Below are positions 1-64,000 of a stretch of 64,000 nt of DNA, piece after piece; within the stretch, counting starts at the first letter, position 1, and each line of letters starts with the position of its first letter. The notes beneath the pieces were generated by a model, which worked only from the letters and a program-made list of their open reading frames with translations, did no database searches and was not told where the DNA came from. A program made the position numbers and the translations under genes. Source of the stretch: Exiguobacterium mexicanum (GTDB lineage Bacteria; Bacillota; Bacilli; Exiguobacteriales; Exiguobacteriaceae); assembly GCF_005960665.1 (NCBI RefSeq), contig NZ_CP040676.1:1994501-2058500 (forward strand). The letters run 5' to 3'.

Positions 1-158
1 CGCCAATCGGGGCGAAAAAACGGTTTCCTGTCTTCTTGCATGATAGTGCCAGACAAAAAGATACGATCATCATCTCGGCCGGCAAGCGCGGCTACCAACT
101 CGAACTCACACCGACCGATTTGCTCCGGTTCACGGACGGTCACTGGTTCACTCAATGA
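1..158 (+). CDS. YbaK/EbsC-type aminoacyl-tRNA deacylase, C-terminal part
   Basis: The gene enters from the left edge and is read in the frame whose first full codon begins at base 3; it stops at TGA 156-158. About 51 residues are visible. They contain VFLHDSARQK, then IIISAGKRGYQLELTP, then DLLRFT, which match the last strands and helix of the YbaK/EbsC family. Family members hydrolyse misacylated tRNAs such as Cys- or Ala-tRNA(Pro) in the cytoplasm. The gap to pssA is short (about 25 bp), so the two may be cotranscribed. The catalytic lysine region lies outside the window, so substrate specificity cannot be judged. Confidence 0.75.
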   Translation, partial: PIGAKKRFPVFLHDSARQKDTIIISAGKRGYQLELTPTDLLRFTDGHWFTQ

Positions 159-182
159 CAAAGAAAGATGGAGGCAATATCT

Positions 183-881
183 ATGTGGAAAGAACGAATC
201 CGCTCATGGATTCCTAACTCGTTTACGTTCGGCAACTTGTTCTGCGGCGTCTTGGCGATCGTTTATGCGGCGCGCGGTGACTTCTCGAACGCGACGCTAC
301 TCATCATCATCGCCATGATGCTCGACAGTTTGGATGGACGGCTGGCCCGTATGCTCGGCGTGGCCGGTGATTTTGGAAAAGAACTCGACTCGCTCGCCGA
401 TGTCGTCACGTTCGGGGTCGCCCCGGCGCTTCTCGCCTACTATACGTTTTTCATCGATTACGGCAACTACGGTCTCTTCTTCGCCGCCTTGTTCCCGTTG
501 TTCGGTGCTTACCGCTTGGCCCGCTTCAACTTGTCGGCGACGAACGTCACGGCCAGTTACTTCTCGGGTGTCCCGATCACCGCGGCCGGTGGCTTGCTCG
601 CCGTCGTGACGACGGTCGGGGACCAGATCAACGAGTTGCTCACCCCGATCTTCTTCACGGGTCTCGCTCTGCTCATGGTCAGCCGTGTCCGCATCCCGAG
701 CTTTAAAGACGTGCCGCTCCCGCGCCACTCGTTCATCATCACGGTCAGCCTCATCTACTTGACGTACATGATTTTTGCCCGGTGGAAAGAATGGCCATCG
801 TTCTGGTTCATCGCCGTCACGTTCTATGTCTTATTCATCGCTTTCTCGTTCGTCAAAAAACGAAAACGGATGGCGAATTGA
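183..881 (+). CDS. pssA: CDP-diacylglycerol--serine O-phosphatidyltransferase
   Basis: Makes phosphatidylserine from CDP-diacylglycerol and serine in the cytoplasmic membrane, the first step to phosphatidylethanolamine. The 232-residue protein has the full CDP-alcohol phosphotransferase signature D51-G52-x2-A55-R56-x8-G65-x3-D69-x3-D73, followed by several hydrophobic helices and a basic C-terminus. An in-frame ATG at 168 exists, but GGAGG at 170-174 sits 8 bases before the ATG at 183, so 183 is preferred. A terminator follows at 884-910. Length is close to that of Bacillus PssA. Identity to the serine enzyme rather than the glycerophosphate enzyme (PgsA) rests on overall resemblance. Confidence 0.85.
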   Translation: MWKERIRSWIPNSFTFGNLFCGVLAIVYAARGDFSNATLLIIIAMMLDSLDGRLARMLGVAGDFGKELDSLADVVTFGVAPALLAYYTFFIDYGNYGLFFAALFPLFGAYRLARFNLSATNVTASYFSGVPITAAGGLLAVVTTVGDQINELLTPIFFTGLALLMVSRVRIPSFKDVPLPRHSFIITVSLIYLTYMIFARWKEWPSFWFIAVTFYVLFIAFSFVKKRKRMAN

Positions 882-883
882 CG

Positions 884-910
884 GGTCCCTCTCGAGGGAC
901 TCTTTTTTTT
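884..910 (+). terminator. Rho-independent terminator after pssA
   Basis: A 7-bp GTCCCTC/GAGGGAC stem with a tiny loop is followed by a long T run, 3 bases after the pssA stop codon. Confidence 0.85.
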
Positions 911-969
911 GCATGCATTTATTAGACGCAAGCCGCAAACCTCTCTAGAATGAGAATAGAGGTGATGAA

Positions 970-1722
970 ATGAAAGTGTATCCATGGATTTGGAAATGGT
1001 TTTTGGTTTGGTATGTCGTCGGGGTCGTCCTCGTCGGCTTTGATTTGTTGCCGAGTTGGCTCGAATGGGCAAACCCGGTCTTCTTATGGCTCGCCGGTCT
1101 CATCGGCGGTTGGGTGATTGCGGACGGCGTCCGCCACGCCCGCCTGATCGTCCCGTTCATCTTCTTCGGTTCAATCGCTGTCGAGACGCTCGGTGTCAAA
1201 ACCGGGTTCCCGTTCAGTGAGTACATCTACGCGGAGGCGTTCGGTCCGACCGTGTTCGGTGTACCGGTCACGATCGGGGCAGCTTGGCTCGCCGTCATCG
1301 GCTCGAGTTTTGCCGTCGCCCGCTTGTTCTCGTTCAAGAACCGGACGCTCTGGCTCGTCCCGTTCCTCGCCGTTTGGCTCGATATGGCGATTGACCCGGT
1401 CGCAGCAAACGTGAAAGGCTACTGGGAATGGGCCAATGACGGTCTGTATTATGATATCCCGACGCAGAATTTCGTCGGTTGGTTCGGACTGTCGCTCATT
1501 TTCTCTTGGTTGCTCGACCGGTTTGAAGTCGAAGCCGAGCCGATGTTACTCGGACACGGACGTTATTTGTTCGTCATGCTGCACGCCCTGTTCGGTGTCA
1601 CGGCCGTCAACGCCGGTCTTTACGGCATCGGCGTACTCAGCGTTGTCACAGCCGCAGGCCTCATCTTGATAGAACGGAGGAGCCGACATGATCGAAGCGA
1701 GCAAAAAGAAATGGTTCAATAA
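970..1722 (+). CDS. CruF-like carotenoid biosynthesis integral membrane protein
   Basis: A 250-residue polytopic membrane protein with about seven hydrophobic segments. It contains the conserved stretch IAVETLGVKTGFPFSEYIY and later DMAIDPVAANVKGYWEW, both typical of the CruF/DUF422 carotenoid family (bisanhydrobacterioruberin hydratase and gamma-carotene 1',2'-hydratase relatives). AGAGGTG lies 6 bases before ATG. It is the first gene of a tight four-gene carotenoid operon and overlaps the next start by 35 bases. Known family members add water across a terminal psi-end double bond. What the protein does on a C30 backbone is inference. Confidence 0.75.
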   Translation: MKVYPWIWKWFLVWYVVGVVLVGFDLLPSWLEWANPVFLWLAGLIGGWVIADGVRHARLIVPFIFFGSIAVETLGVKTGFPFSEYIYAEAFGPTVFGVPVTIGAAWLAVIGSSFAVARLFSFKNRTLWLVPFLAVWLDMAIDPVAANVKGYWEWANDGLYYDIPTQNFVGWFGLSLIFSWLLDRFEVEAEPMLLGHGRYLFVMLHALFGVTAVNAGLYGIGVLSVVTAAGLILIERRSRHDRSEQKEMVQ

Positions 1723-2383
1723 TTTGTTCTCGACGTTCGTCAAAGAACGTCAAATCCGTCCGTTTTTCCATACGATCCACGTCCGGGCCGATGACGTGCC
1801 GACACCAGGATTGTTTTTGAGCACACATAGCTCGTGGTGGGACGGGATGATTTTGCTCATGTTGAATGAATACTATTTGCGTCATGACGTTCACGTCTTG
1901 ATGGATGAGGATGGGTTGCGCCGCTTCCCGTTCTTCCGTCACTTGGGCGCGTTCTCCATCAAAAAAGGCAAACTGTCGGATGTGCGCGCCTCGCTCGACT
2001 ACGCCAATCGGCTCTTACTTGCAGGCAAGTCCGTCTGGGTGTTCCCACAAGGACGCGAGTATCCACAAGAGCATCGTCCGCTCGAGATTGGCTCAGGTGT
2101 GACGATGCTGCTCCACCAGCCGGAAGTCCGGCTATGCGCCATCTATTATACGTTCGCGTCGCACGCCGCTCCGCTCGTCTACGTGCGCTTCCGCAACCAT
2201 ACGGTCGTCTCCGAGACGCGGCGGCTTCAAAAACAAGAGCTCGCCGAAGCACTCGAACGCCTTTATGACGATACGCGCGATGATGTAATCAAGCAGTCCG
2301 ACCGCTATATCGCCTTGTTCCCACCGAAGCGCAGTTTGGCAGATTGGACGGAGCACTTGCTCCAAATCGGAAGAGGCCGCTGA
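1688..2383 (+). CDS. PlsC-like acyltransferase, probably acylating the glycosylated carotenoid
   Basis: A 231-residue lysophospholipid-acyltransferase fold with the catalytic H-x4-D motif at HSSWWD (about residue 39) and a downstream PQGRE block corresponding to the acceptor-binding motif. Starts at ATG 1688 after GGAGGAG. It starts inside the end of the CruF-like gene and its TGA shares bases with the next ATG (TGATG), so translation is probably coupled. In Planococcus and Bacillus C30 pigment clusters a similar acyltransferase puts the fatty acid on the glucosyl carotenoid; S. aureus uses an unrelated CrtO for that step. The role is inferred from context. Confidence 0.75.
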   Translation: MIEASKKKWFNNLFSTFVKERQIRPFFHTIHVRADDVPTPGLFLSTHSSWWDGMILLMLNEYYLRHDVHVLMDEDGLRRFPFFRHLGAFSIKKGKLSDVRASLDYANRLLLAGKSVWVFPQGREYPQEHRPLEIGSGVTMLLHQPEVRLCAIYYTFASHAAPLVYVRFRNHTVVSETRRLQKQELAEALERLYDDTRDDVIKQSDRYIALFPPKRSLADWTEHLLQIGRGR

Positions 2384-3450
2384 TGGTGATTTTGTCGCTT
2401 ACATTTTTGATGCTGCTGTTCACGTTGGTCAACTTGCTATTCCTCCGTCCGCTCACCGCACCCATCCCAGCTCCTCCGACCGCGGTGTGCATCCCACTGC
2501 GGAACGAGGAACGGAACGTGCCAAAACTCATCACGAGTTTGAAGGCCGCCTTGACGGATGAAAGCCACGTCTATTTATACGAGGACCGGTCCGAGGATGC
2601 TACATACGAGGCACTCGTCCGGGAAATCGCGGACGATGCCCGCTTCACCATTTTCCGTGGTGTGCCGCTCCCGGAAGGTTGGGCCGGCAAAGTCCACGCG
2701 TGTCACCAGCTGGCGACCCGGACGACCGAACCGTACGTGTTGTTCCTCGATGCCGACGTGACGATCGACCCGACGTTCATCGGGCGACTGCACGGCACAC
2801 TCGCCCGTGAAGGGGCGGTCTTCTTGTCAGGTTTTCCTCGTTTCCCGACACCAACGTGGCTCGGGAAACTGTTGATTCCGATGCAACACGTCTTGATCGC
2901 CCAACATTTGCCGTTGTTTTGGCGAAAGGTGCGTCATCCCGCCTTCGCCGCCGCCAACGGAATGAACGTGCTCGTGGAACGGAAAAGTTATGACGACGTC
3001 GGTGGACACGCCTCGATCCACAATTCATTGATCGATGATATCGATCTGTGCCGTGAGTTCAAGCGACGCAAAAAAGTCACGTCGCTCGTCAACGTCTCGC
3101 CTTACATCACATGTGACATGTATGCGACGAATGAAGAAGTGTGGAACGGGTTTTCAAAAAACGTATTCAAGGGAATGAATGAAGCAGTGGGCATCGCCCT
3201 TTATTTCTTCTTATACTACGGCACCCAGCTGTCTGCTTTCATCGCACTCCTCGTCCGCATGGACTGGATCTCGTTCTTGGCGTGCGTGTTCGTCTTGCTC
3301 GCTCGACTGGCGATCGACGTCAAATCGGGAGGACGCCACTTTTGGCTCCATCCGTTCAGCCTCATCGCCTACTTGTTGCTCCTCGCGAGCGCGGTCGTGC
3401 GCAAATGGCGACGAAAGCCGATTTCATGGAAAGGCCGGACGTATCAATAA
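2383..3450 (+). CDS. crtQ: Family 2 glycosyltransferase, CrtQ-like
   Basis: A GT-A glycosyltransferase of 355 residues, expected to glucosylate diaponeurosporenoic acid or a related C30 carboxylate. There is an N-terminal membrane segment, then the nucleotide-sugar region (PLRNEERNV), a DXD-like LFLDADV, and the acceptor-side block DDIDLCREFKRR, followed by C-terminal membrane helices. The longest frame opens at 2344, but the ATG at 2383 overlaps the previous stop as TGATG and is preceded by GAAGAGG, so it is used here. It sits between the acyltransferase and the CrtP-like oxidase, which matches the order of late staphyloxanthin-type steps. Confidence 0.8.
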   Translation: MVILSLTFLMLLFTLVNLLFLRPLTAPIPAPPTAVCIPLRNEERNVPKLITSLKAALTDESHVYLYEDRSEDATYEALVREIADDARFTIFRGVPLPEGWAGKVHACHQLATRTTEPYVLFLDADVTIDPTFIGRLHGTLAREGAVFLSGFPRFPTPTWLGKLLIPMQHVLIAQHLPLFWRKVRHPAFAAANGMNVLVERKSYDDVGGHASIHNSLIDDIDLCREFKRRKKVTSLVNVSPYITCDMYATNEEVWNGFSKNVFKGMNEAVGIALYFFLYYGTQLSAFIALLVRMDWISFLACVFVLLARLAIDVKSGGRHFWLHPFSLIAYLLLLASAVVRKWRRKPISWKGRTYQ

Positions 3451-3469
3451 TCTCGCTAGGAGGCACAAC

Positions 3470-4936
3470 ATGAAACATATCGCTATTATCGGGGCCGGGC
3501 TCGGCGGCTTGAGCGCCGCCGTCACCCTTGCCGCCCGCGGTTACGACGTGACCGTCATTGAAAAGAATGAACACGTCGGCGGAAAGCTCATGCCGATCAT
3601 CACCGATGGACACCGGTTCGACTTCGGGCCGAATACGATTACGATGCCGGACGTGTTCCGCTCCGTCATTCGCAACAGCGGGGCCAACCCGGATGACTAT
3701 TTTGAGCTCGTCAAACTTGAGTCGCACACGGTCAATCATTTCTCTGACGGTTCGACGTTCACGTTTCATTCAGACCGCGAGAAAATGGAAGCCGAGGTAC
3801 GCCGTCTGACCGGCGATAAGGCCGACAAGAATCAATTGACCGACTACTTAGACGAGGCGGAGAAGTTGTTTGAAATCGCCAATAACCGGTTCTTCACACG
3901 GATGGATTCAAAAATCGATACCGGCCTTTGGGCTGACATGATGAAAGTGCATCCGCTCAAGAGCCTTCATGCGCTCCATAAGAAGTATTTTAAAGACCCA
4001 CGCATCATCCAGGCGCTCGACCGCTATGCGACATATATCGGCAGCAGTCCGTACGTCACACCCGGCACGTTCGCGCTCATCTCGCACCTGGAGCTGAATG
4101 ATGGCGTCTATTTCGCCAAAGGTGGGAACTGGACGATCGCGAAAGGCTTCGCCAAACGGGCGAGCGAGCTTGGCGTCGAGTTCCGGCTCGGTCATGAAGT
4201 CACAAAAATCGAAGTGACGAACGGAAAAGCGCATGCGGTCGTCATCGACCATGAAGAAGTCATGTCTTGTGACGCCGTCTTATTGAACGGAGAACTGCTC
4301 ACGCAGTATCCGCGACTCGTCGATGCTTCTGACCGTCCGTCGTTCCCGGTACCGACGCGTGACACGATTGAACCATCGGTGTCCGCTTTCGTCATCATGG
4401 TCGGCTTGAACAAGCGGTTGAACTTGGCGCATCATAACGTCTACTTCTCAGACGACTACGAAGCGGAATTCCGGGCGCTGTTCGACGAGGAACGGTATGC
4501 CGATGAGCCGACGATTTACATCTCGAACTCGGCCCATACCGACCCTTCGATGGGAGAAGCTGGCGACAACTTGTTCATCCTCGTCAATGCGCCGGCCCAT
4601 ATGACCGACATCGATGCCGAGACGTATGAACATTTGATTCGCCGACGCCTCCGGAAATTCGGCGTTGAATGGGAAGATCGCGATGTCGTCTTCCATCGCC
4701 GTGTCACCCCGCTCGACTTGACGCGTGATTTTTACGCATATTACGGGGCACTCTATGGGACATCGGCCAACTCGAAAAAAGGAGCGTTCTTCCGACCTTC
4801 CGCTCGTTCGGAAGATGTGTCCAACATTTGGTTCGCCGGAGGCTCGACCCACCCTGGCGGCGGTAGCCCGATGGTGACGCTTTCAGGACAATTTGCGGCC
4901 CGGTCGATGTTAGAGGACATACCTCTGACAATTTGA
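3470..4936 (+). CDS. crtP: CrtP-like carotenoid oxidase (diaponeurosporene oxidase family)
   Basis: A 488-residue FAD-dependent amine-oxidase/phytoene-desaturase-type flavoenzyme. The Rossmann motif GAGLGGLSAA is at the N-terminus, and the C-terminal flavin motif GGSTHPGGGSPMVTLSG is intact. Blocks such as HHNVYFSDDY and GALYGT resemble S. aureus CrtP (terminal methyl oxidation) more than CrtN. The start at ATG 3470 follows AGGAGGC; the open frame extends upstream to 3179 but has no ribosome site there. It is the last gene of the rightward operon and has no hairpin immediately after its stop; the next structured region begins about 100 bases later. The CrtP assignment is by residue pattern and could also be CrtNb in other nomenclatures. 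Confidence 0.8.
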   Translation: MKHIAIIGAGLGGLSAAVTLAARGYDVTVIEKNEHVGGKLMPIITDGHRFDFGPNTITMPDVFRSVIRNSGANPDDYFELVKLESHTVNHFSDGSTFTFHSDREKMEAEVRRLTGDKADKNQLTDYLDEAEKLFEIANNRFFTRMDSKIDTGLWADMMKVHPLKSLHALHKKYFKDPRIIQALDRYATYIGSSPYVTPGTFALISHLELNDGVYFAKGGNWTIAKGFAKRASELGVEFRLGHEVTKIEVTNGKAHAVVIDHEEVMSCDAVLLNGELLTQYPRLVDASDRPSFPVPTRDTIEPSVSAFVIMVGLNKRLNLAHHNVYFSDDYEAEFRALFDEERYADEPTIYISNSAHTDPSMGEAGDNLFILVNAPAHMTDIDAETYEHLIRRRLRKFGVEWEDRDVVFHRRVTPLDLTRDFYAYYGALYGTSANSKKGAFFRPSARSEDVSNIWFAGGSTHPGGGSPMVTLSGQFAARSMLEDIPLTI

Positions 4937-4963
4937 ACATTTTGTGAACAGAAGATTCGACAC

Positions 4964-4992
4964 TTGTCGACACGGGACAGACGTGATAATAT
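4964..4992 (+). promoter_or_regulatory. Candidate sigma-A promoter for the C-loop RNA
   Basis: TTGTCG at 4964-4969 and TAATAT at 4987-4992 are separated by exactly 17 bases, each 4/6 to consensus. The predicted start near 4999 lies about 40 bases before the first C-loop hairpin. No experimental support. Confidence 0.4.
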
Positions 4993-4998
4993 CATATT

Positions 4999-5324
4999 CG
5001 AGTTCAAGCAGTTTTGTAACGTTTGTTACACCTGTAGCGATCGAATGGCTTCCCCGAGCCTATCGCGTTTTGAACTTGTCACACCCGAGAAAAAAGTGAT
5101 GAGCGAGTTTCCCCACTCGTATCTCGCAGCTGGAACAGCATGCATCTGATGTTCCCCCTTAGTCCATCAAGCATCCTGCTTCAGCGAAGATGCCCCATCG
5201 TTTCATTCCCTATGAAACGAGGCACATCTTTAGGGTTCATCACGTCCGATTCGTTCGTTTCCCCGATGAACGAATCACACAACGCTTACACCACTTTTGG
5301 TCCCCCGCCAAAAGTGGTTTTTTT
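4999..5324 (+). ncRNA. Putative multi-hairpin small RNA with C-rich (UCCCC) loops
   Basis: This 402-base gap after crtP has no convincing reading frame but a remarkable fold on the plus strand. Hairpins: 5037-5066 (loop TCCCCG), 5104-5119 (loop TTCCCC), 5148-5168 (loop starting TTCCCCC), 5198-5220 (9-bp stem, loop TCCCT), 5248-5276 (9-bp stem, loop GTTTCCCCGAT) and 5291-5317 (10-bp stem, loop TCCCCCG). The last is followed by seven Ts, making a classic terminator. Every apical loop presents C3-C5, complementary to Shine-Dalgarno sequences. Known firmicute regulators of this style are Listeria LhrC and the staphylococcal/Bacillus RsaE-RoxS RNAs, which use UCCC loops to block ribosome sites. 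A plain GTAAC/GTTAC hairpin lies at 5016-5029. Function is inference; the structure is seen directly. Confidence 0.6.
5291..5324 (+). terminator. Rho-independent terminator of the C-loop RNA
   Basis: Perfect 10-bp CCACTTTTGG/CCAAAAGTGG stem, loop TCCCCCG, then seven Ts. It ends 16 bases before the IS30 element begins. Confidence 0.85.
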
Positions 5325-5338
5325 GTGCAGACGGTTTG

Positions 5339-6274
5339 TCAAATTAAGCGCAACACTTCCTCCGCGAAGGCCTCGTGTGCGGTCTTCCAGCCGAGACATT
5401 TCCTCGGCCGCCCGTTGATCTTGGCGAGCGCGTCCACGATCTCTCCCTGGCCGACCGTCGCGAAGTCCGATCCTTTCGGGAAGAACTCGCGCAGGAGGCC
5501 GTTGGCGTTCTCGTTGCTGCCGCGCTGCCAGGACGAGTACGGGTCGGCGAAGTACATCGGCACGCCGAGCGATGCCCGGACGCGCTCGTGACAGCTGAAC
5601 TCCTTGCCCCGGTCCGTCGTCGCCGTCCTGAACGTGCCCGCCGGGAAGGCGGCGTGGACCGTGTGGATCGCTTCCTCCATCGAGGCCGCGCTACGGTCCG
5701 TGATCGGCAGCGCGAGGTAGAACCGGCTCTTGCGCTCGACGAACGTGGCGACGCAGGCCTTCGATTTCCCGCGCCCGGAGACGACGGTGTCGAGCTCCCA
5801 GTGCCCGAACGTTTGGCGCCCCCTGACCTCCGAAGGCCGTTTCGAGATGGACAGCCCGACATTGAATCGCCCGCGTGTCTCCACCGGTTTCCGGCGCTTG
5901 CCCTTCTGACGGAGCACGGTCGTCGGCACGTCGATCAAACCCACATAGATCCATCGATAGATGGTCGAGAAGGCGATCCTGCCGCTGAAGAGCCGCCCCA
6001 CGATCTGTTCCGGGGACCAGGTCGCCCGCAGTTTCTCGATGATCGTCAGACGCATCATGTCGTCGAGCTTCGTCTTGGCGCCGCAGTTCGCTTTCGCCCT
6101 CACGTAGCGTTCCTGTGCACGGTCCGACTTGTACCCGGGGTTCCGTCTGATCTCCCGCGAGACGGTCGAGGGCTGTCGCCCGAGCCGTCTCGCGATGGAC
6201 CGTACGGACATCCCGAGCTCCAGATAGGTCTCTATTTTCACGCGTTCGGCTGTGGTAAGATGGGTGTAGCTCAT
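5339..6274 (-). CDS. IS30-family DDE transposase
   Basis: A 311-residue transposase. The N-terminal helix-turn-helix region (MSYTHLTTAERVKIETYLE, then SVRSIARRLGRQPSTVSREIRRN) is the classic IS30 signature. The integrase core follows, with WELDTVVS for the first acidic residue, TTDRGKEF for the second, and SSWQRGSNENANGLLREFFPKG for the catalytic glutamate. The ATG at 6274 has GGAGG upstream; a longer frame to 6367 would run to the inverted repeat and is not used. The stop codon TGA uses one base of the inverted repeat and two bases of host flank, so the terminator codon may have been supplied by the insertion site. Confidence 0.9.
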   Translation of the reverse strand: MSYTHLTTAERVKIETYLELGMSVRSIARRLGRQPSTVSREIRRNPGYKSDRAQERYVRAKANCGAKTKLDDMMRLTIIEKLRATWSPEQIVGRLFSGRIAFSTIYRWIYVGLIDVPTTVLRQKGKRRKPVETRGRFNVGLSISKRPSEVRGRQTFGHWELDTVVSGRGKSKACVATFVERKSRFYLALPITDRSAASMEEAIHTVHAAFPAGTFRTATTDRGKEFSCHERVRASLGVPMYFADPYSSWQRGSNENANGLLREFFPKGSDFATVGQGEIVDALAKINGRPRKCLGWKTAHEAFAEEVLRLI

Positions 6275-6374
6275 AGCGATTCCTCCGTCTGAATGTTTGT
6301 GTGGTAACTTCATTCTACACGAGGCCGTCGCTATGGGCTTTTTTGCGTTCACGTTCAGGTGTTGCACTTAATTT
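5341..6374 (-). mobile_element. IS30-family insertion sequence
   Basis: A 1034-base element bounded by inverted repeats of 16 bases (5341-5356 and 6359-6374) that match at 15 of 16 positions, enclosing a single intact transposase gene. No convincing target duplication is visible at the flanks (GTC on the left, TAT on the right). It has inserted between the terminator of the putative small RNA and the terminator after crtM, so it breaks no gene. Its base composition is visibly richer in GC than that of the flanking genes, which suggests recent arrival from elsewhere. Confidence 0.85.
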
Positions 6375-6391
6375 TATAATTCATCGTGCAC

Positions 6392-6421
6392 AAAAAAGGC
6401 AGCCGTTTTGCGACGGCTGCC
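6392..6421 (-). terminator. Terminator after crtM
   Basis: On the minus strand, a 9-bp GGCAGCCGT/ACGGCTGCC stem followed by six Ts, just past the crtM stop. Confidence 0.85.
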
Positions 6422-6426
6422 TGATT

Positions 6427-7266
6427 TTATAACTTGGCCAACAGTTTCCCTTTTTGAATCGTCGAGACAAACGCCCGCTTCGTGAAGACGTCGTGCCCAT
6501 TCTGCCGGGCCGCGTCCAAGATGCCTTCATAGAGCAATCCCGCCGCACTGACCGGCTTCCGGCTCGTCGCAGGATATAAGTGATGGGTCTCCCGGGCCCG
6601 AGCGTATAGGTGTTCGGCCCGGCGCGCCATCGTCTCCCAGACGTCGATGAACGCCGGGGTCACTTGCCGCGCGAACAAATCGGCTTCCGCGACACCGAAC
6701 TCGGCGAGCAACGATTGTGGGACATAAATCCGATCTCGATCGAGGTCTTCCCCGACGTCACGCAAAATATTCGTCAACTGCATCGCGATGCCTAAGTCGA
6801 TCGCACCTTGTTTCAACTGGTGCCGTCCCGTCGCATCCACGTCCGGAGCGAGGATCGGCAACAGCATCAAACCGACGGTGCTGGCCGCATAGTAACTATA
6901 TTGCTCCGTCTCCTCGAGCGTCGCGTAGCGCGTTTTATGTAAGTCCCACTTCATGCCTTCAGCCAATTCAAAGAACGGTTCGACGTCCATGTCGTACCGT
7001 CCCCAAACGTCACGCAACGCCACCCAGAGCGCATCGGTCAGATGTTCACCGGCCAAGAAGCGATCGAACTCGGTCAAAAAGTCCGTCAAGCTCTCTTCAG
7101 GACGGTCGGATTCATCGACCGCGTCATCGAGCGTCCGACAAAACGCATAGACCGCGGCCACGGCCTGACGGTCTGGTTTGGAGAGCAAAGAAAAGGCCCG
7201 ATAAAACGTGAGCGAGCCTTTTTTCATTACGTCTTCACAGTGACGATACGCTTCTTGTGTCGTCAT
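6427..7266 (-). CDS. crtM: Dehydrosqualene (diapophytoene) synthase
   Basis: Condenses two farnesyl diphosphates head to head into the C30 carotenoid precursor. The 279-residue protein has both aspartate-rich motifs of squalene/phytoene synthases: DDAVD at residues 47-51 and DVGED at 170-174, plus the FCRTLDD context. The N-terminus (YRHCEDVMKKGSLTFYRAF) aligns in style with S. aureus CrtM, supporting the start at 7266 rather than the internal ATG at 7227. It overlaps the 3' end of the upstream desaturase gene by 32 bases, so it is the last gene of a leftward crtN-crtN2-crtM operon. The C30 rather than C40 substrate is inferred from the CrtN/CrtP partners. Confidence 0.88.
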   Translation of the reverse strand: MTTQEAYRHCEDVMKKGSLTFYRAFSLLSKPDRQAVAAVYAFCRTLDDAVDESDRPEESLTDFLTEFDRFLAGEHLTDALWVALRDVWGRYDMDVEPFFELAEGMKWDLHKTRYATLEETEQYSYYAASTVGLMLLPILAPDVDATGRHQLKQGAIDLGIAMQLTNILRDVGEDLDRDRIYVPQSLLAEFGVAEADLFARQVTPAFIDVWETMARRAEHLYARARETHHLYPATSRKPVSAAGLLYEGILDAARQNGHDVFTKRAFVSTIQKGKLLAKL

Positions 7267-8713
7267 GGTACAATGCCCCCATTTCTTCTTCCATTCTCTT
7301 CACTAACAGCTGCGAGCCGATCATGACGATCGGGACGCCTCCGCACGGATGCACCGATGCTCCGACGGCGTAAAGTCGGTCGATGTGCGCGTACGGGCGA
7401 GCCTGTGGTTTGAACGCGGCCGATTGGGCCAATTTCGGGGCGATGCCGAAGCTCCCGCCTTCAAATAACCCAAATCGTTCCGCATCCATCGGCGTCCGAA
7501 CTTTCATCTCAATGACACGATCCCTGAAGTCGGGGACTATCTGTTCGATCCGACCAATCAAATGCTCGATCGCACCGCTCGTTTCAAAGTCCTCACGCTC
7601 CAATTTACGTGGGACCGGCACGAGGACATAGAGAACGCTCGTCCCGTCCGGTGCCAGCGTGTCGTCCATCAAAGACGGATTGAACGTATACATCGCCGGA
7701 TACTTGCTTAGTTTACCATCTTCGAAGATGGTCCGCATCGACCCGGCAAAATCATTCGGCAAGTCGAATTGGTGGATCGGTAAATCGATGTCCCCGGTCA
7801 CGGTGAAGTAAAGCAAGAGCGTCCCGCTCGACGGTTCGTATGATTTCGGCTTAACGCCATCAATCAACCGTTCCATGAGGGGAAAATCACCGTTGACGAC
7901 GACCACATCATACGGATGAACGACACCATCCACGATGACCGCGTTCGCCCGGCTTTGTTCCACCTGCACCCGTTCGACGTTCGCGTTCAACTCGAACTTG
8001 ACGCCGCGTCGTCTCAACTCTTGTTCTACTTTCGTCGCAAGTGAGAAATATCCTCCCTTGACGTACCAGATTCCTTCTTCTTGTTCGCGGTACGGGATCA
8101 AACCATAGAGGGATGGGGTATCATATGGGTTCCCACCAATATAGAGCGTTTGGAGGCTGTAGGCGACGCGCAGACGCTCGTCTTTGAAGAAGCGTTTCAT
8201 GTTCTCGTGGGCCGTCTCATACGCCTTCAAGCGCATGAGGAGCATCAATAGTTTCGGTTCGAACAAATCGGTCTTGCCTTTATAGCCCCGGTCTAAGAAT
8301 ACATCGAACCCGAGGCGATACTCTTCTCGTTTTTGAGTCATATACTTTCTAAAGCCGTCGCCCTCGTTGAACAGACGGTCGATTTCGGCCGCCTGACGTT
8401 CGATGTCACGGTATTTGTAGAACGTCGTGCCATCCTCGTAACGGAGGCGATAAAGCGGGTCGACCTCGATCAACTCGAGCTCTCGCTCCGGAAAACCGGC
8501 CTCGAGGAGCTGACTTTTCAATTTTCCGGGCAATAAGACGATGGTCGGCCCTTCATCGACGCGGGCGCCGTTCTTGAACTCGACATAATTGAGCCGGCCG
8601 CCGACACGAGCTTCTTTTTCATAGATGGTCACGTCCAGCGACGGATATTTGTGGGTCAGGAGCAAGGCCGCGTAAAGCGACCCAATGCCGGCACCGACGA
8701 AACTGATGTTCAT
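7235..8713 (-). CDS. CrtN-like carotenoid desaturase/oxidase paralogue
   Basis: A 492-residue FAD-dependent desaturase-family enzyme with N-terminal GAGIGSLYAALLL and C-terminal motif VGASVHPCGGVPIVM. It is clearly divergent from its neighbour CrtN: the second glycine of the Rossmann repeat is replaced (GIGSLYAA) and a cysteine stands in HPCGG. Its ATG overlaps the crtN stop as ATGA, so it is translationally coupled. It may extend desaturation toward diapolycopene, or oxidise an end group, as CrtN paralogues do in Halobacillus- and Planococcus-type clusters. Sequence alone does not decide which. Confidence 0.75.
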   Translation of the reverse strand: MNISFVGAGIGSLYAALLLTHKYPSLDVTIYEKEARVGGRLNYVEFKNGARVDEGPTIVLLPGKLKSQLLEAGFPERELELIEVDPLYRLRYEDGTTFYKYRDIERQAAEIDRLFNEGDGFRKYMTQKREEYRLGFDVFLDRGYKGKTDLFEPKLLMLLMRLKAYETAHENMKRFFKDERLRVAYSLQTLYIGGNPYDTPSLYGLIPYREQEEGIWYVKGGYFSLATKVEQELRRRGVKFELNANVERVQVEQSRANAVIVDGVVHPYDVVVVNGDFPLMERLIDGVKPKSYEPSSGTLLLYFTVTGDIDLPIHQFDLPNDFAGSMRTIFEDGKLSKYPAMYTFNPSLMDDTLAPDGTSVLYVLVPVPRKLEREDFETSGAIEHLIGRIEQIVPDFRDRVIEMKVRTPMDAERFGLFEGGSFGIAPKLAQSAAFKPQARPYAHIDRLYAVGASVHPCGGVPIVMIGSQLLVKRMEEEMGALYHDDTRSVSSL

Positions 8714-10203
8714 TGGCCGACACCTGCCCGGTCACGCAACAGGTTGGCGGTGATGCGCGCCGATTCAAAAATCGTTGGCAGTCCGCTGCCTGGATGTGTC
8801 CCACCGCCGACGAGCCAGACGTGGTCGAGCTCCTCGAACTGGTTATGAGGACGGAAATACATCATCTGTGACAAGTTATGTCCTAAGTTGAACGTCGCCC
8901 CTTCATAGACACCGAACGCTTCCCAATCGTTTGGCGTGAGCGGCTGCATCACCTCGATATGGTTCCGGATCTCACGATACGGCGAACGAGTCTCAAGTGC
9001 ATCGAGGACGCGCTCGGTCATCGTCGTCTCGAGCGTCTCCCACGGTAAATTCGACAGGTTGTTCGGCACCGGGACGAGCACATAAAGCGAGGATTTCCCT
9101 GACGGTGCGAGTGTTGGATCAATCCGTGAAGCATTTTGGACATAGAACGAGAAGTCTTCGCTCAGCTTCAGGTCTTGCGTCATCTCTTTCACATTACGCT
9201 CGTAGTCGTCGGCGAAATGGATCGAATGGTGCGCGACATCATCATAGACACGGTCGAGTCCAAGATAAAGCATGAACGTCGAACACGAGTAGCGTTTCTT
9301 CTTCAGCTGTTTTGGACTCCAACGTGTGAGTGCGTCGCTTGGGACGAGTGTCGTCATCGCATGTGCGAAGTCGGCACCGACAATCACTTCGTCAAAGGCA
9401 TAGTGGACATTGTTCGCTACGAGTCCGTTGACGCGTTTCCCGTCGAGCAAGAGCCGGTCGACGCCTTCCTCGAGACGAATCTCCCCACCCTCTTCTTCGA
9501 TGACACGGGCCATCGCTGTGCAGAGTTGATTCACGCCGCCAATCGGGTGATGGACGCCGTAAGCATGTTCCATATACGACAAGATTGAGAAGCCACCCGG
9601 ACAATCCCACGCCGACATGCCGAGGTATTTCGCTTGGAACGTGAACGCGTACTTCAGCTCTTCGCTCGTGAAATACTCCGACAAGACGTCGTATAACGAC
9701 TTGCCGATCGATAAGAACGGGAGCGCCTTCAAGACGCGTGTCGCCACATAATCGGTCAATTTGTCATGTGCCGTCTGGAGCACCGGCATCAGTTTCGACA
9801 GCTTGATGGCTTGTTCGGCCATGAAGCGTTCGTACCCTTCCCCGTTGCCTGGGAACTGCTCTTCAATCGCCTGATGCATTTGATCGCGATCGGTCGTCAT
9901 CGATAGGATCCGATTTCCTTTATCAAAATAAAGATCATACATCGGCTCGAGTCGTTTCATCTCGACATAGTCATGTAAATCTCGACCTGTCTCTTCGAAA
10001 ATCTCTTCTAAAATGTATGGCATATTTAAAAAAGTCGGGCCACGATCGAACGCGAATTCTCCGACTTGCAGACGCGACGTCCGTCCACCGACGAACGCCT
10101 GCTTCTCAAACACTGTTACTTTCACACCACGGCTTGCGAGCAGCATGGCGGCCGCAAGTCCTCCCGGTCCGGCACCGATTACGGCGACTCTTTTTTCCGA
10201 CAC
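8710..10203 (-). CDS. crtN: Dehydrosqualene desaturase
   Basis: Introduces double bonds into diapophytoene to give diaponeurosporene, using FAD. The protein has 497 residues, with N-terminal GAGPGGLAAAMLLASRG and C-terminal GGGTHPGSGLPTIFES. The central region (YSCSTFMLYLGLD, then IHFADDYERN) strongly resembles S. aureus CrtN. The frame extends to a TTG at 10212, but AGGGAG there touches that codon; the GTG at 10203 has AGGGAG 9 bases upstream and is preferred. First gene of the leftward desaturase/synthase operon, divergent in role from the rightward decoration operon across the IS30 element. Confidence 0.85.
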   Translation of the reverse strand: MSEKRVAVIGAGPGGLAAAMLLASRGVKVTVFEKQAFVGGRTSRLQVGEFAFDRGPTFLNMPYILEEIFEETGRDLHDYVEMKRLEPMYDLYFDKGNRILSMTTDRDQMHQAIEEQFPGNGEGYERFMAEQAIKLSKLMPVLQTAHDKLTDYVATRVLKALPFLSIGKSLYDVLSEYFTSEELKYAFTFQAKYLGMSAWDCPGGFSILSYMEHAYGVHHPIGGVNQLCTAMARVIEEEGGEIRLEEGVDRLLLDGKRVNGLVANNVHYAFDEVIVGADFAHAMTTLVPSDALTRWSPKQLKKKRYSCSTFMLYLGLDRVYDDVAHHSIHFADDYERNVKEMTQDLKLSEDFSFYVQNASRIDPTLAPSGKSSLYVLVPVPNNLSNLPWETLETTMTERVLDALETRSPYREIRNHIEVMQPLTPNDWEAFGVYEGATFNLGHNLSQMMYFRPHNQFEELDHVWLVGGGTHPGSGLPTIFESARITANLLRDRAGVGQ

Positions 10204-10309
10204 GTTGAACAACTCCCTATGTGAAAAGTCTCTTATGCTTCTATCCCATTATAGAAATGACTGGAGAAAAGTTCAAATCTGAATCGGCTCGTCGTGTGTC
10301 CGCGATGTG

Positions 10310-11311
10310 TCAATTGTCGCGTTTCGCGATGACAATGTACCATGACCCTTCTGGGATGAACGGGATGAAACGGACGTTGTCAAAGCCGACCTTGTGCATT
10401 TGACGACGTAACTCACGAATCGTTGGGAGCGGATAGAGGTTATCATGCAACGTCATGAACGCATTGAACGCTGAGGCAAATCGAGCACCGAGCGGCGTCT
10501 CGGCGAGCGGAGTGACGAGTACCGCGACACCAGCTTCGTCTAAGTTTTCGAGCATCCGTCCGAGCAGTTCGATTCGTTGTTCCGGAGAGAAATAATACAA
10601 CATATTATTCATCATGACGGCATCAAATCGTTCGTCGTGATCCCACTCCATAAAATCGGCTACTTCATAGCGAATCTCACCGGACTCATCTTGTTCCCGC
10701 GCCTCTGCGATCACGTCTTCCTCGAGATCGATGCCGGTCAACTGCCAATCGGGTTCGAGTCCGTGCAGTTTGCGTAAGTAACCCCCGTGGCCGCACCCGA
10801 TATCGAGCATCGTCTTGACGTCGGCTTGCCGCAACAGCTGCTGCACGACCGGGAACGCGACCGTCTCGACGAGCGTCGACGTCTGTGCGACGACCTGGCC
10901 ATGTGTCGCCCCATCGAACGTTTTCTGTTTGCCCGACTCTAAAAAGTCAGGATATGCGATGAGTGCCGGAATATGAAGTTCCATCATCTCTTGGAGCATA
11001 AAGCCGATGCTGCGCTCATCTTCGTGCGACAACTGATATTTCAAACTACGGGTCGGGAAATAGCGCCAACCTTTCTTCTTCAAATGGCGCACGGCGACCC
11101 CGACGTCGAGCCAACGCTCGAGCGCGAGTTTCGTCAACGGTTGCTTCAAGCGAAGCGTCATCTCCGCAAAGCTCGCCCCGCCTTGGAGCGCATCGAACAA
11201 CCCATATTTATAGCCGATATATCCGTGCCAGAGCGGCAGGAACGATTCGGTTTGTTTCATCCATCTGCGTGCGTGCAAGACGCGTGACCATTCATTCATC
11301 TGTTGTTCCAT
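10310..11311 (-). CDS. Class I SAM-dependent methyltransferase
   Basis: A 333-residue protein whose C-terminal half carries the SAM-binding motif MLDIGCGHGGYLRKL, followed by the acidic GIDLEED and the post-motif YEVADFMEW. The N-terminal ~120 residues form a helical dimerisation-type domain as in O-methyltransferases. ATG follows GAGGTG. It lies about 100 bases upstream of crtN on the same strand and could be transcribed with the carotenoid genes, so modification of a carotenoid or quinone-like molecule is possible. The substrate is not recognisable from the sequence. Confidence 0.7.
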   Translation of the reverse strand: MEQQMNEWSRVLHARRWMKQTESFLPLWHGYIGYKYGLFDALQGGASFAEMTLRLKQPLTKLALERWLDVGVAVRHLKKKGWRYFPTRSLKYQLSHEDERSIGFMLQEMMELHIPALIAYPDFLESGKQKTFDGATHGQVVAQTSTLVETVAFPVVQQLLRQADVKTMLDIGCGHGGYLRKLHGLEPDWQLTGIDLEEDVIAEAREQDESGEIRYEVADFMEWDHDERFDAVMMNNMLYYFSPEQRIELLGRMLENLDEAGVAVLVTPLAETPLGARFASAFNAFMTLHDNLYPLPTIRELRRQMHKVGFDNVRFIPFIPEGSWYIVIAKRDN

Positions 11312-11374
11312 CGTTTCACCTCATCATCGTTATCACTGATTTTTTTATTTTCCCCTAATAATTTACGGACAAAC

Positions 11375-11406
11375 AAAAAAATCCCACTCCGATGTGCGAA
11401 GTGGGA
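11375..11406 (-). terminator. Terminator after yisL
   Basis: Minus-strand TCCCACT/AGTGGGA stem followed by seven Ts, directly after the yisL-like stop. Confidence 0.8.
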
Positions 11407-11413
11407 ATCAAAC

Positions 11414-11794
11414 TTAAATGAAGTTGCTGAAGAACGACTGTCCATACGGCAACGCATAGCCGATGAAGATTGTCACAAGCGCGAGAATCGCAAAACCGCC
11501 GAACATCGTGCCCGCAGGTTTGTTCTTCTTCACACGGATGAGCGTCATCTCACCAAAGATGAGTGTCAAGAGTCCGACCGTGATCTTCACGTGGTAGAAC
11601 ATGCCGCCTTCGAGTAATTGAAGATACAAATAAAGTCCCGTGCCGAACGCGACGAGCAACATGAGTCGAAACGCCATGTGGGCGATCTTCCCGCTCTTGT
11701 TGGCATTTTTGTAGCCGATATAGGCGACAGCGAACAAGACGAGTAACAAGACCCAGCTCGTGACGTGCGTGTGTAGAAATGCAATCAATGGCAT
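11414..11794 (-). CDS. yisL: YisL-family (UPF0344) small membrane protein
   Basis: A 126-residue protein with four hydrophobic helices: HTHVTSWVLLLVLF, a middle MLLVAFGTGLYLYL, VKITVGLLTLIFG, and FAILALVTIFIGYALP. The opening H-T-H and the GLYLY and VKI segments are characteristic of YisL. The function of the family is unknown. ATG 11794 is preceded by AAGGGGG. It is a monocistronic unit with its own terminator and a palindrome in its promoter region (11816-11835). Confidence 0.8.
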   Translation of the reverse strand: MPLIAFLHTHVTSWVLLLVLFAVAYIGYKNANKSGKIAHMAFRLMLLVAFGTGLYLYLQLLEGGMFYHVKITVGLLTLIFGEMTLIRVKKNKPAGTMFGGFAILALVTIFIGYALPYGQSFFSNFI

Positions 11795-11815
11795 TCTAAG
11801 TCCCCCTTTCCATTA

Positions 11816-11835
11816 TGTACAACCTCTATTGTACA
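11816..11835. promoter_or_regulatory. Perfect palindrome overlapping the yisL -10 region
   Basis: TGTACAA-N6-TTGTACA, a perfect 7-bp inverted repeat. On the minus strand its distal arm contains TACAAT, a -10-like hexamer, with TTGACC 19 bases further upstream. The placement is typical of a repressor operator. No known regulator is assigned. Confidence 0.5.
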
Positions 11836-11888
11836 CGAGTCGCTCTGATTACGGTCAAGCAGGACACTGAAAAATCTGATCGCCTATC

Positions 11889-11920
11889 AAAAAGACGCCT
11901 GATCGAGGAATGATCAGGCG
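11889..11920 (-). terminator. Terminator after the sensor kinase gene
   Basis: Minus-strand 9-bp CGCCTGATC/GATCAGGCG stem followed by a T-rich tail. Confidence 0.75.
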
Positions 11921-11939
11921 CCTTGTCGTATTTCATTTA

Positions 11940-14498
11940 TTAAGCTGTCGTTGACTCTTGTTCGCGAACCGCGTATTCGAAGCTCGGAATCACGACCGTG
12001 AACGTCGACCCTTGATGTTGGACCGACTCGACATGAATCTGTCCGGCGTGACCGCGCACGATCTCTTGACAGATCGGAAGACCGAGTCCGGTTCCGCCGA
12101 TTTCTCGGCTATCGGAATTGTCGACCCGATAGAACTTGTCGAAGAGACGGTCGAGCGCGTCGCTCGGAATACCGATACCTTGGTCCTTCACTTTAATCGA
12201 CACTGATTGATCGTGGTGGGCCAATTCGACGGTGATCTTTCCGCCGCGCGGTGAATACTTCACGGCGTTCGAGAGCAAGTTGCTCATCAACTGCTTGAAC
12301 TTTTGACAGTCGGCGAACAGTTCATACGGTCGGTCATCGGCTGTGACGAGCTCGAACTGGTGTTTCAACGATGACGCCTCATAGAACGTCATCATATCGC
12401 GAATGACCGGCTCGATATCGAGCTGTTCGCGGTCGTACATCTGACTGCCGGCTTCCATCCGTTGCACGTCGAGGAAATCGTTGACGAGATGCGTCAGGCG
12501 CTCCGTCTCGGCGTGAATCGTCTGCAAGTACTTCGCTTGCTTCTCGTTCGGCAACTGCTTCTTGACCATGAGTTCGGTGAACCCGTAGATCGACGAGAGC
12601 GGTGTCCGCAACTCGTGAGAGATCGTCGAGATGAATTCGCTCTTCAAGCGTTCCGCCTCGGTCTCGCTCGTGATGTCACGGAAGACGAGCAACGTCCCTT
12701 TCGACAACCCGCCGACGACGATGCGTTCCGCATACATCTGCAAGTTCATCTCGCCTTTACGGATTGAGAAGCTGACGCTGTCATGCGGGAAGTCGTCGGT
12801 GAAGAGGCGATCGGTATACTTCAAGAAATCATCTTCTTGGTCGACTGTCGTCGAAATCGTCTCTCGCCATTCGTTCCACGACAGTTCCGCGAGTTCTCTC
12901 GACGTGATCTCATCGAGTTCAGGGAACATTTCATAGAGTGGTCGGTTGACGAAGACATCATCGGTCGAATGCTCGACATAGATGACCGCCTCGCGAATCG
13001 AATCGAGGATCCGTTCCGTCTTCCCTTTCTCACGGGTCATCTCTTCAAACAGACGCATCCGGAGAAGCGAGAGCGACAACTGACGAGCGAACGACATGAT
13101 GTCACCCATCTGTGTCTGCGTAAAGCGATCTTTATAGCGGACGAGATAGATGAACGCGATGATCGAGTCATCTGTCGGGTCATGGACCGGTACAGCCGTC
13201 TCATACATATAGTATGGGTACGGGAGCGGGTGGTCGCTTGCGACTTGTTTCGACGAATGGACTGTCGTCCGAAGCGTCATCGCCCGCGTCAAGACTGAGT
13301 TCTCGCTGTCGAGCAACTGACGCGTGAGCGTCTCGTTCAATCCGTGGCTTGTGATTGAGAACGAGCCTGTCGCATCGACAAATACGAGGGCGCCGACTTC
13401 GGAGTCGGTGATGGCGACCAGTTTCTCGATAATCTCTGGGTAAGCCGTCAACGAATCGCGGGCCGCGAGCGTCTCGGTCAACTCGTTGCGGTAAGCCAAG
13501 TGTTGCTCGTTCTGTTGCGTCTGCTCCAAGATTTCTTCAAGTTCTTGCTGTTGCGCTTGAAGCTCTTCTTGTTGAGCAATCAACTCTTCTTGTTGCGCTT
13601 GCAACTCGTGGTTCTTCTCAATCAAGTGACGTTCGTTGTCACGAAGCGTCTCGGCCATTTTGTTGAACGACCGTGACATCGTCCCAATCTCATCTTCACG
13701 CTCCATCTGGTCGCTCAAATCGACGATCTCGCCTTTAAGCAGACGGTCCGATGCGATCGAGAGACGTGAAATCAAACGCGTTTGACGGCGCAAGAACGGT
13801 TGGATGAACAATAAAATCAAGGCCGCGAACGACAAAATGCTCGCAATCCACAAGAACTGAAGAATGTCGTTATTCAACTTCCAAGCATCGTACACTTTTT
13901 GTTTCTCGCTATTCATCAAAGATTTATAATCTGACAATGATGTCTCAATCTGTTGAATCGGTCCGAGCGTATCAATCCCGCGCTCTGGGCTGTACGGGAC
14001 GACGCCCTGCTCAATCAAACGCTGGGCGGTCGGTAAGCCTAATACGGTCTCCGGGTCAATCGTATCTTCGGTAATCTCACCTTCTGCCCGCAATTGACCG
14101 TACTCCGTCGTCACCGGAAGGATGACACCGAAATAGAAGTCATGAAACTCTTGCAAGTCCTCCGCGAAAATCTCACCTTGCTTCGTCTGGACGACGCTCT
14201 TGAACCAGTTTATTTCTTGTTGGAACTCGTTCTCTTTCTCTTTAGCCCGCTCGAGCGCCTCCGTATCACCAAAGACGAGATAACCTCGAGCCTCATATTG
14301 GACGCCTTGCCAGTCGTCCCAAAGCGTATTCAGACGTTCGATGCGTTGATCGACGTCTTGTAGCCGTCGTTCGCTCTCCGCGACACGTTCTTCCATGTAC
14401 ATATACATGAAAATCGAGCCGACGAGCGCGAGCGCGAGGAACGAGTAGAGGACGACCATGAGGTCGCGACCGAGTTTTTGTTTAAACCATCTGTTCAA
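11940..14498 (-). CDS. Multi-domain sensor histidine kinase (CHASE3-like, HAMP, GAF, PAS)
   Basis: An 852-residue membrane kinase. Order: N-terminal membrane helix (about 14-36), an extracytoplasmic helical region of about 170 residues resembling CHASE3, a second membrane helix (about 215-237), a HAMP segment, a glutamine/glutamate coiled coil with repeated QQEEL units (about 295-340), a GAF-like region and a PAS-like region. The HisKA phospho-site SHELRTPL follows, then the ATPase with NAVKYSPRGG (N box), DQGIGIP and GGTGLGL. The following single-receiver regulator gene lies upstream in transcription order and overlaps by 4 bases, so they form one operon. The ligand is unknown. Confidence 0.85.
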   Translation of the reverse strand: MNRWFKQKLGRDLMVVLYSFLALALVGSIFMYMYMEERVAESERRLQDVDQRIERLNTLWDDWQGVQYEARGYLVFGDTEALERAKEKENEFQQEINWFKSVVQTKQGEIFAEDLQEFHDFYFGVILPVTTEYGQLRAEGEITEDTIDPETVLGLPTAQRLIEQGVVPYSPERGIDTLGPIQQIETSLSDYKSLMNSEKQKVYDAWKLNNDILQFLWIASILSFAALILLFIQPFLRRQTRLISRLSIASDRLLKGEIVDLSDQMEREDEIGTMSRSFNKMAETLRDNERHLIEKNHELQAQQEELIAQQEELQAQQQELEEILEQTQQNEQHLAYRNELTETLAARDSLTAYPEIIEKLVAITDSEVGALVFVDATGSFSITSHGLNETLTRQLLDSENSVLTRAMTLRTTVHSSKQVASDHPLPYPYYMYETAVPVHDPTDDSIIAFIYLVRYKDRFTQTQMGDIMSFARQLSLSLLRMRLFEEMTREKGKTERILDSIREAVIYVEHSTDDVFVNRPLYEMFPELDEITSRELAELSWNEWRETISTTVDQEDDFLKYTDRLFTDDFPHDSVSFSIRKGEMNLQMYAERIVVGGLSKGTLLVFRDITSETEAERLKSEFISTISHELRTPLSSIYGFTELMVKKQLPNEKQAKYLQTIHAETERLTHLVNDFLDVQRMEAGSQMYDREQLDIEPVIRDMMTFYEASSLKHQFELVTADDRPYELFADCQKFKQLMSNLLSNAVKYSPRGGKITVELAHHDQSVSIKVKDQGIGIPSDALDRLFDKFYRVDNSDSREIGGTGLGLPICQEIVRGHAGQIHVESVQHQGSTFTVVIPSFEYAVREQESTTA

Positions 14499-14857
14499 TT
14501 CACGATGCCTCCTATAATCTTCACCAATTCAAGTGGACTGAACGGCTTCGAAATAAAGTAGTCGACGCCAATCTCATTCGCGCAATCACGATCAGATTGT
14601 TGGCTCTTCGCCGTGAGCATCATCACTTTCGTATGTTGACGTCCTGGCAGTTTTCGTACTTTCTCAATGACCTCAAGACCGGTCATGCCTGGCATCATAT
14701 GGTCGACAATCACGAGGTCGTACTCGTTCTGTTCGATTAGCCGATAGGCTTCAAGGCCGTCTGGCGCTTCATCAATGTCATATCCTTCATCTTCTAATGT
14801 ATCTAAAACAAGCATGCGTAATACTTCTTCATCTTCTGCTAGTAAAATTTTTACCAT
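14495..14857 (-). CDS. Receiver-only response regulator
   Basis: A 120-residue CheY-like protein with no output domain. The acidic pocket is AEDEE near residues 7-11, the phospho-acceptor is D52 in IVDHMMPGMTG, the switch threonine lies in MLTAKS, and the lysine is in SKPFSP. It precedes and overlaps the kinase gene as ATGA, so kinase and regulator are made together. Lacking a DNA-binding domain, it probably acts by protein contact or as a phosphorelay intermediate. Confidence 0.88.
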   Translation of the reverse strand: MVKILLAEDEEVLRMLVLDTLEDEGYDIDEAPDGLEAYRLIEQNEYDLVIVDHMMPGMTGLEVIEKVRKLPGRQHTKVMMLTAKSQQSDRDCANEIGVDYFISKPFSPLELVKIIGGIVN

Positions 14858-14914
14858 GACGATTCCTCCATTTTTTATCCCATTCCATTATTTTAACGGA
14901 TTCAGTTCGTAATC

Positions 14915-14952
14915 ACAAAAAATAAGGGTGTACGGTGTATAACCGTACCCCT
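14915..14952 (-). terminator. Terminator after addA
   Basis: Minus-strand stem GGGG-TACGGT/ACCGTA-CACCC followed by TTATTTTTT. Confidence 0.7.
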
Positions 14953-14972
14953 TTTTCTTCACAACGTCTACA

Positions 14973-17900
14973 TTATAATACAACAATTTCCTGCAATTCG
15001 AGCGAATAAATGAGCATCTGCCCGACCGTGATTCCCCAAATCGCCTCAATCGCCTCACGATAAAGCGAGAGTTGGACGTGATAGCGGTCACGTAACATCT
15101 GTTTTGCCGCGTCACGGGAGTCGCTCGAGAAAAGCACAGAGTCCGATTTATAATCGAGAAGTACATACGTCTCTCCGTCATAAAACAGACAATCGATAAT
15201 CCCTTGGATCAGCACGTGCTCGTCGGTGAACGTCCCCGTTGGATTGACTCGCTCGGCCGGGACCGTGTACGTGAATGGTAGCTCACGCCAACCTGTCCCA
15301 GTTTGAAGCGCTGCTGTCAACGCGCGTCCCGTTTCCGAGGCAAAGAACGCCTCGATTTCAGGACTCGCAAGCCGTGCCGTTTCGGACTCGACCGGGCTGA
15401 GCATGCTTTCCGCTTCCCAGCGGTCGATTTGGACATCGAGCGGCTCGGACGGGTCGATCAATTGGAAGACGAGATGTAGCGTTGTCCCCCGTTCGGCTCC
15501 TGTCTGCTGAGATTGCTTCCATTTTGGTTCTCGATACGGGGTGTCCGTCGCCCGGTACGTCTCTTCGAACGCAGCCTGTTCAAGCTGGAGCGCCCGCTTC
15601 AATTCGGTCACCGTTTGTTTGGCCGCTGTCTCGGTCGCAGCCTGTGCCGGATAGGCGTAGGCGAACGCCTTGTGGACGAACTCACTGACGTTCGCTTCGT
15701 CTTTGACCGGAAAATCGATCGCCTCGAACTGTTTGACGTGATGGAGCTGCGCCATCATCTCTTGGAGCGTGGCGACTTCTGCCAAATCTCCCTCACCGAT
15801 GATGCGATACGTCCACGGTGTCGCTTCTTGTTGCGGAGCGATAACCGGCAAGCCCTGTTGTTCTAAGAACGAGGCAGCCCCTTCAAGTTTCAGGAGTGCC
15901 GGAGCGACCCAATCGAGATACGTCTTCGCGTCACGACGCGCATCGGCCGATAAAGTCGTCCCGGTTTGCTCGACGTGCAACCATTGCCCAATCTGTTTCC
16001 CAGGCTCTTTGACCGTCCCGACCAAAATCAGTTTTTCTTTCGCGCGCGTGAGCGCGACATACAAGACGCGCATCTCTTCGGCTTTCATCGTCGCATCGAG
16101 ATCGCGGCGAATCATCTCTTTGACGAACGTCTCCGTTTTCGTGCGCGTGACGACGTCAATCGCGTCGAGGGAGATTCCGTAACGTTTATGGAAGATGACG
16201 CGCTGCATTTGATCGCGCTTGTTGAACTGCTTCCCTAGCTGAGCGACGATTGTAACCGGGAATTCCAGTCCTTTCGACTTATGGACAGTCATGATCCGGA
16301 CGACGTTTTCTTCTTCACCGAGTGAACGCGCCTCGGACAAGTCCTCGCCGTTATCCTGAAGCCGATCCATCACGCGGAGGAAACGATACAAGCCACGGTA
16401 ACCACTCCGCTCATACGACAACGCCCGGTCATAGAGCGCCTTCAAGTTTTCTTGGCGCCCTTTCCCGCCTGGCAGTCCGCCGGCAAAATCATAAAATCCT
16501 GTGTCGTTGAACACTTGTTGAATCAATTCTGACAAGCTGTGGTTGCGAGCGAACGTGCGCCACGCTGATAACGCGTCGAGGACATCGCCACACTTCAGAC
16601 CGAGATCGTCCTCATCATCCGCTTTCGCTTTGAGCGCCTCAAAAAACGACTCTTCCGACTCAAGGCGGATTTTCGCCAACTCTTGGTCGCTGAACCCGAA
16701 CATCGGCGAGCGAAGCGCCCCGGCGAGCGGGATGTCTTGGAGCGGGTTGTCGATCAGTTTCAACACTGCGAGCATCATCCGAATTTCCGTCGCTTGGAAG
16801 TATCCCCCGTCCGAATCGGTGTAGGCCGGAATGTTGTACTGTGTCAAAATATCCATCAACTGTTCGACCCGCTCTTTCTTTGAACGGACCAAGATGACGA
16901 TGTCACGATATTCACACGACCGGAGCAAACCTGTCGCTTCATCGGTCACTTTGAACGGTTCCTCGCCCGAGACGAGCTCTAAAATCCGGGTCGCGATGGC
17001 CCGGCCTTCGAGTTCTTGTTTCGACAAGTCGCGGCTCTCCCCGTTGACGAGAATGAGTTCAGGACTCGCCTCGAGCGCCTCATAATCACGCCCCGGGACG
17101 AGACGCGCCGCCTCATCGTATTCGATTTCGCTCACTTCCTCGTCCATCAACCGGACGAACAAATCGTTAATGCCGTGAAGTACCTCGGCTCGGCTTCTGA
17201 AGTTTTGGGACAAGTCGATCCGTTGTCCCGACCCATGCTGTTTGAAGCGCGTCGCCTTCTCGATGAACAAGCGTGGTTCGGCATGGCGGAACCGGTAAAT
17301 CGACTGCTTGATATCGCCGACCATGAACAGATTTCCGACATGCTCGACTTCATTGCTGACAAGCCCGATGATCGTCTCTTGAATCTCGTTCGTGTCCTGA
17401 TACTCATCGATCAATACTTCGGCGAAGCGTTGCTTGTAAAGCGAAGCGACCGAAGATGGTCCTCCCCCGTCTCGTAAAATGGAGAGCGCATAATGCTCGA
17501 GGTCGCTGAAGTCGACAAAAGCACGGTCCCGCTTCGCCTGTTCATAGGCGGCACCGAACGTCCGAACGGTCTTAACGAGCGTCTCGACGAGCGGACGTTG
17601 TGTCATCAACACGTCCAAATAATCTGCCCCACTCGTGCTCGCTTGGGCGATGGCTTCACTTAACTTCTTCTTCGCCTGATCGTATGCCGGCTTCAATACC
17701 GTGTGATAGACGTGATGTTCTTCTTTCTTTTGAACGGATTTCATCGTCCCGAACTTGACGGCGCGGGAAGCTGTCTCGAGCTCGCTCCACTTGAACGAGT
17801 CCGGATCGAGATTCGCAAATGGTAAAATCGCCTGTTGCACGTTCTCGGATTGCGCCTCATAACCGGCGAGCCGAAGTTCGATGGCGACGCGACGGAGCTG

Positions 17901-18575
17901 ACGCAATGCTTTTTCGATGTCTCCCCAAAGCAGGCGCCCGAATTCAATCAACAGTTGTTCCTCATCAGGATCCCCATCGAACTGATACAACGACACAAGT
18001 TCGTCCAAGTACGCTTCCGGGTCCGGTAGCGTCCGTGCATAGTGATAGAGACCGAGAATCAATTCCTCGATCTCACTGTCCCCGCGGTCCGACGTATAGG
18101 CGTCAATCAAAGCGAAGAAAGCTTGGTCTTGTTGACCGTACGCCTCCTCGAGCACATCTTCGAGCACATCGTCCTGCAAGAGCACCAAGTCCCGTTCCTC
18201 GGCGATTTTGAACGCCGGGTCGAGGTCGAGCAAATAATAATTCTCCCGAATCACTTCGAGACAGAACGAGTGAATCGTCGTGATGAGTGCCCGGTTGAGC
18301 ATTTGGCGTTGCTTTCGAATATATGCGTTCTCGGGATCATCACGGAGTGCCCCGTCGAGTGCTTTGGCGATTCGACGTTTCATCTCGGCCGCCGCCGCAT
18401 TCGTGAATGTGACCACGAGCATGCGGTCCGCCGTCAATTCGTCCGTCTCATCCAAGAGACGGCTCGCGAGCCGTTCCACGAGGACGGCCGTCTTGCCGGA
18501 ACCGGCTGCCGCCGAGACGAGCACGTGCGATCCTCTGGCATCGATGGCCGCTTGTTGGTCATTCGTCCACTTCAT
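14973..18575 (-). CDS. addA: AddAB helicase-nuclease subunit A
   Basis: The UvrD-like helicase plus C-terminal nuclease subunit of the AddAB (RecBCD-like) enzyme that resects double-strand breaks to a Chi-like site and loads RecA. The 1200-residue protein has Walker A AAAGSGKTA near the N-terminus, the Walker B-type block LIDEYQDTNEIQ, helicase motif VRIMTVHKSKGLEFP, and a C-terminal RecB-type nuclease with DYKSD. A GTG at 18584 overlaps the ribosome site; the ATG at 18575 has AGGAGG 8 bases upstream and is chosen. It overlaps the addB end by 17 bases, so addB-addA form an operon. Confidence 0.93.
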   Translation of the reverse strand: MKWTNDQQAAIDARGSHVLVSAAAGSGKTAVLVERLASRLLDETDELTADRMLVVTFTNAAAAEMKRRIAKALDGALRDDPENAYIRKQRQMLNRALITTIHSFCLEVIRENYYLLDLDPAFKIAEERDLVLLQDDVLEDVLEEAYGQQDQAFFALIDAYTSDRGDSEIEELILGLYHYARTLPDPEAYLDELVSLYQFDGDPDEEQLLIEFGRLLWGDIEKALRQLRRVAIELRLAGYEAQSENVQQAILPFANLDPDSFKWSELETASRAVKFGTMKSVQKKEEHHVYHTVLKPAYDQAKKKLSEAIAQASTSGADYLDVLMTQRPLVETLVKTVRTFGAAYEQAKRDRAFVDFSDLEHYALSILRDGGGPSSVASLYKQRFAEVLIDEYQDTNEIQETIIGLVSNEVEHVGNLFMVGDIKQSIYRFRHAEPRLFIEKATRFKQHGSGQRIDLSQNFRSRAEVLHGINDLFVRLMDEEVSEIEYDEAARLVPGRDYEALEASPELILVNGESRDLSKQELEGRAIATRILELVSGEEPFKVTDEATGLLRSCEYRDIVILVRSKKERVEQLMDILTQYNIPAYTDSDGGYFQATEIRMMLAVLKLIDNPLQDIPLAGALRSPMFGFSDQELAKIRLESEESFFEALKAKADDEDDLGLKCGDVLDALSAWRTFARNHSLSELIQQVFNDTGFYDFAGGLPGGKGRQENLKALYDRALSYERSGYRGLYRFLRVMDRLQDNGEDLSEARSLGEEENVVRIMTVHKSKGLEFPVTIVAQLGKQFNKRDQMQRVIFHKRYGISLDAIDVVTRTKTETFVKEMIRRDLDATMKAEEMRVLYVALTRAKEKLILVGTVKEPGKQIGQWLHVEQTGTTLSADARRDAKTYLDWVAPALLKLEGAASFLEQQGLPVIAPQQEATPWTYRIIGEGDLAEVATLQEMMAQLHHVKQFEAIDFPVKDEANVSEFVHKAFAYAYPAQAATETAAKQTVTELKRALQLEQAAFEETYRATDTPYREPKWKQSQQTGAERGTTLHLVFQLIDPSEPLDVQIDRWEAESMLSPVESETARLASPEIEAFFASETGRALTAALQTGTGWRELPFTYTVPAERVNPTGTFTDEHVLIQGIIDCLFYDGETYVLLDYKSDSVLFSSDSRDAAKQMLRDRYHVQLSLYREAIEAIWGITVGQMLIYSLELQEIVVL

Positions 18576-21500
18576 CGACGTCACCTCCTAATCTTGACAA
18601 GACGTCATCTTTTTCTAATTTCTTCAATTGCCGTGGCTCATTAGACAGCGCCTCATCAAAGTGACAGACACTTTGGAACGGGCACGTCTGGCAGGGCCGG
18701 CGCTCTTTATATTCATATGGCTCGACTCCGATTTCACCGTCATACATCGCCTCGGCGCTCGCCTCCGCCAAATTAAGGGCATGGTCCATCAATTGCTCGA
18801 GCTGTGGCGGGGAGACGACTTTTTTCGTCGTATTCGCATCGATCGTCCCGTCTTTCTTGTACTTGACGGGGATGACGATTGATTTTTTCTGATCGAGTTT
18901 CGCCGTCCGGTCCATCGCCTCTAAAATGGCAGGATCGTCGACGAGCAATCCTTGCATCTGATACGACTCGAGCACCTTCCGCTCGGTGTCCGTGTCCGTC
19001 TCGCCCGGTGCGACGAGCGGCCGGTGGACGTGGAAATAAAGCGCCGCTGCTGGGGCGACATTCTCTTGCGTCCACGCGTTCGCCTGCTCGATCAGCACTT
19101 TCAAGTAGATGAGCATCTGCATGGCGAGCCCGTAATAGATTTCGGCGAAGTCGATTTCTCGTTTGCTCGACTTATAGTCGACGATCCGGACGTAGAGCTG
19201 ATCATGGACCGAGGCCGTGTCAACGCGGTCGATGCGACCGACAAGTTCACACGTCGCCCCGTTACTGAGCGTGAACGACACGGGCGGGAAATTGCCGCTG
19301 CCGAAGGCGAGTTCGAAAGCGACGGGGTCGAATCCGTCCCGTTTCGATTGCTCGATCAATACTTCCGCCGTCTTGCTGACGACATCGGTCAATTTCTTCT
19401 TCAAATAGCCATACCGGTTCGAACTCATCAAAATCGCATTTTGAATTTCCGGCGTGACGAGTTCGACGGCCGCCTCGGCGAGTGACGAACACTCGTCGCG
19501 GCTCACATCCCGCCATTCTTTCCCGTCCATTTTCACGGTCTGGGACATATGCTCGATCGTGCGATGGTACAAGTTTCCGATATCTGGCGCTTCTAACCGA
19601 TACAGGCGACGTTCTTTCAAACGGAGCCCATAGCTCGCAAAGTGACGGAACGGACAAGCTTGGAACGTCTCGAGCCGTGAGACGCTCGCTCGAATCGAGT
19701 TTGTATAAAGTGACTTGGCGACATCTTCCGGCAACGGTTGTGGCACGTTTTGATAGAAGAGTGCACTCGTCAATAAGCGAATCCGTTCGCGGCCTTCCGG
19801 ATGTTTCAACAGTTCGTTGTACACCGTGAACCACGTATCTTGAATCGGATAATGCCGGCTGAGTCGTTGCAGTTCGAGCGCTGTCACCGCTGCCGTTTGA
19901 TTCACGTTCGTGATAAAAGATAACTGGTCGCTCGGGCGATGTTCCCCGGCTTCCGCGAAATGGGTCGTCACGACTTTCCCGCCACTGAGGCGGGCTTTTA
20001 GGTCAGCGATAAAACTCGCCGGTTGAATCGCCTTGCCGGCCCGGTCGACGAGGGCATAGCTGACGAACACACGATGGCTCGGTGCCGTGAGCGCCTTGTA
20101 TAAATAGTACGTCTCGTCATCAAATAAATGCTCGGTCGCTTTCCCGGCCCGAACGCCGTTGTCATGCATGAAATCAAGGTCCTGGTCGGTCAACAGTTTC
20201 GACTGGGTCGCTACGAGCGGGATTTGATCTTCGTTTGCCCCGAGTAAGAAGACGACCTTTTTATCAATCAAGCGGCCCCGGACGTAATCAGTGACCGTCA
20301 ATTGGTCCAGAGATGGCGGGACGAGCGCGTAGCGCAAACTGTCAAGCCCGGTATCCATCATCTGCAGGAACAGTTCGGTCGAGAGCGTCTCATCTGGCGC
20401 CGCCGCTTCCAACTGCTCGAGCAAGTGCAACACGGCATCCCACACTTGGGTATGTTCTCTCGCTTCGAGCAATCTTGATTCCTCGAGCGCCTCCTCGCGC
20501 CAATAGGCGAGACAAGACGCCACATCAACCCGTTCTAAAAAGGCATAGATGGCGTGCGTGTAAGCTTGCATCGTCTTCGCCGCTTTTAAATCGGCCAACA
20601 GCGGGTCGAACGTGTCAACGACGGTTTGGCGGTAACGATTGAGTGCCGTCTCCAAGTCAAGTTCTTCCCCGGTCAGCCGCGCCTCTTCTTCGGCTCGGCG
20701 TCGCAAATACCAATCCTCGTGCCAGTGATAGTGTTTGATCCCGCGCTCGATGACGAACGCCTCGAGTCGGTCGACCGACGTGCGTCGATGCTCCGCATCG
20801 AGCAAAATCAGTTCGGTTTTGAGCGCCCGAAACACCGGTTCTTCCCGGTAGCCGCGCATCGCGACCTCAATCGTCGCCTTCAGTAATTCGACGACGGGAT
20901 GATCGAGCATCGGTTGCCGCTCATCGAGGAAGAACGGCAACTGCATTTTTCGGAGCGCTTGTGTCGCCAAGTCGCCGTACTCCTCAAGCGAGCGTGACAC
21001 GAAAGCGATATCGCGATAGCGGAATCCTTCCTCCCGGACGAGCCGCACGACCTCACGGACGGCTGCCTCGACTTCTACCGACCGGTCGACGGCCGCGTTC
21101 AACACCACGTTCGAATCAGGACGCGTGTATGGAGCTGCCGTCACTTGCCCGAACGTCGCCTCGAGATAGGCCAGGCTCGGATGTTGGAAGCGCGGAGATC
21201 CTGTATGAGGGTGGTCGTTTGACGAGAGACCGCGCTCGGCCAACAGCTCTTTGAAACGCATGAGTGTCCGTTGCGTCGGTCCGAACGACGGATGAGGCCG
21301 ATAGAGCGAATCCGGGTCAATCGTCAACAGCACGTCGAGCGGCGCCTTCTCCGCTAAAGCGACGAGCACGGCTAGCTCCTGTTCCGAAAATTCATTGAAC
21401 CCATCGACATAAAACTGCGTCCCGGTCAAATCGATGTCCGGCAACAGTTGTAGCAACACGTTGAAATAGTCTTCCGCGTGGAGCGATTTCCCTTCCGTCA

Positions 21501-21999
21501 TCATCAAGAAACCCTCGTAAAGAATCGACAAATCTTGGAGTTTGAGGGACCGATGTTGGTCTTGCTCGCTTAAGCGGAGCAACTGCTCGGGATCGACGAG
21601 GCCGCGCTTGAGGAGCGTGATCAACTGGTTCAGTTCCTCGTAAAAGCCGAACTGGTTCATCGTCCGGCGGAACAACGTCAATCGTTCCTCGTTCATCTCG
21701 ACGACGCGGCGCAACAGCAAGTGCGTCCCTGTCTGATCTAAAAACTGTTCGGTCGCGACGCCCCGGTCGCGCATCATCAAAAAGGCGAGTCGACGCATTG
21801 ATAAGACTTGAATCCGGGTCGACCCGTTCAAGCCGTCCGTCATCGCCATCTTCCGTTCCATCTCAAACGACATTTGGTCTGGGACGAGCATATAGATGGT
21901 CGGTCCGCTCGGATCACGCTTCAGCTCTTCGATGACATGTTTCGTCATCCATTCGCTTTTTCCGCTCCCGGAACGCCCGACATGAAAAGTGACCGTCAT
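18559..21999 (-). CDS. addB: AddAB helicase-nuclease subunit B
   Basis: The second subunit of AddAB, 1146 residues. It has Walker A GRSGSGKS at residues 7-14, an inactive helicase-like middle, and a C-terminal RecB-family nuclease with the DYKSSKREID core. Cysteines in FQACPFRHFASYG and in the late CQTCPFQSVC form the iron-sulfur cluster site known for AddB. ATG 21999 is preceded by AAGGGGTG. It is transcribed divergently from the globin gene, and addA follows directly. Confidence 0.93.
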   Translation of the reverse strand: MTVTFHVGRSGSGKSEWMTKHVIEELKRDPSGPTIYMLVPDQMSFEMERKMAMTDGLNGSTRIQVLSMRRLAFLMMRDRGVATEQFLDQTGTHLLLRRVVEMNEERLTLFRRTMNQFGFYEELNQLITLLKRGLVDPEQLLRLSEQDQHRSLKLQDLSILYEGFLMMTEGKSLHAEDYFNVLLQLLPDIDLTGTQFYVDGFNEFSEQELAVLVALAEKAPLDVLLTIDPDSLYRPHPSFGPTQRTLMRFKELLAERGLSSNDHPHTGSPRFQHPSLAYLEATFGQVTAAPYTRPDSNVVLNAAVDRSVEVEAAVREVVRLVREEGFRYRDIAFVSRSLEEYGDLATQALRKMQLPFFLDERQPMLDHPVVELLKATIEVAMRGYREEPVFRALKTELILLDAEHRRTSVDRLEAFVIERGIKHYHWHEDWYLRRRAEEEARLTGEELDLETALNRYRQTVVDTFDPLLADLKAAKTMQAYTHAIYAFLERVDVASCLAYWREEALEESRLLEAREHTQVWDAVLHLLEQLEAAAPDETLSTELFLQMMDTGLDSLRYALVPPSLDQLTVTDYVRGRLIDKKVVFLLGANEDQIPLVATQSKLLTDQDLDFMHDNGVRAGKATEHLFDDETYYLYKALTAPSHRVFVSYALVDRAGKAIQPASFIADLKARLSGGKVVTTHFAEAGEHRPSDQLSFITNVNQTAAVTALELQRLSRHYPIQDTWFTVYNELLKHPEGRERIRLLTSALFYQNVPQPLPEDVAKSLYTNSIRASVSRLETFQACPFRHFASYGLRLKERRLYRLEAPDIGNLYHRTIEHMSQTVKMDGKEWRDVSRDECSSLAEAAVELVTPEIQNAILMSSNRYGYLKKKLTDVVSKTAEVLIEQSKRDGFDPVAFELAFGSGNFPPVSFTLSNGATCELVGRIDRVDTASVHDQLYVRIVDYKSSKREIDFAEIYYGLAMQMLIYLKVLIEQANAWTQENVAPAAALYFHVHRPLVAPGETDTDTERKVLESYQMQGLLVDDPAILEAMDRTAKLDQKKSIVIPVKYKKDGTIDANTTKKVVSPPQLEQLMDHALNLAEASAEAMYDGEIGVEPYEYKERRPCQTCPFQSVCHFDEALSNEPRQLKKLEKDDVLSRLGGDVDEVDE

Positions 22000-22157
22000 T
22001 TAGGCGAACACCCCTTCCCTTTTTTCTTTATTATGACCCATTCGACCTCGTTTGTAGAGGGAAATCCTTCAACAGCCCGGGAAGAAAATTGACCAGCCCG
22101 CTTCAGTCCCCTTTTCCGCAAAAATCGATTAGACTGAACGTATGAGGGGGAAAGAAG

Positions 22158-22538
22158 ATGAGTGCATATGAACAATTTGGAGGCGAACGTGGCGTTCAGC
22201 AACTCGTGGACGCTTTTTACGACCTCGTTTACGCCGATCCGATCTTATTGCCGTTGTTCCCGGACGACAAAGACCGGGTCAAAGCGCATCAGTTTGAGTT
22301 TTTAACACAACTGCTCGGGGGACCGAAACTGTATACAGAACGTCGCGGTGGCGGCAACTTGGCGATGATCCATCGCGACCACCCGATCTCGGAAACGCAC
22401 GCCGGCCACTGGCTCGGCTGCATGGAGCAAGCGCTCAAAACAGTCGATGCCCCCGAATCGGTCAAGCAACAACTGTTCCATCGTTTGATCATGTCATCCT
22501 CGAACGTCGTCCGCGTCTGCTCCCACCATTTTGAGTAG
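22158..22538 (+). CDS. yjbI: Group II truncated haemoglobin
   Basis: A 126-residue globin of the truncated type II family. It begins YEQFGGERGVQQLVDAFYDLVY (helices A-B with the B10 tyrosine). The distinctive MIHRDHPISETHAGHWL includes the proximal histidine region and the G8 tryptophan that marks group II. Family members bind O2 tightly and are linked to oxygen or peroxide chemistry. ATG follows GAGGGGG. It is divergent from addB and about 55 bases upstream of a small acidic-protein gene on the same strand. Confidence 0.88.
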   Translation: MSAYEQFGGERGVQQLVDAFYDLVYADPILLPLFPDDKDRVKAHQFEFLTQLLGGPKLYTERRGGGNLAMIHRDHPISETHAGHWLGCMEQALKTVDAPESVKQQLFHRLIMSSSNVVRVCSHHFE

Positions 22539-22593
22539 TCAGCCTTTCGAAAAGCGGGTATGATAAGAAAGTAAGTAAAGGAGGTCGTTTTTC

Positions 22594-22950
22594 ATGACAG
22601 AAGAAGAAAAAAAAGAGGCCGTTTCCTCTGAAGAACAAACGGAAGAAGTAGAACCGACGGCAGTCCTCGCCGACGCCCTCGCAGAGGATGAAGAGGAAGA
22701 AGACCAACCCGAAGAAAAGAACATGGACCATATTAAAGGCGTGTTCAACTATCCACATGAGAATGGACGAGAGTACCGCGTCGTCTTCTATAACGATCGC
22801 AAAAACCTCGTGTTCCGTGAACTCGGGAACGGGAAAGTCGAATTCGTCGGCCGTTTCACAGACGAGTCGTATGACCAAGAGAACGAAGCAGAGATGCGTG
22901 AACTCGGCGAGCAACAGCTCGAACGGATTCTCGCAGATCGCCTCAAATAA
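22594..22950 (+). CDS. Unrecognised acidic protein
   Basis: 118 residues, not recognised. The first ~45 residues are almost entirely Glu/Asp/Ala/Thr/Val and look disordered. The second half (FNYPHENGREYRVVFYNDRK, then ELGNGKVEFVGRF) looks like a small beta-rich domain ending in an acidic helix. A strong AAAGGAGG lies 9 bases before ATG, and a palindromic terminator follows at once, so it is probably a real gene. No membrane segment or cysteine. Confidence 0.7.
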   Translation: MTEEEKKEAVSSEEQTEEVEPTAVLADALAEDEEEEDQPEEKNMDHIKGVFNYPHENGREYRVVFYNDRKNLVFRELGNGKVEFVGRFTDESYDQENEAEMRELGEQQLERILADRLK

Positions 22951-22976
22951 AAAAATCGCCCGCGGGCGATTTTTTT
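22948..22976. terminator. Bidirectional terminator
   Basis: The 16-base perfect palindrome ATCGCCCGCGGGCGAT is flanked by an A run on the left and a T run on the right. It serves the two convergent genes on either side. Confidence 0.85.
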
Positions 22977-23391
22977 ATTTGTGCTTGTTTTTGTTTTGTT
23001 TTTTCTTACGAAGCGCGTAAATTGCACCCGCAAGTCCTCCGGCGACAGCAATCCCGGCCATGACCGGCACGAGCACTTTTTTCGTCGGAATCATCTCTTT
23101 CACCCGTTCATACGGTGTCGGCACCGACAGTTCGAGTTGAACCGCCGACTCGCCGTGACCGTGCGCACGCGCCTGACGAGCCGCATCGGTAATGACGACA
23201 CGTCCCGTCGTATAACGACGAACACCGTGTTCATCGGTGTACGGGCGACGGACACGTTTGACGCCACGCACGGTGCGCCCACGAGCCGCATCGGGTCGGA
23301 CTATCCGTTCACTCGTCCACGAGCGACCCCCTGTCGCGCTATAAGCAGGGCGCATCTTGCGCCGATTGATCCATGTGTACGAATCATTCAT
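22975..23391 (-). CDS. Unrecognised arginine-rich protein with C-terminal membrane anchor
   Basis: 138 residues, not recognised. The N-terminal ~85 residues are rich in Arg, Gly and Thr (RIVRPDAARGRTVRGVKRVRR, then VRRYTTGRVV). They are followed by a linker, then a single hydrophobic helix VLVPVMAGIAVAGGLAGAIYAL, and a very basic KKKQNKNKHK tail. The ATG at 23391 has GGAGGG upstream; the frame extends to 23445 without a site. The topology suggests a tail-anchored protein whose basic domain could touch nucleic acid or the inner membrane face. That is speculation. Confidence 0.65.
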   Translation of the reverse strand: MNDSYTWINRRKMRPAYSATGGRSWTSERIVRPDAARGRTVRGVKRVRRPYTDEHGVRRYTTGRVVITDAARQARAHGHGESAVQLELSVPTPYERVKEMIPTKKVLVPVMAGIAVAGGLAGAIYALRKKKQNKNKHK

Positions 23392-23482
23392 GTCTATTCC
23401 CTCCAATATACTGAAGTACCTTTTCTTATTATACCCATACAACATCTGGGGGAAACATGAGTTGTCGTGAACGTTCGTTCAC

Positions 23483-23521
23483 AAAAACAGAGGATGGCCC
23501 GGTTCGGACCACCCTCTGTTT
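23483..23521 (-). terminator. Terminator after the RND gene
   Basis: Minus-strand AACAGAGG.../...CCTCTGTT stem with a GC-rich upper part, followed by TTTTTG. Confidence 0.75.
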
Positions 23522-23527
23522 GCCACA

Positions 23528-26500
23528 TTACTCCGTGAACGGCTTATCTCGATGGCGACGTTTCGCCAAAATCAAGTAGTAAGCTGGAACGAGCACGAGC
23601 GTCAATACGGTCGAGAAGAGAATTCCTGACACGATTCCGATAGCAAGCGGTCGGAACAGTGGGTCTTCTCCAAGCGCGACCGGCAAGAGTGCCACAACAG
23701 CGGTCAACGCCGTCAACAGAATCGGACGAATCCGGGCGCGTCCCGCCTCATAGACGGCGGTCGTGACGGCCATGCCGTCGCGAATTCCTTGCTCGATGAA
23801 CTCGAACAAGACGACTGCGTTCCGAACGACGATCCCGGCTAGTGAGACGATCCCCATCGAGGCCATGAAACTAAATGGTGTCTGGGTGACGAACAGTCCG
23901 ACCACAGCACCGGCAATCGCCAAGTAAATCGTGAACAAGACGAGGAGCGGAAGTGACAGTGAATTGAACTGGAACGCGATGATCAAGAAGATCAAGAACA
24001 AGACGACGACGAACAACGTAGCAAGTTCAAGGAAGAACTCGTTCTGTGTGTCGCTCGCGCCAGATTGGTCAAACGCGATTCCTTCATCGGTCAATGACGC
24101 CTCGGCGTCAGCAAGCACGCGGTCGACGTCTTGTTTGAACGCCTCTTCGTCCATGCCTTCGCTCGCATAAATTTGGAGCGTCACGATCCGTTCCCCGTTC
24201 TCACGCGGAATCTGTTGAATCTGTTCTGTCGTCGTCTCAGTGACGAACGTACTGAGCGGTGCGACCGGAGGACCTGCCTCCGTCTGAACTGGGACGAGGA
24301 TATCGTCTAAGGCGAGCGCCTCACGGTTCGCTTCCGCATCGACGACGATTTTCACATCGCGTTGTTCGACTCCGTCATCAAACGTGCCGATCGGGATGCC
24401 GTCCGTGACGAGGCGAATCTGGTCACTGATTGATTTCGCGGTCACACCAGCGGCCGCCATCGCGTCACGATCAAGTTCATACGTGAGCGTCTGGAACGGC
24501 TCTTTAATGTTGTCGAGCACGAGTGCACCGTCGATGGCTTCAAGGTTCGCTTTCACGGTATCCCGGGCCGTGACGAGTTGCTCGATCGTTTCACCGCGCA
24601 TCGTGAACTCGACTGGTGCCGAAGTCGGCGGCCCTTGTTGCTGCGTATCCAAGAAGATTTCAGCATCCGGGTTGTTTTCCCGGATTTGTGTCGTATATTC
24701 GTCGATCAATTGAATCGCGTCAATCGTCTCGTTGTCGACACGAACGACGATTTGACCCGTGTTTTCACCGGTCTGATCGAGCCCTCCCGTGAAGAGGCTC
24801 GGTAGGCCGCCACCCGCAAAGACAGATGTCTCGACGACACCATCAATACTTTGGAACTCTTCCTCGATCGCTCGAAGTCTCTGTTCCGTCTCCTCAAGGT
24901 CGGTTTGGACCGGCAAGGTGACACTCGTCACGACTTCTGGCCGGTTCGCAGCCGGGAAGAATTCGAACGGCGTCAACAAGATCAAGCCGTACAATGCGGT
25001 CGTGATGACGAAACCGACGAGACCGAACGTCCATGGACGCTTCGCGACTTTGGGTAATAACGTATCTGCATAGAAATTACTGAGCCGGTTCAGTGGCCCA
25101 CCTAACCAACCCGGCTCGCGTTTCGATACTTTCACTTGCTTCCGATTCAACCAGTACTGGGCGATCGGCACGAGCGTCAAACTGATGAGCATCGAAGCGA
25201 GCACCGACAAGGCCAAGACGGTCGGCAAGGCACGGATAAAGTTCCCGTTCGCTCCCGAGAGGAGTGTCAATGGCAAGAAGGCGAAGACGACGGCGAGCGT
25301 CGATGTGACGATCGAGCCCCACACTTCTTTCGTCCCGCGTACGGCACCGCCCATCGCCGTGTCACCTTTTCGGTAACGGCGCAGGATATTGTCATTGACG
25401 ACGATGGCGTCATCGACGAGGATCCCGAGCGCAATGATGGCCCCGATGATTGAGATTTGGTTCAAGTCGACTCCGGTGAAACGAAGTGGAATCAACGCGA
25501 GCAAGAACGACAATGGAATCGCTAAGCTGACAATCAGCGAGCCTGAGAACGTGAGCCCAATCGTCGTGACGACGATGACCGCAATCATGGCAATGATGAA
25601 TTCACGAGTGAGGGATGAGAAAATATCATCGACCGCTTTGGCCTGCTCGTAATATGGAACAAGTTCGACACCATTCACGTCCCCGACTTCATCCGCAACG
25701 ACTTCGTCGACGCGTTCTTGAAGAGTCGGGATATCTTGACCCGATTCAATCGTGACCGTCAAGGAAACGGCAGGTTGTCCGTCGAGTGAAACGAGGTCCG
25801 TGACCGCTTTCTCCGTCTCTTCGACCGTGCCGACGTCTTCAAGCAGGACAGGCGTCCCATCCATTGAGCCGACGACGACTTGGCCCATGTCATTGACGTT
25901 CGTCAAACTATCGATCGCCAATTGGTAAATCCCATCTTCAGTCGACTGGCGACCGAGCGGGGTCGTCTTATATTCTTCATTGATCGCCGTCAAGACGTCC
26001 GGAAAAGCAAGTTGACGCTCCCCGAGTTCCGCCGAGTCGAGCGAGACGACGAATTCCGTTTCCGGTAGTCCTTTGATCGTCACACTGGTAACCCCATCTG
26101 TCCGCAACAGACGTTCCTCCAACCGCTCGATATCTTCACGCACTGTCTGGAGTGTTTGGCGATCATCTGCCGTCAACAAGTAAGAAGCGACCGGCAACTG
26201 CCCGATCGAGTCATTGACGGTCGGGGCCAGCGCATTTTCTGGCAAGCGAGGCGCAGCGTCTGAGATCGCTTGGCGTACATTCGACTGCAGCTCACTTCGA
26301 TCGAAGCCGTCTTCATACTCGACGGTGATATTCGAGAACTCGGATGCGGATAATGATGACACATTCTCGATACCATCGAGTCCTCTCAATTCAGTCTCCA
26401 AAATATTCGTAACGTTCCGTTCGACCGTCTCTGCGGTCGCGCCCGGATATGGCGTTTGAATCAAGATGATATTGACACTCGTCTCTGGAATTTCACGCTT

Positions 26501-26596
26501 CGGAAGTTGGAAGAACGTGAGCACTCCAACGACGACTGCGACGAGCAAAAACACGATGACCAGTTTTCCTCGTTCAATCATTTTTTGAAAAAACAT
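23528..26596 (-). CDS. RND-family efflux permease (SwrC/AcrB-like)
   Basis: A 1022-residue proton-driven exporter with the duplicated RND architecture: an N-terminal helix, a large external loop (about 35-330), six helices including LGILVDDAIVVNDNI with the paired acidic residues of the proton relay, a second large loop, and six more helices ending SGILFSTVLTLVLVPAYY. Gram-positive members such as B. subtilis SwrC export surfactants and amphiphiles. ATG 26596 follows GAGGGGT. No membrane-fusion protein gene is adjacent, which is normal for Gram-positive RND proteins. The substrate is unknown. Confidence 0.88.
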   Translation of the reverse strand: MFFQKMIERGKLVIVFLLVAVVVGVLTFFQLPKREIPETSVNIILIQTPYPGATAETVERNVTNILETELRGLDGIENVSSLSASEFSNITVEYEDGFDRSELQSNVRQAISDAAPRLPENALAPTVNDSIGQLPVASYLLTADDRQTLQTVREDIERLEERLLRTDGVTSVTIKGLPETEFVVSLDSAELGERQLAFPDVLTAINEEYKTTPLGRQSTEDGIYQLAIDSLTNVNDMGQVVVGSMDGTPVLLEDVGTVEETEKAVTDLVSLDGQPAVSLTVTIESGQDIPTLQERVDEVVADEVGDVNGVELVPYYEQAKAVDDIFSSLTREFIIAMIAVIVVTTIGLTFSGSLIVSLAIPLSFLLALIPLRFTGVDLNQISIIGAIIALGILVDDAIVVNDNILRRYRKGDTAMGGAVRGTKEVWGSIVTSTLAVVFAFLPLTLLSGANGNFIRALPTVLALSVLASMLISLTLVPIAQYWLNRKQVKVSKREPGWLGGPLNRLSNFYADTLLPKVAKRPWTFGLVGFVITTALYGLILLTPFEFFPAANRPEVVTSVTLPVQTDLEETEQRLRAIEEEFQSIDGVVETSVFAGGGLPSLFTGGLDQTGENTGQIVVRVDNETIDAIQLIDEYTTQIRENNPDAEIFLDTQQQGPPTSAPVEFTMRGETIEQLVTARDTVKANLEAIDGALVLDNIKEPFQTLTYELDRDAMAAAGVTAKSISDQIRLVTDGIPIGTFDDGVEQRDVKIVVDAEANREALALDDILVPVQTEAGPPVAPLSTFVTETTTEQIQQIPRENGERIVTLQIYASEGMDEEAFKQDVDRVLADAEASLTDEGIAFDQSGASDTQNEFFLELATLFVVVLFLIFLIIAFQFNSLSLPLLVLFTIYLAIAGAVVGLFVTQTPFSFMASMGIVSLAGIVVRNAVVLFEFIEQGIRDGMAVTTAVYEAGRARIRPILLTALTAVVALLPVALGEDPLFRPLAIGIVSGILFSTVLTLVLVPAYYLILAKRRHRDKPFTE

Positions 26597-26704
26597 GTTG
26601 ACCCCTCACTTTCAGATAATGTGCAAATACACATATGAACTATTCTTCTTTATCATAGAGGGGTTCACCATTCATTTCAATCTTTAAACACAGTTGAATG
26701 TGCT

Positions 26705-27154
26705 TCAGTGAAAGCGTTTTTGAAACGAATACGATAACTCGATGGACCGTTGCTTTTGCTTATAGACGGTATGATTCGAGACCGGGACCTCGACCGACTC
26801 ACCCGAATGAAAGATAATCCGACTTCCTTTACCACTCTTCTTAGCATCGAGGACTTGAGAAAAATTTATCCAGGCACAGTCCGGACTCTCTTTTGCAATC
26901 GTCGGGAAAAAGATTGCATCTGCATGCCAATCCATGATGACAGGTGTCTTCCGGTGCGGGCCGAGTACGTTACGGGCCGCCTCGATCCGTCCTTGAATGC
27001 TTGAACCGTAATACAGACAGGCCGATTCGAGTAAATACAGGGGCGATCCCTTCATTCGCGATACACCGTCGGATTGATAGACGAGCGTCTCCGCCTCCCC
27101 ATACTCATTGAAAACTGGAATCAAAGCTCTTGTTTCATTCGTCAACTGAGTCAT
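26705..27154 (-). CDS. comK: ComK competence transcription factor
   Basis: A 149-residue ComK-family protein. Matching blocks are the central SACLYYGSSIQGRIEAARNV (compare the CRFFGSSYAGR region of B. subtilis ComK), KTPVIMDWHADAIFFPT, and ESPDCAWINF. ComK activates DNA-uptake genes by binding paired AT boxes. The protein is shorter than B. subtilis ComK, lacking most of the ~35-residue C-terminal tail that is a proteolysis target there. ATG 27154 is 8 bases after GGAGG; the two upstream in-frame ATGs overlap that site. Confidence 0.85.
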   Translation of the reverse strand: MTQLTNETRALIPVFNEYGEAETLVYQSDGVSRMKGSPLYLLESACLYYGSSIQGRIEAARNVLGPHRKTPVIMDWHADAIFFPTIAKESPDCAWINFSQVLDAKKSGKGSRIIFHSGESVEVPVSNHTVYKQKQRSIELSYSFQKRFH

Positions 27155-27246
27155 CTGATTTGCCTCCATCATGGATATAGTGACTTACATGTCATTCATA
27201 CCAAGAAATGAAGACTTAAACAAATCGCGTTCATATATTTCCCACT

Positions 27247-27279
27247 AAAAAAACCAACCGATTATCGGCTGGTTTTTTA
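27247..27279 (-). terminator. Terminator after cssS
   Basis: Stem of about 10 bp built on ACCA-CCGAT/ATCGG-TGGT, with T runs in both directions. Positioned to end the cssR-cssS transcript. Confidence 0.75.
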
Positions 27280-27282
27280 ATT

Positions 27283-28656
27283 TCAGTGATCTAATTTCTT
27301 ATTCTGTAACGATTTCGATTGAGGAAAGTGAAAATGTACACGTACTCCGTCTTTTGTATTTCCCAAGGCGACCGTCCCCTCATGGAGTGTCACGATTCGT
27401 TGAACGATGAACAGGCCAAGACCGAACTTCCCTTGTTTCCCTCGCGAAAACTGATGGAACAAGTCGAGGTTCGCGTCGACCGGGGGACCGTCATTCTCAA
27501 TGGTGATGTCGACACCCGCCTCGGAGCGTGTCAGTTCGATTCGAATCGTCGACTCGGCATAGCGCAAGGCATTATCGAGCACGTTCTCGAAGGCGACACG
27601 GATTTGTTCTCCGTCCCCGAGCATCTCGCCGGCATGTCCTGTCACCGACCAGTCCAAGTTGCCGCGCAGTTTGAATCGGCTAACGAGCAGTTCCATCAAC
27701 TTATCGAGATTGATCGGTTCAAGCCGCATCTCCTGGCCCTTAAAGTATTCGAGCTTCGTGACATATAACAAATCGACGACTTTCTTCTCGAGCCGGGACG
27801 CCTCTTCATCGATGACTTCGGCCGACCCTTTCAAATCCCCGGTCGGATAAATCCCGTCCCCGATGGATTGGGCGTAACCGCGAATTACCATAATCGGCGT
27901 CTTCAAGTCGTGCGAGATGTTTTGGAGCAGCGCCTGTTGGGCCACGTCTTGCTCTTGAAACTCTTGCCGCATCGCGTCAATCGAGCGGGCCAACTGCCCG
28001 AGCTCATCTTGACGAGCGAGCGGGAGCACCGTCTCCCATTGTCGGTTCGAGATTTTCTCGACCGCCCGCTCCATCTCGACGATCGGCTTCGTCAACTCTC
28101 GCGACATCCATAAAGCCGGGATTAACGACAACAGGCTGATGACGCCGATTAAAATCGAGATGCGCCAGTAGAGCGTCGAGACAAGTTCACGCCGGTAAGC
28201 GTCCCAGGCGTAGGAAGCTTGGTAAATCAGAGCCCCATCGTACTCGTTCTGGCGGATGATATAGTAGACGTCCTCTCCATCAATCGTCGTCTGGTATTTG
28301 GCGACCTCGCTCGTCTGTGTGAGCGCCTCTTGATACATTCGGTTCGTCAATTCGAGCGGGGCCGAACCATAAATGATGCGTCCGTTCGGCAAAAAGATGA
28401 GCTGGTTGACCGATCGGGATTCTTGTTGGCGACGGTCATACTCAATCGGATTTTGCGGAATGTTTTCTAGCTCATTCGTATTCCCCAGGTAATAATCCAC
28501 ATCTTGCAACGTCTCGTACACTTGTTCATCGATAAACTGCGTGATCGAGGAACGAATCGTCAACAAAATCATCAAGGCGAGCGTCACGATGATCAGAAGG
28601 ATCAATACCCAAATCTTCCACATGAGCCGTTTCGGCTGGAGACGATCGAGCTTCAT
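27283..28656 (-). CDS. cssS: CssS-like secretion-stress sensor kinase
   Basis: A 457-residue membrane kinase with two membrane helices (about 12-33 and 165-187) around a ~130-residue external sensor, then HAMP. HisKA carries LQNISHDLKTPIMVIRGYAQ and the next block DGIYPTGDLKGS, which match B. subtilis CssS closely; the ATPase ends FGLGLFIVQRI. CssS senses misfolded secreted protein and heat, and signals to CssR to induce HtrA-type proteases. Its ATG overlaps the cssR stop as ATGA. The downstream htrA targets are not in this window. Confidence 0.85.
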   Translation of the reverse strand: MKLDRLQPKRLMWKIWVLILLIIVTLALMILLTIRSSITQFIDEQVYETLQDVDYYLGNTNELENIPQNPIEYDRRQQESRSVNQLIFLPNGRIIYGSAPLELTNRMYQEALTQTSEVAKYQTTIDGEDVYYIIRQNEYDGALIYQASYAWDAYRRELVSTLYWRISILIGVISLLSLIPALWMSRELTKPIVEMERAVEKISNRQWETVLPLARQDELGQLARSIDAMRQEFQEQDVAQQALLQNISHDLKTPIMVIRGYAQSIGDGIYPTGDLKGSAEVIDEEASRLEKKVVDLLYVTKLEYFKGQEMRLEPINLDKLMELLVSRFKLRGNLDWSVTGHAGEMLGDGEQIRVAFENVLDNALRYAESTIRIELTRSEAGVDITIENDGPPVDANLDLFHQFSRGKQGKFGLGLFIVQRIVTLHEGTVALGNTKDGVRVHFHFPQSKSLQNKKLDH

Positions 28657-29315
28657 GGCTTAACGAGTCGGTAACCGACGCCATAGAGCGTTTCGAGCTC
28701 AAGGCGATGCAGTTTCTTCCGGAGACGGCGTACCAAGTCATCGACGACGCGGTCCGAGCCGAAATAGTCATGGCCCCATACCCCTTCTAAAATCTGTTCG
28801 CGTGATAAGGCAGAGCCCGGATGTTCGAGGAAGAGCAGCAGCAAGTCGAACTCTTTTGATGTCAAATCGATCTCATCTTGTTCATGCTTGATGAGACGTT
28901 TCTCAGGATAAATCGTATATTCCCCATATTCGATATGCTCATTCGATTTCGAACCGTAGACACGGTCGATCAATTTTTTGACGCGGATGACCAGTTCCCG
29001 TGGCAAGAACGGTTTCGCGATGTAATCGTCCGACCCCATCTCGAGTCCGATAATTTTATCGATATCCTCATCTCGCGCCGAAATGAAAATCGTCGGCGTG
29101 AACGCGTTTTTCGCTTTGATTTCTTTCAGTAATTGGAACCCATCGAGGTCCGGGAGCATGATATCGAGCACCCATAAGTCTGGTTCGTCTTTGATTGCGG
29201 CCTGGGCCGAGGTCCCGTCGGTGAACGAACGGACCTGATACCCTTCTTGCTCTAAATACGTGACGAGCATCTTATTTAAATTGATTTCATCATCGACTAA
29301 ATAGATTGTGTACAT
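28653..29315 (-). CDS. cssR: CssR-like response regulator
   Basis: A 220-residue OmpR-type regulator. The receiver opens MYTIYLVDDEINLN, with the phospho-aspartate in WVLDIMLPDLDG, ISARDEDIDK and SKPFLPRE-like AKPFLPRELVIRVKK. The winged-helix output ends VWGHDYFGSDRVVDDLVRRLRKK. The pattern matches B. subtilis CssR. The ATG at 29315 follows AGAGGTGACTGGA; the GTG three codons upstream is part of the ribosome site. Forms an operon with cssS. Confidence 0.87.
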   Translation of the reverse strand: MYTIYLVDDEINLNKMLVTYLEQEGYQVRSFTDGTSAQAAIKDEPDLWVLDIMLPDLDGFQLLKEIKAKNAFTPTIFISARDEDIDKIIGLEMGSDDYIAKPFLPRELVIRVKKLIDRVYGSKSNEHIEYGEYTIYPEKRLIKHEQDEIDLTSKEFDLLLLFLEHPGSALSREQILEGVWGHDYFGSDRVVDDLVRRLRKKLHRLELETLYGVGYRLVKP

Positions 29316-29430
29316 TCCAGTCACCTCTGCAACGTTTTTTATTTATCATATCAAACAATTGTGGATGAATGATGGGAATGCAGCCGTTTCCTCCGCGCTC
29401 AATGTGTTCACGACACGCAAACAAGCCCAC

Positions 29431-29453
29431 AAAAAAAGAAGGGTTCCCCCTTC
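29431..29453 (-). terminator. Terminator after the Fur-box peptide gene
   Basis: Minus-strand GAAGGG/CCCTTC hairpin with a 4-base loop and seven Ts. It begins within the last codon region of the 31-codon frame. Confidence 0.7.
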
Positions 29454-29454
29454 C

Positions 29455-29550
29455 TTACCGCGTCGGCCGAGTGCGCATCTGTTGTGCGAGGAATACCGTG
29501 CCGCCACTAAGGAGGGCCAGTACACCGCTGATCATCATGAGTTCCATCAT
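29455..29550 (-). CDS. 31-residue hydrophobic peptide under a Fur box
   Basis: A short frame, 32 codons with its stop, that begins MMELMMISGVLALLSGGTVF and ends QMRTRPTR. It has one hydrophobic segment (about residues 5-22) and a positively charged tail, so a small single-pass membrane protein with its C-terminus inside is likely. It has an AAGGTGG ribosome site 5 bases before ATG, a Fur-like operator 16-36 bases upstream, an extended -10 beyond that, and a terminator right after the stop. These signals together support a real gene. The function is unknown; iron-sparing small proteins (FbpB/C) are an analogy only. Confidence 0.65.
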   Translation of the reverse strand: MMELMMISGVLALLSGGTVFLAQQMRTRPTR

Positions 29551-29565
29551 GTTCCACCTTCCTAC

Positions 29566-29586
29566 TGATATCGATTCTCATTATCA
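29566..29586. promoter_or_regulatory. Fur box
   Basis: A 21-base inverted repeat, TGATAAT-GAGAATCG-ATATCA on the minus strand, matching the classical TGATAATGATAATCATTATCA at 18 positions. It lies between a TGCTATATT extended -10 (29592-29600) and the start codon of the 31-residue peptide, where bound Fur would block transcription. Confidence 0.7.
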
Positions 29587-29591
29587 CCTAT

Positions 29592-29600
29592 AATATAGCA
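29592..29600 (-). promoter_or_regulatory. Extended -10 promoter of the Fur-box peptide
   Basis: TGCTATATT on the minus strand, an extended -10 (TGn plus TATATT). No good -35 hexamer is present at 17 bases. Confidence 0.45.
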
Positions 29601-29623
29601 TACTTTTCTTAGCATGAACATGA

Positions 29624-29653
29624 CAAAAAAACTCCCGCCATGGTAGGCGGGAG
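29624..29653 (-). terminator. Terminator after copZ
   Basis: Minus-strand 8-bp CTCCCGCC/GGCGGGAG stem, then seven Ts. Confidence 0.85.
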
Positions 29654-29660
29654 CTCTCGA

Positions 29661-29867
29661 TTATGCGTTGACGTCGTAACCCTGTTCTTCGATGGCTTCG
29701 ATCATCGTTTTCACTGAAATTTTATCGTTGTGGATGACATCGACCCGATGGTCCTGTAACGAGACGATCGCTGACTCGACGCCTTCAAGTTCTGTCAAGG
29801 CGCCTTCGACCGCCGCCTTGCAGTGATTACATGTCATACCTTCTACTTTTAATGTCGTTTCATTCAT
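29661..29867 (-). CDS. copZ: Copper chaperone
   Basis: A 68-residue heavy-metal-associated domain protein with the metal site [11 protein letters not shown] near residues 10-20. Delivers Cu(I) to CopA in the cytoplasm. AAGGAGG lies 8 bases before ATG. The start codon overlaps the copA stop as ATGA, so copA and copZ are coupled. Last gene of the csoR-copA-copZ operon. Confidence 0.92.
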
Positions 29868-31975
29868 TTGGATGTTCCTCCTTGTGTTTTCAATCGTAAC
29901 GCGTTCAAGACGACCGAGACCGAACTGAACGCCATGGCCGCCCCGGCAATCCACGGGGCAAGCAAACCGGCGGCTGCGACCGGGATACCGAGACTGTTAT
30001 AGGCAAGCGCCCAGAACAAATTTTGACGAATGTTACGCATCGTCAACGCACTCATCTCGATGGCACGGTTCACCCCATCGATATCTTGCCCCATCACGGT
30101 GACATCGGCCGCCTCAAGAGCGATATCCGTCCCGCTTCCGAAGGCGATGCCCACGTCAGCGACAGCAAGTGCCGGCGCGTCATTCATCCCGTCCCCGACC
30201 ATGGCCACACGGCCCTGGCGTTTCAGCGCCTCGACATGATCCGCCTTCTCGACGGGCAGTACCTCGGCGATGACGTTCGTTTCCGGAATCCCGAGTTGAC
30301 GGGCGACGTCGAATGCGACTTCTTTCCGATCACCGGTCAAGACGTAGACTTGTCTCGTCTTGGCAAGTTGTTGGACGACGGCACGGCTTTGGTCTTTCAA
30401 CCGATCTTGCAGACCAAACGCCGCAACGACCCCAGACTCGTCGGCCACATAGACCGGCGTCATCGCCTGCATGTCCCACTCCGGTAATGCAAATCCGGCT
30501 TCTTGCATCATACGGACCGAGCCGATAAGAAGAGGTTTCCCATCTACGACCGCTTTCAATCCTCGACCGGCCAACTCTTCAACGCGTTCGACCTGACCGT
30601 CCCCTTCGCCCCGACCGATTGCCTCGGCGAGCGGGTGCGTCGACTGACGTTCGGCCATGACGGCTTGTTTCAAGAACGACGTCTCTCCGAACGTCGCCAC
30701 GACTTCCGGCGTACCTTTCGTGAGCGTCCCCGTCTTATCGAAGACGACGATATCGACCCCATTCAACGATTCGAGCTGACCGCCACCTTTGAACAAGACA
30801 CCACGTTCGGCGGCACGGCCCGTCCCGACCATGATCGATGTCGGTGTCGCGAGACCGAGCGCACACGGACAAGCGATAACGAGAACGGCGATCGAGGCCC
30901 GGATCGCCATGTCCAAATCATTGAAGCCAAGCGTCCAGACGGCGAACGTCAAGGCGCTGATGGCGACGACGATTGGAACGAACACACCGGAAATCCGGTC
31001 CGCTTGTCGTTGGATCGGGGCTTTGTCCGTCTGCGCCTGTTCAACAACACGAACAATTTGAGCGAGCATCGTCTCGCTGCCAACACGTTCGGCGACCATC
31101 AAGACCCGGTGCGAGCGGTTAATCGTTCCGCCGACAACATCGGCGCCGACACTTTTCTCAGATGGGATTGATTCCCCGGTCAACATCGACTCATCGATGA
31201 CCGTCTCACCTTCGACGATTTTTCCATCGACCGGCACTTTTTCGCCAGGGCGGACGACGATGACGTCACCGGCTTTGACCAAGTCGATCGCGACTGGCCG
31301 TTCCACACCGTCAACAAGTAAAATCGCTTCTTTCGCCTGTAACGATAAAAGTGACTTGAGCGCGTCCGTCGTTTTTTCTTTCGCTCGGGCCTCTAACCAT
31401 TTCCCGAGCAATACGAGCGTAATCAAAACGGCACTCGTCTCAAAATAGAGCGACGGATGCATCGGATGCACGAGCATCTCGAAGACGGAATAAAAGTAAG
31501 CCGCCGATGTCCCTGTCGCCACGAGCACATCCATGTTGGCCGCGCCGCTCTTCAGGCTCTTATACGCCCCTTTATAAAACTGGGCCCCGATCCAGAACTG
31601 GACCGGTGTGGCGAGCGCGAATTGCCACCACGGATTCATGAGCCAATCGGCATGGAACGTCACACCCGGGATGTGCGTAATCATGACGAGCAGAAGCGGT
31701 GCTGACAATAGCGCCGAGATGAGCACTTTTCGTTCGAGCGGGCGGAGGTCGTGTTTCGGGGTCAATTCCGCTTTCCGTTCTGCGCCGTAGCCGATCTTCT
31801 CGATTCGGGCAATCAACTCTTCTTCAGTGATACCTTCCTCGACGCGAATCGTCGCCGTTTCAAGCGGCAAGTTAACGGTCGCTTCGACGCCGTCCATTTT
31901 ATTCAACACTTTTTCGATTCGGCCCGAACATGCGGCGCATGTCATCCCTTGAATCGACAGTTCGACGGTTTTCAT
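29864..31975 (-). CDS. copA: Copper-exporting P-type ATPase
   Basis: A 703-residue P1B ATPase that pumps Cu(I) out of the cell. Domains: one N-terminal metal-binding domain ([12 protein letters not shown]), membrane helices, the phosphatase loop TGES, the transmembrane metal site CPC in [13 protein letters not shown], the phosphorylation site [11 protein letters not shown], and the hinge [10 protein letters not shown]. Only one N-terminal metal domain is present, whereas B. subtilis CopA has two. It lies 12 bases after csoR and overlaps copZ. Confidence 0.93.
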
Positions 31976-31987
31976 CGGTCCACCTCC

Positions 31988-32290
31988 TTACTTTTTGATG
32001 CGGCTGACGATTGTCATCAATTCGTCAATGTATGGGTCCATGTCTTCCGTTTCGCTGGCATGGACTAGACATTTGCGCATGTGGCGTTCGAGCAGTTGCA
32101 TCTCAACTTGTTTGAGCGCAGCTTGAATGGCTGACGTCTGAGTCAAAATATCGACACAATAACGGTCGCTCTCGACCATCTTTTGAATCCCTCGTACTTG
32201 TCCTTCAATCCGGCGCAGCCGTTTGCTGAGCGCTTCACGCTCCGCGTCTTCGCGCGGAACAATCGGTTCGTCATGCATGAATTCTTCCAT
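31988..32290 (-). CDS. csoR: Copper-sensing repressor
   Basis: A 100-residue helical CsoR/DUF156 protein with the Cu(I) ligand set: cysteine in SDRYCVDIL, histidine in LLERHMRKC and the second cysteine two residues later. Represses cop genes and leaves DNA when Cu(I) binds. The ATG at 32290 has GAGGTG 6 bases upstream; an overlapping GTG is not used. First gene of the operon, with a near-consensus promoter at 32309-32337 containing a G-rich operator-like spacer. Confidence 0.9.
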   Translation of the reverse strand: MEEFMHDEPIVPREDAEREALSKRLRRIEGQVRGIQKMVESDRYCVDILTQTSAIQAALKQVEMQLLERHMRKCLVHASETEDMDPYIDELMTIVSRIKK

Positions 32291-32308
32291 GGTTATCACC
32301 TCACCTTC

Positions 32309-32337
32309 AATATACCCCTACCCCGTAATGGTGTCAA
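32309..32337 (-). promoter_or_regulatory. csoR-copA-copZ promoter with candidate CsoR operator
   Basis: On the minus strand, TTGACA (32337-32332), a 17-base spacer and TATATT (32314-32309). The spacer contains TACGGGGTAGGGGTA, similar in composition to known G-tract CsoR sites, so repressor binding would block polymerase directly. Confidence 0.7.
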
Positions 32338-32347
32338 ATCATTTAAT

Positions 32348-32376
32348 CAAAAAAAGAGCGACTGATTTGTCGCTCT
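32348..32376 (-). terminator. Terminator after the acyl-CoA ligase gene
   Basis: Minus-strand AGAGCGAC/GTCGCTCT stem with T run. Confidence 0.8.
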
Positions 32377-32385
32377 TCCCCCTAA

Positions 32386-33933
32386 TCAATTGCGTTGGAA
32401 TGCCTCGCTCTTCAAGACGGTCCGTAAAATTTTTCCGGTCGTGTTCCGAGGCAGTTCATCAATGATTTCAATCTGTGTCGGCTGTTTATACTTCGCCAGT
32501 TTCGTCGCCGCGAACGACCGAATCTCGTCGAGCGTCACATGCTCGTCACGAGTGACGATGAACGCTTTGACTGCTTCCCCTTGTTCTGCGTCTGGCACCC
32601 CGATGACGGCCGCCTCGACGATCCCCGGATGCTGATACAACACTTCTTCGACTTCGCGCGGATAGACGTTATAGCCACCGACGATGACCATATCCTTCTT
32701 CCGATCGACGATATAAAAGTAACCGTCCTTGTCACGTTTCGCCAAGTCGCCTGTATAGAGCCACCCGTCGCGAAGTGTCATCGATGTCTCTTCTGGGAGT
32801 TTGTAATACCCTTTCATCACGTTCGGCCCACGGACGATCAGTTCACCGACCTCGTCGATCCCGACCTCTTCCCCGAGCTCGTCGACGACTTTGTTCTCGA
32901 CGTGGACGATCGACGGACCAATCGAACCTGCCTTCCGCTCCCCGTGGAGCGGGTTGAAACAGGTGACCGGTGACGCTTCCGAGAGGCCATACCCTTCAAG
33001 GATCTTACATTCGAACTTTTGCTCGAACGATTCGAGCAACTGTACCGGCAGACTCGCTCCACCGGAGACGAAGACGCGGACGTGCTTGAGTGCCGAGGCG
33101 TAGGCCGGGACTTTCATCGCCGTCTGTAACAAGAAGTTGTACATCGTCGGCACCCCGGCGAAAATGCTGACGCGATGTCTCGGGATGAGGTCGAACACGT
33201 CCTGCGGCGAGAATTTCGGCAAGATGACAATCGTCGCCCCGCGAAGGAGCGGTGCGTTGACGATGACCGTCAAACAGAAGACGTGGAACATCGGCAGCGC
33301 CGCGAGCGCTTTATCTTCCGGCGTGATCTCCAAATATTCGCCGATCGAATGGGCGTTCGAGAACAAGTTGAGATGCGTCAACAACGCTCCCTTCGGTTTG
33401 CCGGTCGTCCCACTCGTATAGAGGATGACGGCGACGTCTTCCTCATCGACCGTGACGAGTTCCCCTTTCGTCGTCGCGAACGCCTCCTCGAACGGCAAGA
33501 ACTCGATGTCGCCGTCCCGTTTCAACGCCGGTACGTCCGCGTACGGGACCGAGATGACGAGGCGGAGTTGCGGTAACTTCGCGAGCGCGGCCTCTGCTTG
33601 CGCGACGAGCGGTGACAAGGCGACGATTGCCTTCACGTCCCCATCGACTAAAATATAGGCCATCTCATCCGGTGTGTATGTAGGGTTGATCGGAATGACG
33701 ACCCCACCTCGTGCGAGCACCGCAAAATAGGAAATCAAGAATGCCGGGCTATTGCCGAGGACGAGTGCGACGTGGTCGCCTTGTCCAATCCCTTTTTGCT
33801 CAAGTGTCGCCGCCATCGCCTCGATTTGACCGAAAAACTGTCCGTAGCTGACCGTGTCTTCCCCAAACACGTAGGCCGCCTTATTCGGATGCGCGGCCAC
33901 AACGCCCTGTAGTGCCGTGACTAAGTTTGCCAT
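32386..33933 (-). CDS. Long-chain fatty acid--CoA ligase (AMP-forming)
   Basis: A 515-residue ANL-superfamily enzyme. The phosphate loop is ILYTSGTTGKPKG, the adenine-binding block is EGYGLSEASP, TGDLAKRDKDGY carries the ATP ribose aspartate, and the C-terminal catalytic lysine lies in PRNTTGKILR. It activates a carboxylic acid, most likely a fatty acid, to its CoA thioester. Length and motifs fit LcfB/YhfL-type enzymes in Bacillus. ATG 33933 is preceded by AAAGGGGG. A single gene with its own terminator. The exact acid is not determined by sequence. Confidence 0.85.
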   Translation of the reverse strand: MANLVTALQGVVAAHPNKAAYVFGEDTVSYGQFFGQIEAMAATLEQKGIGQGDHVALVLGNSPAFLISYFAVLARGGVVIPINPTYTPDEMAYILVDGDVKAIVALSPLVAQAEAALAKLPQLRLVISVPYADVPALKRDGDIEFLPFEEAFATTKGELVTVDEEDVAVILYTSGTTGKPKGALLTHLNLFSNAHSIGEYLEITPEDKALAALPMFHVFCLTVIVNAPLLRGATIVILPKFSPQDVFDLIPRHRVSIFAGVPTMYNFLLQTAMKVPAYASALKHVRVFVSGGASLPVQLLESFEQKFECKILEGYGLSEASPVTCFNPLHGERKAGSIGPSIVHVENKVVDELGEEVGIDEVGELIVRGPNVMKGYYKLPEETSMTLRDGWLYTGDLAKRDKDGYFYIVDRKKDMVIVGGYNVYPREVEEVLYQHPGIVEAAVIGVPDAEQGEAVKAFIVTRDEHVTLDEIRSFAATKLAKYKQPTQIEIIDELPRNTTGKILRTVLKSEAFQRN

Positions 33934-33978
33934 GGTAATCCCCCTTTGAAAATGAATGACTATTCACTTTTGAGCCGT

Positions 33979-34004
33979 AAAAAAGAGCACGGCATCCGCG
34001 CTCT
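33979..34004. terminator. Terminator after the EIIA-like gene
   Basis: AGAGC-CGG/CCG-GCTCT stem with one mismatch; A run on the left, T run on the right. Ends the minus-strand EIIA-like transcript before the ligase gene. Confidence 0.7.
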
Positions 34005-34036
34005 TTTTCAGTTATCTTCATTGTACATGAAACGGC

Positions 34037-34510
34037 TCAATAAGAAAACGCTTTCAAGTCCATCGTCTTCAAATGATACAAACCGGTCCGGCTCTGTACG
34101 TGGACGAGCGCCTGCAGTGTCTCGTCATCCATGAGCAAATCGTCCATCAATTTGTGGAGCGCCGACTTCTTCGCTTCGGTTGTTGCCGTGATGAAAAAGA
34201 TCGCCTCGGCCCGAATGGTTTCAGCAGCAATCGTCTGCATCGCAAACGGGTGATTAAGATGTAACAACGTGATTCCATCTTGTTTCGAGACGTGGAGCGG
34301 TACATCGACGACAGCGACCGGTACGGCGACATCTGTCACGCCCGACGGGATCGTCCGCTCTTGTTCGATGACGACGCGCGCGAATGACTCATCGACAATC
34401 CCTCTTCCTTCTAACTCAAGACCGATCGCGCGGACAGCGAGGTCAAACGTCGGTTGCTCCGTCACCCACATCCAATTCGCGTCCATCCACTCTGTGATAA
34501 ATCGGTACAT
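34037..34510 (-). CDS. Type-2 PTS EIIA-like protein lacking the usual active histidine
   Basis: 157 residues. The overall pattern (ERTIPSGV, then VAVPVAVVDVP, then AIFFITATTEAKKSALHKLMDDLL) resembles galactitol/fructose-type EIIA domains, which phosphorylate incoming sugars using a histidine in a VAIPH motif. Here that position reads VAVP followed by V65 instead of His; H73, H84 and H87 remain nearby. AGGAGG lies 6 bases before ATG 34510. It is a stand-alone gene with no EIIB or EIIC partner in the window, and a perfect cre lies 33-47 bases upstream. It may be a regulatory or degenerate EIIA. Confidence 0.6.
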   Translation of the reverse strand: MYRFITEWMDANWMWVTEQPTFDLAVRAIGLELEGRGIVDESFARVVIEQERTIPSGVTDVAVPVAVVDVPLHVSKQDGITLLHLNHPFAMQTIAAETIRAEAIFFITATTEAKKSALHKLMDDLLMDDETLQALVHVQSRTGLYHLKTMDLKAFSY

Positions 34511-34542
34511 ATTGTTTCCTCCTATTGGTTGAACCCAATTTA

Positions 34543-34557
34543 AGAAAGCGCTTGCAT
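34543..34557. promoter_or_regulatory. cre (CcpA) box upstream of the EIIA-like gene
   Basis: ATGCAAGCGCTTTCT on the minus strand fits WTGNAANCGNWNNCW at every defined position. It sits between the gene and a CATAAT-type -10 candidate further upstream. Confidence 0.75.
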
Positions 34558-34620
34558 TGATTATGATACGCCTCGTCGAAACGACGCGCAATGGTCCACA
34601 CAAGATGTCACGAAAACGCC

Positions 34621-34652
34621 AAAAAGAAGGGACCCTATTCAGAGCCCCTTCT
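34621..34652 (-). terminator. Terminator after lplJ
   Basis: Minus-strand AGAAGGG.../...CCCTTCT stem with TTTTT tail. Confidence 0.75.
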
Positions 34653-34667
34653 TCCCTCAAACCCGCT

Positions 34668-35657
34668 TCAGCTAATGAGATCGACGAGTTCTTCGAGCTC
34701 GACGTTGCCAAAGTAATGTTTGACGTCAAGCTGTGACAATTGTTCCCGAATCGCGCCGCGTTCGAAGCGCGTCCCGACGAGCACTTGTTCAACATCCTGG
34801 ATATCACCGACGCCGAAGAAGTCGCCGTAAATTTTTGCTTCCGTAATCGTCCCTTTGTTGACGTTCAAGCGGACATCAATCGTGCCGATCGGGAAACGAC
34901 GTTTCGACTCGACATCAAACTTCGGCGATTTCCCAAAGTTCCAATCCCAGTTCGCGTAGCGTTCTTTCGAGATGTCCTGAACGATCTCCCAGTCCTCATC
35001 GCGAAGCACGTAACGCTCGGGTTCTTGCCCGTCATAGATTGAGTGAAGGAGTGCCTCGACGAAGCGCTCCATCGCCATCTCTTCTTCTAAAAACTCGGTG
35101 ATGTTGGCGACACGGCTCCGGACCGACTTGATTCCTTTCGAGCGCATCTTCTCTTCCGAAACGTTGAGCGAGTTGACGACTTCCTCGATGTTCGAGTTGA
35201 ACATGAGCGTCCCGTGGCTGAACATGCGGCCGCGCGTCGTGAACTGGGCGTTACCGCTGATTTTGCGTTCGCCGACTTGGATATCGTTACGTCCCGTCAA
35301 TTCCGCCTCGACGCCGAGCTGTTTCAAGGCATCCACGATCGGTTGCGTAAACTTCTTATAGTTATTGAACGAGTTACCGTCATCTTTTGTGATGAAGCTG
35401 AAGTTCAAGTTCCCTTCGTCGTGATAGACGGCCCCGCCGCCTGAGAGACGACGGACGACGTCGATCCCGTTCTCTTCGATATACTTCAAGTTGACTTCTT
35501 CTGACGTGTTTTGGTTCTTACCGATGATGATTGACGGGCCGTTAATATAGAACAAGAAATAATCCTCATGCTCGACGTTCAAATGTTTGAGGATGTACTC
35601 CTCGACCGCCAAGTTGAGTTTTGGGTCCCGGATGTCCGGGTTGAAAATAAATTTCAC
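34668..35657 (-). CDS. lplJ: Lipoate--protein ligase
   Basis: A 329-residue enzyme that attaches salvaged lipoate to E2/GcvH lipoyl domains using ATP. It has the lipoate-binding RRLSGGGAVYHDEGNLNFSF, the lysine-containing GRNDIQVGERKISGNAQ, and the small C-terminal accessory domain expected of LplJ. ATG 35657 follows AGGAGG. It has its own terminator and is flanked by unrelated genes. Confidence 0.92.
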   Translation of the reverse strand: MKFIFNPDIRDPKLNLAVEEYILKHLNVEHEDYFLFYINGPSIIIGKNQNTSEEVNLKYIEENGIDVVRRLSGGGAVYHDEGNLNFSFITKDDGNSFNNYKKFTQPIVDALKQLGVEAELTGRNDIQVGERKISGNAQFTTRGRMFSHGTLMFNSNIEEVVNSLNVSEEKMRSKGIKSVRSRVANITEFLEEEMAMERFVEALLHSIYDGQEPERYVLRDEDWEIVQDISKERYANWDWNFGKSPKFDVESKRRFPIGTIDVRLNVNKGTITEAKIYGDFFGVGDIQDVEQVLVGTRFERGAIREQLSQLDVKHYFGNVELEELVDLIS

Positions 35658-35725
35658 AGTAAGTTCCTCCTAAGGATGTTCGTTAGTTGTATTATACGAG
35701 ACGTCGGCCCGGCGCTACAACTCGT

Positions 35726-36613
35726 TTACTTCCATTCTCCTGTCATGACGCGTTTCAATGCGTTCGCGACACCATATTCGTCGTGACGCTCGGTGACGTG
35801 ATGGCTGATGGCGATCAAGTCTTCGTGACTATTGCCCATCGCGATTGCTTTGCCGGCGACCTCAAACATCGGAATGTCGTTCAAGTTGTCGCCGATGACG
35901 ACGACTTCTGACAAATCGACACCGAAATGCTCGGCCAGTTTTTTGATGCCGTGCCCTTTGTCGGCCCCGTTCGCCATGACCTCGATGTTATCGTTGCCTG
36001 AAGACGTGACGTAAACGCCTTCGACGCGCTCATCGATTTCCGTCCAAAGTGACGACATTTTCTCAAAGTGGCTCGAGAAAGCGATGAATTTATAGACGCG
36101 TCCGGCCTCATTCTTGATGAAGTCCTCGATGTCTTCGACGAGACGAACGTCCTCGTTAACGTAATATCGTTTGCGGAAAAACTCATACATCTCGAGCGAC
36201 CGATCGTCCCCGTTCTGTTTCAAGTTCTCCATCGTCGCATCGATCAAGTCGAGTCGACTCGCGACGAGTCCCGCCTCTGAGTACATCTCATAGAAGACGT
36301 CCGAGTATTTATGGTCTTGATGCAACACCGATACGACCTCGAGCGCTTCTTCCATCGTCAAATCGATTTCATGTAGCACGTCGCCGGTTTCCGTCAACAC
36401 TCGTCCGCCGTTTGAAGAGACGATCGGGCACGTGAGGCCGACCTCATCGAGGATTTCTTTCGCATTGAAGTAATTGCGTCCCGTCGCAATCGCAAAGCGA
36501 ATCCCTTGCGCTTCTGCCGCACGGACGATTTCTGCCGTCTCGGGTGCGATTTTCGTGTGGTTGTGCAGGATCGTGCCGTCCATATCAGATACGAACAATT
36601 TATACGTTGTCAT
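35726..36613 (-). CDS. Cof-type HAD-superfamily phosphatase
   Basis: A 295-residue HAD hydrolase with the nucleophile motif SDMDGTIL at the start, a C2-type cap, and the C-terminal GDNLNDIPMF carrying the Mg2+ aspartates. Family members dephosphorylate sugar phosphates and flavin precursors; the substrate is not evident here. The open frame extends to 36670, but GAGGAG is 9 bases before the ATG at 36613. Confidence 0.85.
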   Translation of the reverse strand: MTTYKLFVSDMDGTILHNHTKIAPETAEIVRAAEAQGIRFAIATGRNYFNAKEILDEVGLTCPIVSSNGGRVLTETGDVLHEIDLTMEEALEVVSVLHQDHKYSDVFYEMYSEAGLVASRLDLIDATMENLKQNGDDRSLEMYEFFRKRYYVNEDVRLVEDIEDFIKNEAGRVYKFIAFSSHFEKMSSLWTEIDERVEGVYVTSSGNDNIEVMANGADKGHGIKKLAEHFGVDLSEVVVIGDNLNDIPMFEVAGKAIAMGNSHEDLIAISHHVTERHDEYGVANALKRVMTGEWK

Positions 36614-36653
36614 CAACATCCACTCCTCTTTTTCTGTTTCGCTTATAACTATA

Positions 36654-36689
36654 ACAAAAAGAGAGGCCATCGGAATAATCCGACACCTC
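36654..36689 (-). terminator. Terminator after hemY
   Basis: Minus-strand GAGG-TCGGA/TCCGA-CCTC stem followed by CTTTTTG, between hemY and the HAD gene. Confidence 0.75.
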
Positions 36690-36702
36690 CCTTCATAAAT
36701 CT

Positions 36703-38088
36703 TTAATCTTCTTCCGAGAGCGCCTTGATCTGTTCATGGACGCTCTTGATGCAGTCCGGCATGCCGATCCCGTCGTAGGCGATGCCCGCGAGCAGGATGC
36801 CTGGATAGACGCGGCCCATCTCGGCGCGTAGCGCGCGGACCCGGTCGGAATGGAAGACGGCGTATGGCGGCAGCCCGTCCCGGAGCCGGCTGACGACCGT
36901 CTCGAGCGGGGCTGCTTTAATCGTCATCAAGCCGCCAAGGTCCCGAAGTGCGGTCGTCACAATCTCGTCATCAGACGCATCGACGATGTCATCGGCGCCC
37001 GGTCGTCCGAGAAAGACGCGCAGGACGTGATACCCTTCCGGCACGGCGTGCGGCCATTTTTGGTCGATGAACGTGCACGCGGTGATCGTCACGTCCGCCT
37101 CTTGGCTCGTGACGAAACCTGTCCCGACGAACGGCAGCTCGATATCGTCTTGTTTAAACACGAGCGAGCACGTCGCCGTCGCGTGCGGCTTCATGTCCGC
37201 GAGAAAATCGCTGTCGACTTTCGGCAAGAACTGGCGGATGAGCCGGGGCGGGACCGTCAAGATGAGGTGATCGGACTCGATATCCCCACGGTTCGTCAGC
37301 AGGCGATAGCCGCCCTCAATCTCCTCGACTTGTTCGACCGAACAGTTCAAGACGATTTCAGTGCGCTCTAGCCGTTCGGCTAGACGGTCGGTGAGCGACT
37401 TCAACCCTCGTTTGAGTGAAGCGAACTGTCCGACTTTCTTCGCCCCGACTTCAGCGACCCGCTGCTCGGGACGAAGGTGACGCATTCCCTCATACAAGTT
37501 GCCGTATTTCTTCTCGCCTTCGATAAATTGCGGGAACGTCGACAACGCACTCATCTGATCGATATCTCCCGCATAAATCCCGGAAAGAAGCGGCTCGATC
37601 AACCGGTCGACGATCGGGTCCCCGACGCGCTCGCGTAAATAAAGCCCGAGCGAGACGTCCGTCTTCGGCGCTTCGACGTCCGGGGGCGACAACAGCATCT
37701 TCCGAAGCGTGGCGTGTTCTTCCTCGGACAAGAGTGTCGTATCCTTGAACGCATCGACGTCGAGCGGAATGCCCATGACCGTCTGCTTCGGAATCGGATG
37801 TAATCCGTCATGATGGAGCACGTACGCTTGGCCGACGCCGTTCCGGACGATCTCATCGCCGAGCCCGACCTCATGAATCAAGTCGGTCATCGCCGTTTTC
37901 CGGAACACATACGAATCCGGCCCTCGTTCGACCGCAAATTCCCCGGTCTCGAACGTATCGATTTTTCCACCTAAACGGCCGCTCGCTTCGACGAGCTTGA
38001 TGGTGACGTCTTCCGGCAAATAACGCTCGGCATAAAAAGCGGCGGTGAGACCTGTGATCCCACCACCGACAATCGTTACATTACGCAT
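36703..38088 (-). CDS. hemY: Coproporphyrinogen/protoporphyrinogen oxidase
   Basis: A FAD flavoenzyme that oxidises coproporphyrinogen III to coproporphyrin III in the Gram-positive haem route (also called cgoX). 461 residues; N-terminal [26 protein letters not shown], and C-terminal [14 protein letters not shown]. The chosen ATG (38088) overlaps the hemH stop; a TTG at 38097 with GGAAAG upstream is an alternative. Last gene of hemE-hemH-hemY, the same order as in B. subtilis. Confidence 0.9.
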
Positions 38089-39010
38089 GATGTACAATCA
38101 CGCTTTCCATTCGATCGGCGATGGCTTCAATGAAGCTACGCTCCGCGTTTGGCATGTTTGGACGTGCATAGTGGACGCCTAGGCGGTCACAAACGACTTT
38201 ACATTCCACGTCGTTATCGAAGAGCACCTCGAGATGATCCGCGACGAATCCGACCGGCGTATAGACGAACGCCTCATAACCATGCTTTTCATAAAGTTCA
38301 GCCGTCAAATCTTGGACGTCCGGTCCGATCCACGGGTCAGGCGTGTTGCCCTCTGACTGCCAACCGACCTCATAGTTCGGTACGCCCGCCGCTTGGGCGA
38401 TTTTATCCGCCGTCTCTTTCAATTGATCCGGATACGGGTCGCCGCCTGCCAAAATCTTCTCTGGGAGACTGTGTGCCGAGACGATCAAGCATGCCTTCTC
38501 GGCCGGTACCGGCAAGTTCGCAAACGTCGCTTTGATCGCTTCCGCCCACCAGTTGATGAATTTCGGCTCATCGTACCACGATTCGACCGAACGGATCTCG
38601 ATGCCGTATTTCGCGGCTTCTTCATGCGCCCGCCCGTTGTACGACTTGACGCTGTATGACGAGTAGTGCGGAGCCAATACGACCGACACCGCTTCTTTGA
38701 TGCCGTCGTTCGCCATTTGCGCGACCGCATCTTCTACGAACGGTTCGATGTGCTTAAGCCCGATGTAGAGTTTGAAGTCGATCTCACCGGCGTGACGCTC
38801 GTTCAAGATGTCACGGAGCGTCTCCGCTTGGTCGATCGTGATTTTCGCGAGCGGTGACACGCCTCCGATGGCCTCATAGCGCTCCGTCAAGTCTTGGAGT
38901 GCTTCCGGTGATGGTTTACGGCCATAGCGGATGTGTGTGTAGTAGCGCTCGATATCTTCAGGTTTGTATGGTGTCCCATAAGCCATTACGAGTAATCCGA
39001 CGGTTTTCAT
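38081..39010 (-). CDS. hemH: Ferrochelatase (coproporphyrin type)
   Basis: A 309-residue chelatase that inserts Fe2+ into coproporphyrin III. It opens [24 protein letters not shown], carries SAHSLPEKI with the catalytic histidine, and ends with [17 protein letters not shown] containing the conserved glutamate. It overlaps hemE by 4 bases (ATGA) and hemY by 8. Size matches monomeric Bacillus HemH. Confidence 0.93.
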
Positions 39011-40056
39011 AATGATTTGCCTCCCATTTTTTCACGTGAGTAGTCATGGATAAATGCTGTCAATTTGACGAGAACGGACGGATCGACTTCCGGGAACACC
39101 CCATGTCCCAAGTTGAAGACGTATCCAGGTTGTTTCATCCCCTCGTCGAGGATTTCTTTCACTTTCGCTTCGATGACCGGCCACGGGGCCAACAAGAATG
39201 ACGGGTCAAGGTTACCTTGGACCGCTTTCGTGATGCCGCGGTCGCGCGCATCTTGAATCGATAGGCGCCAGTCGAGTCCGACGACGTCGAGCGGCTGGTC
39301 TTGCCACTCTTCGACGAGATGGCTCGCTCCGACACCGTGCATGATGAGCGGGATGTCGAGCTTGCGCAACTCGGTGAAGATCCGTTCTGTCGTCGGTTTG
39401 ATATAACGGACATAATCCTTACGGCTGAGCGTCCCGACCCATGAGTCGAACAATTGGAACGCCTGGATCCCGGCTTCTGCCTGCGCCGTCGCATATGTGA
39501 TGACCATGTCGCCCAGTTTCTCCATAAGCGCGTTCCACACGTCCGGCTCGGCGTACATGAGTGCTTTCGTTCGGTGGTAGCTCTTCGAAGGACCACCTTC
39601 AATCATGTAGCTCGCGAGCGTGAACGGTGCGCCTGAGAATCCGATGAGCGGAACTTCCAAACGTTCCCGAAGCAAACGGATCGTCTCGAACACGTACGAG
39701 ATGTCTTCCGGATTGAGCGGTTTCAAACGCTCCACATCTGCCATCGTCCGGTATGGGTTATCAATGACCGGACCGATGCCGCTCTTGATTTCCACATCGA
39801 CGCCCATCGACGGGAGTGGCGTCATGATGTCTTTATACAGAATGGCCGCGTCGACTCCAAGTTGTTTCACCGGGAGCTCTGTCACGTAGGCACACAGCTC
39901 GGCATCATGCGTGATCTCAAATAGTGTCCTCGTTTTTTTGATCTCACGATATTCTGGTTGGTAGCGTCCGGCTTGGCGCATGTACCAGACGGGCACATAG
40001 TCTGTCGCCTCTCCTCGAAACGCCTTCAAAATAGTATCGTTCATACGTCGCGTCAT
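39007..40056 (-). CDS. hemE: Uroporphyrinogen decarboxylase
   Basis: 349 residues; converts uroporphyrinogen III to coproporphyrinogen III by four decarboxylations. [17 protein letters not shown] near the N-terminus holds the substrate-binding arginines, and [22 protein letters not shown] is equally typical. The start at 40056 lines up with B. subtilis HemE, but an ATG four codons later (40044) is possible; the GAGGGG site is unusually close to the first. First gene of the haem operon. Confidence 0.92.
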
Positions 40057-40172
40057 TCCCCTCTATAATTCTCCTACACTCTTCTTCTATAGGTATGTGA
40101 ACTCAAAAACATTATACAGAAATTAATTAGAATAATGCTAATGTGAAGCATTTTCATTGTGTTTTCTTTGTG

Positions 40173-40478
40173 TCATTTCTTTGTCGGATACGTGCGGAAG
40201 GCTGAATTGAGCTGACCTCGAATCAAATCGTCACGCTGTTTCGACGACAGACGCTTCTCGCGCTCTTTGATGTCTTGAATTCGCCAACCATCCTCAAGTT
40301 TCGACGCTATATCGACCAATCGCTCGACGTCATGGAAGGAATATTTACGTGACCCACCTTTTGTCCGATCCGGAAAGACGAGCCCTTTCGCTTCATAATA
40401 ACGGACTTGTCGCTCCGAAAGTCCTGTCAGCTCAGTGATGACGCCCATCCCGATTACTTTCTTCGACTTATAGTCCAT
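40173..40478 (-). CDS. tnrA: TnrA/GlnR-type nitrogen regulator (MerR family)
   Basis: 101 residues with a winged-helix DNA-binding region (VITELTGLSERQVRYYEAKGL, then GGSRKYSFHDVERLVDIA) that matches TnrA/GlnR. The short C-terminus GQLNSAFRTY resembles the TnrA tail (GQLNAHFR) that binds glutamine synthetase, rather than the longer GlnR tail. It would activate nitrogen genes under limitation. GGAGGAGG precedes the ATG. It is divergent from amtB, and a perfect TnrA/GlnR box lies in the shared region. Confidence 0.87.
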   Translation of the reverse strand: MDYKSKKVIGMGVITELTGLSERQVRYYEAKGLVFPDRTKGGSRKYSFHDVERLVDIASKLEDGWRIQDIKEREKRLSSKQRDDLIRGQLNSAFRTYPTKK

Positions 40479-40508
40479 CCCTCGTCCTCCTCCTTCATAA
40501 AAAAACTA

Positions 40509-40525
40509 TGTCAGATAATCTGACA
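40509..40525. promoter_or_regulatory. TnrA/GlnR box upstream of amtB
   Basis: TGTCA-N7-TGACA fits TGTNA-N7-TNACA perfectly. With TACACT (40555-40560) as the amtB -10, the box centre is about 50 bases upstream of the predicted start, the position used for activation by TnrA. Confidence 0.8.
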
Positions 40526-40606
40526 AATTGCAATCCAAGTCGATTTTTTCGTCTTACACTGAAAACAACTTTTGAATCATCAATCGCAAAAAGGAGGAAT
40601 CGCAAC

Positions 40607-41905
40607 ATGGAAGACATCTTATATTATATGGACACGCTGTTCGTACTCATCGCTGCACTGCTCGTCTTAACGATGCAACTTGGTTTTGGCTTGCTCGAGA
40701 CGGGGACGCTCCGGGCTAAAAACGCCGGGCACGTCGCAGTCAAACAAATCATCAGCCTCTCTGTGGCGGCACTCGCCTTTTGGGCCGTCGGCTTCGGCCT
40801 CTCCTTCGGGGACGGGACCCGCTGGTTCGGGACGGAAGGATTCTTCATGAACGGATCGTTCACGAGCCTTGATTGGGCCAACGTCTCGATCGACATCAAA
40901 TTCTTGTTCCAGTTGTCGTTCGTCGCTGTCGCACTCGCCATCGCCTGGGGCGGTTTCGCAGAGCGGGCCAAACTTTCCGCGTACGTCTTGTTCGGTATCT
41001 TCTTCGTCGCCATCCTCTATCCGATCGTCGCCCGCTCCGTATGGGCCGGTGGACTCCTCGGATCGATGGGCATGCAAGACTTCGCCGGTTCGGCCGTCGT
41101 CCACCTTCAAGGCGGAATGGCCGCCCTCATGGCCACGATCATCTTGAAACCACGTCGTAAAACCGAATCACTCGCCGGTCACAACCACGTCTTGACGGTC
41201 GTCGGTGGACTCGTGCTCTGGCTCTGCTGGTTCGGATTCAATGCCGGGTCGACGATGTCGGTCGCAGATGGATTCTTCGGTTACGTCGCTCTTACGACGA
41301 TGCTCGCCACGGCTGCCGGTGCCCTCGGCGCCCTCGCCATCGTCATGATGCATAAGAAGACAGCGGACATCCCGACAATCGTCAACGGTGTGCTCGGGGC
41401 GCTCGTCGCGATCACTGCTGCCTGTGCCTTCGTCGAACCATGGGCCGCCGTCGTCATCGGTGCCGTCGCTTCAATCGCCACATACGGTACGAGCATCCTC
41501 ATGGCAAAATATATCGATGACCCGCTCTGTGCTTTCTCGGTACACGGGGTCGCCGGAATCATCGGGACGCTCGCGCTCGGATTCTTCGCCTCGCCTCGCT
41601 TGGTCGAGATCACAGGCATCGGTTCGGCCGGCCTCTTCTACGGCGGCGGCTTGGGTCAACTCGGTGTTCAAGCACTCGGCGTCTTGATTGCAATGGTCAT
41701 CGCTGGTGGCGGTAGCTACGCCTTCTTGAAATTGCTCGACGTCACGATCGGTCTTCGTGTCACGGAAGAACAAGAAGATATCGGCCTCGACATCGCCGAG
41801 CACGGTGTATCCGCATACGGTGAAGTCGAGACAGAACCTGAAACTCCGGCACGCCTCCCGAAAATTCTCGGGTCGAGTGTATCGGTCATGTCACCGAAGA
41901 AATAA
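40607..41905 (+). CDS. amtB: Ammonium transporter
   Basis: 432 residues with about 11 hydrophobic helices. Typical Amt blocks are GFGLLETGTLRAKNA, WAGGLLGSMGMQDFAGSAVVHLQGG with the first pore histidine, and FSVHGVAGIIGTLALG with the second. The protein conducts ammonium across the cytoplasmic membrane. AAAGGAGG is 8 bases before ATG 40607; the longer frame begins inside the TnrA box and is not used. No PII (glnK) gene follows directly. The gene ends in a convergent terminator with ecsB. Confidence 0.93.
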   Translation: MEDILYYMDTLFVLIAALLVLTMQLGFGLLETGTLRAKNAGHVAVKQIISLSVAALAFWAVGFGLSFGDGTRWFGTEGFFMNGSFTSLDWANVSIDIKFLFQLSFVAVALAIAWGGFAERAKLSAYVLFGIFFVAILYPIVARSVWAGGLLGSMGMQDFAGSAVVHLQGGMAALMATIILKPRRKTESLAGHNHVLTVVGGLVLWLCWFGFNAGSTMSVADGFFGYVALTTMLATAAGALGALAIVMMHKKTADIPTIVNGVLGALVAITAACAFVEPWAAVVIGAVASIATYGTSILMAKYIDDPLCAFSVHGVAGIIGTLALGFFASPRLVEITGIGSAGLFYGGGLGQLGVQALGVLIAMVIAGGGSYAFLKLLDVTIGLRVTEEQEDIGLDIAEHGVSAYGEVETEPETPARLPKILGSSVSVMSPKK

Positions 41906-41916
41906 CGACAACAGTC

Positions 41917-41941
41917 AGGGACACCCAAAGCGGGTGTCCCT
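41917..41941. terminator. Convergent hairpin between amtB and ecsB
   Basis: A perfect 10-bp AGGGACACCC/GGGTGTCCCT stem. The T run is short, so termination efficiency is uncertain. Confidence 0.6.
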
Positions 41942-41944
41942 GTT

Positions 41945-43075
41945 TCATGTCAGTTGGCTCAAATAGTACCGGACGACCATATATGCGAGCACGAGACCGA
42001 CGAGCGCGTCCCACGTCGCCCCGAACATGAGCGAAGCCGCGCCAAGGGCGAGCATTTGCGCGAACAACAGCCGTGTCGCCCACCATTTATAGGCGACGAG
42101 CCGCTCGGCACGTGTGATCGGCAACCACGACGCCATCGACACCGTGTCGAGTCGTTTAAACAATGGGACGAGTTGCAAGGCAGTCAACCCGACGAAAAGC
42201 GGGACGACCAACCCGACGTACCACCCGCCCGAGAGCCACATGACGACGAGCGCGACGGCGGAAAGACGCAACACGAGATCGAGCGAGTCGTTCGAGCGCA
42301 TGACCCGGAGGCCATAGACGTACCGTGCCGCATCGGCCCGTTTCAAGACCGAGCGCTCGAGCAGGCTGACGATGAGCGATCGTTCCCGCACATCTTCCCG
42401 CATCGCCGGGACATCGACGAACCAACTGACGACCCGGTTGAACTGGGCTTTGCTCTTCTCTTCAAGCAAGAGCCAATCGAACAGCGGGATGCGTCGATTT
42501 CGTCGCACGTGGAGCAAGATGAATGGGATGAGCGCCGGCACCGGTGTCAACATCGGCACACCAAACAGGATGAGAAAGCCGCTGGCGAGCGCGCTCGGCA
42601 AGACGACATATTTGACCCCCTCCAACTTGGCGAGCCGCCCCGCCACCGAGATCAGGACACTCGTCGCGATGATGGCCCCGACTTCGACCGAGGTGAGCGC
42701 TTGCGTCCGGACGAGCAACGGCAACACGACGAGCATGATGAGGACGGCACGGACGGCAGCGAAGACGACGTTGAATAGTCGAACGCCGTTCATGAACGTT
42801 TGCATCTCACCGAGTCGCGGCAATAAGAAGACTTGGTCCGCTTCTTGAATCAATGTGCGGGGGCGATGCCCGAGCGGCAGAAGCAACCAGAGGAGCGCCA
42901 CAATCCATTCACTCGGGAATGCCGGGTCCAAGTCCGTCAAGAACTGGTTGTAAACGAACGCTCCGTAAATGAGCGTGAAATAAAGTGTGAACAACAAACC
43001 GCCGTTCGCCACGTACCGGCTGTATTTCACGACGTCCTCCACCCAGACGCCAAATCGTTGTTTGAACACGTTCAT
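41945..43075 (-). CDS. ecsB: ABC transporter membrane subunit EcsB
   Basis: 376 residues with numerous hydrophobic helices, matching EcsB by its opening FKQRFGVWVEDVVKYSRYVANGG, the central FDWLLLEEKSKA and the late RAERLVAYKWWATRLLFAQ. EcsAB affects protein secretion, intramembrane proteolysis (RasP) and competence in Bacillus. Starts 4 bases inside the end of ecsA (ATGA overlap). No ecsC follows; amtB is convergent instead. Confidence 0.87.
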   Translation of the reverse strand: MNVFKQRFGVWVEDVVKYSRYVANGGLLFTLYFTLIYGAFVYNQFLTDLDPAFPSEWIVALLWLLLPLGHRPRTLIQEADQVFLLPRLGEMQTFMNGVRLFNVVFAAVRAVLIMLVVLPLLVRTQALTSVEVGAIIATSVLISVAGRLAKLEGVKYVVLPSALASGFLILFGVPMLTPVPALIPFILLHVRRNRRIPLFDWLLLEEKSKAQFNRVVSWFVDVPAMREDVRERSLIVSLLERSVLKRADAARYVYGLRVMRSNDSLDLVLRLSAVALVVMWLSGGWYVGLVVPLFVGLTALQLVPLFKRLDTVSMASWLPITRAERLVAYKWWATRLLFAQMLALGAASLMFGATWDALVGLVLAYMVVRYYLSQLT

Positions 43076-43809
43076 TGCTTCCGCTCCTCGGCATCAATCG
43101 CCTCGACATAAATGTCATCGAGCGTGGCGTCCGGACGAAGACCATATGTCTCGCGCAACTGCGCCGCCGTACCGGTCGCGATGACCGACCCCTGGTGCAA
43201 GAAAACGAAGCGGTCGCAGTGACGTTCCGCCGTCTCCAAGATGTGGGTCGACATCAAGATGGCGCAATCTTCCTTATACTCATCAAACAATCTCAATAGT
43301 TGACGAATCGCGAGTGGATCGAGTCCGACGAACGGCTCATCGACGATGAGGAGCGGCGTCTTTGTCACGAGTGCACAGAGGATCATCGCTTTTTGCCGCA
43401 TTCCTTTTGAAAAAACGGACGGAAACCAGTCCAATTGCTTCTCCATCCGCATATCTCGGGACAATCTTTCGGTCCGGATTTTCAGGTCGGCCTCGTCGAT
43501 GTCATACGCTTTCCCGATTAGCGTCAAATGTTCACGCAACGTCAATGTGTCGTATAAAATAGGGGTCTCGGGTATATAACTTATTTTCTTACGATAGTTA
43601 TTTTCCGAAGAAGCGAGTGTCTCACTATCGACTTCGACCGATCCCGAAATCGGATCAAGCAATCCTAAAATATGTTTGATCGTCGTCGATTTCCCGGCGC
43701 CGTTTAGCCCTATGAGCCCCACGAGCTCACCTTTTTTCACTTCAAACGAAACATCGTGTAACACTTGTTTACCTATATAACCGCCGTTCAACTGGTCGAC
43801 GTGCAACAT
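43072..43809 (-). CDS. ecsA: ABC transporter ATP-binding protein EcsA
   Basis: 245 residues. Walker A GLNGAGKST, a signature block replaced by the weak FSKGMRQKAMI, Walker B LLIVDEPFVGLDP and the H-loop STHILE are present. Pairs with EcsB in the membrane. ATG 43809 follows GGAG by 5 bases; the frame to 43833 lacks a site. In Bacillus it lies next to a divergent hit gene. Here the two are about 3 kb apart because a stress-protein gene, an IS3 element and another gene lie between. Confidence 0.87.
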   Translation of the reverse strand: MLHVDQLNGGYIGKQVLHDVSFEVKKGELVGLIGLNGAGKSTTIKHILGLLDPISGSVEVDSETLASSENNYRKKISYIPETPILYDTLTLREHLTLIGKAYDIDEADLKIRTERLSRDMRMEKQLDWFPSVFSKGMRQKAMILCALVTKTPLLIVDEPFVGLDPLAIRQLLRLFDEYKEDCAILMSTHILETAERHCDRFVFLHQGSVIATGTAAQLRETYGLRPDATLDDIYVEAIDAEERKQ

Positions 43810-43851
43810 GAAAACTCCACCCCTCATTTTCAACTTTTTTTCGTGATATAT

Positions 43852-43876
43852 GTTTTAAAAGCTGTCACATGGGAAT
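43852..43876 (+). promoter_or_regulatory. Candidate sigma-B promoter for the GlsB/YeaQ-type gene
   Basis: GTTTTA at 43852-43857, a 13-base spacer and GGGAAT at 43871-43876 match the general-stress pattern GTTTAA-N12-15-GGGWAT with one change in the -35 element. The start codon is about 100 bases downstream. Confidence 0.55.
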
Positions 43877-43976
43877 AATCTGAACTGTAAGGCATTTTAA
43901 AACTTATTCATTACTTCCATTGTTCCATAAAATTGTTAGGAAGAACAATGGACAAAACAGAAAGGAGAATGTTTTT

Positions 43977-44231
43977 ATGGGTTGGATTATCACTTTAATC
44001 GTCGGGGGTATTATCGGTTGGTTAGCAGGTCTTATTTTAGGTAAGGATGTACCAGGTGGCGTCATCGGGAACATCATTGCCGGTATCATCGGTGCTTGGC
44101 TCGGTGGCCTCATCTTCGGAGACTTCGGTCCTGCAGTTGGCGGCATCGCGATTATTCCAGCACTTCTCGGTGCGATTATCTTGATCTTGATCGTATCGTT
44201 CGTTATGAAGTCAATGAACAAAAAGCGCTAA
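43977..44231 (+). CDS. GlsB/YeaQ/YmgE-family stress membrane protein
   Basis: An 84-residue, very glycine-rich membrane protein (three helices, GGIIGWLAGLILGKDVPGG, then GNIIAGIIGAWLGGLIFG) of the transglycosylase-associated family, usually induced by general stress. AAAGGAG is 10 bases before ATG 43977. A sigma-B-like promoter lies upstream, and the downstream terminator appears to be split by the IS3 element. It is followed by 11 bases and then the left arm of that terminator. Confidence 0.88.
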   Translation: MGWIITLIVGGIIGWLAGLILGKDVPGGVIGNIIAGIIGAWLGGLIFGDFGPAVGGIAIIPALLGAIILILIVSFVMKSMNKKR

Positions 44232-44242
44232 TCCAGTGCTAG

Positions 44243-44274
44243 AAAAACGGGACCCTCGCCTAATCTGTACCCCT
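44243..44274. repeat. Left arm of a ~30-bp inverted repeat bracketing the IS3 element
   Basis: Bases 44243-44258 are exactly the reverse complement of 45722-45737 (16/16), and similarity continues inward to TGTACCC with two mismatches. The A run outside this arm and T run outside the other make it look like a bidirectional terminator whose loop now holds the IS. Confidence 0.7.
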
Positions 44275-44298
44275 TGTAAAGGACATTAATAAAAAAAC

Positions 44299-45159
44299 TT
44301 ATGCTGATTCAAGGAGATGATTCCTGTACTGTACGGGAGTCATCTTTTTCATGTTCCATTGATAACGATGATGGTTGTAATAGTTAATGGTTTTTCGGAT
44401 TTCACGCTGTAGTGAATCGAACGTGGTACAGGCCTTTAACTCGACGATATCCTTGAAATGTCCAAAGAATGATTCCTGGACAGCGTTATCCCAACAGTTG
44501 CCCCGTCGGGACATGGATTGACCTAGCTTCATACGCTTCACCTCTTTCTGATAGGTCGGGCTCGTGTAGTGCCCTCCTTGATCTGAATGGATGAATGCGT
44601 CCTTGTCCAAGCGAATCCTCCGGTTCTTCCGTAAACGCTTCAACGTATCCAATACAATGTCGAGATTGATGTTCTCAGAGAGTTGATGCGCCAGTACCTC
44701 ATTGGTCGAACCGTCCACGATGGTCGAAAGATAGGCTCGCTTACCGTTCCCGTAAAATATGTAGGTGATATCGGTGAGAAGCACCTTGTAGGGAGTGCCC
44801 TGTTTGAATTCGCGTTTGAGGCGATTCGGCACCACCCGGTGCTCGGCCGTCGCCTTAATGAGCCGTTTGTATGGCTTCGCCTTGCGGATTGGACACACGA
44901 TGTTGTATTTCCGCATGATACGTCGGATACACTTCAGGTTCATCGTCACACCGAAATGACCAGACAGCACCATCTTGATCTGCCTAGCACCCTTCTTGCG
45001 CTTCTTGAAGTGGAACGCCTTCAGAACGAGGTCACGAAGAGCCACGTCTTTCGATTCGCGCTCCTGTCTGGTCTGTCTCCTCCGTTCCGAGAAATAGGCG
45101 TGGTATCCCTGACGTGACACCCCGGCCACCTGGCAGAGATGGCTGACCATCCCCTTCAT
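44299..45159 (-). CDS. IS3-family transposase OrfB (integrase part)
   Basis: 286 residues from the internal ATG, but probably made as an OrfAB fusion by -1 frameshifting, because the frame stays open upstream through the end of orfA. The HTH_21 region (RQGYHAYFSERRRQ) is followed by the rve core: TDITYI for the first aspartate, HSDQGGHYTS for the second, and NCWDNAVQESFFGHFKDI for the glutamate. It ends YNHHRYQWNMKKMTPVQYR, typical of this family. Intact, so the element may be active. Confidence 0.87.
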   Translation of the reverse strand: MKGMVSHLCQVAGVSRQGYHAYFSERRRQTRQERESKDVALRDLVLKAFHFKKRKKGARQIKMVLSGHFGVTMNLKCIRRIMRKYNIVCPIRKAKPYKRLIKATAEHRVVPNRLKREFKQGTPYKVLLTDITYIFYGNGKRAYLSTIVDGSTNEVLAHQLSENINLDIVLDTLKRLRKNRRIRLDKDAFIHSDQGGHYTSPTYQKEVKRMKLGQSMSRRGNCWDNAVQESFFGHFKDIVELKACTTFDSLQREIRKTINYYNHHRYQWNMKKMTPVQYRNHLLESA

Positions 45160-45185
45160 TTTGTGCTTGATGATGACACCTTGAA

Positions 45186-45626
45186 TCAGCTCATACTTTT
45201 GCGATGCGTTAAGTCCAGCTTTCCTCTCCCTTCCGCCAGGCGGATCTCCTTTAATAGTTCGACCTCTGCTTTCAACAGTTTGTTTTCGGCCTCGAGCTTC
45301 GCGTACCGTTCTTCTGTCGACAGCTCTTTATCTCTCCAACGTCCTGAATTACTTGATCGTGTATCGCGCAGCCCCATTACCCCATCTTTTCGGTAAGCTC
45401 GTGTCCAACGATTTTTACAAGAACTCATACGCCGTTCACCGAGTACCTCCACATCGAATCCACATCCCCGGAAGATTTCCACAGGGAACTTTCCTTCCAA
45501 CGTCTGTGCTATAAAAAGTTCCTTAAACTCATCGGTATACGTGATCCCTTTCGGGCTCACAGATTTAACGTAAGGATTTGCGGCTAGCGCATCTATTTCT
45601 TTTGACGTAAATATCTTCTTCGACAC
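45186..45626 (-). CDS. IS3-family transposase OrfA
   Basis: 146 residues with two helix-turn-helix-like segments (TYTDEFKELFIAQTLEG, then RWTRAYRKDGVMGL) and a C-terminal leucine-zipper coiled coil (ERYAKLEAENKLLKAEVELLKEI) used for OrfA/OrfAB multimerisation. The last ~25 codons overlap an open -1 frame leading into orfB. A-AAG heptamer-like sequences there could be the slip site, but I cannot choose one. Starts with ATG 45626 near the right end of the element. Confidence 0.85.
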   Translation of the reverse strand: MSKKIFTSKEIDALAANPYVKSVSPKGITYTDEFKELFIAQTLEGKFPVEIFRGCGFDVEVLGERRMSSCKNRWTRAYRKDGVMGLRDTRSSNSGRWRDKELSTEERYAKLEAENKLLKAEVELLKEIRLAEGRGKLDLTHRKSMS

Positions 45627-45664
45627 TCGAATTCACTCCCAATATGATTTAGTCCAGTGTACAC

Positions 45665-45711
45665 AAAAACCCTGAGCAGTAGACTTTTTTTTAGTGTCTA
45701 CTACTCAGGGT
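45665..45711 (-). terminator. Terminator upstream of orfA, after the TcaA-like gene
   Basis: CCCTGAG-AGTAGAC/GTCTACT-CTCAGGG stem (14 bp, one mismatch) followed on the minus strand by TTTTTG. It would stop reading from the TcaA-like gene into the element. Confidence 0.75.
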
Positions 45712-45737
45712 ACAGTTTAGCCGAGGGTCCCGTTTTT
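45706..45737. repeat. Right arm of the inverted repeat bracketing the IS3 element
   Basis: Partner of 44243-44274, beginning 3 bases past the stop of the TcaA-like gene. The T run at its outer end would complete a terminator for the GlsB-type gene if the IS were absent. Confidence 0.7.
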
Positions 45738-45739
45738 TG

Positions 45740-46789
45740 TCATGTGAGGATGAGATAGAGGGCCTCATCCCGCTCGATGAATCGTTTCTCGCTCTCCAAA
45801 CGCAAAAACGTGAAAATCGACTCGAGCAACGTCCGGTCGTAGCGCCATTCGACACCGAGGTCCGTTTCGACTCGCTCGTTCGGTTCACCTAAAAGCGCAA
45901 TGAGGTCATCCGGCCGCTTCTGTAAATCGATGTCGATGCGTTCGACGCGCCCGTCAACAAACCGTAACTCCATCCCCTCATAGCGCCAAACGTCCCCTCG
46001 CTCCATCGGTTCACCAATCTCATCGAGGACGGTTTGTTCCCGTTTGTTCATCAGCCCTTCGATCGTCTCAATCGAGTGACCTGTCTGAGCTTCGACTTCG
46101 ATTTCAATCAACTCGGCCCGATCAAGATCGAACTGCCCGGCGACGGTCTCAGCTTGTTCCGGCAACAAGGCAAACGCCAAGTCATCGTCTTCTGTCAGCG
46201 TCACGACCTCAGTCTCGGTCACCGTCGACCCATCGATGACAGCGACGGCTTTCACGTCATAACGACCCGGCATACGCTCGAGCTCCACCTCACCGCCCCC
46301 CTCATCAATTCGACCGACTTGTGCACCGTCCACCCACACGTTCGTCAACGGTACGTCCGATGTCACAACGAGCGTCTTCGGCAACAATTCAATCCGATAG
46401 TCCGAGAAACCAAACCGTCCTGCCCCCGTATCGACGAGCCGGAACAACCCATCCGTCTCCATACCTTGCTCCCGGTCGGCGCGGTCCCGCGCTACTTCCG
46501 AGATGGCCTCGCCCCGAATCGTTTTCTCTTCATTCAACCAGCCCATGAAGCGGAGCGCCTCGGCTCGCGTCAGCGGTTCCGATTCATACTCGACGTTCTC
46601 CTGGAAGAAGCTGACGTCCTCGTTCAACAGCGCCTCTTTGAACCGGACATGAGTCTTGTCATTGGCTGCTGCCGGTTGATATCCCCAGCGATAGACGGCC
46701 CCGGCGATCAGCCCGAGCACGATTGTCGCAAGGAGGACATAATAGATTCGCCTCCGCCGTACCGTTTTTTTCGATCGTACATACGCCAT
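45740..46789 (-). CDS. TcaA/YvbJ-like membrane protein without zinc ribbon
   Basis: 349 residues. A basic N-terminus (KKTVRRRRI), one membrane helix (YYVLLATIVLGLIAGAVY), then extracytoplasmic domains: a helical FKEALLNEDVSFFQ block, a beta domain with VPLTNVWVDGAQVGRI and MPGRYDVKAV that resembles TcaA/PEGA repeats, and a C-terminal region ending in a lipoprotein SmpA/OmlA-like LLGEPNERVE. TcaA proteins normally open with a CxxC zinc ribbon, which is missing here. The ATG at 46789 has AGGAAG upstream; the frame extends to 46852. It may act in envelope or glycopeptide stress. Confidence 0.6.
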   Translation of the reverse strand: MAYVRSKKTVRRRRIYYVLLATIVLGLIAGAVYRWGYQPAAANDKTHVRFKEALLNEDVSFFQENVEYESEPLTRAEALRFMGWLNEEKTIRGEAISEVARDRADREQGMETDGLFRLVDTGAGRFGFSDYRIELLPKTLVVTSDVPLTNVWVDGAQVGRIDEGGGEVELERMPGRYDVKAVAVIDGSTVTETEVVTLTEDDDLAFALLPEQAETVAGQFDLDRAELIEIEVEAQTGHSIETIEGLMNKREQTVLDEIGEPMERGDVWRYEGMELRFVDGRVERIDIDLQKRPDDLIALLGEPNERVETDLGVEWRYDRTLLESIFTFLRLESEKRFIERDEALYLILT

Positions 46790-46920
46790 CCGTTTACTTC
46801 CTCTCTTGATTGCTGTTGTTTCTAGTCTAAGACGATTCATCCTCCCGGACAATCATTCTTCCGCCTGAATTTCCATGTTATGATGAAGTGGAATAGTCAT
46901 TTACGAATGGAGGAACCCAC

Positions 46921-47349
46921 ATGCACACTGAAGCCAACTGTATTTTTTGTAAAATCGTCCAGAACGAGATTCCTTCTTATAAGGTATACGAGGACGACGC
47001 CGTCGTCGCGTTCCTCGATATCTCGCAGGTCACGAAAGGCCATACGCTCGTCATCCCAAAACATCACGCCCGAAACATTTATGAACTGCCAGCCGACGTC
47101 GCCCGGGACGTCTTCCAAGCCGTGCCTTCTATCGCAAACGCCATCCAGCGCGAGACGGGTGCGATCGGCATGAACATCCTATCGAACGCCGAAGCAATCG
47201 CCGGACAAACGGTTTACCATTTCCATATGCATCTGTTGCCACGCTATGGCGAGACAGATGGATTTGACGCAAAATGGGAGACGCACCAAGACGATTACTC
47301 CACTGAAGACATGCAAGCCATCGCTGCCGGCATCAAAGCGAAGCTATGA
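46921..47349 (+). CDS. hit: HIT-family nucleotide-binding protein
   Basis: 142 residues with the zinc-like opening ANCIFCKIVQNEIPSYKVYEDD and the histidine triad HFHMHLLPRY. HIT proteins hydrolyse or bind nucleotide phosphoramidates. ATG follows GGAGG (at 46911-46915). In Bacillus the hit gene is beside ecsA; the neighbourhood is conserved here apart from the inserted block. Confidence 0.92.
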   Translation: MHTEANCIFCKIVQNEIPSYKVYEDDAVVAFLDISQVTKGHTLVIPKHHARNIYELPADVARDVFQAVPSIANAIQRETGAIGMNILSNAEAIAGQTVYHFHMHLLPRYGETDGFDAKWETHQDDYSTEDMQAIAAGIKAKL

Positions 47350-47386
47350 AAAAATGGACCGCCGCTCCTGGAGCGACCGGTCCATT
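47350..47386 (-). terminator. Hairpin between hit and the convergent small gene
   Basis: TGGACCG-GCTC/GAGC-CGGTCCA stem. The T run is on the minus-strand side (TTTTTTC), so it mainly serves the gene at 47400-47735. Confidence 0.7.
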
Positions 47387-47399
47387 GTCTTATGTGCCC

Positions 47400-47735
47400 T
47401 TATGACGAATTGATCGAATCGAGATGACGTTTCCGCTCTTCCTCGATTTGGGCCCGTTCGACTTGTAATTTAATCGCTTGCTCGTACAACTGTTGCCGCG
47501 ATTTGACAGATTCCGCTTGTTCGAATTCTTTTCTTAACAAATTTAGACGGGCGTCTATTTCAACGAGTCGCTTTTCAAGCAAAGTTTGTTTACGCGTCTG
47601 TTCATTCTGTTCCGACGCTTCATATCCCGCCTCGAGTGCTTCCAATATTGTCTGTGCCCAAGGGTCATCTCCCCGTCGCTTGGCCGCGTTATACAGGTCT
47701 AGCATGTCATCAACCCAACGCTTTTGCATGTTCAC
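47400..47735 (-). CDS. Unrecognised coiled-coil protein
   Basis: 111 residues, not recognised. The first ~35 residues (KRWVDDMLDLYNAAKRRGDDPWAQTILEAL) form an amphipathic block. The rest is a long charged helix with heptad-like spacing (QTLLEKRLVEIDARLNLLRKEFEQ). GTG at 47735 has AGGTG 7 bases upstream; an ATG two codons later is an alternative. Cytoplasmic, with no cysteine or membrane segment. Position between hit and yhaH differs from B. subtilis. Confidence 0.65.
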   Translation of the reverse strand: MNMQKRWVDDMLDLYNAAKRRGDDPWAQTILEALEAGYEASEQNEQTRKQTLLEKRLVEIDARLNLLRKEFEQAESVKSRQQLYEQAIKLQVERAQIEEERKRHLDSINSS

Positions 47736-47903
47736 TGGAGGTCACCTTCCTTTACCCATAGTTTAAAATAAAATGATTTTTCGGTCAAAATTGAATGTTC
47801 TGAAAATTTTTATTTAAGATATAGGTTTTTAATCACTCTTTTTTGGTAAAATAATATGAAAAGAATGTATTGTAGCATCAGTGTGCTTGAGGAGGGGAAT
47901 GTA

Positions 47904-48260
47904 TTGTCGAGTCACAATCGTCGAGAGTGGGTTGCATTTGGCTTCGTCGTAGCGTTTTTAGGGGTTGCGACCGTGAAGAAAATCGCCCGTGGAACGGCAA
48001 ATGACGCCGCGGCCAATCAACACCGGGCGTCCACAATCACTACGTTGAAAGAACAATTCCAAAAAGTTGCCAAGGACGCGTCGCAAGTGGCCGCGGCCGG
48101 TAAATTGCAAGGGAAAGAATTGACGGATCAAGTGAAAGCCGAAGTCGAACGTTATCAACAAGACATTCAGCCTTCAATCGAGCGGATCCAAGGAAACCTA
48201 GACGAGCTTTCGAACGTACAGTCAGACATGACCGAAGCGAAAGCGGAAAAGACCAACTGA
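47904..48260 (+). CDS. yhaH: YhaH/YtxH-like membrane-associated protein
   Basis: 118 residues: one N-terminal hydrophobic segment (EWVAFGFVVAFLGVATV), then a long charged helix with KEQFQKVAKDASQVAAAGKLQGKEL that resembles YtxH-type stress proteins. Start is TTG 47904 behind AGGAGGGG; the frame to 47856 has no ribosome site. In Bacillus yhaH sits by scoC as here. Function unknown. Confidence 0.7.
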   Translation: MSSHNRREWVAFGFVVAFLGVATVKKIARGTANDAAANQHRASTITTLKEQFQKVAKDASQVAAAGKLQGKELTDQVKAEVERYQQDIQPSIERIQGNLDELSNVQSDMTEAKAEKTN

Positions 48261-48320
48261 CCGGTCTGTTGTCATCGCCCGTCGTTTTAGTCACATTGTA
48301 TCCGGAAAGGATGGATCGAC

Positions 48321-48884
48321 ATGGAACATGAAAAAGAATTCACTGGCCCTGAGGCCATGCTCTATAGTCATAAAATCATTCAACTTAGTAAGGCATTGTG
48401 GAAGACGGTCGAGAAAGACTGGCAGAATTGGATCAAGCCGTTCGATTTGAACATTAACGAACACCATATTTTATGGATCGCTCACGCCCTCGGCGGCGCC
48501 TCGATCTCAGAGATCGCCAAATACGGGGTTATGCACGTATCGACGGCGTTCAACTTCTCGAAGAAACTCGAAGACCGCGGTTTACTCACGTTCTTGAAAA
48601 AGGAGACGGACAAACGAAACACGTACGTCCAATTGACGCCTGAAGGTGAAGCGCTCTTGCTCGAGACGATTCATGCGTTCGATCCGGAAGAGAACGGCGT
48701 CTTCCGCGCCTCCCTCCCGCTCCAAGAATTGTACGGGAAATTCCCGGACTTGACGGACATCACCGCGATCGTTCGCCGCTTGTATGGCGACAACTTCATG
48801 GACATCTTCGCTGAAACGTCGAAGATGATCACAGAAGAAGCCGGACGTCGCCCTGAGGATGACGAGATCAGTAAAGAAGCTTGA
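48321..48884 (+). CDS. scoC: ScoC (Hpr) transition-state regulator
   Basis: 187 residues, MarR family. It has the N-terminal signature [29 protein letters not shown] and the winged helix [31 protein letters not shown], both close to B. subtilis ScoC, which represses exoprotease and sporulation genes. AAAGGATGG precedes ATG. Its last 17 bases overlap the convergent yhaI gene, so the two mRNAs would be antisense at their ends. Confidence 0.92.
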
Positions 48885-49215
48885 CCTGCCGATACAGCGG
48901 TTCCGTGACGTCTAGCGCCATTCCTTGGCGCACGCACGCCTCGAGAATCGTCTCGGCCTCTAAATGAGGATGAAGCATGCCGACGAAATGAACGAGCAAA
49001 GGCTCTACGGACGACAGACCGTAGCGCGCTTGCTCGTTTTGTCGTTCTCGGATATCATCAAGCAGCGCGAAAAACGCGACGACTTCTTGCCGTGTCAGAT
49101 TCGCCTTGAGCACCTCATGTTCAAAGGGCCGCTCCGACCAATCGACCGCCCCGAGCAACAGTTCCATTTGAAACGATAATTGATTGATTTTCTCTTCTAA
49201 CGACACGTTCTCCAC
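48868..49215 (-). CDS. yhaI: YhaI-like protein (DUF1878)
   Basis: 115 residues, helical and acidic: [20 protein letters not shown], then [21 protein letters not shown], then [30 protein letters not shown]. Its pattern and its position between scoC and prsA match B. subtilis YhaI, of unknown function. It overlaps scoC tail-to-tail by 17 bases. Confidence 0.8.
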
Positions 49216-49357
49216 CCCATCATTTCACATTCTCTTTCATCATTATACGACACGTTTCTGTGCTATGATACTACACAGGCAAGAGAACAGCTGTTATCAT
49301 TAACAAAATGTGGTATAGTCGGATTTAGAAACTTATAGATTTTTAGGGGTGGAATAT

Positions 49358-50356
49358 ATGTCAAACGGAATGACGAACGAACCGAACAAACAAAACAAGA
49401 AGTTTTCAACAGGCGCCCTCGTCGGCGCATCAGCGATTGCACTTCTCATCGGTGTCGGCGGCACATATGCGGCGACAAACGGCGGGTCTTCGGACAACTC
49501 AGAAGTTGTTTCCTTTGAAGGCGGCGAAGTGACACGCGGCGAGATCGCGGACATGAGCTACGACCGTATGGTCCCACAACTAGCTTTCCAAGAAACGATG
49601 AACGAGTTGCTTGAAAAAGAATACGGCGACAAAGTCGAACAAGACAAAGTTGACGAAGAGTTCAGCAAGACTGAAGAGCAGTTCAACTCGAAAGAAGAGT
49701 TCGAGCAAGCGATTCAACAAGCCGGTATGACTGACACGGACGAGTTCAAAGAAGCGCTCCGCGGACAAATGCTCGTCGATGCAGCGAAGTCAGAACTCGT
49801 CGAAGTGACGGACGAAGACATCGAGGCACAATTCGCGAAAGAGAACGTCGAAGTCAAAGCGAGCCACATCCTCGTTGAGACAGAAGAAGAAGCCCAAGCG
49901 ATCATCAAAGAATTGAACGATGGCGCCGACTTCGCAGACGTCGCGAAAGAGAAATCGACAGACACAGGTTCTGGTGAAAAAGGTGGCGACCTCGGTTACT
50001 TCTCAGCCGGCGCCATGGTCCCAGAGTTTGAAGAATACGCGTTCCAAGAAGACGTGGTCGGAAAAGTCTCTGAGCCGGTCCAATCACAATTCGGTTTCCA
50101 CGTCATCAAAGTCATGGATCGTAAAGAAAAAGATCTTAAACTCGAAGACGAGAAAGATCGCATCCGTGAAGAATTGGCAACTGAAAAAGCAGCCTCTGTC
50201 GACGCGAACAAGATCTACGCCGAGTTGATCGAGAAATATAACGTCGACGTGAAAGATGCGAAAGCTTCAACACAGTTCGACGCTGTGAAAGACGCCATCA
50301 AAGCGTCAGAAGAAGGTACAGAAGAAGCACCGGCCGAAGAATCGACCGAGCAATAA
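49358..50356 (+). CDS. prsA: PrsA-type foldase, without lipobox
   Basis: A 332-residue peptidyl-prolyl isomerase of the parvulin type that folds secreted proteins outside the membrane. The parvulin core runs from VKASHILVETEEEAQ to FSAGAMVPEFEEYAF and SQFGFHVIKV. There is a single N-terminal helix (GALVGASAIALLIGVGGTYAAT, about 19-40), but the protein contains no cysteine at all, so it cannot be a lipoprotein like B. subtilis PrsA. It is anchored by an uncleaved helix or cleaved after an Ala-rich site. ATG 49358 follows AGGGGTG. The acidic C-terminal tail looks disordered. Confidence 0.88.
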   Translation: MSNGMTNEPNKQNKKFSTGALVGASAIALLIGVGGTYAATNGGSSDNSEVVSFEGGEVTRGEIADMSYDRMVPQLAFQETMNELLEKEYGDKVEQDKVDEEFSKTEEQFNSKEEFEQAIQQAGMTDTDEFKEALRGQMLVDAAKSELVEVTDEDIEAQFAKENVEVKASHILVETEEEAQAIIKELNDGADFADVAKEKSTDTGSGEKGGDLGYFSAGAMVPEFEEYAFQEDVVGKVSEPVQSQFGFHVIKVMDRKEKDLKLEDEKDRIREELATEKAASVDANKIYAELIEKYNVDVKDAKASTQFDAVKDAIKASEEGTEEAPAEESTEQ

Positions 50357-50358
50357 GC

Positions 50359-50386
50359 AAAAGACGTCCCGCGGGACGTCTTTTTT
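50359..50386. terminator. Terminator between prsA and yhaM
   Basis: AAGACGTCCC/GGGACGTCTT stem followed by T6 on the plus strand. Strong for prsA, weaker for the convergent yhaM. Confidence 0.85.
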
Positions 50387-50394
50387 GTATGCCT

Positions 50395-51324
50395 TCATAG
50401 CTTCGGTTTATAAAACGCACGGTTATCGAGTGCCATGACCCGCTCAGTGAACGCTCCGGGTTCGATCCCCTCGAACGCCTTCTCGAACATGTTCATCCGG
50501 GCATCGATATTGTCGATGAAGAACAACATCTCAGCTTCCGGGAGCTGTGGCGCGTTCGCCGATCCCCACTCCGGTTTCCCGTGATGACTGAGGACGAGAT
50601 GTTGGAGCAACGTCACGACTTCGCGGTCGGTCCCGAGTTCTCGGGCCACGACCTCGATTTCAGACGCCATGAGCGACAAGTGGCCGAGCAGTTTCCCTTC
50701 AAGCGTATACTCCGGCGTGATCGCATCCGACAACTCGATCACTTTCGCCAAGTCGTGGAGCACGACACCTGAGACGAGCAAATCACGATTCAATTGCGGG
50801 TACAAGTCACACATCGTTTCAGCGAGTTTCAGCATCGACAAGACATGGAACGCAAGGCCCGAATAGACCGCATGGTGGTGTCGCACCGCAGCCGGATACG
50901 TGAAGTAAGCGCCTTCGTTCCGGTCGACGAGCGCAGTCACGAGCTCACGCATGCCCGCGTGTCCGATCGCATCGATATAGCCGCGAATCCCCGTCTCGAG
51001 TTCTGACTTCGGCACTGGGGCCGAGCGCACGTATGGCGCGATGTCCGTCTCACCTTCGATGATGGAGATTTGTTTCAACTTCAACTGGGTCCGGCCACGG
51101 TAGTCCATCACTTCCCCGGAAGCATGGACAATCTTTTTCGTCGCATATTTTTCCGTATCGGCACTGTCCCATACTTTCGTCTCAATCTCCCCGCTCTCGT
51201 CGCATAGGATGAGCGTCAAATATGGTTTGCCGTTCCCGGCGAGTCCTCGATACGATTGTTTAATCATCACATATTGGTTCAACGTGTCGCCCACTTTGAG
51301 CTGCCCGATTTTAGTAGTCGTCAA
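50395..51324 (-). CDS. yhaM: 3'-5' exoribonuclease YhaM
   Basis: 309 residues: an N-terminal OB-fold (GKPYLTLILCDESGEIETKVWD) and an HD phosphohydrolase domain with RHHHAVYSGLAFHVLSML and HDLAK. Degrades RNA and single-stranded DNA 3'-5'. The start is TTG 51324: GAGGTG precedes it, and the next codons read TTTKIGQLKVGD as in YhaM. An ATG at 51357 belongs to a region with no ribosome site. Neighbour of prsA as in Bacillus. Confidence 0.88.
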   Translation of the reverse strand: MTTTKIGQLKVGDTLNQYVMIKQSYRGLAGNGKPYLTLILCDESGEIETKVWDSADTEKYATKKIVHASGEVMDYRGRTQLKLKQISIIEGETDIAPYVRSAPVPKSELETGIRGYIDAIGHAGMRELVTALVDRNEGAYFTYPAAVRHHHAVYSGLAFHVLSMLKLAETMCDLYPQLNRDLLVSGVVLHDLAKVIELSDAITPEYTLEGKLLGHLSLMASEIEVVARELGTDREVVTLLQHLVLSHHGKPEWGSANAPQLPEAEMLFFIDNIDARMNMFEKAFEGIEPGAFTERVMALDNRAFYKPKL

Positions 51325-51439
51325 AAAAAGCACCTCTCTTCTTGTCAGTACCTTCATCTTAACGAAAGTTCACGTGAGATGCCAACTTTCTTAGGAAAGC
51401 GGGAATACTTGAGGGAGAAGGAGATTGGGGGAATGGAAG

Positions 51440-52357
51440 ATGAGTTGGAAATGGTATACACGACCCGAAGAAATCGTACAGGTCGACAATCACTATGAGG
51501 AAGCGTACACGTATTGGCTCGAACAATTGACGACGGCGAAAGTGACAAAAATCATCGTCGAACGCGATTATATGTACGGATCGCTCACGCTCGATTATGA
51601 ACAGTTGGGACGCGAACCACAAAAAATCGGGCACTATTTCGTGACCCGGGACTTTTTATGGACAATCGGATTCGATGAGCTGTATTGCGAGACAGTGGCC
51701 CCGAAGCAGTACGACTCGCCAATCGAGGCGTTCTATGACCTGCTCTCTGAAAAGATGGACTATTATTTCCACGGCATCGATGAGTATGAAGAACGCTTGA
51801 TGATGACCCAACGCGAGATGAGCGGGCAAGTCCCGCCCGAATTTATGAATGAGATTTTCGGGCTCCGCAGCGAGATTGAACGATGGTCTGACACTGTCGT
51901 CCCGTACCGCGAACTGCTCATGGCCGGGCGCGAGGCGTTTCTCGACATGGACTTAAACGAATTGAAAGCGTATCGTCTCGCCAAATATCGCGTCAATCGT
52001 CTTCTAACGTTGATCGAACATTACCAAGAAGACGTCATCGCGATGACCGATTTGGCTGCGACGTTATCAAACTTCCGTGGCAACGAGATCATGAAGGCGC
52101 TCACCGTTTTCACGGCCTTGACGACGCCCGTCGTCGCGTTCGGTGCGGTCTGGGGCATGAATTTCAAACAAATGCCCGAGCTCGAGTGGCCGCTCGGCTA
52201 TTTGTTCGCCTGGCTTATGATCATCGGCTTTACGGTTTTGATCTATTTCTGGTTAAAGCAAAAAAATTGGATTGGGTCGCTCCTGCAATTCCCGAATCAA
52301 ATCCGTAGCCAAGAAAAGTTAGATAAACAGCGCAACAAACGAAATAAGCAAAACTAG
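51440..52357 (+). CDS. CorA-like divalent cation channel
   Basis: 305 residues: a large N-terminal cytoplasmic alpha/beta region, a long stalk helix, then two C-terminal membrane helices. The signature at the end of the first is WGMNFKQMPEL, a variant of the CorA YGMNFxxMPEL motif with W for Y. CorA proteins pass Mg2+ or related ions as pentamers. The ATG at 51440 is preceded by GGGGGAATGGAAG. A single gene; the terminal KQRNKRNKQN tail is strongly basic. Confidence 0.85.
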   Translation: MSWKWYTRPEEIVQVDNHYEEAYTYWLEQLTTAKVTKIIVERDYMYGSLTLDYEQLGREPQKIGHYFVTRDFLWTIGFDELYCETVAPKQYDSPIEAFYDLLSEKMDYYFHGIDEYEERLMMTQREMSGQVPPEFMNEIFGLRSEIERWSDTVVPYRELLMAGREAFLDMDLNELKAYRLAKYRVNRLLTLIEHYQEDVIAMTDLAATLSNFRGNEIMKALTVFTALTTPVVAFGAVWGMNFKQMPELEWPLGYLFAWLMIIGFTVLIYFWLKQKNWIGSLLQFPNQIRSQEKLDKQRNKRNKQN

Positions 52358-52418
52358 CAAAAAACGAACAAAAGTTCGGTATACTGAAAGGAGCAGATGA
52401 TACAGAAAGGTGATGTTC

Positions 52419-53510
52419 ATGGAACGATTGATCATCCATGTCGATATGGACGCGTTTTACGCCTCGGTCGAACAACGCGACCGCCCCGACTTACGAGATA
52501 AACCGGTCATCGTCGGTGGCGCCCCTCACAGCCGTGGGGTGGTCGCCACTTGTTCGTATGAGGCGAGAAAATACGGCGTGCACAGCGCCATGTCCTCACG
52601 GCGGGCGTTCGCACTCTGTCCGCAGGCGACGTTCGTCAAACCGCGGTTTCACGTCTATCGGCACGTCAGCCAACAAGTGATGGCCATTTTCAAATCGATC
52701 ACGCCGCTCGTCGAACCGCTCTCGCTCGACGAGGCGTACTTGGACGTGACGGAGAATACGCTCATGAGCACGTCCGGCCCTTATATCGCGCGCTACATCC
52801 TTGGGGAAATCAAACGCCGGACCGGACTGACCGCTTCAGCCGGGGTCGCCCCGTCGAAGTTTGTCGCCAAGATCGCCTCAGGATTCAACAAACCGAACGG
52901 ACTGACGGTCGTCGAGGCGGATGATGTCGAGGCGTTCCTCGCCCCGCTCCCGATCACGACGATGCACGGGGTCGGCAAAGTGACCGCCCAGACGTTGTTC
53001 AAGCACGACTACCATACAATCGCCGACTTGCAAGGCACCCGCCCCGAGCAGTTGAAGGCCATCTTCGGCCACGACCGGGGAAATCAGTTATATGAGCTCG
53101 CCCACGGTCGGGATAGCCGCCCCGTCGTCCCGACCCGGGAACGAAAATCGATCGGCTCCGAGACGACGTTCGCGTTCGACCTTGATGATCCTGAAGAAGT
53201 GTATGAACGCGTCATCCCGGAAATCGAAGACGTGCTACTCCAGCTCGACCGCCGCGAACTCAGTTGTCAGACGGTGACAATCAAAATTAAGACGAGCGAG
53301 TTCCAAGCCCGGAGCCATCAAATCAAATTGAACCATCCGACGCATGACCATGACGAGATTAAGCGACTCGCCCGCCGTCTGTTCGACGAGATGGCGATCA
53401 CCGAACCGGTCCGCTTGATTGGGATGACGGTCTCGGAGTTGATTCCGCGTATCGAAACGGCCCGTCAGCTCACGTTCGAGGAGCTGACGAAACCTTCGCT
53501 TGAAGAATGA
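52419..53510 (+). CDS. dinB: DNA polymerase IV (Y family)
   Basis: A 363-residue translesion polymerase: IIHVDMDAFYASVEQRD with the catalytic aspartate, then LSLDEAYLDVT with the second acidic pair, a helix-hairpin-helix near MHGVGKVTAQTLF, and a little-finger domain. The C-terminus lacks a clear beta-clamp QLxLF motif, though RQLTFEELTKP may serve. The ATG at 52419 is 6 bases after AAAGGTG. No LexA-type box is obvious upstream. It is followed directly by a small gene. Confidence 0.9.
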   Translation: MERLIIHVDMDAFYASVEQRDRPDLRDKPVIVGGAPHSRGVVATCSYEARKYGVHSAMSSRRAFALCPQATFVKPRFHVYRHVSQQVMAIFKSITPLVEPLSLDEAYLDVTENTLMSTSGPYIARYILGEIKRRTGLTASAGVAPSKFVAKIASGFNKPNGLTVVEADDVEAFLAPLPITTMHGVGKVTAQTLFKHDYHTIADLQGTRPEQLKAIFGHDRGNQLYELAHGRDSRPVVPTRERKSIGSETTFAFDLDDPEEVYERVIPEIEDVLLQLDRRELSCQTVTIKIKTSEFQARSHQIKLNHPTHDHDEIKRLARRLFDEMAITEPVRLIGMTVSELIPRIETARQLTFEELTKPSLEE

Positions 53511-53549
53511 ATGGTCATTCAGTACAATGGAAGCAAAGGGGGCGAACGG

Positions 53550-53768
53550 ATGGAACAGTATACGATCACGGCGTTCGAGAACGACGGCACGGTCGTCTTG
53601 AACGATTCATTTACCGCGGCAAGCGATGACGAGGCGAAATCGAAAGGCCTCGCGATGCTCGAGGAAGCCGGGCACCTCCATAAAGGGGCCCGCATCGCAC
53701 ATCGCGGCCAACTCATCTACTTCGAGCGCTGTAAACTGCCAGGAAAACTGAAAGGCACGGCCTCATAA
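53550..53768 (+). CDS. YhzD-like small protein
   Basis: 72 residues beginning MEQYTITAFENDGTVVLNDSF, then ASDDEAKSKGLAMLEEAGH and HRGQLIYFERC, a small alpha/beta fold resembling YhzD-type Bacillus proteins of unknown function. AAAGGGGG precedes ATG 53550, and the gene is 39 bases after dinB, suggesting cotranscription. It ends in a strong convergent hairpin. Confidence 0.65.
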   Translation: MEQYTITAFENDGTVVLNDSFTAASDDEAKSKGLAMLEEAGHLHKGARIAHRGQLIYFERCKLPGKLKGTAS

Positions 53769-53771
53769 CAG

Positions 53772-53798
53772 AAGCGCCTCGGGATTCCCGAGGCGCTT
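53772..53798. terminator. Bidirectional terminator
   Basis: A 12-bp perfect stem AAGCGCCTCGGG/CCCGAGGCGCTT with a 3-base loop, between convergent genes. Confidence 0.8.
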
Positions 53799-53800
53799 GT

Positions 53801-54295
53801 TCATTCGCTATATTTGGCTTCCCACTCGCTGCGCCACTCCATGTAATCGGGATGCAGCTCTTCCGCCGTCTTCCCATCGAGTGAATAGCTCGCTCCGGTA
53901 AGCGGCTCGGCCGAATCCGGATATGACGTCCCGCCGATGATCTCGCCGTCCACCATCATGACCGAGACGTTCGTCTGGCCGAGTTCTGCGACTTCATCGA
54001 GCGGATGGTTGCGGACGATGAAGTTCTCATGTCGAATGTCACGTCCAATATAGTCATCCGGCGGCGTCATCTGGACTTGCCACGTACTTTGCGTTGGCAA
54101 CTCAAGCAGATCTGCATTTTCAAAGCTCGACGTTCTATACCCTTTATAAGAGACGACGTCATAGCCTTGCTCCTCTAAGTACGCCTTGGCCACTTTGGCG
54201 TCCGCCCCGAGCGTCGGTGCCGGCTGTTCGCTCTCATTCGAGCAGGCCGCAAGCAAGAACACAGCCAAAATCATCCCAACGCGTTTCCACATCAT
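53801..54295 (-). CDS. Unrecognised lipoprotein
   Basis: 164 residues with a classical lipoprotein signal: MMWKRVGMILAVFLLAACSN, where the lipobox is LLAAC. The mature part (AKAYLEEQGYDVVSYKGY, then a WQVQMTPPDDYIG region) is not recognised. GAGGTG precedes the double ATG. Located on the outer face of the membrane by inference. Monocistronic, upstream of the hairpin at 53772. Confidence 0.75.
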   Translation of the reverse strand: MMWKRVGMILAVFLLAACSNESEQPAPTLGADAKVAKAYLEEQGYDVVSYKGYRTSSFENADLLELPTQSTWQVQMTPPDDYIGRDIRHENFIVRNHPLDEVAELGQTNVSVMMVDGEIIGGTSYPDSAEPLTGASYSLDGKTAEELHPDYMEWRSEWEAKYSE

Positions 54296-54353
54296 CTCTC
54301 ACCTCACCGTTTAGCATTTTTTTACACATTCGGCAGAGCAAACAACATTTCCT

Positions 54354-56126
54354 TCAAAACGGAAAGATGAACAAAATCGTGAAGATGGCGATGACCGCTG
54401 TCACGACCTGAAGCGGCAAGCCGACTTTGACGAAATCGAAGAAACGGTAGCCGCCGATGCCGAACACCATCGCGTTCGTCGGTGACCCGAATGGTGTCAT
54501 GAACGCGAGCGAGGCCGCGATGGCGACGGCGACGACGAGCGGGACGGGACTGACTTGGAGTGCCGAGGCGAGCGACAGTGCGAGCGGAGCGAATAAGACG
54601 GCCGTCGCCGTGTTCGAGATGATTTGACTCAGCACCATCGTCGCGACGAAGAGCGCAACGAGCACCCAGACCGGACCAGACTGCCCGAACGACTCACTGA
54701 TCCATGTGACGAGCCACGCCATGATCCCAGCATTGTCGAGCGCTTGGCCGACCGGGATCATCGCTGCGATCAAAAGAAGCGAGGACCATTGAATCGATTG
54801 ATACGCGACGTCCATTTGGCGGACGGCTCCGGTGAGCACCATGGCGAGCGCCGCGAGCCATACCGCTACCGTCGGGTCGACCCACTCGAACACGAGGAGC
54901 GTGACCATTCCGAGCATGATCAATCCCGCTGCTAGTTGATGACGTTCGGATACGGCTCGATTGGCCACTTCGGTCACATGCTCATTGGCAAGCAAGAGGT
55001 GTGTCTCGTTTCCGACCCGCTCTAAGTCGGTCCACTCCCCTTGGGCGACAAGCATGTCACCTCGTTCGAGTGGCACATCTTTCAATCGGGTGATGGCGAT
55101 TTCCTCGTTCGGGCGTACGACTTGAAGCACGTTCAATCGATACTCATTGCGCAACCGGCTCTCGGACAAACAGCGGCCGACGAGCGGGCTGTCGGTCGGA
55201 ATCGTGAAAACGGCGACGCCCGACTCTTTGCCGTACACATCTTTGACGTTAACCGGCTCGACGACCAATCCTTCTTGTCGGGCGATGCGGTGGACATCCG
55301 TCTCATCACCACTGACGAGGACACGCCCTTCCGTAAGCACCGTGTCGGCTCGGGCCGTGATAAACCGATGGACCACTCCTTTTCGGTGTTCGCCGACGAC
55401 GACCAGGCCGTCTCGTGACCACTTGACGTCACTAAGCGTCTGACCGACGAGGCGGTGTCCTTTCGTGATGGACAGCGCATAGACGGCTACTTGCGGTATC
55501 ATCAACGGATGAGCCGCCGACGAACGGACATCCCCCGCCCCGAGCAGACGGTTCCCAACGACATAGAAATATAACAGTCCGACCACAGCCACGACGAGAC
55601 CGATCGGCAAGAGCGCAAAAAATCCAAGCGTTTCCCCCGCCCCTCGGAGCGTCTCCGCGGCGACTAAGTTCGGTGGCGTTCCGATAAGTGTCATCGTCCC
55701 ACCGATGCTTGAGAAAAAGGCGAGCGGCATGAGCAATTTCGCCGGGCTCGTACCCATCTGCCTTGACATGGCGAGCACGACCGGAATCAACAAAGCGACC
55801 GTTCCCGTGTTCGACATCAGGCTCGACAGAAACGTCACGGTGACCATGAGGACGAGAAAGAGACGTACTTCACTCCCTTTCGCGTACGGGATGAGAGCGG
55901 CCCCTAACCGTTCGGCGAGTCCGGTGTGAAACAACCCGGCACCGACAATGAACAGTCCGGCGATCATGAGCACGACCGAATTCGAAAAACCGGCCATCGC
56001 TTCGACCGGTGTCAGTTGATTTGTCAAAACGAGCAAGAGGAGACCAATCAGCGCGACCAAGTCGGCCCGGAGCCAACCTCCGATAAAACCGATGATCATG
56101 ACGGCTAAAATCACCAAGGTGACCAT
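54354..56126 (-). CDS. SLC13/DASS-type permease with two RCK_C domains
   Basis: A 590-residue membrane transporter. About ten helices surround a central cytoplasmic insert with two TrkA-C (RCK_C) repeats (VGQTLSDVKWSRDGLVVVG and VGRCLSESRLRNEYRLNVLQV). Membrane motifs include GTPPNLVAAETL and FGSPTNAMVFGIGGY, typical SNT and SPT substrate motifs of the family. Possible substrates are dicarboxylates or sulfate. AAAGGGTG precedes ATG 56126, and a perfect cre lies 53-67 bases upstream, so carbon catabolite repression is likely. Confidence 0.82.
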   Translation of the reverse strand: MVTLVILAVMIIGFIGGWLRADLVALIGLLLLVLTNQLTPVEAMAGFSNSVVLMIAGLFIVGAGLFHTGLAERLGAALIPYAKGSEVRLFLVLMVTVTFLSSLMSNTGTVALLIPVVLAMSRQMGTSPAKLLMPLAFFSSIGGTMTLIGTPPNLVAAETLRGAGETLGFFALLPIGLVVAVVGLLYFYVVGNRLLGAGDVRSSAAHPLMIPQVAVYALSITKGHRLVGQTLSDVKWSRDGLVVVGEHRKGVVHRFITARADTVLTEGRVLVSGDETDVHRIARQEGLVVEPVNVKDVYGKESGVAVFTIPTDSPLVGRCLSESRLRNEYRLNVLQVVRPNEEIAITRLKDVPLERGDMLVAQGEWTDLERVGNETHLLLANEHVTEVANRAVSERHQLAAGLIMLGMVTLLVFEWVDPTVAVWLAALAMVLTGAVRQMDVAYQSIQWSSLLLIAAMIPVGQALDNAGIMAWLVTWISESFGQSGPVWVLVALFVATMVLSQIISNTATAVLFAPLALSLASALQVSPVPLVVAVAIAASLAFMTPFGSPTNAMVFGIGGYRFFDFVKVGLPLQVVTAVIAIFTILFIFPF

Positions 56127-56178
56127 GACGTCCACCCTTTCTTGTGAAATGACCTACAAATAGAGTATACCACGCTTT

Positions 56179-56193
56179 ATGTAAGCGCTATCA
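56179..56193. promoter_or_regulatory. cre (CcpA) box upstream of the SLC13 permease
   Basis: ATGTAAGCGCTATCA fits WTGNAANCGNWNNCW at all defined positions, within 70 bases of the permease start. Confidence 0.75.
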
Positions 56194-56255
56194 TGAATTG
56201 GGTGACAATCTAGGCAACAAAAAAGCGGATGGCTCGATTGCCATCCGCTTCACTG

Positions 56256-56627
56256 TTATTGAACTTCGTTATCATTCACCATCGGAGCGTAGAGCTCTTC
56301 AAGTGGCTTCATGATAATTTTCGTCACTTCTGTGACCAGTTGATGCATGCGTTGCTCTTCTTGCATGAGCTCCATGATCAATTCGTTTTGTTGAACGCCC
56401 ATCATTTTTGTCTGCGCATCCATCATCTCTTGTTCAGAGATTTCTTCGCCTTCCATTTGCTTCTGTTGAAGCGTCATTTGGATATCACGGAAGTCAGCGA
56501 ATAACTGGTTCGCTTCTGCATCCGCATTGACACGGTCGTATAGTGAAGAGAGATTTGTGAACTCCTCAGAATCGCGAAGTGCTTTTTCCAATTGGTAAGC
56601 ATGATCGTACAAGTTTGATTGTGACAT
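56256..56627 (-). CDS. yheA: YheA/YlbF-family regulator (UPF0342)
   Basis: 123 residues, all helical: DHAYQLEKALRDSEEFTNLS, then FADFRDIQMTLQQKQMEGEEIS, then a methionine/glutamine-rich tail. Matches B. subtilis YheA, related to YlbF/YmcA. Function unclear; YlbF/YmcA partner with RNase Y. A ribosome site lies upstream of ATG, and the neighbouring yheB-like gene is 36 bases away upstream on the same strand. Confidence 0.82.
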   Translation of the reverse strand: MSQSNLYDHAYQLEKALRDSEEFTNLSSLYDRVNADAEANQLFADFRDIQMTLQQKQMEGEEISEQEMMDAQTKMMGVQQNELIMELMQEEQRMHQLVTEVTKIIMKPLEELYAPMVNDNEVQ

Positions 56628-56662
56628 GTGACGTCCTCCTAAAAACTATTAGGGCGTGCCGA

Positions 56663-57781
56663 TCAAACGATGGCAATCAACCCTTGAATCAATCCAATCA
56701 TACCACCTAATAAGGCGCCAAGCCATGTTATTGCCCGGAACTCTCGTTTTGAGATCGAAAGGACGATCTCTTCGAGGTACGAGGTATCGAGCGAGCTCAC
56801 TTGCTCTTGAACGATTTGATCGATTTTCAGGCGATCCATGACCGTCTCCATTTGATCCGTGAAACGCGTGATAACGAGCCTCACGCCGTTCGGCACGAGT
56901 TCTTCGATGACACGGTCTTCGACGTCCCGCGTATAGGAGTGGACGGTCCGATCGAGCAGTTCCCCAACCGGGAGACGCGAGACGACTTCCGTCGTCACAC
57001 CGTCAATCAACCGTTCCTCTAATCGGTCGTCGAGCAGTGTATCGACCGAGCGTTCACTGAACCGCTCGAATTCGCGCGTGATCATCGTCGCCATGCCAGA
57101 CCGAGTCGAGCCACCTCGCAAGATATTGATAATCTCCGGACGAATCATTTCGACGAAATTCAAGTTTTGAACGAACCCGGCGATGAAACCAAGCCGACGT
57201 TGGACGAACGAGTCGACCATGTGCCGAAGTTGCGCCTCGCCTTCAGCCGAATAAAAGTATTCTTCTGACTTGACGAGCAGGGCGTCCACGATTTCGGGGA
57301 TGATGCCGCGGACACGGTCCATCCCGTCTTCACCGAGAAGCTCATATAGTTGACGCGACTTCACATCCGCAAGGACAAGTCGGAGCTCTTGACGGAGCTT
57401 CGTATCCGCTTTTCCCAACACACGTGTCTCCGCATCGGGATAGAGCGGTTCGATGAGCGAACGAATCGTCTTGTCTGAACGAAGCATCGTCCGAACCTCA
57501 CCTTGCACGAAGTGGGTAATATGACTACCGACTTGTTCATCGAGCAGGCGCTTACGCATCCCTTCAGGCGTCAACAAGTGCTTGACGACCGTCTTCCCGA
57601 GGCTCGTTGCCAATTCGTCGCGACGTTTCGGGATCAACCCTGGGGTGAACGGAACTCTCATCTTCCCGATGTATTTAGGATGATGGGGCCGAAACAACAT
57701 TTTGATAGCGAGAAAGTTCGTGACTCCCCCGATTGTCGCCCCGATGGCGATCATGATGAAAATTTTTAGTAGACTGTCCAA
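56663..57781 (-). CDS. yheB: YheB-like DUF445 membrane protein
   Basis: 372 residues: an N-terminal helix followed by NFLAIKMLFRPHHP and GLIPKRRDELATSLG, both DUF445 hallmarks. A long charged helical middle follows, and a C-terminal helix WLGALLGGMIGLIQGLIAIV. Function of the family is unknown. It is transcribed with yheA as in B. subtilis, and lies head-to-head with the regulator gene at 57834. Confidence 0.85.
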   Translation of the reverse strand: MDSLLKIFIMIAIGATIGGVTNFLAIKMLFRPHHPKYIGKMRVPFTPGLIPKRRDELATSLGKTVVKHLLTPEGMRKRLLDEQVGSHITHFVQGEVRTMLRSDKTIRSLIEPLYPDAETRVLGKADTKLRQELRLVLADVKSRQLYELLGEDGMDRVRGIIPEIVDALLVKSEEYFYSAEGEAQLRHMVDSFVQRRLGFIAGFVQNLNFVEMIRPEIINILRGGSTRSGMATMITREFERFSERSVDTLLDDRLEERLIDGVTTEVVSRLPVGELLDRTVHSYTRDVEDRVIEELVPNGVRLVITRFTDQMETVMDRLKIDQIVQEQVSSLDTSYLEEIVLSISKREFRAITWLGALLGGMIGLIQGLIAIV

Positions 57782-57833
57782 ACTGCCTGCCTCCGTTCTG
57801 AAATATGATACATTGTTTGAAGAGGTGATTGTA

Positions 57834-58682
57834 TTGACTACGTATGATCGTATTAAATCGATTTTCCCGACCGTTGTCCATCGGTCGGAAGATGCATCCG
57901 GAGACTACATCTGGTACCAAGCACACGATGGGACCGTGTTTGGACTACCCAAAATGGAATTGAGCGAGCGTGAACGACAGCTCCTTGAATGGTCGGCGAC
58001 ACCGTTTGTGACGACGCGTGATCTGCGTCAAGAGAAATGGCAAGACCGCTTGCTCACAGATTCGTATCGGATTGCCCAGCCATTTCGGTTGTTGTCGCTG
58101 TCGCTCCATTATCAAGAGCCGGAATCGCTCGAGCAATTTTTAGAGATATTGCACGATTTCATGCCTGAAGCGGAAATCGTCGTCATGACGCGACATCACG
58201 TGGAAATCATCGAGATGAATCAACTCGTCGATTTGTCCGAGTTCGAGGACGTGTTACGGGCCGTGGCGAGCGATTGCTACGTTGAGGCCCATGTCATCTA
58301 TAGCGAGCGACCGCTCGGTGTGTTAGGGACACTGTACCAACAACATCAAACGCTGCGCCCGTTCGCGAGACTCTCTACTAAAGCTTACCCTGCTAGTCAA
58401 CTATTATACCATTACTTGCTAGAAGACCATGAGACTTTTGCCGAACGTCTCCAATTGACCGAGGCCGTATATACGACGCTCGACAAGACGAACATCGAGC
58501 TGTTAGAGGCATTATTCGCCTACTCTTTAAACGTATCCCATACGGCTAAAGCATTGTTCATGCATCGAAATACGCTCAATTATCGGCTCGATCGGCTGTA
58601 CGAACTGACGGGATACGATGCCCGCCAATTCTATGATGCGAGTTTGCTTCAACTCATTGTCACGTTGCACAAATCTGAGTAA
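57834..58682 (+). CDS. PucR/CdaR-type transcription regulator
   Basis: 282 residues with no recognised N-terminal sensor. The C-terminal HTH (NIELLEALFAYSLNVSHTAKALFMHRNTLNYRLDRL) is the PucR HTH_30 domain. TTG 57834 follows AGAGGTG; the frame opens earlier but overlaps the yheB 5' end. It is directly upstream of msmX, as in B. subtilis yxkF-msmX, so it may control sugar uptake, though this is inference. Confidence 0.75.
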   Translation: MTTYDRIKSIFPTVVHRSEDASGDYIWYQAHDGTVFGLPKMELSERERQLLEWSATPFVTTRDLRQEKWQDRLLTDSYRIAQPFRLLSLSLHYQEPESLEQFLEILHDFMPEAEIVVMTRHHVEIIEMNQLVDLSEFEDVLRAVASDCYVEAHVIYSERPLGVLGTLYQQHQTLRPFARLSTKAYPASQLLYHYLLEDHETFAERLQLTEAVYTTLDKTNIELLEALFAYSLNVSHTAKALFMHRNTLNYRLDRLYELTGYDARQFYDASLLQLIVTLHKSE

Positions 58683-58710
58683 GCGTTTTTGTGCAACGTG
58701 TACATATCCA

Positions 58711-58734
58711 ATGCAAGCGGTTTCACCGTATAAT
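58711..58734 (+). promoter_or_regulatory. msmX promoter with cre box in the spacer
   Basis: A cre (ATGCAAGCGGTTTCA, 58711-58725) fits WTGNAANCGNWNNCW fully and ends 3 bases before a perfect TATAAT at 58729-58734. CcpA bound there would cover the promoter. Confidence 0.7.
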
Positions 58735-58739
58735 CAATC

Positions 58740-58754
58740 TTGTAAGCGCTATTA
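58740..58754. promoter_or_regulatory. Second cre-like box at the msmX start site
   Basis: TTGTAAGCGCTATTA matches the cre consensus except for one C-to-T change. It begins about 6 bases after the -10, at the likely transcription start. Confidence 0.55.
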
Positions 58755-58785
58755 TACAAGAACAGATTCTCAGGAGGCTAACGAC

Positions 58786-59886
58786 ATGGCAGAAATTCAA
58801 TTGAACCACATTGATAAAATATACGAAGGTGGCGACTCAAAGGCAGTCAGCGATTTTAACTTGCACATCAAGGACCGCGAGTTCATCGTCTTCGTCGGAC
58901 CTTCAGGTTGCGGTAAATCGACGACACTCCGTATGATCGCCGGACTCGAAGAAATCTCGAGCGGGGACTTCATCATCGATGGCAAGCGCATGAACGACGT
59001 CGCACCGAAAGACCGCGACATCGCGATGGTCTTCCAAAACTATGCCCTTTACCCGCACATGAGTGTGTATGACAACATGGCGTTCGGTTTGAAACTTCGC
59101 AAGTTTCCGAAAGATGAAATCGATCGTCGCGTCCAAGATGCGGCCCGTATCCTCGGACTTGAAGAATACCTTCAACGTAAGCCGAAAGCACTCTCAGGTG
59201 GTCAGCGTCAACGTGTCGCCATCGGCCGTGCCATCGTTCGTGATGCCAAAGTGTTCTTGATGGATGAGCCGCTCTCAAACTTGGATGCCAAGCTTCGCGT
59301 TCAAATGCGTAAAGAAATCATCCAATTGCACAACCGTCTCGACACGACGACGATTTACGTTACCCATGACCAAACGGAAGCGATGACACTCGCGACTCGC
59401 ATCGTTATCATGAAAGACGGAATCATCCAACAAGTCGGTTCGCCGAAAGAAGTATATGAAAACCCGGACAACATCTTCGTAGCCGGCTTCATCGGATCAC
59501 CTTCAATGAACTTCTTCCGCGGTAAATTGGCTGATGGGAAGTTCCTCGTCGGTGGTGAAGAAATCAACGTCCCTGAAGGCAAAATGAAAGGTCTTCGTGA
59601 CCGCGGTTACGTCGGTAAAGAGCTCGTTCTCGGAATCCGTCCAGAATCGATCCACGATGAGCCGATCTACATCGACTCACCAACGACGCACACGTTCCGC
59701 ACACATATCGACGTCGCCGAGCTCATGGGCGCTGAGTCATACTTGTACGCTGAACTTGGCGGCCACCAGTTCACGGCTCGCATCGATGGACGTTCGAACA
59801 TCCACATGGGTGATGACGTCACACTCGCACTCGATATGACGAAAGCTCACTTCTTCGACACGGAAACGGAACAAGTCATACGTTAA
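58786..59886 (+). CDS. msmX: Multi-sugar ABC transporter ATPase
   Basis: A 366-residue MsmX/UgpC-type ATPase: Walker A GPSGCGKST, signature LSGGQRQRVA, Walker B VFLMDEPLSN, H-loop THDQTEA, and a C-terminal TOBE/OB regulatory domain. In Bacillus one such ATPase powers many sugar importers. AGGAGG lies 8 bases before ATG. It has two cre-like boxes in its promoter. No permease genes are adjacent, as expected for a shared ATPase. Confidence 0.9.
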   Translation: MAEIQLNHIDKIYEGGDSKAVSDFNLHIKDREFIVFVGPSGCGKSTTLRMIAGLEEISSGDFIIDGKRMNDVAPKDRDIAMVFQNYALYPHMSVYDNMAFGLKLRKFPKDEIDRRVQDAARILGLEEYLQRKPKALSGGQRQRVAIGRAIVRDAKVFLMDEPLSNLDAKLRVQMRKEIIQLHNRLDTTTIYVTHDQTEAMTLATRIVIMKDGIIQQVGSPKEVYENPDNIFVAGFIGSPSMNFFRGKLADGKFLVGGEEINVPEGKMKGLRDRGYVGKELVLGIRPESIHDEPIYIDSPTTHTFRTHIDVAELMGAESYLYAELGGHQFTARIDGRSNIHMGDDVTLALDMTKAHFFDTETEQVIR

Positions 59887-59889
59887 TAC

Positions 59890-59927
59890 AAAAATCCCTT
59901 CGATTGGTTGCAATCGAAGGGATTTCT
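59890..59927. terminator. Bidirectional terminator
   Basis: A 15-bp AAATCCCTTCGATTG/CAATCGAAGGGATTT stem between the convergent msmX and amino-acid permease genes. Confidence 0.8.
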
Positions 59928-59932
59928 TTGTG

Positions 59933-60583
59933 TCAGCGAATCGCATACCGACGTTCGAGACGATGCTGCCCCGCCTGGATGAGCGTCGACAAGATCCAAT
60001 AGATCGATGCCGAGAACAAGAGGAGCGGCATGACGAGATACGTCGTCGCGGCAATTTGGTCCGACACGTACGTCAACTCTTGGACGGCGATGACCGAACC
60101 GAGCGACGTCGATTTGATAATATCGATGACCGAGTTGGACACCGGTGGGATCGCACGCGATAGCGCCTGGGGGAAGATGATATCCTTGAAGCGCTTCGCA
60201 CGCGGGATGCCGAGGGCGACACTCGCCTCGACTTGTCCTTGGTCGACCGAATTGATCGCCGCCCGGAACGCTTCCGAGATATAGGCCGCGAAGTGAAGGC
60301 CTAACCCGAAGATGAGCGCCTGCATCCCGCTCAACTGAACGAATCCGGTCAAACCGACGTACAAGATGAGAAGTTGCAACAAGAGCGGTGTGCCCCGGAA
60401 GAACGAGATATACGTGCGCGTGAACAAACGAACGACTTTGACAGGGCTGCTGTGTAAGACAGCGATGATCAGACCGAGCACCAAGGCGAGGAGAATCGAC
60501 AGGATACTGGCGATCAACGTCAATTGTACGGCTTCGATATAGGCCGAACGGTTCTCGATGACGGTCGTGATCAGTTCACTCAT
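59933..60583 (-). CDS. Amino-acid ABC transporter permease
   Basis: 216 residues, His/Glu/Gln/Arg-type (HEQRO) permease: five helices, with YISFFRGTPLLLQLLILYVGL and the EAA loop AYISEAFRAAINSVDQGQVEASVALG. Forms the membrane pore of a polar amino-acid importer. It overlaps the solute-binding gene by 4 bases (ATGA). No ATPase gene is in this operon. Confidence 0.88.
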   Translation of the reverse strand: MSELITTVIENRSAYIEAVQLTLIASILSILLALVLGLIIAVLHSSPVKVVRLFTRTYISFFRGTPLLLQLLILYVGLTGFVQLSGMQALIFGLGLHFAAYISEAFRAAINSVDQGQVEASVALGIPRAKRFKDIIFPQALSRAIPPVSNSVIDIIKSTSLGSVIAVQELTYVSDQIAATTYLVMPLLLFSASIYWILSTLIQAGQHRLERRYAIR

Positions 60584-61338
60584 TGACTGATGTCCTCACC
60601 GAAGTACTTCTCACCGATCTCAGCCATCGTGCCGTCTTCTTGCATTTCAGCGAGCGCCTCGTTCAAGCCTTCGAGCACGTCCGAGTCTTGGCGTGTCATG
60701 AAGCCGGCTTCGCTCTTGTTGAAGACGTCACCTACCGCTTTCACGTCGTAACCTGTCTTCTCTAGCTCCGTCAAGATGAAGAGACGGTCGTTGAGCGCCG
60801 CATCGAGACGTCCGACTTGAAGGTCTTGGAGCACTTGGTTCGCGCCTTTGTAGAACTTCACTTCAGCACCGGCTTCTTCAGCGAGCTTGGCGTAGACCGA
60901 TCCTTGTGTCGAGCCGACGACTTTGCCGTCGAGGTCATCGATGCCTTGAATGTCTTCGTTGTCCGAAGCGACGATGACTTGCGCACCTGATACCGCGTAC
61001 GGAGTTGAGAACGCGTATTTCTCTTCACGTTCTGGGGTGATACTCATTTGGTTGGCAATCATGTCGATGCGTTCCGCGTCGAGTGCTGGAACGAGTCCTT
61101 TGAAGTCCATCGGCTCGTATTCGACCGTGTAACCGGCACGCTCGGCCGCTTCGTTCAATACGTCGATGTCATACCCTGTGATTTCACCTTTGTCTTTGTA
61201 CGTGAATGGCGGGTACGTCGCTTCTGTCCCGACTGTGATGACGGCTTCTTCTGAGCCGCTGTCTGTCTCTGTCCCGCAAGCCGCGAGCACCCCGAACGAT
61301 GCTCCGATTGCAAGTACTGCTGTTAATGATTTTTTCAT
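60580..61338 (-). CDS. Amino-acid ABC transporter substrate-binding lipoprotein
   Basis: 252 residues of family 3 binding protein. The signal and lipobox are ASFGVLAAC (lipidated Cys about residue 21). The mature part begins with a TEATYPPF block and contains VVGSTQGSVYAKLAEEAG and a late YDVKAVGDVFN. Captures a polar amino acid outside the membrane and hands it to the permease, whose gene follows. GGAAATTACC precedes ATG. Confidence 0.88.
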   Translation of the reverse strand: MKKSLTAVLAIGASFGVLAACGTETDSGSEEAVITVGTEATYPPFTYKDKGEITGYDIDVLNEAAERAGYTVEYEPMDFKGLVPALDAERIDMIANQMSITPEREEKYAFSTPYAVSGAQVIVASDNEDIQGIDDLDGKVVGSTQGSVYAKLAEEAGAEVKFYKGANQVLQDLQVGRLDAALNDRLFILTELEKTGYDVKAVGDVFNKSEAGFMTRQDSDVLEGLNEALAEMQEDGTMAEIGEKYFGEDISQ

Positions 61339-61428
61339 GGTAATTTCCGCCTTCCTGATAATCCGTATATGATTACATGGTTATGAACAATACACTCATC
61401 ATACTGACGGGGGCATATCTTGTCAAAC

Positions 61429-61458
61429 AAAAGACACCACCCTCGTCAGGGCGGTGTC
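61429..61458 (-). terminator. Terminator after pgcA
   Basis: Minus-strand GACACCGCCCT/AGGGTGGTGTC stem with TTTT tail. Confidence 0.75.
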
Positions 61459-61463
61459 GTCGA

Positions 61464-63191
61464 TTAATCGATTGCTTTCGCTTGCTTCATGACATCGCGT
61501 TCAATCGCTTCCCGTTTCACTGTCGTTTTCTCCGCGCTATCGGCGTGGACACTGAAATAGAATTTGATTTTCGGTTCGGTCCCAGACGGACGCAGGCAGA
61601 ACCATGAGCCGTCCTCGAAGATGAATTTGAGTACGTTCGACGACGGCAACTCGATCGCTTCCGTCTCGCCTTGCTGCAAGTTTTTCGCGACTTGTTGCTT
61701 ATAGTCTTCAAAGCGGACGACTTCGTACCCTCCGACTTCCTGCGGCGGATTGGCGCGGAACGCCTCCATCATTCGACCGATCTGTTCGAGACCGGCTTTC
61801 CCTTTCAATGTCATCGATTGGAGCGACTCTTCATAGAAGCCATACTTCTCATAGACAGCTTGGAGCGCATCGTATAACGTGCGTCCTTGTTGTTTATGGA
61901 AGGCTGCCATCTCAGCGCCGAGCAAGCACGCCTGGACGGCATCCTTGTCACGGCAGAAGTCGCCAATCAAATACCCGTAGCTCTCTTCGTAGCCGAACAA
62001 GAACGTATATTCACCAGATTCTTCATATTGTTTGATCTTCTCACCGATGAACTTAAAGCCGGTGAGCGTATTCTCGAGGTGAACCCCATACGCCTTGGCG
62101 ATGGCCGCGCCAAGTTCAGACGTGACGATCGTCTTCGCGACGAAACCGTTCGTCGGAAGCGTCCCCGTCTCGACTTTCTGAGACAGAATGTAATCCATGA
62201 GGAGCGCCCCGGTCTGGTTCCCCGTCAAGACGAACCATTCGCCGTTGCGGGCACGGACCGTGAAGCCGACACGGTCGGCGTCTGGGTCCGTCGCCATGAG
62301 CAAGTCGGCGCCGACGCGGTCGCCGTACTGCATCGCGAGCTCAAACGCGGCCCGTTCTTCCGGGTTCGGATAACTGACCGTCGGGAACGACCCGTCTGGC
62401 TCGGCCTGCTCCTCGACGATGGTGACATGTTCAAATCCATACGCCTTCAACCCTTCCATGACCGGGCGACGTCCCGTCCCGTGGAGTGGCGAGTAGACGA
62501 TTTTAAGCGGGTCTCCTTGCACATCCGTATGAATGCGAATCGATTGAAGGGCCTCCATATAAGCCGCATCGACCGACGCATCGACGGTGACGAGCGTGCC
62601 GTCGGCGCGGAGTGGGGCTTCATCTTGGACTTCGATCTTTAATTCGTCTTCGATTGCGTTGACGTACGAGACGAGCTCATCGGCCTCGGCCGGTGGCAAC
62701 TGTCCGCCATCGGCACCGTATACTTTAAAACCGTTATATTCTGGCGGGTTGTGGCTCGCCGTGATGACGATGCCTCCAAATGCGTTTAAATGTCTGACGG
62801 CGAACGACAACTCTGGTGTGGCCCGCAGGCTTGGGAACAAGTATGTCTTAATCCCGTTCGAGGCGAGCGTACGCGCCGCTTCGAGCGCGAACTCCGGCGA
62901 GAAGTGACGTGAGTCGTGGGCGATGACAACGCCGTGACGTTTCGCTTCTTCGCCCGAGGCAGCGATAAAGTCCGCGAATCCTTGCGATGCCTTACGAATC
63001 GTATACATGTTCATCCGGTTCGCACCTGGTCCGATTTCCCCGCGCATACCGCCCGTCCCGAATTCGAGCGTCTTATAAAAGGCGTCCTCGAGCGACGTCT
63101 CGTCTTGCTCCATTTCCTCAAGCTCGGCGCGCAAGTGCGGTTCGAGCGCCTCGTGTTGTTTCCATCGGTCATATGTCTGTTGCCATGTCAT
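61464..63191 (-). CDS. pgcA: Alpha-phosphoglucomutase
   Basis: 575 residues of the phosphohexomutase superfamily; interconverts glucose 1- and 6-phosphate for UDP-glucose and anionic polymers. The phosphoserine loop is TASHNPPEYNGFKVYG, metal-binding ATDPDADRVG, sugar-binding GYEESYGYLIGDF, and C-terminal RPSGTEPKIKFYF. The ATG at 63191 follows GAAAGGGG; the frame extends 7 codons further without a site. A supply of UDP-glucose would also serve carotenoid glucosylation, though no link is shown. Confidence 0.9.
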   Translation of the reverse strand: MTWQQTYDRWKQHEALEPHLRAELEEMEQDETSLEDAFYKTLEFGTGGMRGEIGPGANRMNMYTIRKASQGFADFIAASGEEAKRHGVVIAHDSRHFSPEFALEAARTLASNGIKTYLFPSLRATPELSFAVRHLNAFGGIVITASHNPPEYNGFKVYGADGGQLPPAEADELVSYVNAIEDELKIEVQDEAPLRADGTLVTVDASVDAAYMEALQSIRIHTDVQGDPLKIVYSPLHGTGRRPVMEGLKAYGFEHVTIVEEQAEPDGSFPTVSYPNPEERAAFELAMQYGDRVGADLLMATDPDADRVGFTVRARNGEWFVLTGNQTGALLMDYILSQKVETGTLPTNGFVAKTIVTSELGAAIAKAYGVHLENTLTGFKFIGEKIKQYEESGEYTFLFGYEESYGYLIGDFCRDKDAVQACLLGAEMAAFHKQQGRTLYDALQAVYEKYGFYEESLQSMTLKGKAGLEQIGRMMEAFRANPPQEVGGYEVVRFEDYKQQVAKNLQQGETEAIELPSSNVLKFIFEDGSWFCLRPSGTEPKIKFYFSVHADSAEKTTVKREAIERDVMKQAKAID

Positions 63192-63290
63192 GGTCAGTTC
63201 CCCTTTCGACATTCAAAAATTCAATCGAAGTACTCGCCAATTTGTTCCATCTTGTATACGATGGGAGTAACGAAACTTCGAGGTGATACT

Positions 63291-64000
63291 ATGTTTCCAA
63301 CTATGCGTGCCCAAGAATTGAAACACATCGTCCATACGGACTCGATTCGCTTTATTGATTGTCGTTATTCATTAAACGACGCCTCATACGGAAAATATGT
63401 GTATCGACAGGGGCATCTCCCGAACGCCGTCTTCCTCGATTTGATGGAAGATTTATCTGGTCCCGTGTCCGAACACGGTGGGCGCCATCCACTGCCGTCA
63501 AAAGAAGCATGGACCGAGACGCTTCGCCGAATCGGGATTCAAAAAGATGACTTGATCATCATTTACGATGACGGATTCCCTTATGCCGCCCGTGCTTGGT
63601 GGTTATTCAAATGGGCCGGCCATGAGCGTGTCATCGTGCTCGAGGGCGGGATTCAGTCCGGAATCACTTACTGCGGCGAGACGACGACGGACGTTCCGTC
63701 CTACCCCGCCTCAGATTACGTCCCAGCGTTCCAAGACGAGATGATTGCGACGATCGAAGACGTCCGTGCCGCCACGGTCACGGGCGGGCTCTATGATTCA
63801 CGGACGGCCGACCGGTACGACGGCAGCCATGAACCGATTGATCGCAAACCGGGCCATATCCCGAACGCCGTCCTTTGTCCGTATGCCGAAGCCGTCACCG
63901 ACCTCGGCACACTTCAAGATTTTCATGATTTGAGAGAGCTGTACGCCAACGTCCTCGACGTCCCCAACCCCATCTTCTATTGCGGGAGCGGAGTCACCGC
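63291..64000 (+). CDS. Thiosulfate/3-mercaptopyruvate sulfurtransferase, cut by window end
   Basis: 236 codons are visible and the frame is still open at the right edge. Two rhodanese modules: the first has FIDCRYSLND, then GHLPNAVFLDL and WWLFKWAGHERV; the second has YDSRTADRYDG, then GHIPNAVLCPY and the catalytic loop YCGSGVTA with its cysteine at the very end. Transfers sulfane sulfur to cyanide or thiols. GAGGTG precedes ATG 63291. Divergent from pgcA. Confidence 0.87.
   Translation, partial: MFPTMRAQELKHIVHTDSIRFIDCRYSLNDASYGKYVYRQGHLPNAVFLDLMEDLSGPVSEHGGRHPLPSKEAWTETLRRIGIQKDDLIIIYDDGFPYAARAWWLFKWAGHERVIVLEGGIQSGITYCGETTTDVPSYPASDYVPAFQDEMIATIEDVRAATVTGGLYDSRTADRYDGSHEPIDRKPGHIPNAVLCPYAEAVTDLGTLQDFHDLRELYANVLDVPNPIFYCGSGVT

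Follow-up and report, generated by a model that had tools for sequence, protein, structure and literature searches.

PrsA is a foldase that limits protein secretion in Gram-positive bacteria, and it is termed a lipoprotein in the accessible parts of several papers (PMC5020093, PMC12445088, PMC3921577, PMC12826049, PMC3307742). How would such a foldase be held at the membrane if it contained no cysteine? This question is raised by a gene of Exiguobacterium mexicanum at positions 49358-50356 of the window, i.e. the whole stretch of 64,000 nucleotides analysed here. A sequence-only reading of the window had reported a PrsA of 332 residues without any cysteine. It had concluded that lipid anchoring was impossible and that the protein must either be held by its N-terminal helix or be released. 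We compared the window's genus (the aurantiacum/profundum/chiriqhucha group, 19 genomes including the window's own) with its sister genus (19 genomes) and with PrsA-like proteins of other Bacilli.

The prsA gene and its product

The features of prsA and its marker genes are as follows.

46921-47349, plus strand: hit-like (histidine triad) gene, synteny marker (NF045834 HinT, E 2.8e-26, 92 bits, below the cut-off of 130)
48321-48884, plus strand: hpr/scoC regulator gene, synteny marker upstream of prsA (NF010349, 300 bits, above the cut-off of 153)
49345-49352, plus strand: ribosome-binding site AGGGGTGG (read from the sequence)
49358-50356, plus strand: prsA, encoding a foldase of 332 amino acids without any cysteine (translation; Pfam Rotamase_3, E 4e-26)
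49358-49402, plus strand: residues 1-15, polar/basic N-terminal tail MSNGMTNEPNKQNKK, mostly missing in the sister genus (conservation, alignment)
49403-49471, plus strand: residues 16-38, hydrophobic helix rich in Gly and Ala, FSTGALVGASAIALLIGVGGTYA; proposed as a signal anchor, the alternative being a signal peptide with a possible cut after TYA (conservation, hydrophobicity)
49478-49507, plus strand: residues 41-50, variable linker (conservation)
49508-49837, plus strand: residues 51-160, N-terminal part of the composite foldase (NC) domain (phmmer to 6vj4; model helices)
49838-50125, plus strand: residues 161-256, parvulin PPIase domain, containing the stretches KASHILV, GGDLGYF and FGFHVIKV (PF13616/PF00639; fold match to the 6xd8 PPIase fragment)
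50126-50287, plus strand: residues 257-310, C-terminal part of the NC domain (phmmer to 6vj4; model helices)
50288-50353, plus strand: residues 311-332, acidic tail at the C-terminus (invariant at 6 of 22 positions in the window's genus)
50360-50386, plus strand: inverted repeat with a run of T after it, probably a terminator separating prsA from the convergent yhaM (read from the sequence)
50395-51357, minus strand: yhaM exoribonuclease gene, convergent and downstream of prsA, synteny marker (NF010007, E 4.8e-116, 387 bits, below the cut-off of 460)

Judged by its domains, closest relatives, locus and place on the tree described below, the product is a PrsA ortholog. The parvulin PPIase domain matched PF13616 with 92.3 bits (cut-off 22.5) and PF00639 with 80 bits (cut-off 21.7). 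The closest solved relatives were PrsA structures, the best being 6vj4 (phmmer, E 2e-36), and the alignment to it over residues 57-310 contained the composite N/C foldase domain that surrounds the PPIase domain. PrsA structures also ranked first in a Foldseek comparison with the PDB, the TM-scores being moderate (about 0.3-0.6) and the rmsd large. The NCBIfam PrsA equivalog models all scored below their cut-offs (best NF002827, 154.7 bits against 343). The structure model was built from 14 aligned sequences and had a mean pLDDT of 70.6. From about residue 81 to residue 290, every ten-residue block but 201-210 exceeded 70, and the value fell below 50 in residues 1-45, so that the predicted structure is uninformative on the N-terminal helix.

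The translation of 49358-50356 bore out the count of the sequence-only reading: there are zero cysteines in 332 residues. The start codon is an ATG at 49358 with the good ribosome-binding site AGGGGTGG ahead of it. The earliest ATG, GTG or TTG start in the open frame, a GTG at 49349, lies three codons upstream and contributes no cysteine. A search of the three forward frames of 49151-49560 for a lipobox-like motif ([LVIAFMT][ASTVIG][GAS]C) found none. On the encoded protein, Lgt/LspA-type lipid anchoring of PrsA is ruled out, and diacylglyceryl modification is excluded in principle since no cysteine is present. The earlier conclusion that a lipid anchor is impossible therefore holds for this protein, and its two remaining options, anchoring by the helix or release, are supported by the sequence.

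Neighboring genes

The gene order is hit, hpr/scoC, prsA and yhaM, with ecsB and an ABC ATPase gene (ecsA by position) further upstream. The profile matches of hit and yhaM were strong, although below the curated cut-offs. The hit/hpr/prsA/yhaM arrangement is that of the B. subtilis prsA locus and is usual in Bacilli; because of this, the proximity of ecsB, the ABC ATPase gene and hpr is no evidence of a special link. The sequence-only reading had connected PrsA with nearby secretion genes, namely ecsAB, cssRS and scoC. ecsB with the ABC ATPase gene and hpr/scoC are indeed neighbors, but cssRS could not be confirmed. The one two-component pair examined (27283-29324) is some 20 kb distant. Of the models listed for its products (kinase, 16; regulator, 25 of 37), none was named CssRS, and all belonged to other or generic systems.

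Two ORFs at 44299-45626 on the minus strand lie between the ecsA-like gene and the gene at 45740-46852, and resemble an IS3-type transposase pair. The latter gene, also on the minus strand, is an ORF of 370 amino acids with an N-terminal membrane-like segment and an unsure start. Its first 40 residues are highly variable in the window's genus, and a Pfam search with its product gave no match.

Loss of the lipobox in one Exiguobacterium clade

Each of the 19 genomes of the window's genus had a single PrsA match, with a common cysteine-less N-terminus and no cysteine inside the protein (0/19). At five loci (L005, L013, L015, L017 and L018) a cysteine occurred upstream of the start codon in the same open frame, outside the protein. 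In the sister genus, the lipobox LAAC was present in 19/19, with the N-terminus MKKK[LF]L...TLAAC followed by GSNDE, and the lipobox cysteine was the sole cysteine of the protein (n = 19). A cysteine-free mature part is therefore ordinary, and on this comparison it is the loss of the single lipobox residue that is informative. The sequence-only reading had called for a lipobox survey in Exiguobacterium; with 0/19 against 19/19, the survey revealed a clade-wide loss that had gone unnoticed. Such a distribution means that the absence of cysteine is not due to chance, sequencing error or a strain quirk. The 15 Exiguobacterium contigs of another collection were also all cysteine-less (15/15), although they overlap the species of the window's genus and are not independent.

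These data bear on whether an artefact, i.e. a wrong start codon, a frameshift or an assembly error, conceals a lipobox. An upstream start or a sequence correction that restores one was looked for and was absent, both from the three forward frames and from 19/19 genomes, and the called start has a good ribosome-binding site. We rejected a lipobox hidden by an upstream start, another frame or a sequencing error, and consider an artefact extremely improbable.

It was reported, in the accessible part of the source, that RW2 and E. aurantiacum belong to Exiguobacterium clade II and E. sibiricum to clade I (PMC6331483). As far as that source goes, the window's genus corresponds to clade II because two of its members, RW2 (E. 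chiriqhucha) and E. aurantiacum, are placed there, and the sister genus would then be clade I.

A phylogenetic tree was built from 74 sequences, trimmed to exclude the signal region (8 of the 19 from the window's genus, 6 of the 19 from the sister genus and 60 loci from other Bacilli). A quick method was used, with SH-aLRT support only, and the root was not inferred. The eight rows of the window's genus formed one clade (support 100), and these together with the six rows of the sister genus formed another (97). All six nearest outside rows (L160, L175, L188, L192, L195 and L196) had a lipobox. The lipobox trait requires five changes over the tree, with L153, whose state is ambiguous, left out of the count. 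Because the tree is unrooted, a loss in the window's genus rests on these nearest outside rows. By parsimony, the replacement of the lipoprotein signal would date to the ancestor of the window's clade, one of two in Exiguobacterium.

The PrsA proteins of the two genera are orthologs of about 49-53% identity, with an equal ribosome-binding-site context and a sister position on the tree. They differ in that the sister genus has a canonical lipoprotein signal in 19/19 and a Gln/Met-rich C-terminal tail (loci L101-L119), whereas the tail is acidic and contains serine in the window's genus. When the upstream DNA of five loci of the window's genus and four of the sister genus was set side by side, TAGGGGTG stood directly 5′ of the start codon in either genus, which suggests a homologous start site. 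A MAFFT DNA alignment did not place the ribosome-binding sites of the two genera against each other. As TAGGGGTG is kept, the signal-coding part probably changed behind a retained start site.

We also tried to find the residue that replaced the lipobox cysteine. MAFFT aligned TYAAT with TLAAC (Cys to Thr40), and by eye IG[AV]GG could be set against LAACG (Cys to Gly34); neither is secure. Residues 1-56 were searched against the own genome at E up to 10 and matched only prsA itself, a result that does not support copying of the N-terminus from another gene, although sequences this short are hard to find.

Lipidation machinery and other lipoproteins

If the whole clade were losing its lipoproteins, PrsA might be just one of many. 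Matches to the Lgt and LspA families were found in 19/19 genomes of the window's genus. B. subtilis has lgt. As a control in the Lgt search it gave no match, which would make any absence there weak evidence but leaves the reported presences unaffected. In the own genome, YidC and two substrate-binding proteins kept their lipoboxes.

We then compared 184 kb of own DNA with 200 kb of one genome of the sister genus, and obtained 190 pairs of stop-to-stop ORFs that were each other's best match, antisense shadows among them. A lipobox filter gave five pairs, two of which were dropped as shadow ORFs of 61-93 residues. Two of the three real lipobox pairs retain the lipobox in both genera, one being the protein encoded at 60580-61338, and PrsA does not. 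The lipobox of the 60580-61338 protein was present in 17/17 orthologs read. Thus, a general loss of lipidation was rejected on a small sample; the comparison covered only a handful of lipoproteins, which is the one point in favor of such a loss, and we regard it as very improbable. PrsA itself, with 51% identity (median 59%), was the 53rd lowest of the 190 pairs and is therefore not unusually divergent.

Parvulin matches numbered one per genome in 38/38 genomes of the two genera, and a search for a second parvulin in the own genome found none. A lipidated PrsA as a backup is therefore not available, and redundancy through a second, lipidated parvulin was rejected.

Constraint on the new N-terminus

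We estimated pN/pS among the 19 sequences of the window's genus from raw counts of related sequences with no multiple-hit correction. In the tail (residues 1-15), 11/15 positions were invariant and pN/pS was 0.064; in the helix (residues 16-38) the values were 20/23 and 0.079. Residues 1-40 together had 33/40 invariant positions and a pN/pS of 0.071 (bootstrap 0.022-0.127). Comparatively, the linker (residues 41-50) had 4/10 and 0.276, and the folded part (residues 51-310) had 190/260 and 0.084. By these counts the tail and helix are about as constrained as the folded part. Synonymous differences were only slightly fewer in residues 1-40 (pS 0.49 against 0.55), which implies that the constraint acts mainly at the protein level.

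The lipoprotein signal of PrsA in the sister genus had a pN/pS of 0.125 (19 sequences), at the edge of the bootstrap interval. Other lipoprotein signals gave 0.15 for the 60580-61338 protein (17/19; L235 and L237 were dropped because the start motif was not found) and 0.575 for a small lipoprotein at 53801-54295 (12/19 found). For the first 40 residues of neighboring gene products, pN/pS was 0.024 for hpr, 0.149 for hit, 0.201 for yhaM, 0.353 for 47856-48260 and 0.643 for 45740-46852; those of yhaM and 45740-46852 are perhaps inflated because their starts are unsure. The constraint favors a retained N-terminus, but it is no proof, considering the 0.125 of the sister-genus signal and the 0.024 of the cytoplasmic hpr product.

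Signal anchor or signal peptide

The N-terminus of PrsA has KK ahead of the helix, about 20 hydrophobic or small residues, borderline hydrophobicity and a possible cleavage motif. On a crude additive scale (19-residue window, lower values being more hydrophobic), the helix scored 1.8-2.5 in the window's genus, which is borderline and far from the value of a strong anchor like that of L162 (-1.95). The 47 lipoprotein PrsA signals had a median of 5.6 (range -2.0 to 8.9), and the edge of the helix over them is partly inherent in the method, since on short signals a window of 19 residues also covers charged residues. The helix varies at three positions (27, 30 and 33), too few for a helical wheel to be meaningful, and this reading was dropped.

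We propose that the lipoprotein signal of PrsA was swapped for a cysteine-less N-terminus made of a short basic tail and a Gly/Ala-rich helix of 20-23 residues. The helix would serve as a non-cleaved signal anchor with the N-terminus inside, and would hold the foldase at the outer face of the membrane, where a lipidated PrsA would sit. We consider such an uncleaved anchor somewhat more probable than not. With a single parvulin and no lipid, it would be the simplest way to keep the role of PrsA; we infer both that the helix anchors the protein uncleaved and that the foldase role is unchanged.

Alternatively, the same residues might form a long but ordinary Sec signal peptide. Signal peptidase I would cut it behind TYA (residue 38), giving a soluble foldase that is either kept in the wall space by charge or lost to the medium. 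Signal peptidase I requires a small residue at -3 and Ala at -1, and signal peptides often break the helix where Gly-Gly stands here. The helix end, GG-T-Y-A followed by A (T36-Y37-A38 before A39, with Gly34-Gly35 in front), agrees with both, and the borderline hydrophobicity also suits a cleaved signal peptide. To go by the title of one study, lipid modification is reportedly dispensable for growth of B. subtilis. Even lipidated PrsA2 of Listeria is partly released, and disruption of lgt raises PrsA release in three species, according to the part of the source that is accessible (PMC3921577). Against cleavage, the tail and helix are constrained about like the fold, which is above the expectation for a discarded peptide, although the signal of the sister genus is nearly so. 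PrsA is also the sole parvulin. In Listeria, a PrsA2 variant changed at the lipidated cysteine and at basic residues to inhibit membrane localisation had an altered secretome and altered some but not all stress responses, which means, as far as the accessible text goes, that membrane localisation matters for secretion and for some stress responses and not for others (PMC12826049). Cleavage and release thus keep a substantial chance, but one short of even.

In addition to uncleaved anchoring, the helix might pair PrsA subunits within the membrane while the cytoplasmic tail docks to the Sec machinery, which would tie the foldase to the translocon in this clade. PrsA acts as a dimer, according to the accessible part of one paper (PMC12445088). 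Coupling through the tail would be impossible for a lipidated PrsA, which has no cytoplasmic part. We consider this extension unlikely.

PrsA-like proteins of other Bacilli

A protein search covered 299 genomes of the class (27 of the Exiguobacterium family), and 266 of these had a match at E up to 1e-10. Sixty loci were taken from the matches listed, picked for strength and spread and not randomly. Lipoboxes were called by motif and by reading by eye, and contig ends shortened some loci, so that some of their neighbors were perhaps missed. Among these 60 loci, hpr and/or yhaM lay near 37, of which 36 had a lipobox, the exception being L162. Three further loci lay near hit alone and all had a lipobox. 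The remaining 20 lay near none of hit, hpr and yhaM: 8 had a lipobox, 11 had none and L153 was ambiguous.

Thus, 12 of the 60 loci from the matches listed had no lipobox (e.g. L151, L186, L189 and L193), and cysteine-less PrsA-like proteins are not new as such. Like PrsA of the window's genus, these proteins have an N-terminal helix without a lipobox, and several (L151, L186, L189, L193, L197 and others were read) have a similar Gly/Ala pattern, GAxxGA...GGx[WY]; the Gly/Ala-rich helices of several of them scored 0.2-2.6, near the values of the window's genus. They differ in standing on other branches of the tree, and 11 of the 12 have no marker genes nearby. L162 (genome G047), the only one of the 12 near marker genes, is a syntenic cysteine-less PrsA near hit and yhaM, and is apparently an independent switch to a membrane anchor. 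It differs from PrsA of the window's genus in having a long acidic tail and in the far greater hydrophobicity of its helix. The unusual part of the present case is the clade-wide switch in a syntenic and sole PrsA.

The PrsA lipoproteins of Bacillus, Listeria and Staphylococcus (B. subtilis 4wo7; B. anthracis 6vj4) share with the window's protein the NC and parvulin architecture, the fold and an N-terminal export signal. In contrast, PrsA of the window's genus lacks the lipobox cysteine and is extended at the N-terminus by about 12 residues; its helix and linker are longer, and its tail is acidic. YacD of B. subtilis (PDB model 9a7d) is also a parvulin foldase-like protein; it has an N-terminal membrane segment in place of the lipid, and its locus is different from that of prsA. 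YacD, the second parvulin of this species, is named in the accessible part of the source (PMC3307742). YacD differs from our case in being a paralog, which has no counterpart among the parvulins of the own genome. Among open-access papers, we found none whose title or abstract start describes a switch of PrsA from a lipobox to a cysteine-less N-terminus.

Implications

PrsA of the window is a foldase of a known kind with a changed anchor. The change is conserved in the sampled clade, and the mechanism is not exotic. Two sister clades with one parvulin each that differ in the anchor form a natural experiment on whether the lipid itself or nearness to the membrane matters. The N-terminus of the window's genus is a natural non-lipid one that could be tried on PrsA of B. 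subtilis. If our reading is true, inhibition of lgt or LspA would leave PrsA untouched in one Exiguobacterium clade.
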